Shown here: positions 1 through 21,536 of the stretch, in pieces | Layout of the letters: the number at the start of each line of letters is the position of its first letter | Position numbering within the stretch: the first letter of the stretch is position 1 | Virus record (IMG/VR): IMGVR_UViG_3300037189_003129 | Location: 1 to 21,536 of that record | Length of the DNA stretch: 21,536 nt | DNA from: a virus | Reading direction: 5' to 3' (one strand) | Position numbers and translations under genes: made by a program | The notes under the pieces: model-generated | Databases searched by the model: none | Seen by the model: the letters and a program-made list of their open reading frames with translations, nothing else | What the model was told of the DNA's origin: nothing

Positions 1-712
1 AGTTCCGGCTAGTGTCAATGTAACTGTTTCCTTAGTAGGGGTATCAGCAACAGGGGCAGTTAATTCTGTTGACATATTAGCAAATGCTAGTATAACTGTC
101 TTAGGAGTTTCCTGTACTTCTGCTGCTGGTTCGGTTACACTCGTAGCCAAAGCAGTAATACTTTTAACTGGGGTTGAAGGCACCACCCAATTAGGTACTC
201 CAATTGTAAAGGATGTTCAGCGAGTATCCGTAGTTGGGTTAGAGGCAACAGGTGCAGTAGGCACAGTAGTCACATTAGTTCAAGTAGTTCCTAGTATCAC
301 AGGCATATCTGCAACAGGTATATGTGGCACAGTAACTATAACAGCTAACAGTATCCATACTGTATCTGGAGTACAGGCTACTGGAGCAGCCAATGATGCC
401 GTTATCCGTGGCAGTTCCCTATCTACTGTTGCTGGCATTCAGGCTACTGGATTTGTTGGCACTTCCACAATCAATGTAACACGCTTTGACTACGAAGCAG
501 TACGGGAACAGTATGCACCACAAAGAACAGTTTATGTAGACAGAAAAACTACATCACGAGATAGAACAGTCTTTGTACCGATAGAAAATAGAACAGTTTT
601 CGTGGAAGCAAGTCAATCCAGCAATAGAGTAATTTATATAAATGCCCAGCCAAGGGTAGTCACTGTCGGTAGACGGACTACTTCCGATGATAGAGAAGTA
701 TTGGCTGCATAA
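1..712 (+). CDS. Repeat-rich phage virion protein, 5' end outside window
   Basis: An open frame runs from base 2 to the TAA at 710-712 and continues beyond the left edge, so the start is not visible. The 236 visible residues have two parts. The first (bases 38-433) is six consecutive units of exactly 22 residues, each opening with a G-[VIL]-x-A-T-G-like motif, followed by the start of a seventh unit. The second (bases 524-709) repeats the pentapeptide R-[TV]-[VI]-[YFT]-[VI] five times plus a degenerate REVLA. Both look like beta-rich repeats; there is no catalytic motif. Lying just before the adaptor-like and tail tube genes, it is probably a virion structural or decoration protein. I have a vague memory of similar ATGxVGTV repeats and ENRTVYV strings in aquatic phage proteins, but I cannot name a family. 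Confidence 0.8.
   Translation, partial: VPASVNVTVSLVGVSATGAVNSVDILANASITVLGVSCTSAAGSVTLVAKAVILLTGVEGTTQLGTPIVKDVQRVSVVGLEATGAVGTVVTLVQVVPSITGISATGICGTVTITANSIHTVSGVQATGAANDAVIRGSSLSTVAGIQATGFVGTSTINVTRFDYEAVREQYAPQRTVYVDRKTTSRDRTVFVPIENRTVFVEASQSSNRVIYINAQPRVVTVGRRTTSDDREVLAA
38..499 (+). repeat. 22-residue (66-base) tandem protein repeats, six full units plus a seventh start
   Basis: Units begin at 38, 104, 170, 236, 302, 368 and 434, always exactly 66 bases apart. Typical unit openings are GVSATGAVNS, GLEATGAVGT, GISATGICGT, GVQATGAAND and GIQATGFVGT. The third unit (GVEGTTQLGT) is degenerate but keeps the length. The DNA copies have diverged, so the repeat is kept at protein level rather than being a recent expansion. 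The 12 residues before base 38 look like the tail of an earlier unit, so the array probably extends to the left. Confidence 0.85.
524..706 (+). repeat. R-T-V-[YF]-V pentapeptide repeats with alternating long and short turns
   Basis: Copies RTVYV, RTVFV, RTVFV, RVIYI, RVVTV and a degenerate REVLA start at 524, 563, 590, 626, 653 and 692. The steps are 13, 9, 12, 9 and 13 residues, so long and short connections alternate and pairs of strands repeat about every 21-22 residues. This is what a beta-hairpin stack or beta-solenoid would give; that fold is inferred. Confidence 0.7.
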
Positions 713-727
713 AGGAGAATTCATAGC

Positions 728-1045
728 ATGTCATTTAAATGGGCAAATAAAGATCCCGATGAAATCTTAGACTACAGTGTAGACTGGTCTAGATTTTTAG
801 GTGCAGCTACCATTAGCTCTGTTACTTGGTCTGTAGATGATGCAAGTGGAGTTAAGACTTCTATTGCTGCTGGTGCAGTAGTAAATAATATTCAGAATGT
901 ATCACAGACTAATACAAATACAGTAGCTACAATAAACTTAGGACTAGGTACTCTCAATGAAGAGTATAAGTTCTATTGCCGTATGACTGACAGTACAGGT
1001 AGTATTGCTGAGCGTGTAATTAAACTACGGATCAAGGAACAATAA
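728..1045 (+). CDS. Small virion protein, fibre-tail adaptor-like
   Basis: A 105-residue protein with conserved-looking opening SFKWANKDPDEILDYSVDW and a beta-rich body that suggests a small immunoglobulin-like or sandwich domain. From memory it resembles phage fibre-tail adaptor proteins, which join head-tail or fibre components; this is family recall, not a search result. The start is supported by AAGGAG at 712-717, ten bases before the ATG. The gene follows the repeat protein by 15 bases and its TAA overlaps the next ATG by one base (TAATG), so it is translated together with the tail tube gene. No signal peptide or membrane segment is visible. Confidence 0.75.
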   Translation: MSFKWANKDPDEILDYSVDWSRFLGAATISSVTWSVDDASGVKTSIAAGAVVNNIQNVSQTNTNTVATINLGLGTLNEEYKFYCRMTDSTGSIAERVIKLRIKEQ

Positions 1046-1767
1046 TGGCTTATAACTTCTTATCCCTAGTCAATGATGTTAATCGTAGACTGAATGAAGT
1101 ACCCCTCACATCTAGCAACTTCCCTACTGCTGTTGGTTTCTATGGTCAGGCTAAGGATGCAGTCAATGCTGCTATCCAAGATATTAACCAACTACAGTTT
1201 GAATGGTCATGGAATCATGTCACACAAGAAGAGTACTTAACAGATGGTGTTACTCGCTACTCTTTCCCTAATGATGCTAAGGTAATCGACTTTGATTCTT
1301 TCCGTATCAAGAAGAGTACTACACTTAACAATGACACAGTCAAACTACGTGTCATTACTTATGAAGACTACTTAGAGAAGTTTGTAGACCAAGAGTATGA
1401 CAGTGATACATCTAAGCTAGACATTCCTCAATATGTATTTAGAGCACCCGGCTTAGAGTTCGGTGTAGTTCCTGCTCCTAAAGAAGATTACGAGTTAGTG
1501 TATGAATACTATCGTAATACTATTGACTTAGAATTGGCTACAGATGTCCCTAGTATTCCTGAGATGTATCGTAGTATCATTATTGATGGTGCTATGTACC
1601 ATGCTTACATGTTCCGTGGTAACACTCAAGATGCTACAGTAGCTAAGACTAAGTTTGAGCAAGGCATTAAGCACATGCGTATCATGCTGATCAACAGATA
1701 TGAGTATGTACGTTCTACTGCAATTCAAACTAATAAGAGATTTATAGCTGGCATGAGGATTTCTTAA
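1045..1767 (+). CDS. Tail tubular protein A-like (head-tail connector/gatekeeper)
   Basis: A 240-residue protein whose N-terminus (LVNDVNRRLNEVPL, then a helix rich in Ala and Asn, then QFEWSWNH) matches the pattern of podovirus tail tubular protein A (T7 gp11-like, about 200 residues) as I know it. Such proteins form the ring below the portal that joins head and tail. Position supports this: it directly precedes a large tail B-like protein and then the tail fibre, as in T7. The start overlaps the preceding stop by one base, with AAGGAA five bases upstream. The C-terminal third contains helices around a YHAYMFRG segment. Function is inferred from family pattern and order. Confidence 0.8.
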   Translation: MAYNFLSLVNDVNRRLNEVPLTSSNFPTAVGFYGQAKDAVNAAIQDINQLQFEWSWNHVTQEEYLTDGVTRYSFPNDAKVIDFDSFRIKKSTTLNNDTVKLRVITYEDYLEKFVDQEYDSDTSKLDIPQYVFRAPGLEFGVVPAPKEDYELVYEYYRNTIDLELATDVPSIPEMYRSIIIDGAMYHAYMFRGNTQDATVAKTKFEQGIKHMRIMLINRYEYVRSTAIQTNKRFIAGMRIS

Positions 1768-3746
1768 TGGCAGATAGATGGTCCACATACCCCATAGAGT
1801 TTAAAGGGGGTTTAGTAACTAACTTATCTCCTTTGCAGCTTGGTATTAATATGCCGGGTAGTGCAAGGACACTTAAAAACTTTGAACCTTCTGTTGAAGG
1901 TGGGTATCGTAGAGTTGAAGGGTATGATAAGTATGATAGTAATCCTGTCCCTACGATTAGTGGTGCCTTAGTGCATGGATCTGGGCAGACAGGTACTTCA
2001 CTTGTCCTTGCTAACTTATCTGATACCCCAGCTGAAGGTGATCAGTTTACTATTGCAGGTGTAACTGGAACATATACTGTAGCAGTTGGTGGTGTGTCAT
2101 ATAGCACTACTACTAAACGTGCCACACTAACACTGACTACAAGCTTAGCAAGTAGCCCTGCTGATAAAGCTGCTATTACTTATGTTACTAATCGTGGCTT
2201 GATGTATGGTGTAGCTGCATGGAATAGCAAGGTAATTGCAGTACGTAATGGCTCTGTATTTAGAAGTACTGGTACTGGCTGGACAAAGATCAATGTACCT
2301 AGCTATGGTACAGTACTTGTTCGAGGTGCTGCACAGACAGGTGCAACACTGATAGTGGATGGATTAACTGATGTACCCCAAACTGGTGATACATTTACTA
2401 TTGGTGGTGTAGCTCTTGTATACACTGTCCTAGCGGATGCTACTGTAGCTGGCGGTATAGCTACATTAAGTATTAGTCCTAGCCTAGCAAGTTCACCTGC
2501 TGATAATGCAGTGATTACATTCTTAACTGCTGACAGAACAGGTGGATTAAAGTCTAGATTTGAAAAGTATCGTATCGGTACTGTAGAAAAGATTGTCAGT
2601 GTCGATGGCACTAACTTCCCTTTCATCTATGACAACACAACCTACACAGAATTAAATAGTGCTCCATCAGATGTTGAGGGTGCTGAGCATGTAGTATTTT
2701 TTAAGAATCAACTATTCTTTGCTAAGGGAGACAAACTAGTATTTACTTCCCCTTACACAGATAATGATTTTCTACCAGCTAATGGTGCTGGTGTTATTGC
2801 TGTTGGTAGTGCCATCACTGGCTTGATTGTGTTTAGAGAACAGTTGATTATCTTTAGTCAACAGAAGATTAGCAGACTTATTGGCAACACAATTAGTGAC
2901 TTCCAGTTACAACCTATCACATTAAACATTGGTTGCGTAGACACAGATACTATCCAAGAGATTGGATCAGATGTCATGTTCCTAGGTCCTGATGGTTTAA
3001 GACTTTTAAGTGCCACTGACAGAATGGGTGACTTTGATTTAGCTGTAGTATCTAAGCCTATTCAAAGTGAGATGACTTCCTTTATTCAGGCAAGCACTTC
3101 ATTTGCCAGTGTAGTTATCCGTGGCAAGTCACAGTACCGTATTTTAGGGTATAATGCAAACATTAAATCCTCAGCTGCTCTGGGAATTTTAGGTACCCAG
3201 ATGTTAGGTGATCAGACAGGTGTTGTTGCTTGGGCTGAGACTAGGGGCTTTCAAGCCTACGTAGCTGACAGTGATTACTTTGGTAGGGAAGAGACTGCTA
3301 TATTTGCTAACAGTACTGGCTATGTATATCAGATGGAATCTGGTAATAGCCTAGATGGTGAGAATATTATTGCTACTTTCTCTACCCCATTTATGCCGAT
3401 TAATGACCCACGTATTCGTAAGGCATTTTATAAAGCATATTTGTACATAGATCCACAGGGTTCTGTGACTACATTAATGAATTTAAAGCTTGACTTTGAT
3501 GACCCAGATGTGATACAACCAGACACGATTACACTAAGTAACTCAGCAGGAACCATTGGTTTATACGGTGGACCGAGTGCGATATACGGAACAGCTGTAT
3601 ATGGAGAGAAATTAAAGAATGTATTCCAGACACAAGTAGTAGGCTCTGGATTTGCAGTATCACTACAGTTTGTATCTCAGAGTCAAGATCCCCCCTTCTC
3701 TTTAGATGCAGTAACGATTGAGTATTCCACACATGATAGGCGATAG
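1767..3746 (+). CDS. Tail tubular protein B-like (tail nozzle) with duplicated inserted domain
   Basis: A 659-residue protein opening with PIEFKGGLVTNLSPLQLG, typical in my recollection of podophage tail B / stabilisation proteins, which form the tail nozzle below protein A. The rest is beta-rich and fits a propeller-like core (for example VVFFKNQLFFAKGDKLVFTS and DVMFLGPDGLRLLS). Two similar segments of about 70 residues (roughly 71-141 and 187-255) are inserted in the N-terminal third; both contain QTG-x-[ST]-L, GD-x-FTI-x-GV and SLASSPAD-x-A. The ATG overlaps the preceding TAA by one base and GAGGA lies seven bases upstream. Tail B assignment rests on neighbours and overall pattern. Confidence 0.8.
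   Translation: MADRWSTYPIEFKGGLVTNLSPLQLGINMPGSARTLKNFEPSVEGGYRRVEGYDKYDSNPVPTISGALVHGSGQTGTSLVLANLSDTPAEGDQFTIAGVTGTYTVAVGGVSYSTTTKRATLTLTTSLASSPADKAAITYVTNRGLMYGVAAWNSKVIAVRNGSVFRSTGTGWTKINVPSYGTVLVRGAAQTGATLIVDGLTDVPQTGDTFTIGGVALVYTVLADATVAGGIATLSISPSLASSPADNAVITFLTADRTGGLKSRFEKYRIGTVEKIVSVDGTNFPFIYDNTTYTELNSAPSDVEGAEHVVFFKNQLFFAKGDKLVFTSPYTDNDFLPANGAGVIAVGSAITGLIVFREQLIIFSQQKISRLIGNTISDFQLQPITLNIGCVDTDTIQEIGSDVMFLGPDGLRLLSATDRMGDFDLAVVSKPIQSEMTSFIQASTSFASVVIRGKSQYRILGYNANIKSSAALGILGTQMLGDQTGVVAWAETRGFQAYVADSDYFGREETAIFANSTGYVYQMESGNSLDGENIIATFSTPFMPINDPRIRKAFYKAYLYIDPQGSVTTLMNLKLDFDDPDVIQPDTITLSNSAGTIGLYGGPSAIYGTAVYGEKLKNVFQTQVVGSGFAVSLQFVSQSQDPPFSLDAVTIEYSTHDRR
1977..2531 (+). repeat. 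Duplicated ~70-residue domain within the tail B-like protein
   Basis: Copy 1 spans about 1977-2189 and copy 2 about 2325-2531, separated by about 45 residues containing GLMYGVAAWNSKVIAVRNGS. Shared landmarks in order are QTG, L-x-[DN]-L-[ST]-D, GD-x-FTI-x-GV, YTV, ATL-[TS]-[LI], SLASSPAD and AVIT or AAIT. Copy 1 has an extra VGGVSYSTTTK loop. The two copies differ enough to be an old duplication. Confidence 0.8.
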
Positions 3747-3754
3747 ATAAAATT

Positions 3755-6157
3755 ATGGGTACTGGCTACAATAGAACCGATACTACCAATAACATTGCAA
3801 CTGGTAACATTATTAATGCATCGGATTTAGATGCAGAATATGATGCTATTGATGCTGCCTTTGATGAGACTACTGGTCATGATCATGGTGGTGCTTCAGG
3901 TAATGGTGCTCCTATTACTAAGGTTGGTCCAGTACAAGACTTAGTTGTATCTGCTAGTGCTGTAACACCCAAGACTACAAATACTCTAGACTTAGGTACT
4001 TCCATCTTAAAGTTTAAAGATTTTAACCTAGCTGGTAATGCCCTTATTGCTGGCACTCTTGGTGTTACAGGGGTAGCCACACTTACTGCCAAGCCTATCC
4101 TATCCAGCTTAACTGCTTCACAAGCTGTATTCTCAGATGGCTCTAAAGGATTAGTGTCTAATGCTATTACTGGTACAGGCAATGTGGTCATGTCTGCATC
4201 CCCTACTCTAACTGGAACTATTACTGCTGCTGATATTACCGCTTCAGGCAATATTGTTGGTAATGGAAACTGGACTTTAGGTAATGCTGATACAGATACA
4301 ATTACTGTTGGAGCATCTTTTGTAACTGGTTCTGTTTTGCGTTCTGCAAAAGTAGCTACAAATACTTTAGCATTAGCTGCTTATGATGTAGATGGCACTG
4401 CATATACAAACTTAATTACTCTGACAGCAAGCAATACTCCAACATTAGCACTTACATCTACAGGTGTTGGCACAATCAATAACATGTCTATAGGAGCAAC
4501 AACAGCTTCTACAGGTGCTTTTACTACTTTATCAGCAAGTGGTGTGGCTACATTCTCTGCTGGCACAGTATCATTACCAGCTATCACTACTACAGGCAAT
4601 ACCAACACAGGTATTTTCTTCCCAGCAGCCGACACTATTGCCTTTACAGAAGGTGGTGCTGAGGCAATGCGTATTACTTCGGCTGGTGATGTAGGTATAG
4701 GAATCACTGCCCCTACAGCTAAACTCCATGTAACCAATACAGGTGCTGGTAATTCCTTTTTAGTAGAGGATTCTACTAATCCTGATGCTACTCCTTTTGT
4801 TGTTGATAATATTGGAAATGTCCTTTCAGGAATAACAACTGCTCAAGCTATTGGTTCAGCAACACCACAAGTACAACTTCATAGCACAACTGCAAGTAAT
4901 GTTTGGGACTCGTATTCTAATTTTAACTGGTCTGCATCAACTCAAGGTTCAGGAATTGTTTTAGCAAAATCACGAAGTGGAACAATTGGTACTAATGGCA
5001 TTGTTTCTTCCGGGGATAATATCGGACTCATAACTTTTTATGGCGATGATGGGGCTGATTTTATTGCTGCTGCAACAATTAGGGGGATGGTAGACGGCAC
5101 TCCCGGTACAAATGATATGCCCGGTAGATTAGTATTCTCTACTACTGCTGATGGTGCATCTACTGTTACAGAACGGATGCGTATTGATAGTGCAGGGAAT
5201 GTCGGAATTGGTACTGTTAGCCCTACAAACTATGGTGCAAACTATAAAACACTAGACATAAAAGGCACAACTCAAGGCTCTTTAGTTCTTGGTCATGGAA
5301 GCACTAATGATTTCATCGCTTATGGTGCAGCTTCAGAGTCTGGACTTACAGTTTTAACAGCAACTCCTTTGATTTTTGGTACTAACTCTACAGAGCGTAT
5401 GCGTATTGATAGCTCTGGTAATGTATTAGTCGGAACTACTAGCCCAACATATAGTGCAGCAAACCGTGGTGATTTAGAAGTTTATGGTTCAACAGACTCA
5501 GTTATAGCCGCAAGGTCTAGTTCAGGTGCTTGTTATATTTATAACAGTTCTTCTGGTATGGACTTGTTTACTACCATTAATGGTTATATGCGTTTTCTTA
5601 CTAATTCTACAGAGCGTATGCGTATTGACTCTAGTGGTAATTTATGTATTGCAAAATCAAGTGCAACAACGGCTGGAAATGGAATGTTTTTTCAGCCGGG
5701 AGGTGAGATTTTTGCATCAATTTCTTCTGGTTCAAATACTTACCATGTTTGGTCTACAACCTCAAGTACTTTTAGGTTTTATGTAAACGAAAATGGTGGA
5801 ATACAAAACTTTAGTGGCAACAATGTAAACCTTTCTGATGAGCGTTCTAAGAAAAATATTGAAGTAGCTGGAAGTTATCTAGGCAAAATTTGTTCTATCC
5901 CTGTCAAGCTGTTTAATTACAATGAAGAAGCAGAAGACGAACAAAAAACTCTTGGTGTTATTGCACAAGATGTCGAAGCTGTTGCTCCTGAGCTAGTAAG
6001 TAATGCTGGTTGGGAAGGTAAAACCGCTGAAGACGGAACTGCATTAAAAGGTATTTACACCCAAGACATTGTGTTTGCACTAATGAAATCTATCCAAGAA
6101 CAACAAGTAATGATTGAAAAATTAACAACTCGCTTAAATGCGTTAGAAAGCAAATAA
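3755..6157 (+). CDS. Tail fibre / receptor-binding protein with C-terminal S74 intramolecular chaperone
   Basis: An 800-residue fibre. Residues 1-60 form a likely tail-anchoring region ending in a GHDHGGASGNGAPI motif common at the base of phage fibres. The middle is Thr/Ser/Gly/Ala-rich repetitive shaft. The motif ERMRIDS-x-GN appears at about residues 473, 547 and 620, with a related AEAMRITSAGDVGIG near 302. The C-terminal 107 residues begin with LSDERSKKN and contain LGVIAQDVEAVAPELV, the hallmark of the peptidase S74 chaperone that trimerises fibres and then cuts itself off. The Ser-Lys pair at Ser694 and Lys699 has the five-residue spacing known from endosialidase chaperones, so cleavage before Ser694 is expected. 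A terminal coiled coil (EEQ/LTTRLNALES) follows. It would determine host recognition. Confidence 0.9.
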   Translation: MGTGYNRTDTTNNIATGNIINASDLDAEYDAIDAAFDETTGHDHGGASGNGAPITKVGPVQDLVVSASAVTPKTTNTLDLGTSILKFKDFNLAGNALIAGTLGVTGVATLTAKPILSSLTASQAVFSDGSKGLVSNAITGTGNVVMSASPTLTGTITAADITASGNIVGNGNWTLGNADTDTITVGASFVTGSVLRSAKVATNTLALAAYDVDGTAYTNLITLTASNTPTLALTSTGVGTINNMSIGATTASTGAFTTLSASGVATFSAGTVSLPAITTTGNTNTGIFFPAADTIAFTEGGAEAMRITSAGDVGIGITAPTAKLHVTNTGAGNSFLVEDSTNPDATPFVVDNIGNVLSGITTAQAIGSATPQVQLHSTTASNVWDSYSNFNWSASTQGSGIVLAKSRSGTIGTNGIVSSGDNIGLITFYGDDGADFIAAATIRGMVDGTPGTNDMPGRLVFSTTADGASTVTERMRIDSAGNVGIGTVSPTNYGANYKTLDIKGTTQGSLVLGHGSTNDFIAYGAASESGLTVLTATPLIFGTNSTERMRIDSSGNVLVGTTSPTYSAANRGDLEVYGSTDSVIAARSSSGACYIYNSSSGMDLFTTINGYMRFLTNSTERMRIDSSGNLCIAKSSATTAGNGMFFQPGGEIFASISSGSNTYHVWSTTSSTFRFYVNENGGIQNFSGNNVNLSDERSKKNIEVAGSYLGKICSIPVKLFNYNEEAEDEQKTLGVIAQDVEAVAPELVSNAGWEGKTAEDGTALKGIYTQDIVFALMKSIQEQQVMIEKLTTRLNALESK

Positions 6158-6471
6158 TGAATTTTACATGGAATGTAGTACAAATGGACAGACTTACTGA
6201 TGGGGGTTTTGTCATAAATGTTCACTACACAGTTAACGCTGTAGATGGTGACTATACAGCTTCTACTTATGGAACTGTAGGCTATACAGAGCAACCTAAC
6301 AAGTCTTATATTCCTTATGCTAGTTTGACACAAGCTGAAGTCATTAACTGGGTACAAGAATCACTAGGCAAAGACACAGTAGAAGCTAGTCTGACTGCAC
6401 AAATTGAAGCACAGAAAAACCCTGTACAAGCAACAGGACTACCTTGGGTGACAGAAACACCTGTGGTATAA
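6157..6471 (+). CDS. Conserved small phage protein next to tail fibre
   Basis: A 104-residue protein whose ATG overlaps the fibre stop by one base (TAATG). The first half is beta-rich (FVINVHYTVNAVDGDYTAS, YGTVGYT) and the second is helical with PYASLTQAEVINWVQ and ASLTAQIEAQKNP. I recognise this two-part pattern as a family of small proteins of unknown function that sits beside tail fibre genes in many tailed phages (I believe annotated as DUF7936, not checked). Tight coupling to the fibre suggests a chaperone, adaptor or minor fibre component, but no role can be shown from sequence. The stop codon TAA is itself part of a perfect TATAAT at 6467-6472. Confidence 0.75.
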   Translation: MNFTWNVVQMDRLTDGGFVINVHYTVNAVDGDYTASTYGTVGYTEQPNKSYIPYASLTQAEVINWVQESLGKDTVEASLTAQIEAQKNPVQATGLPWVTETPVV

Positions 6472-6472
6472 T
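6444..6472 (+). promoter_or_regulatory. Possible sigma70-type promoter before the 55-residue gene
   Basis: TTGGGT at 6444-6449 (three of six consensus bases) and a perfect TATAAT at 6467-6472 are 17 bases apart, placing a start site near 6479, about 27 bases before the ATG at 6506. The -10 box overlaps the stop codon of the preceding gene. An imperfect hairpin (GTGGTATA at 6463-6470 with TATAACCAC at 6482-6490) overlaps it. The weak -35 keeps confidence low. Confidence 0.35.
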
Positions 6473-6505
6473 TAGATTTCCTATAACCACAAAACGGAGT
6501 ATACC

Positions 6506-6673
6506 ATGGCAATTCAATTGTCCTTAGAAGTAGAAGAAGTAAATGCAATCTTAAATGTGTTAGGTGAACTTCCATCTAAGACTGGTGCATATCCTTTGAT
6601 TCTTAAGATTAAAGAACAAGGTGATGTTCAAGCGAAGGAAGTAGAAGTAGCGGAAGTAGAAGTAGTAGCTTAA
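6506..6673 (+). CDS. Small acidic phage protein, 55 residues
   Basis: An ATG at 6506 is preceded by GGAG at 6496-6499 with a six-base gap, a good ribosome binding site, and the frame runs 55 codons to the TAA at 6671-6673. The protein begins MAIQLSLEVEEVNAILNVLG and contains ELPSKTGAYPLILKI. I recall short phage proteins of this shape (a helix reading EVN-x-IL-x-x-LGELP) encoded near fibre and lysis genes, with no known function. It ends in a Glu-Val repeat, KEVEVAEVEVVA, encoded by imperfect GAAGTA repeats at 6638-6667. It sits between a promoter-like site and a hairpin, so it may be a separate small transcription unit. No membrane segment is present, so it is unlikely to be a holin. Confidence 0.7.
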   Translation: MAIQLSLEVEEVNAILNVLGELPSKTGAYPLILKIKEQGDVQAKEVEVAEVEVVA

Positions 6674-6685
6674 CTGTATCACTCT

Positions 6686-6720
6686 AAATGCTCTCTTAGC
6701 TGAGGGCATTTTCCCTATTT
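6686..6720 (+). terminator. Hairpin with T-rich tail between small gene and holin
   Basis: AAATGCTCTC (6686-6695) pairs with GAGGGCATTT (6702-6711) around a six-base loop, giving ten pairs with one G-U. The tail TCCCTATTT is only moderately T-rich, so this may be a leaky terminator or an RNA processing or stabilising hairpin. It begins 13 bases after the stop of the 55-residue gene and ends before the holin gene, whose own ribosome binding site is weak. Confidence 0.45.
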
Positions 6721-6741
6721 GCATTTAACCTGAAACAGTAT

Positions 6742-7053
6742 ATGATAGAAAAAGACCCTTCATCCTATTCCCTCCTCACCTATGGTTGGGTCTTTGCTTT
6801 AGCCATGTTAGGTGGCGTAGTCTCATTTATGCGTAAGCTACAGAAGGGGCATGTTCGTGCCTTCAACATAGCTGAGTTTATCGGTGAGATCATGACCTCT
6901 GCTTTTTCAGGTGTTATTACATTCTGGCTATGTGAGCATGCCCAGTTATCCCCATTGGTAACTGCTGCACTCGTAGGTGTTTCAGGTCACATGGGCAGTA
7001 GAGCTATCTTCTTATTTGAAGACTGGTTAGCTAAACATTTTCCAAGGGGTTAA
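6742..7053 (+). CDS. Holin, LydA-like
   Basis: A 103-residue protein with three predicted membrane segments at about residues 10-29 (LTYGWVFALAMLGGVVSFM), 45-64 (GEIMTSAFSGVITFWLC) and 69-92 (SPLVTAALVGVSGHMGSRAI). Size and arrangement match LydA-type phage holins, which make holes in the inner membrane to release or activate the endolysin at the end of infection. A second membrane protein and an M15 peptidase follow within 3 bases and by overlap, forming a lysis cassette. No clear Shine-Dalgarno sequence precedes the ATG, which may keep early expression low; that is inference. It is the first gene after the 6686-6711 hairpin. Confidence 0.85.
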   Translation: MIEKDPSSYSLLTYGWVFALAMLGGVVSFMRKLQKGHVRAFNIAEFIGEIMTSAFSGVITFWLCEHAQLSPLVTAALVGVSGHMGSRAIFLFEDWLAKHFPRG

Positions 7054-7056
7054 GCC

Positions 7057-7467
7057 ATGTTTCCTTTAGGTACTATCTTAGATGTAGGAATGAAACTAAT
7101 TGATAAGTTCTTCCCTAATCCTGAAGATAAAGCTAAAGCACAATTAGAATTACTTGAGATGCAACAGGCAGGTGATTTTAAGAAGATTGAAGCAGACATT
7201 GCAGAACAACAAGAACTCACTAAACGTGCTCAGTATGACATGGCTAGTGATAGCTGGTTGTCTAAGAACATTAGACCTATGACTTTGATTGCTATCATTA
7301 CTGGTTACTTTGTATTCGCTATGATGTCTGCCTTTGGATATGAGACTCGTGGTGCCTACGTAGAACTACTAGGTCAGTGGGGTATGTTGATTATGTCTTT
7401 CTACTTTGGTGGTAGTACACTAGAGAAGATCATGGATATGAAGGTTAGCCATGAAACTAAGCAGTAA
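7057..7467 (+). CDS. GTA-type holin-like membrane protein
   Basis: A 136-residue protein with an amphipathic N-terminus (LGTILDVGMKLIDKFFPNPEDKAKAQ), a charged helical stretch (residues 22-65) and two hydrophobic segments at about 73-93 (PMTLIAIITGYFVFAMMSAF) and 103-122 (ELLGQWGMLIMSFYFGGSTL). The opening, the PNPEDKAKA segment and the ENIRPMT-like SKNIRPM motif match the holin family first described in gene transfer agents (the GTA holin family). AGGGG lies seven bases before the ATG and the gene starts three bases after the LydA-like holin. It probably acts with that holin as co-holin or antiholin; which one cannot be told. Its 3' end overlaps the endolysin gene by 17 bases. Confidence 0.85.
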   Translation: MFPLGTILDVGMKLIDKFFPNPEDKAKAQLELLEMQQAGDFKKIEADIAEQQELTKRAQYDMASDSWLSKNIRPMTLIAIITGYFVFAMMSAFGYETRGAYVELLGQWGMLIMSFYFGGSTLEKIMDMKVSHETKQ

Positions 7468-7885
7468 CTTTACACTAGAAGAATTAACAGTCTCTACTAC
7501 AGCTGCCCGTAAGGGTTGGGATAATACACCTAATGCTACAGAGAAGACTAATCTTATACGTGTAGCTTTGCTACTAGAACAGGTAAGATCCTTATTTAAC
7601 TTACCTATTGTAGTAAACTCAGGCTACAGGTGTAAGATTTTAAATGATTACATTGGCAGTAAAGATACTAGCCAGCATCGTATTGGTTGTGCTGCGGATA
7701 TAACAATCCCCGGCAAGACCCCTAAAGAGGTCGTAGAGGCGATTGTAAAGTCAGACATACCCTATGACCAAGTGATACAAGAATTCGACTCATGGGTCCA
7801 TATAAGCGTTCCTGACACTGCTGCTAGACCCTCTAGGAAACAAGCATTAATTATAGACCGTACTGGCACAAGACTATTTAACTAA
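7451..7885 (+). CDS. Endolysin, M15-family peptidase
   Basis: A 144-residue single-domain enzyme of the peptidase M15 (M15_3, D-Ala-D-Ala carboxypeptidase-like) family. The N-terminus NFTLEELTVSTTA is the usual opening of these phage endolysins. SGYRC is at 57-61, the zinc motif S-x-H-R-I-G-x-A-A-D gives His76 and Asp83, and WVHIS supplies the third ligand His117, with Glu111 as likely general base. All key residues are intact. It would cut cross-link peptides of peptidoglycan once the holins open the membrane. There is no signal peptide, in keeping with holin-dependent release. The gene overlaps the preceding holin by 17 bases, with AAGG six bases before the ATG. Confidence 0.93.
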   Translation: MKLSSNFTLEELTVSTTAARKGWDNTPNATEKTNLIRVALLLEQVRSLFNLPIVVNSGYRCKILNDYIGSKDTSQHRIGCAADITIPGKTPKEVVEAIVKSDIPYDQVIQEFDSWVHISVPDTAARPSRKQALIIDRTGTRLFN

Positions 7886-7895
7886 GGTTTAAGAC

Positions 7896-9977
7896 ATGGC
7901 AGATAAAACATTCACAGCAAAACAAAAGGAAATCGTAGCTCGTAAGATGGGCTATGAAGGTCCTATGAATATGTTTGATGAATACCTTAAATCCACTCCA
8001 GCTGAGGCACAGAAATATGGCACAGTCGTGGAGAAGTTTATGGCTCGTGGTGGCATGGTCCAGAAGTATGTTACTGGTGGTGTTGTTGTTCCCGGATTTA
8101 ATGCAGAAGAGTATTTACGTCAAAACCCTGACGTTGCTAAAGCTGGAGTAGATCCTTATGAGCACTATACTACGTTTGGTATAAAAGAAGGTAGAGCCGG
8201 AAATAAAACAGTTTCAGCAGAGCAAGTTACACCCGTAACTCAAACTGCTACTGCGGACCAACTCATCAATACTCCGTTAGCCCCCACAAAGGCAAGTACT
8301 GTTACCCCTACTACAGTTGCTCCTACTGCTACAGTAGCTGCAGTACCTACTACTCCAACTGCTACAGTTACAACTGCTACTTCTACACCTGCAGTAAAGA
8401 CTGCAGTAGCTGATACTAAGGCTGCCCAAGGTACTATTAAAGCCCAAGACTTAGTTACTGCAGCTACCATGGAACCTACCAGTACTGCTGTTGGTAGTGT
8501 AGCAGCTGCTCAGGGTACAGCTAATCAGGTAGAGAATGCACCTACTCGTGTTACAGAGGCTGGTGAATTAGTCACTGGTACTGGTGTAGATATGGCTAAG
8601 GCTGAAGCTACCCTTGCCAAGAATGAAGCTGCTCAAGGTATCGTAACAGAAGAGATGACTACTCAAGGTCAGTTAGATAAGTTAATGACTAACTTTGAAG
8701 TAGGTAATCCCCCACCATGGGCTGCTGCTTCTTTGCGTAATGCTACTGCACAGATGGCTGCTCGTGGTATTGGAGCATCTAGTCTAGCAGGTCAAGCTAT
8801 TATTCAAGCTACCCTTGAAGCTGCTACTCCTATTGCTTCTGCTGATGCTGCTGTATTCCAACAGATGGGAATGCAGAACTTATCTAACAGACAGCAAACT
8901 GCTATTCTAACTGCACAGCAACGTGCTCAGTTCTTAGGTCAAGAGTTTGATCAGACCTTCCAGACTAAAGTATTGAATGCTGCTAAGATTTCTGATATTG
9001 CTAATATGAACTTTACTGCCAAGCAACAAGTGGCATTAGAGAATGCTCGTTTAGTTCAGACTATGGACCTAGCTAATCTATCAAATCGTCAAGCTGTTGT
9101 GATGGCTGAGACTGCACAGATTGCTAACTTGGAGATGGCTAATCTAAACAACAGACAGCAAGCAGCTGTAATGAATGCACAGTCATTCCTCCAGATGGAT
9201 ATGGCTAACTTAGCTAATACACAGCAAACTGAATTGTTTAAAACACAAGCAGTTGTAAATAGCATTTTATCTGACACTGCTGCTGAGAATGCCACTAAGC
9301 AGTTCAATGCCTCTAGTGAAAATCAGACTAATCAATTCTTTGCTAATCTGAATACACAAGTGAAGCAGTTCAATGCTACACAGACAAATGCTATGACTCA
9401 GTTCTCTACTGAACAAGCTAACACTATTGCTAAGTACAATGCTGATGTACAGAATCAACGGGATCAGTTCAATGCACAGAATAGATTAGTCATTGATCAG
9501 TCTAATGCTCAGTGGCGTAGGGATATCTCAACTGCTAATACTGCAGCTATCAATCGTGCTAATGAATTTAATGCAACTAAAGCACAAGAGTTAACTACAA
9601 TCGAGTATAATAATAAGTGGCAACAGTTCCGTGATGAGATTGAATACTCTTGGAGATCTTCTGAGAGCCGAGCAGATAGAGTGAACCGTGTTGCTACTGC
9701 TGAAATATCAGCTAATGCTTCTATCCTTGCTGCAACTATGGCAAAAGATGCCAAGCTAACTGAAACACTTGCCTCTAGTTTTGGTAAAATCCTAGGTGGT
9801 ACAGACGTGGCAGGCACTAAGAGTGCAATTGGGGATATCTGGAATATTACTAAAGAGGCTGCTACAGGTGTTGCTCGTGGCTTTGACACACTTTATGACT
9901 GGGCTACTAGTACGCCAAAGGATGAAGCTGCCTTTGATGCATTTATTGATGAAATTATGGCAAGTGAAGAACCCTAA
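7896..9977 (+). CDS. Large repeat-rich virion protein, probably internal/ejected
   Basis: A 693-residue protein in several parts. Residues 1-60 are a small conserved-looking start ending MARGGMVQKYVTGG. Residues 67-101 form a short motif with YLRQNPDV, HYTTFG and KEGR, known to me from the NPDV-HY-G-EGR repeats of secreted bacterial proteins. Residues about 110-170 are a Thr/Pro/Ala/Val-rich linker. Residues 271-320 hold a PPPWAAASLRNA and ARGIGASSLAGQAI block that I recall from other aquatic podophage proteins. Residues 325-570 are long helical repeats with 22- and then 11-residue periods, very rich in Gln, Asn and Ala. The position after lysis genes and before two other large proteins fits a T7-like internal core or ejection protein. 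No enzymatic motif is visible. Confidence 0.75.
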   Translation: MADKTFTAKQKEIVARKMGYEGPMNMFDEYLKSTPAEAQKYGTVVEKFMARGGMVQKYVTGGVVVPGFNAEEYLRQNPDVAKAGVDPYEHYTTFGIKEGRAGNKTVSAEQVTPVTQTATADQLINTPLAPTKASTVTPTTVAPTATVAAVPTTPTATVTTATSTPAVKTAVADTKAAQGTIKAQDLVTAATMEPTSTAVGSVAAAQGTANQVENAPTRVTEAGELVTGTGVDMAKAEATLAKNEAAQGIVTEEMTTQGQLDKLMTNFEVGNPPPWAAASLRNATAQMAARGIGASSLAGQAIIQATLEAATPIASADAAVFQQMGMQNLSNRQQTAILTAQQRAQFLGQEFDQTFQTKVLNAAKISDIANMNFTAKQQVALENARLVQTMDLANLSNRQAVVMAETAQIANLEMANLNNRQQAAVMNAQSFLQMDMANLANTQQTELFKTQAVVNSILSDTAAENATKQFNASSENQTNQFFANLNTQVKQFNATQTNAMTQFSTEQANTIAKYNADVQNQRDQFNAQNRLVIDQSNAQWRRDISTANTAAINRANEFNATKAQELTTIEYNNKWQQFRDEIEYSWRSSESRADRVNRVATAEISANASILAATMAKDAKLTETLASSFGKILGGTDVAGTKSAIGDIWNITKEAATGVARGFDTLYDWATSTPKDEAAFDAFIDEIMASEEP
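8868..9605 (+). repeat. 22- and 11-residue helical repeats in the 693-residue protein
   Basis: Residues 393, 415 and 437 start exact 22-residue units (ANLSNRQ, ANLNNRQ, ANLANTQ), with looser copies around 328 and 369. From residue 468 the period becomes 11: KQFNA, NQFFA, KQFNA, TQFST, AKYNA, DQFNA, DQSNA, STANT and NEFNA begin at 468, 479, 490, 501, 512, 523, 534, 545 and 556. Eleven-residue (hendecad) periodicity predicts a long, nearly straight or slightly right-handed helical bundle. Confidence 0.8.
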
Positions 9978-9994
9978 GTAAGGATTGAAATACA

Positions 9995-10219
9995 ATGGCA
10001 AATAAAGAATATAAACAAAAGATTGCTCAGTATATTAAGGGAATGGTTACTTCTAGTAAGCCACCTAAAGGATCTGGCACAGGTCTGTTATCTCCTAAAG
10101 ACACTAAGCCTTCGGCTATTAAAGAACAAAAGGATTCTATTGCCTATGTAAGTGAGTTTATCTACACCTTACGCAAGCAACGTCTAGCAATTAAATCCCA
10201 GCGGAGTAAAAGCGAATAA
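9995..10219 (+). CDS. Small basic phage protein of unknown function
   Basis: A 74-residue protein rich in Lys, Ser and Gln, with a helical start (ANKEYKQKIAQYIKGMV), a flexible Gly/Ser/Pro middle (KPPKGSGTGLLSPKDTKPS) and a helical end (SEFIYTLRKQRLAIKSQRSKSE). I do not recognise a family. AAGGA lies ten bases before the ATG, and the stop overlaps the next ATG by one base. Co-transcription with the large virion proteins suggests a small virion or assembly component. The high positive charge would also suit contact with DNA; this is only a guess. Confidence 0.7.
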   Translation: MANKEYKQKIAQYIKGMVTSSKPPKGSGTGLLSPKDTKPSAIKEQKDSIAYVSEFIYTLRKQRLAIKSQRSKSE

Positions 10220-10716
10220 TGAGTAAACTAGATACCAAGTATGTTAGTGGTCCTATTCCCGGTATGTCTCTGACTACAGAGCCGGGTAGTAGACCTTGGG
10301 AAAATCCACCAAAGTATTCTACTATTGAAGATGCTATTGAGTACTACACTCAACGGGTTCTAAAAGATACAGATAGCCATGAAGCTATCATTGATATTCT
10401 AGAGACAGGTTTACCTATTGAGAATGCTGCATCTGTTATGAATAAAACCAGTGTCATGGAGGGTATTCATAGTTTAGATGTAGGGTTCCTTGTACTCCCA
10501 GCAATTGAAGAATTGATTATGACTGTAGCAGATATCTACGGGGTTAAGTACATCACCTCATATGATGATGTAGCAAAGTCAATGCGTATTAGTCCTAGGG
10601 AAGCTAAGCTAGCACTTCAAGATACCAGTAAGCCTACACCAGATGCTACTGTAGAAGCTGCTAATGAAAAGCCTAAAGGTTTAATGGCTAAAACAACTAA
10701 AGTAATAGGGGAATAA
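10219..10716 (+). CDS. Conserved phage protein of unknown function, probably virion-associated
   Basis: A 165-residue protein opening with a distinctive SGPIPGMSLTTEPGSRPWE followed by PPKYSTIEDAIEYY. I recall this N-terminal signature from proteins of uncultured aquatic phages and cyanophage-like genomes, where it has no assigned role. The middle is helical with SVMEGIHSLDVGFLVLPAIEELI, which is hydrophobic but interrupted by charges, so probably a buried core and not a membrane span. The last 35 residues are a low-complexity Lys/Pro/Ala tail. It is coupled to its neighbours by a one-base overlap upstream and a one-base gap downstream, within the internal-protein operon. Confidence 0.75.
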   Translation: MSKLDTKYVSGPIPGMSLTTEPGSRPWENPPKYSTIEDAIEYYTQRVLKDTDSHEAIIDILETGLPIENAASVMNKTSVMEGIHSLDVGFLVLPAIEELIMTVADIYGVKYITSYDDVAKSMRISPREAKLALQDTSKPTPDATVEAANEKPKGLMAKTTKVIGE

Positions 10717-10717
10717 T

Positions 10718-11950
10718 ATGGCATTTGATTTCCTAGCTGCTGCTGCTGGATTCAGTTCTGGTGCAGCAGATGCAATTGAAGAGCGTAATAAAGAACTACA
10801 GCGTAATGCTGAAGATGAAATAAAGGCTGCAGTAAAGGCAGCTGAGTCATATACAACTAAGATGAACACAAGACGTAGTGAGTTAAAAGATACTGCTGAT
10901 GTTATCTCAGAGTATAGCCAAGGTAGACTTACTAAGACTCAGATTGCTGGTATCTTACAGACACCATCTGTAGCTAAAGAATTTGCAGCTAAACTACAAA
11001 AGGCTAAGCGTATTGAAGATGTAGACTTTAGTGCTGTCTATAAACTAACTGGTGGTCAGCCTACTGCTGAAGAAGAAAAAGATGTTATTCCTCAGACTAT
11101 TGATCGTATGACTCGTCCTCCTAAGCCTACTACAGAAGAGCCGACTCCTCAGTTTAGAGGTGCATTTGGATTACCTACTAGAGCTTACAGTGGTACCATT
11201 GCTGCAGGTGAACGTGCTGCAGGTATGTCTTTAGGTCAGATGAGAGCTATCGCTCGTGGAGTACCTGAGCTTACAGACGAAGAACGTATTAAAGGTAAGT
11301 TAGATCTGTCTCAGTTTGAAGATCCAGAATCACTTACTAATATCCAAGGCAAGTTGCGTGATAACATGACTAATGGCATTCCCTTTGGAGATGCTAAGAA
11401 TGCTAAGTTAGTTAAACAACTACAAGCTGCTGCTATTATCAAAGATACATTTGATAAAGAAAAAGGTGAGGGAGATAAGCCTCGTACTACTGCTGCTATT
11501 AACTCTGTATTTGATAAGACATTACGTGCTGGTTTAGATCCCTTTATTACTAAAGGTGTAGTACGCTTTGATCCACAGACAAATGACTATGTACCTATCA
11601 CTGGAGATGCTAAGTCTATTCAAGATTTTATTGACCAAAAGAATGCTTTGATTCGGAATCAAGCTATAGAACTGGGTCTAATAGATAAGGATGGTAAAGT
11701 TTCTAAAGATAGAAATGCTCGTGATGCACTACTACCCTATGCTACATTTGATAAAGATGATAAGGTAATATGGAGAAATCCAGCAGCACCTAAATCTTCT
11801 AACGTAGAGGTACCACCAGCTGCACCTACTACACCTAAAGTGGGTATACCTGCTAATGTTCCACAAAAGAAAGCTAGACCTGCCCCGATGGGTGTAGACC
11901 CAGCACTTTGGAATGCCATGACTGAACAGGAAAAAGATGCATGGAAATGA
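10718..11950 (+). CDS. Probable internal virion protein, helical
   Basis: A 410-residue, mostly helical protein. It begins with an Ala/Gly-rich segment (FLAAAAGFSSGAADAIEE), then a charged coiled-coil-like stretch to about residue 60 (NKELQRNAEDEIKAAVKAAES). A Pro/Thr-rich stretch near 130-150 and a Pro-rich region near 350-395 look like linkers. No catalytic motif is evident. GGGGAAT lies just before the ATG, one base after the previous stop. The end overlaps the 1157-residue gene by ten bases. Position between two other large repeat or helical proteins matches the internal core protein cluster (gp14-gp16) of T7-like phages, but I see no direct similarity to T7 gp15. Confidence 0.75.
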   Translation: MAFDFLAAAAGFSSGAADAIEERNKELQRNAEDEIKAAVKAAESYTTKMNTRRSELKDTADVISEYSQGRLTKTQIAGILQTPSVAKEFAAKLQKAKRIEDVDFSAVYKLTGGQPTAEEEKDVIPQTIDRMTRPPKPTTEEPTPQFRGAFGLPTRAYSGTIAAGERAAGMSLGQMRAIARGVPELTDEERIKGKLDLSQFEDPESLTNIQGKLRDNMTNGIPFGDAKNAKLVKQLQAAAIIKDTFDKEKGEGDKPRTTAAINSVFDKTLRAGLDPFITKGVVRFDPQTNDYVPITGDAKSIQDFIDQKNALIRNQAIELGLIDKDGKVSKDRNARDALLPYATFDKDDKVIWRNPAAPKSSNVEVPPAAPTTPKVGIPANVPQKKARPAPMGVDPALWNAMTEQEKDAWK

Positions 11951-14900
11951 CACCAGAGCAGAAACAATCCCTAGCACTAGCAAGTGCTCGGTTACGTTTG
12001 CAAGAGCAAGAGAAGCAGTCGGGTGTAACACAAGCAAAAGGTAGTAGTGTACAAATTACAGGTGCCCCAGCTGACTTAGAATCCACTGCTACACTTGAGC
12101 AACAGACTGCAGCAGCTATCCCTTTACCAAAAACACCCTTCAAGTATCAGCAAGACCCTGAGATACAACGCATTGCTGGTACTCCAGAAGAGCGTAAAGA
12201 TATAGGCATAGCAAAGAATGTAGGTCTTACTGGTAATGTGGAAGCTAAAGAGATACCATTTAAAGACATCTACACAAAGCCTGAGAACCTAAAAGTAATT
12301 AAAGACTATGCGGAGACTCGTTATGGAGAGTCAGGTAAACAGCAGAAGGGTGAATCAGATGAGGACTATGCTAAGCGGTGGATGACTGCTATGCGACAGG
12401 TCGAGTGGAATACTACTTTGAATGCTGTACCTGAATTAATCTGGTTAAATAATGCAAAAGATGAAGAGGTTGTGAAAGCTGCAAGAGCACACAATTTATT
12501 CAATTCAATTCCATCTTGGTATTCTGAGGGGGGTCAACCGGGCATACGACCTCTAGCAGAGAGTATTTTTTCTGTAGCTACTGACCCTGCTAACGTAGCT
12601 GGTTTTGGGGTTGCTGCTAGAGCTAAGTCTCAAATTGCTAAACAAGCTATTAAGAATACGATTGCTTCAAGAACTAAAAACATAGCCGTGGCAGGCACAC
12701 TAGAAGCAGGTATTGGAGCAGGACAAAGTAGTATAGATCAAGCTGTAGCCCGTAAAGTGGGTATACAGCGAGATGAAGCAGACTACTTACAGTATGGTCT
12801 TTCAACTGCTTTAGGTGCGTTTGCGGGTGCCTCTGAAGTATACGGCATTATGAAATCCTATAATGGTATTGCTGGTGCTAAAGCTTTTGAAGATGTTCTT
12901 AAAGGAAAGAAGGTTCCCTTTGAACAGGACCCTGCTTTTATTAAGCTGAAAGAAATGTTTGATAAAAGTCAGCAAGATCTTGAAAAGAACTTTGATATGT
13001 TTGAGGGGCGTAAAGTATTAAATGATCTATCGCCAGAAACAGAATTAACTGAAGCACAAATTAAAAAATCTGTACACGATAAGGCTATTGAAACTGCTTT
13101 GTATATTATGTATAAGGCTCCAGAGTATTTACCAAAAGAGGGTCAGAAGGTTAGTGCTGCAGTACAGAATATTGTAACTAAGATGGATGAACTTGATGAG
13201 AATGTTTTTGAAGAAGCCTTATCTAGAGCAAACATAACCCCTAAAGAATTCGCTGATGCTATCCTTACCTCTGTTGGTGATTCAGGCAAGGTATTAAATA
13301 GCTATTCAACACTTAGTAAAACAATTAAAAAGCTATCTTCTATAGACCCAGAAGCACAAAAAATTATTGATGAAGCAGCAGACCCTAGCAAAAGTGCAGC
13401 AAGCTATCTAGGTGCTGGACTTCGTGCAGTTAATCGACTAGAGAGAGAATCAAAAGCTTTAGTTGTGTCGGGACTTGGAACAACTATCCGAAATATTCAA
13501 GGTACGGGAATAGCACTGACTGCTGATGTTGCTTCTAACTTAATCGAGAATACAATTTACTCTATAGGTAGAGGCATATCGGCAGTCTCAACTGGGAATG
13601 CCTCTGTTGAAAATCTAACTAAGGGAGTTAAAGATATTATATCTGATAGCTTTCTAACTTTAACTTACTTAAAACTATCTAATTCTGGATTTACTGCAGC
13701 AGTAACAGATAAACTATTAGAACACAACCCTGCACTGCAAAGTAAATTATTTAGTGCACTACAAGAGTCCGGTACTCAGGACCTATCTAAAGTAGCACAG
13801 CTAGCCAATACCTTTAACGTAGCACAGGACACTTTCTTTAGGAGAGCTATTTTTGTTTCGAGTGTTCAACGTCAACTTAATAGAGTTGGTGTAGATATGT
13901 ATGATGTTATAGCCAATAATAAAACTATACCACCATCTGTATTTAAGACTGCTGCTGATGAGACTTTAAAAGCTACCTTTTCATATACACCAAAACAAAA
14001 ATCCTTTAAGGCAACCGAACAAGAAGGCAAGCTATTTGAACTTAAGGAAGGTGGCGGGACTGCGGAAGCATTAGGAGAAAGCATAGCACATTACTGGGTT
14101 AAGTTTTGGGAAACATTTCCGGGAGGATCTTTAGCTGTAACTTTCCCTAGATTTATGTCAAATGCTATTGCTTTTCAATACAGATACAGCCCTCTTGGAA
14201 TTTCTTCAGGCTTAACAGACGTTGCTAGTGGGGCTAAACGCCTCGTTAATGAGTCTCCGGATGATGCTTTAGGACAAGCACAAATTCGACAGGGGATGCA
14301 GAAATTTAGTCGGGGCATAGTAGGTACTGCAACTATTGCAGCAGCCTATCAGTATCGAAAAGAGAATCAAGATACACAACCATATGAATTAAAAAATACT
14401 GACGGGTCTACTACAGACATTCGTGGTGTATTTCCTATGTATCCATATATGATGTTGGGAGATTACTTTGCTAAACAATCTATGGGCAAAGAATCTGAGG
14501 CTAAAGTAAGTGACATTATTAAAGCAGTGTCTGGTCTTGAGAAGATGCCAGCAGGATCTTCTGCTTATCTATTAGACCAGCTAGAAAAATCCTACGAGAA
14601 TGCTGAAGGAAAAGAAGCAGATAAATTTAATGCAGCAGTAGGAAAAATACTAGGGGACTTTGTTGGGAGAGCAGTGACTCCGGGAACTCCCCTATACCAG
14701 TACTTTGATTTATTCTCAGAAGAAGGGCAGAAGGCGAGAGATCCTAATGTCATTGGGGAATACTACCCAGCGAAAGTGCAAGCGGAACGGGAAGATAGGG
14801 GTGAAGTATCAAGCATTGAAAAAACTGTTACTGGATTAGACCCATTAACCCAAGCCGCTGCTCAACGTATCATGAATAAGTTACCTATTCTAAAAGAGTA

Positions 14901-15414
14901 TTTACCAGAATATCAACCCTACTTCTCTGACAAGGCACCTGTACGTTCCGGGGAATTCTTTAACACAATGACAGGTGTTCGTCCTACTCCGGGAAGAGGG
15001 AAGATTGAAACAGAATTTGTAAAGTTAAACCTTGATCCATACAAAGTGTTCAGTCGAACTGGAGATAAAGTATATGATAGGGCGATAGTATCAGAGTCTT
15101 TGAAGCCATTAGACTTGTATGTTGGATCCCTATTGAATAGTGAACGCTATAAAAAGTACACCGACAGTAAAAAGAAACAAGCATTTTTAGAGAATGCAAA
15201 GAAGGCAATTGCTACTGGCAGGGCAAGTGCGGAAGAAAAGATGTATTCACAAGACATTACTAGGGTGTACAAGCAGAAGTGGAATAGTTTTACTCCCAAT
15301 CAGCGTACTGTTATGAATGAATTACATAAAGAAAAAACAGGCAAGACTGTGGATGAAGACAAGGCATATAAGAAAGTATTCGAGTATGAGGGTGCTCTTC
15401 AAGCTATACAGTAA
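11941..15414 (+). CDS. Giant virion protein, probable ejection/internal core protein
   Basis: At 1157 residues this is the largest gene here and the last on the plus strand. The N-terminal 150 residues are polar and helical. An Ala/Gly-rich stretch follows near 210-300 (VATDPANVAGFGVAARAKS, GTLEAGIGAGQSSIDQAVAR). The segment around 500-545 (VVSGLGTTIRNIQGTGIAL, DVASNLIENTIYSIGRGIS) is amphipathic and could insert in membranes. Near 710-740 lies WETFPGGSLAVTFPRFMSN, which I recall from large proteins of uncultured podophages. No transglycosylase motif like that of T7 gp16 was found. The role, forming the channel for DNA entry, is inferred from size, place and composition. AGGAAAA precedes ATG 11941; a second ATG at 11947 overlaps the upstream stop (ATGA) but lacks well-spaced SD. 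Confidence 0.75.
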   Translation: MEMTPEQKQSLALASARLRLQEQEKQSGVTQAKGSSVQITGAPADLESTATLEQQTAAAIPLPKTPFKYQQDPEIQRIAGTPEERKDIGIAKNVGLTGNVEAKEIPFKDIYTKPENLKVIKDYAETRYGESGKQQKGESDEDYAKRWMTAMRQVEWNTTLNAVPELIWLNNAKDEEVVKAARAHNLFNSIPSWYSEGGQPGIRPLAESIFSVATDPANVAGFGVAARAKSQIAKQAIKNTIASRTKNIAVAGTLEAGIGAGQSSIDQAVARKVGIQRDEADYLQYGLSTALGAFAGASEVYGIMKSYNGIAGAKAFEDVLKGKKVPFEQDPAFIKLKEMFDKSQQDLEKNFDMFEGRKVLNDLSPETELTEAQIKKSVHDKAIETALYIMYKAPEYLPKEGQKVSAAVQNIVTKMDELDENVFEEALSRANITPKEFADAILTSVGDSGKVLNSYSTLSKTIKKLSSIDPEAQKIIDEAADPSKSAASYLGAGLRAVNRLERESKALVVSGLGTTIRNIQGTGIALTADVASNLIENTIYSIGRGISAVSTGNASVENLTKGVKDIISDSFLTLTYLKLSNSGFTAAVTDKLLEHNPALQSKLFSALQESGTQDLSKVAQLANTFNVAQDTFFRRAIFVSSVQRQLNRVGVDMYDVIANNKTIPPSVFKTAADETLKATFSYTPKQKSFKATEQEGKLFELKEGGGTAEALGESIAHYWVKFWETFPGGSLAVTFPRFMSNAIAFQYRYSPLGISSGLTDVASGAKRLVNESPDDALGQAQIRQGMQKFSRGIVGTATIAAAYQYRKENQDTQPYELKNTDGSTTDIRGVFPMYPYMMLGDYFAKQSMGKESEAKVSDIIKAVSGLEKMPAGSSAYLLDQLEKSYENAEGKEADKFNAAVGKILGDFVGRAVTPGTPLYQYFDLFSEEGQKARDPNVIGEYYPAKVQAEREDRGEVSSIEKTVTGLDPLTQAAAQRIMNKLPILKEYLPEYQPYFSDKAPVRSGEFFNTMTGVRPTPGRGKIETEFVKLNLDPYKVFSRTGDKVYDRAIVSESLKPLDLYVGSLLNSERYKKYTDSKKKQAFLENAKKAIATGRASAEEKMYSQDITRVYKQKWNSFTPNQRTVMNELHKEKTGKTVDEDKAYKKVFEYEGALQAIQ

Positions 15415-15729
15415 TCACTTGTAAAGAAACACAGGAGTGTGTTCACCTACGAATGCACCCTGTGTGTTGTACACGAAGTACTCACCTGCATCCTCTTCTG
15501 ACATACCCTCATACTTCTCTAATAGCTTAATACATTTATTTGCATCATAGCAAATGGCTTGTACACTATTACATCTCTGTACTACACCTACAATAGCTTT
15601 ATCAAAGTAGCTAGGCTCTAGTAATAGAAGATCTAGGTCTGGGTATTCTTCTGCAATTCTGTATCTGTTCATAGTGTATCTTTCATAAGTAGTGTGGGGT
15701 TTGTGTACAGGTACCCCACAACCTGTCAT
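15415..15729 (-). CDS. Small conserved phage protein of unknown function
   Basis: A 104-residue protein as bounded here. The conserved-looking part starts at a second Met (residue 20, ATG at 15672-15670): MNRYRIAEEYPDLDLLLLEP, SYFDKAIVGVVQRCN and EDAGEYFVYNTQGAFVGEHT. I recognise the last block as a recurring signature of small proteins in many phages (EYFEFNTxGAxVGExTP), with no known function. An 8-base inverted repeat lies between the two possible starts, and neither has a strong ribosome binding site, so the shorter 85-residue form is a real alternative. It follows the reductase stop by three bases in the long form and is last on the minus transcript, its stop directly abutting the convergent 1157-residue gene. 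Confidence 0.75.
   Translation of the reverse strand: MTGCGVPVHKPHTTYERYTMNRYRIAEEYPDLDLLLLEPSYFDKAIVGVVQRCNSVQAICYDANKCIKLLEKYEGMSEEDAGEYFVYNTQGAFVGEHTPVFLYK
15693..15720 (-). other. Perfect 8-base inverted repeat after the reductase gene
   Basis: TGTGGGGT (15693-15700) and ACCCCACA (15713-15720) form a G/C-rich stem with a 12-base loop, 12 bases beyond the reductase stop on the minus strand. The sequence after it (CTACTTATG) is not U-rich, so it is unlikely to be an intrinsic terminator. It could stabilise or process the mRNA, or hide the first possible start of the following gene. Confidence 0.5.
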
Positions 15730-15732
15730 GCT

Positions 15733-17640
15733 TTAGATACTGCAACCACCTGCAGTGCAAGACAACATCTGAGCACCTTCCACATTATCATCGTACTCTT
15801 TGAAGTTATCCCAGTCTACTGACTCAGGTACTAACAGCTTCAATCGATTGTACTCTTCTTCTGTACACTCTTCATACGGGGCTTGCTTGTATGTTCCACC
15901 ATCCATAGGCAGGAAAGATACCCCTGTAACCTCATCGAAGTGTTCATATACCCAAGCACCTACAGCCATCCACTCGTCTTCTTTCACAGAGATTGTGACA
16001 GACGGCTTGTGTTCACAATAGTGTCTCTGGAATATGAGCCACAGTTTCAAGTGTTGAATAGCAGATAAGTCTTCACGTAACAATGCACCTTCAGCTACCT
16101 TCACGGGGAAACTAAACACAGTAGTACTCTCAGGTTTCATAACACATGGCTCTGCTACGAAGCCAGCCTGAATCATGAACTGAGTTAAAGGGTCTTTGTT
16201 ATCAGCCCTAACCCTGCGAATATAATACTGACTGTGTTGAGGATGAATGCCAGAGGCAGTAGAACAGAGTTGCGATACAGTGCCTTCAGGTTTGATGGCG
16301 GTAACTGCAACAGACTGATTAATACCAACAGCACTAGCGAATTCAGCATTAGTAGCAATAGCAATATCACGTAAAGCCTCCAAGCGTTTAGGTAGTTCCA
16401 GATCATCTGGATTATTTAACAATGCATTGTCAAGGATGCCAGTCATTGACACACCAAGCAATGCTTCTTCTTCTGTATTCTTCTGCCAGATCTTACGTAG
16501 GTACGGGAAGTCTGTTAAGGTCGCTTGAAATGTTCCGAGAATAGTTGCCAAGCGAATCTTGGTGGATAAAGAATCAATGCTATCAGTGCTACGAACAATG
16601 CAGCTAGACAGATTACAGAACTGGTAAGGTCTAAGAATAATTTCTGAGCAAGGATTAGTACCAAACTCATATGTACTATCACGCCTTCCGTTTTTTGCTG
16701 CTTGGGTTTGGGATGCATCACGACTAAAAATTCCTCTCTCACCTGAATGTGATTCATAAATAGATGTCCACTCACGCATGAAGTGTCCAATGCTTGGCTT
16801 CTCTTCATACACAGCAGAGTTGTTAGCTAACGCACGTTGACCATGACCATCCCACCAGTTACCTGCTTTAGCATGTGCCATGTTGTCATCTGTCAAGTCT
16901 GACAGTGAGATCATTGCTGACCTACGTACTCCACCCACAACAACAACTTCCCCGATCTTGCACAAAATGTCATGGCATTCGAGGGCAGATAAACGTCTAC
17001 CAGCTGCACCTTTGAATTTGATAATGACAAACTTAAATAAATCCTCCAGAGGTTTTGGTCCAGATGCCCTACCTCCAAAGGTCTTAAGCCTTGCACCTGC
17101 CTCACGGACTTTATGTAAGTCATACTGTGGAACTTCGCCAGAGTACAAAAGAGCAATGAGTTGTCGAAGTGATTTAGCCCATCCTTCTTTAGAATCCGAA
17201 ACAACAATAGTAGTTTGACTATTGAACATACGATCTGGGACTTCAGGTAATCTAGATACATACTTCTTCTCCACACTAAATCCTACACCTGTTCCGCATA
17301 GGAGGATGTACATAGCCTCATCAAATGCTTTAGGGTCATCAATGGGCAAATAAGAACAATTGAATGCTGCTACGTTCTGTCTCTCTAGTGCTGGTCCAGA
17401 GGTCATGACGGCTCTCATGGATGGCACTACATCTAAATCTCTTACTGCTTGTTCTAACTCTGCACGTAACTCAGGAGTCAGGGTGTAATTCTTTTTCTCT
17501 TGTAAATGCTTTGTCATAAAGTCAAAGTATCTTGCTACTGTCTCACCCCAATGCTCACGTCTGCCAAGATCGTCTATGTAACGGGAGTATCTGCTCTTGG
17601 CAATGAAGTCATTGTAGGGAGTCATTGTGTATTTCGTCAT
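15733..17640 (-). CDS. nrdJ: Adenosylcobalamin-dependent ribonucleoside-triphosphate reductase (class II)
   Basis: A 635-residue class II reductase that makes deoxyribonucleotides from ribonucleoside triphosphates using adenosylcobalamin and needs no oxygen and no second subunit. Visible motifs: Cys95 in AFNCSY and Cys342 in QFCNLSSC, the disulphide pair; Cys331 in TNPCSEI, the thiyl radical residue, with Glu333; PEGTVSQL at 451-458, substrate phosphate binding; and a C-terminal pair Cys628/Cys633 in SCTAGGCSI that re-reduces the active site. The Cys331-Cys342 spacing equals Cys408-Cys419 of the Lactobacillus enzyme. With 94 residues before the first catalytic Cys there is little room for an ATP cone. 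It is somewhat shorter than the bacterial enzyme (about 740). AGGT lies seven bases before the ATG. A strong terminator stands 31 bases upstream. Confidence 0.95.
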   Translation of the reverse strand: MTKYTMTPYNDFIAKSRYSRYIDDLGRREHWGETVARYFDFMTKHLQEKKNYTLTPELRAELEQAVRDLDVVPSMRAVMTSGPALERQNVAAFNCSYLPIDDPKAFDEAMYILLCGTGVGFSVEKKYVSRLPEVPDRMFNSQTTIVVSDSKEGWAKSLRQLIALLYSGEVPQYDLHKVREAGARLKTFGGRASGPKPLEDLFKFVIIKFKGAAGRRLSALECHDILCKIGEVVVVGGVRRSAMISLSDLTDDNMAHAKAGNWWDGHGQRALANNSAVYEEKPSIGHFMREWTSIYESHSGERGIFSRDASQTQAAKNGRRDSTYEFGTNPCSEIILRPYQFCNLSSCIVRSTDSIDSLSTKIRLATILGTFQATLTDFPYLRKIWQKNTEEEALLGVSMTGILDNALLNNPDDLELPKRLEALRDIAIATNAEFASAVGINQSVAVTAIKPEGTVSQLCSTASGIHPQHSQYYIRRVRADNKDPLTQFMIQAGFVAEPCVMKPESTTVFSFPVKVAEGALLREDLSAIQHLKLWLIFQRHYCEHKPSVTISVKEDEWMAVGAWVYEHFDEVTGVSFLPMDGGTYKQAPYEECTEEEYNRLKLLVPESVDWDNFKEYDDNVEGAQMLSCTAGGCSI

Positions 17641-17670
17641 GAATATTACCTATGTTATTGATTTTATTGG

Positions 17671-17703
17671 AAAAAAATAGGAGCACAGTAGAATCTGTAC
17701 TCC
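17671..17703 (-). terminator. Strong intrinsic terminator upstream of the reductase
   Basis: Read on the minus strand, GGAGTACAG (17703-17695) pairs with CTGTGCTCC (17688-17680) around a six-base loop, nine pairs with one G-U, followed by TA and a run of seven T (17677-17671). This is a textbook rho-independent terminator. It lies after the lipoprotein gene and before the reductase gene, both read on the minus strand, so it either ends the upstream operon or works as an attenuator for the reductase. Confidence 0.85.
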
Positions 17704-17719
17704 CAGTGGGGGGACTTTA

Positions 17720-17747
17720 GTTATACGTAGAATTTATTTTAAATCAA
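17720..17747 (-). promoter_or_regulatory. Promoter-like site just upstream of the terminator and reductase
   Basis: On the minus strand TTGATT (17747-17742, four of six consensus bases) and TATAAC (17725-17720, five of six) are separated by 16 bases in an AT-rich stretch. The start site would be near 17713, giving a leader of about 74 bases to the reductase ATG that contains the whole terminator. The -35 box overlaps an 8-base palindrome, AACTAGTT (17746-17753), a possible operator. No equally good promoter lies between terminator and reductase. Confidence 0.5.
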
Positions 17748-17777
17748 CTAGTTTTGTATGTCCTTGTTTTTATTAGA

Positions 17778-18047
17778 TTAATTTAAGGGATAGTAGTTCT
17801 GTGCTCTTGGTGCACAGGTTACATCAATTACAATGTCGGTATCCCAGTCATTCACTCTACGCTTAGCCATAATCATAATAGGTCTCATCTTCGATACCTC
17901 ACAATCCTGAATAGCTTGAATGACTTGCTGTCTGCTCATCTGTTGTGCTCTTTTTTCTACATACAGTTTAGACTCACTACCGTATGGGGAGGATGAACAA
18001 CCTACTAATGCTGCTGATACTACTGTGATACCTAGTAATACTTTCAT
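17778..18047 (-). CDS. Small phage-encoded lipoprotein
   Basis: An 89-residue protein with a classic lipoprotein signal: MK, a hydrophobic stretch VLLGITVVSAA, and the lipobox LVGC with Cys17 as the lipidated residue. Ser at +2 would send the mature 73-residue protein to the outer membrane of a Gram-negative host. The mature part is polar and helical (KRAQQMSRQQVIQAIQDCE), followed by KMRPIMIMAKRRVND and DIVIDVTCAPR. I recall similar short proteins in other aquatic phages without known function. Phage lipoproteins such as T5 Llp block receptors against superinfection; that role here is inference. AGGAGA six bases before the ATG is a strong ribosome binding site. The gene begins ten bases after its upstream neighbour and is followed by the terminator at 17671-17703. 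Confidence 0.85.
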   Translation of the reverse strand: MKVLLGITVVSAALVGCSSSPYGSESKLYVEKRAQQMSRQQVIQAIQDCEVSKMRPIMIMAKRRVNDWDTDIVIDVTCAPRAQNYYPLN

Positions 18048-18057
18048 TTTAAATCTC

Positions 18058-18408
18058 CTAGTTGGTAGCTAGCTGCCTGATTGCCCTAGCTATGACCGAT
18101 GCAAAACTCTCATTGGGTGGTACGACTACTGGTGAATCATTAAATCTTTCTACTAATCTTGCTGCTTCGTCAAGAGCATTTGCTCTAGTACTATTTCCAT
18201 ACTTCTCAGTATGTGCTACTTCTTCTTCAAGGTCAAGTATAGCATCACACAAATTCTCTTGCACTTGCCACAGAGCATACTCGATCTCTGGTCTATGGTC
18301 AAACCATTCAGTATCTTTAGCTGCAACCATAGCACAAGTGGCAATACCTAATGCTCTCTTTAGCTTTACTAAACTCTGATCAAACACTTCATCAGGCACT
18401 TGTGCCAT
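18058..18408 (-). CDS. Small helical phage protein of unknown function
   Basis: A 116-residue, almost wholly helical acidic protein. It includes SLVKLKRALGIATCAMVAAK, then EYALWQVQENLCDAILDLEE. The C-terminal ALDEAARLVERF and FASVIARAIRQL pair is a helix pattern I know from many small phage proteins with no assigned role. The start has AGGAGA well placed before the ATG. It overlaps the end of the ClpP-like gene by 17 bases, so the two are translated together. No signal peptide, membrane span or catalytic motif is visible. Confidence 0.75.
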   Translation of the reverse strand: MAQVPDEVFDQSLVKLKRALGIATCAMVAAKDTEWFDHRPEIEYALWQVQENLCDAILDLEEEVAHTEKYGNSTRANALDEAARLVERFNDSPVVVPPNESFASVIARAIRQLATN

Positions 18409-18976
18409 TATCTTCTCCTAGTATATAGTCTGCTGCTTTAAGTTGAATTAATTCCCTAGCAGTTAAGTATACATCACTTGCTGGTAGGAGTTTAGATTGT
18501 ATCTTTAGTGCACTTAATCCTGTTGCATCACGTAGTATCTTAATCATTCTAGCATTACAGTTCTCTACTTCTTTTAATGCTGACTTGATGTCATGATACT
18601 TGTCTGTAATGTCATCGGATAGTTGATGACACATGATGCCAGCATTAGGTGCAATGTATCTCTCACCTTTAGTGCCACACACAAAGATTAAGAACCCACC
18701 ACTCATGATACTACCCAGTCCAATGGTACGGATAGGGTGTTTACTAGTACGCATGATATCAATCAATGCTAGTGACTGATACAAATCTCCACCTGTAGTG
18801 TTGACATATAGAGTGAGTAGCTTATCTTTCGTATCAATGTTTTCATACTCAATCCACTTGATACAACGATCAATGTTCTCCTCTGTAATATCACCATACA
18901 GAAAGAACATATGACTATCTAACAGAAGATTATTAATTCTATCCTCTGCTGTCTGCTCGTGTTTACGTGTTGCCAC
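18392..18976 (-). CDS. ClpP-like serine protease
   Basis: A 194-residue member of the ClpP/crotonase-fold protease family. The catalytic triad is complete: Ser92 in GSIMSGGFLIF, His117 in GIMCHQLS and Asp168 in PASDVYLTARE. The oxyanion/substrate strand VNTTGGDLYQSLALIDIM is also typical. The length is close to bacterial ClpP (about 195-207). No ATPase partner (ClpX or ClpA) is seen in the window, so it may use the host unfoldase, process a phage protein, or degrade host factors. The start codon is GTG at 18976, with GGAG seven bases upstream; it overlaps the preceding gene by 14 bases. Its place among early nucleic-acid genes, away from the head genes, argues against a simple prohead protease role. 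Confidence 0.92.
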   Translation of the reverse strand: MATRKHEQTAEDRINNLLLDSHMFFLYGDITEENIDRCIKWIEYENIDTKDKLLTLYVNTTGGDLYQSLALIDIMRTSKHPIRTIGLGSIMSGGFLIFVCGTKGERYIAPNAGIMCHQLSDDITDKYHDIKSALKEVENCNARMIKILRDATGLSALKIQSKLLPASDVYLTARELIQLKAADYILGEDNGTSA

Positions 18977-19412
18977 TTGGTATCTCCACTAGTTCTAACT
19001 TTGTAATGGGTACTTGAAAGAACATCTCTCCCTTATACACATACTTGTTAGGTACCTCAACTACGGGGGAAGCTAACAGGTCTATGTGTGAGCACAAGAA
19101 TGCATGGCTACGTTCATTATTAAAGATCATAAAGTAGGATGGCTTATCTAACTTAGCAAACTTAGACTTACGTTCTGGGATTTGCAGTGTGTCGTACTTA
19201 AACTCTGCACCTTTCCATACCTTCTTTATCTCTACCTCACAATAGAATACTTCCTTGCCTGTATCCACAATTAAATCAATTGCATAACGGTCAGGGTGAT
19301 CTTCTACTGTGTGCCCTAAAGATGTCCAATACTTCTTGGCTGATTCTCTAGCTGTACCGTCTGTCTCATTAAACAAGTCTCTATCAAATCGCTTACGTAT
19401 GGGTGCGGTCAT
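18963..19412 (-). CDS. Conserved phage protein, predicted PD-(D/E)XK nuclease fold
   Basis: A 149-residue protein. Residues 42-64 carry the arrangement of a PD-(D/E)XK nuclease core: Asp46 in AIDLIV, then a hairpin and FYCEVEIKK with Glu61 and Lys63 as the E-x-K pair. Following this are KGAEFKYDTLQIPERKSKFA and LLASPVVEVPNKYV, segments I recall from a widespread phage family without a known function. The sequence suggests a restriction-enzyme-like fold, but activity is not shown. Its ATG overlaps the stop of the preceding gene (ATGA) and its end overlaps the ClpP-like gene by 14 bases. It could take part in host DNA breakdown or recombination with the other nucleases in this operon. Confidence 0.75.
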   Translation of the reverse strand: MTAPIRKRFDRDLFNETDGTARESAKKYWTSLGHTVEDHPDRYAIDLIVDTGKEVFYCEVEIKKVWKGAEFKYDTLQIPERKSKFAKLDKPSYFMIFNNERSHAFLCSHIDLLASPVVEVPNKYVYKGEMFFQVPITKLELVEIPSGNT

Positions 19413-19600
19413 TCGTTACTCTCTAGTTCAATGAAGAACTCATTAACTTGTTCAGCACCTATATCGTAGATGGCTTCTTTAATTGCTTCTTGTAGTACTT
19501 CCTGTAAGTAATCAGGATCACGGTAGGTTGGTGGCATTGACTCTGAATCTAATACTAATTCAAAGCGTACCTCGACAAAGATGGTAGGTTCTAAGCTCAC
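19409..19600 (-). CDS. Small acidic phage protein of unknown function, GTG start
   Basis: A 63-residue acidic protein with a beta-like start (EPTIFVEVRFELVL) and a helical second half (YLQEVLQEAIKEAIYDIGAE). I recognise no family. I place the start at GTG 19600-19598 and not at the GTG three codons upstream (19609), because AAGGAG at 19614-19609 is then eight bases away and the GTG overlaps the upstream stop as GTGA. The upstream GTG uses the last base of the AAGGAG itself and could not be served by it. The end overlaps the next ATG by four bases. Confidence 0.65.
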   Translation of the reverse strand: MSLEPTIFVEVRFELVLDSESMPPTYRDPDYLQEVLQEAIKEAIYDIGAEQVNEFFIELESNE

Positions 19601-20085
19601 CAGTTGCACTCCTTAGTCTCGTTGATCAATCGAGCCATACGACTGAGATATGTTTTAGCTTTCTCAATTGATGCACTGTTCGTAAAGTTATCCTTGTCCA
19701 TCAAGATAGCTAGTGCTGTGCCATGACAGAAGCTAATGGCTTCCCATGGTCCAATGATCTTGACGATATCTTCAAAGGCATCTTCCTCTTCGATCAGCTG
19801 TGCTGTTTCTTCTTCTCCGCAAATAGATCTATCTTTACGGAAAGTGTCTGTAAATAAACTGCCTCCAAAAAGATCTTCTTCTTCTTGGTCATGTAACCAG
19901 TTATGAATAATCTTATCTTCTCGTGAGTACACTGGATCTTCTTCATACAACTGTTTATCTATTGCTGTCTTAGCCCAGTAAGCACGGGATGCAGAGTCCC
20001 ACTCTTCACCGGAACACTCATCAATAGACTTGCGTGTATTGTATGGGTCTATAGGTTTATTACGATCATCTAATGTAGGCATCAT
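19597..20085 (-). CDS. Acidic phage protein of unknown function
   Basis: A 162-residue acidic protein. It starts MMPTLDDRNKPIDPYNTRKS, has many Glu/Asp runs in the middle (DQEEEDLFGG, GEEETAQLIEEEDAFED), and ends with a helical region (PWEAISFCHGTALAILMDKD, KAKTYLSRMARLINE). I do not recognise a family, and there is no catalytic motif. I use ATG 20085-20083: it is preceded by AGGGGA at 20095-20090 and overlaps the upstream stop as ATGA. A longer frame from 20109 exists but has no ribosome binding site and a 28-base overlap. The stop overlaps the next gene's GTG by four bases, so translation is coupled along the operon. Confidence 0.7.
   Translation of the reverse strand: MMPTLDDRNKPIDPYNTRKSIDECSGEEWDSASRAYWAKTAIDKQLYEEDPVYSREDKIIHNWLHDQEEEDLFGGSLFTDTFRKDRSICGEEETAQLIEEEDAFEDIVKIIGPWEAISFCHGTALAILMDKDNFTNSASIEKAKTYLSRMARLINETKECNW
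19609..19614 (-). promoter_or_regulatory. Ribosome binding site fixing the GTG start at 19600
   Basis: AAGGAG on the minus strand with an eight-base spacer to GTG 19600-19598, inside the end of the upstream gene. Confidence 0.65.
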
Positions 20086-20411
20086 GCATTCCCCTGTGTT
20101 GGTGTCCATTGAGTAAGGTCAAACGTAGCATCAAATAAATCAGAGTGAGGATCAAACTTTAATTCACCAGAGTTAACCATCTCATCCATCTTATCTGATA
20201 CGGTATTGCCAAACTTCTCATCAGTATTTAAAAGATGGAAACAAGTAACAACACCCTGAGCAAGACCAACAATCTCAGTGTAGGCATCCTCATCTAAATT
20301 CTCAGATGGCATACAGATCATGTTTAGATCTACCGTACCATTCCAAGACTTGCCTTCAAAGTTAGGGCGAATGATGAGTACAATGTCATCTTTTTTAATT
20401 GGGTTAGTCAT
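20082..20411 (-). CDS. Phage protein of unknown function
   Basis: A 109-residue protein with a beta-rich start (KKDDIVLIIRPNFEGKSWNG), a central segment VDLNMICMPSENLDEDAYTE, a helix with the odd VGLAQGVVTCFHLLNTDEKF, and a tail DLFDATFDLTQWTPTQGNA. I recognise no family. The start has AGGA seven bases upstream and overlaps the end of the endonuclease I gene by eight bases; the stop overlaps the next ATG by four bases (ATGA). Its place directly after endonuclease I suggests an accessory role in DNA metabolism, which cannot be shown from sequence. Confidence 0.75.
   Translation of the reverse strand: MTNPIKKDDIVLIIRPNFEGKSWNGTVDLNMICMPSENLDEDAYTEIVGLAQGVVTCFHLLNTDEKFGNTVSDKMDEMVNSGELKFDPHSDLFDATFDLTQWTPTQGNA
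20090..20095 (-). promoter_or_regulatory. Ribosome binding site fixing the start at 20085
   Basis: AGGGGA on the minus strand, four bases before ATG 20085-20083. It lies inside the last codons of the upstream gene. Confidence 0.65.
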
Positions 20412-20859
20412 GCTTAGTTCCTTTGTATGGATTAAATTTGAGGGGCATTTCTGTTTTAGGTTTTTCTATTAGCCAATCTTCAGGTATCTTCTTATCTGAA
20501 TAAAGGAAGCCTTCTTTGATACACCAATCTGCGTAGGTCGTATTAGACTTCTTACTTAACCTACTTTTACTACGGGTAAATACAAATCGAATATCAAGAT
20601 GCGGGTGTTGCTTCTTAACTAGGACATGCTTACGCCTATCCTTAGCTGTGAACTGACCCTTTGTTTCAATGATGATACCATTAGGAAGTAGGAAGTCCGG
20701 TGTGTACTTTCTATAACACAAGTCTTCCCACTCGATCTTAATGGTTTCATACTCAGCATCGATAGAAGCTAACCTCAAGTCCTCCTGTACAGATTCCTCT
20801 AGACCACTACGGTAATCTGTAGCATGGGGTATCTTAAAGTTCTTCTTACCAAATGCCAT
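20404..20859 (-). CDS. Endonuclease I, T7-type Holliday junction resolvase
   Basis: A 151-residue homologue of phage T7 endonuclease I (149 residues), which cuts four-way junctions and branched DNA so that concatemers can be packaged and host DNA broken down. The match is clear: YRSGLEES holds Glu21 (T7 Glu20), TPDFLLPNG gives Asp55, and IIIETKGQ gives Glu65 and Lys67, the same numbers as in T7 Asp55, Glu65 and Lys67. RRKHVLVKKQHPHLDIRFVF and IPEDWL are also T7-like. The metal-binding core is therefore intact. T7 endonuclease I is a domain-swapped dimer, and the swapped N-terminal part is preserved here in length. The ATG follows the stop of the Cas4-like gene by one base, with AAGGA about 11 bases upstream. 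Confidence 0.96.
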   Translation of the reverse strand: MAFGKKNFKIPHATDYRSGLEESVQEDLRLASIDAEYETIKIEWEDLCYRKYTPDFLLPNGIIIETKGQFTAKDRRKHVLVKKQHPHLDIRFVFTRSKSRLSKKSNTTYADWCIKEGFLYSDKKIPEDWLIEKPKTEMPLKFNPYKGTKHD

Positions 20860-20860
20860 A

Positions 20861-21536
20861 TTACTTATCTTCCTTCTTTACTATCTTTACGTAAGACACC
20901 ATCGGAGGGTTAGCTGCTTTAGATACAAGTGATGCACGTTCCTCTAAGCCTTCCCAACATTTGTATCGATATGAACACCAACCACATTCCTTACCTAAGA
21001 TTAAGTTACCTGTCTCCTTCTTACGATAGGTTTCTTTCTCAGCCTCAAAGCATCTTTTAAAAGTGTTAGCTTTTAATTCATCACCCTTAGCTGCAATCTT
21101 TTGTACTTCAGCATCAACATCAATGCCATCAGCAGGAACATACTTGAATTCACCGTTAGCTTTATTGATAACCCACCAGCCACCTGCCTTTACATCCATG
21201 GCTTTAGCGTAACCAGCTAGCTGACCTACATACCCAAATGAATCATTGGCATTGAGAGTTTCAAAGTCAACAAACTTATTGGTATAGGACCAAGGACTAG
21301 CAGACTTAACGTCATCGACTGCACCTTCCGTAATCAAGTCAGGAGTGCCGTAGATCGTGTGATCACCTGCGATAAGGGTAACCCTCTCACCATCACTGTA
21401 CGCTACTCCTGCCTGTGTTAGAAGCCCTTTAAACACGGCTTCTGCTATGTCACCCATCATCATGTTGATAATAAAGTTTGTAGAGTGGGGTACTGCAGCT
21501 TCAGGTTCATTCTTATCGAACCATAACTGGCAGTAT
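20861..21536 (-). CDS. Cas4-like Fe-S PD-(D/E)XK exonuclease, 5' end outside window
   Basis: The frame is open through the right edge: codons before the internal ATG at 21463 read YCQLWFDKNEPEAAVPH and continue, so the true start lies outside. Nuclease landmarks, numbered from that internal Met: Glu8 in GDIAEAVF, Asp42 in GTPDL, Asp51-x-Lys53 in VDDVKS, and Gln81/Tyr85 in GQLAGYAK (motif QxxxY). Near the end Cys160-x2-Cys163-x5-Cys169, with an upstream Cys in YCQLW, gives the four-cysteine 4Fe-4S pattern of Cas4 and AddB. Such enzymes cut single-stranded ends, commonly 5' to 3'. In phages they serve recombination, replication or host DNA breakdown. It heads the visible minus operon, one base before endonuclease I. 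No CRISPR genes are nearby. Confidence 0.88.
   Translation of the reverse strand, partial: YCQLWFDKNEPEAAVPHSTNFIINMMMGDIAEAVFKGLLTQAGVAYSDGERVTLIAGDHTIYGTPDLITEGAVDDVKSASPWSYTNKFVDFETLNANDSFGYVGQLAGYAKAMDVKAGGWWVINKANGEFKYVPADGIDVDAEVQKIAAKGDELKANTFKRCFEAEKETYRKKETGNLILGKECGWCSYRYKCWEGLEERASLVSKAANPPMVSYVKIVKKEDK

Follow-up and report, generated by a model that had tools for sequence, protein, structure and literature searches.

We propose that the 137-nt gap in front of nrdJ, the gene of a B12-dependent ribonucleotide reductase in a virus record of 21,536 nt (the whole stretch analysed, hereafter the window), is a promoter-plus-terminator leader in which nrdJ expression would hang on read-through, a reading to which we assign a probability of about 0.5. 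Judged from its sequence, the leader is a real, conserved and clade-specific feature, which comprises a probable promoter, a conserved C run at the expected transcription start and a firmly predicted intrinsic terminator.

Organization of the gap upstream of nrdJ

The window, a 21.5-kb record akin to the HMO-2011-type phages, carries its structural genes on the plus strand and an early block on the minus strand. The end of this early block is formed, in order, by a ClpP-like protease, the 116-aa gene, the 89-aa lipoprotein gene, the 137-nt gap, nrdJ and one small gene (Table 1). Within the gap TTGATT is followed by 16 nt, TATAAC, TAAAGTCCCCCC, the hairpin, a run of seven T and a weak ribosome-binding site. 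The first-pass annotation had thus placed correctly both the promoter-like pair upstream of the hairpin and the hairpin upstream of the nrdJ ATG. It had also described nine pairs and seven T; the seven T are present, but the stem contains 11 pairs when U-A and G-U are counted, 5 of them being G-C. With a folding energy of -16.8 kcal/mol (z -5.6) the hairpin was equalled in stability by none of 200 shuffles, and it is the strongest terminator-like site of the window by pairs and U run. A G+C-rich hairpin located directly before a U run, and conserved, defines an intrinsic terminator, and on these grounds we firmly predict one here.

Table 1. Features of the nrdJ leader and of the adjacent genes in the window.
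Feature	Position	Strand	Basis or remark
nrdJ, B12-dependent ribonucleotide reductase, 635 aa	15733..17640	-	phrog_367, E 5e-179; Pfam RNR-II_ins_dom; ATG at 17640
Weak Shine-Dalgarno-like TAGGT before nrdJ	17648..17652	-	inference from sequence
U7 run of the predicted intrinsic terminator	17671..17677	-	invariant in 10 sequences
Predicted terminator hairpin, TGGGAGTACAG-ATTCTA-CTGTGCTCCTA	17678..17705	-	folding; low pairwise difference in both stem arms
Conserved block TATAACTAAAGTCCCCCC, spanning the -10 and the C6 run at the expected start	17708..17725	-	low pairwise difference relative to nrdJ four-fold sites
Probable -10, TATAAC, 16 nt from the -35	17720..17725	-	invariant in 10 sequences; hexamer and spacer recur in the clade's structural-gene promoter
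Probable -35, TTGATT (TTGCTT in nine relatives)	17742..17747	-	TTG the same in all 10 sequences
Small lipoprotein gene, 89 aa, lipobox LVGC, last before the gap	17778..18047	-	homologue search
116-aa gene, function unassigned, only in leader-carrying contigs	18058..18408	-	contig comparison

Several further elements were observed in the related genomes. Another strong, conserved terminator-like hairpin (GGGGAGGGTAACACCTCCCTT followed by a T run) is localised inside the early block of two related contigs (L141 about 13102, G001 32902; L147 about 19296, G007 39096). Of the contigs checked, G008 alone has a tRNA-Thr gene (TGT, L150:2558-2631) between nrdJ and the last gene, and an integrase gene (L141:15053-15967) in the related contig G001 indicates that members of the clade may be temperate. 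The small lipoprotein has homologues in other phages (L087-L123), mostly 42-47% identical, and conserved hairpins follow there too.

Conservation of the leader

The same gap between the lipoprotein gene and nrdJ was found in nine other IMG/VR contigs, retrieved via the lipoprotein, the 116-aa gene and the hairpin pattern; the contigs with this gap form a small group of uncultured aquatic phages. The order promoter, short leader, terminator and nrdJ is kept in all ten gap-bearing sequences, and therefore the loss in close relatives that the first-pass annotation had named as an argument against its proposal does not occur inside the clade; beyond the clade, however, the order is absent. The gap is missing from the 80 best-matching nrdJ relatives in IMG/VR (about 68-89% identical), most of which have a gene of about 55 aa reaching up to nrdJ. 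No hairpin-plus-U was found within 600 nt upstream of nrdJ in 76 of the 77 relatives with enough upstream sequence, the other one having a weak hairpin-plus-U at -351. In cultured phages of the HMO-2011 type and of the Cobavirus group nrdJ abuts or overlaps the upstream gene; on inspection, the annotated 153-nt gap of HMO-2011 lacks such a hairpin and harbours a short reading frame missed by the annotation. A prophage or host origin of the leader was rejected, the hairpin pattern occurring in no bacterial genome scanned, and nothing relevant to an nrdJ attenuator in phages was found in the literature.

The analysis of the ten sequences locates the constraint within the gap. The mean pairwise difference is 0.164 at nrdJ four-fold sites, 0.139 in the gap upstream of the promoter and 0.146 in the -35 with the spacer, decreasing to 0.042 in the block from the -10 to the C6 run, to 0.025 in the 5' stem arm and to 0 in the 3' arm and U run. 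In the block, stem and U run together about 2 of 46 columns are variable as against 35% of the nrdJ four-fold sites (p about 7e-7, an approximate value in which columns are taken as independent and the shifted base of G006 is counted as an insertion). The linker between the C6 run and the hairpin varies from 0 to 3 nt, the loop differs in sequence and once in length, and linker, loop and the remaining gap drift about as fast as the silent sites of nrdJ. Since variation of the linker and loop is tolerated by a terminator, the pattern is that expected of a functional terminator preceded by a functional start region. The compensatory changes in both stem arms that had been suggested as a check were absent among the ten sequences, where only one change from A-U to G-U was seen, so that the pairing is unproven by covariation.

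The 116-aa gene is present in exactly nine other contigs, all with the nrdJ leader, and was found in no others. Because its co-occurrence is confined to leader-carrying contigs, it is a candidate partner of the leader. Profile searches matched the encoded protein to no known family, and its structural model (pLDDT 52) was too poor for a fold search.

Probable promoter and expected transcription start

By consensus match alone the promoter is within chance. Shuffling of the 72 nt upstream of the hairpin yields a 9/12 match with a spacing of 16-18 in 13.5% of cases, the TTGCTT-16-TATAAC of the closest relatives matches at 8/12, the -10 ends in C and is thus off consensus at its last position, and promoter-like sites across the window are no commoner than in shuffles. 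The promoter is backed by the invariance of TTG and TATAACTA across the ten sequences. Furthermore, a TTGACA-N16-TATAAC with the same -10 and spacer as the nrdJ leader stands ahead of the structural genes in four related long contigs. On this comparative evidence we consider the nrdJ leader promoter probable.

The promoter ahead of the structural genes is itself separated from the first of them by about 300 nt of conserved noncoding leader in the four related phages (L140:10063-10368, G001; L145:8299-8604, G005; L146:15929-16236, G007; L151:3734-4034, G008), which may be structured. A further TTGACA-16-TATAAC, at 69 of the window, falls within an open reading frame and was taken as chance; a multi-copy class of phage promoters was also rejected, the motif of the nrdJ leader being single-copy in each of five related contigs that were scanned. 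A search for a phage RNA polymerase in six related contigs and in HMO-2011, with T7 as a strongly scoring positive control, was negative, and therefore the host enzyme, with host promoters and terminators, is expected to be used.

The gap may alternatively be the plain end of the upstream unit, with a terminator imported together with the lipoprotein gene, nrdJ being served by leakage or by a weak downstream promoter and the promoter-like pair being incidental or minor. Distant homologues of the lipoprotein gene in other phages are followed by hairpins at the operon end, and therefore the terminator may have arrived with the gene as a plain stop; a promoter match within chance and a weak -10-like TAAAAT downstream of the U run, which could start an nrdJ mRNA, point in the same direction. 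However, the TAAAAT varies in the relatives (CAAAAT, TAGAAT) and has no recognisable -35, and the block from the -10 to the C6 run is almost as strongly constrained as the terminator, in contrast to its drifting flanks, a constraint that a plain terminator does not need. We regard this explanation as rather unlikely, and favour the leader with a promoter of its own.

Transcription usually starts 7 bp after the -10 and avoids C (PMC5730371). In the leader the C6 run, which belongs to TCCCCCC at 17714-17708 of the minus strand, is kept in 10/10 sequences, and 7 bp after the -10 corresponds to 17713, the first C of the run, the positions 7-12 bp after the -10 being all C; a G at 17715, 5 bp after the -10, is a possible alternative start. 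A start at 17713 would give a stopped RNA of about 42 nt, in agreement with the roughly 43 bases predicted earlier.

The composition of the start region raises the question of nucleotide sensing, in which initiation or slippage in the C run would track CTP, a substrate of the reductase, and so set the level of nrdJ. Because the expected start positions are all C, the start would depend on CTP; the retention of the C6 run in spite of the varying linker behind it, and the general avoidance of C at starts, agree with this idea. Nucleotide-sensitive starts are known for pyrC and pyrD. On the other hand, pairing of C residues added by slippage with the terminator arm would be limited to 3-4 bases, and the G at 17715 could be the start instead, which leaves this possibility very improbable. 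We hold it to be even more improbable that the reductase is ruled by its own substrate in the full sense, with a start or slippage in C6 that reports CTP and thereby sets how many polymerases pass the terminator 42 nt away; were it true, a CTP-reporting start would adjust the production of reductase to the ribonucleotide pool of the infected cell.

Proposed mechanism

In the mechanism that we propose, host RNA polymerase that has transcribed the early operon would reach the strong intrinsic terminator before nrdJ, and polymerase from the probable promoter, starting at about 17713, would meet the same terminator about 42 nt on. Thus, nrdJ and the last small gene would be transcribed only by the fraction that reads through, and the terminator would uncouple nrdJ from the early operon; in the other phages examined the two are directly joined. 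From the arrangement of the gap we infer an active promoter, termination at the hairpin and a limiting role of read-through. Read-through may be regulated, for instance by a promoter-loaded antiterminator, or it may be a fixed, unregulated brake. The suggestion of the first-pass annotation that dNTP synthesis could be switched by antitermination agrees with the anatomy of promoter, terminator and gene and may be right; no antiterminator factor was identified.

A switch made of RNA alone is unlikely. The C run had been thought to compete with the GGAG arm of the terminator; the UCCC/GGGA stem would form on nascent RNA (-4.7 kcal/mol), but with -3.9 to -4.7 kcal/mol against -16 to -18 kcal/mol it is weaker than the terminator by at least about 11 kcal/mol, and the linker varies from 0 to 3 nt. 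Pairing of a spacer GGAGG with the CUCC arm, considered as an antiterminator, was seen by inspection in some relatives and is lost in the window and in others, and was rejected. Neither a leader peptide nor an aptamer would fit into the roughly 8 nt between the expected start and the hairpin. For the leader peptide of a classical attenuator no ATG was found before the terminator, and no Rfam family, cobalamin and other riboswitches included, matched the window at gathering score. The best match to an NrdR box upstream of nrdJ reached 11/16, equal to shuffles, and regulation through a pair of such boxes was rejected.

The RNA of about 42 nt might instead act in trans, with the single-stranded C run as a pairing seed and the U run as an Hfq site. 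With its promoter, its short and conserved seed of C6, its strong hairpin and U7, the leader has the minimal anatomy of a phage small RNA, and phages are known to make small RNAs of about 50 nt (VpdS, PMC12197685). No target shared at translation starts was found in the window and four related genomes, however, and the element is always directly before nrdJ, a position unneeded for action in trans; we therefore consider such a role quite unlikely.

Should read-through be regulated, dNTP synthesis would be timed by transcript elongation, beyond promoter order, in phages whose contigs yielded no RNA polymerase gene; a fixed brake would be an example of a phage lowering one enzyme inside an operon. 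With its length of about 140 nt, the conserved cassette would suit a reporter test.

Comparison with known systems

The nrdJ genes of HMO-2011, the CRP phages and the Cobavirus-group phages occupy the same place, in a block for replication and nucleotide metabolism. Unlike in the leader-carrying contigs, they abut or overlap the preceding gene and no terminator was seen. Leaders of the pyrG and pyrBI type have a homopolymer run at the start, a terminator right behind it and a gene of nucleotide metabolism, and the nrdJ leader, with its run at the expected start, is probably alike in these respects; the run is, however, of C and not of G or U, and its pairing with the terminator arm comprises only 3-4 bases.

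In its layout the nrdJ leader is similar to the PR'-tR' region of lambda (PMC7171158) and to the systems of AlpA (PMC7969949) and GafZ (PMC11150451), where a promoter-loaded factor lets polymerase pass terminators. With lambda PR'-tR' and Q (also Q21 and Q82) the nrdJ leader shares a promoter, an intrinsic terminator before the first gene, the expected use of host RNA polymerase and a probable need for read-through, whereas the leader is about 42 nt long and precedes one metabolic gene instead of the late genes. Unlike in the lambda system, the Q families PF06530 and PF03589 were absent here from four contigs of 54.7-58.4 kb, in searches that detected their controls; in a search with PF06323 the positive control was not detected. 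Because no Q-family gene was found and the 116-aa gene matches no known family, we do not file the leader in the Q class and hold our reading at about the even odds given above. In the GafZ-controlled promoter of the Caulobacter GTA the terminator comes after the first gene (PMC11150451), and not before it as in the nrdJ leader. The AlpA-controlled promoter of alpBCDE in Pseudomonas has its terminator between the promoter and alpB (PMC7969949). AlpA and GafZ both load between the -35 and the -10 (PMC7969949, PMC11150451), and the spacer of the nrdJ leader is partly conserved in this region (AATTTTAAG), its conservation being moderate, with a pairwise difference of 0.146 for spacer and -35 together.
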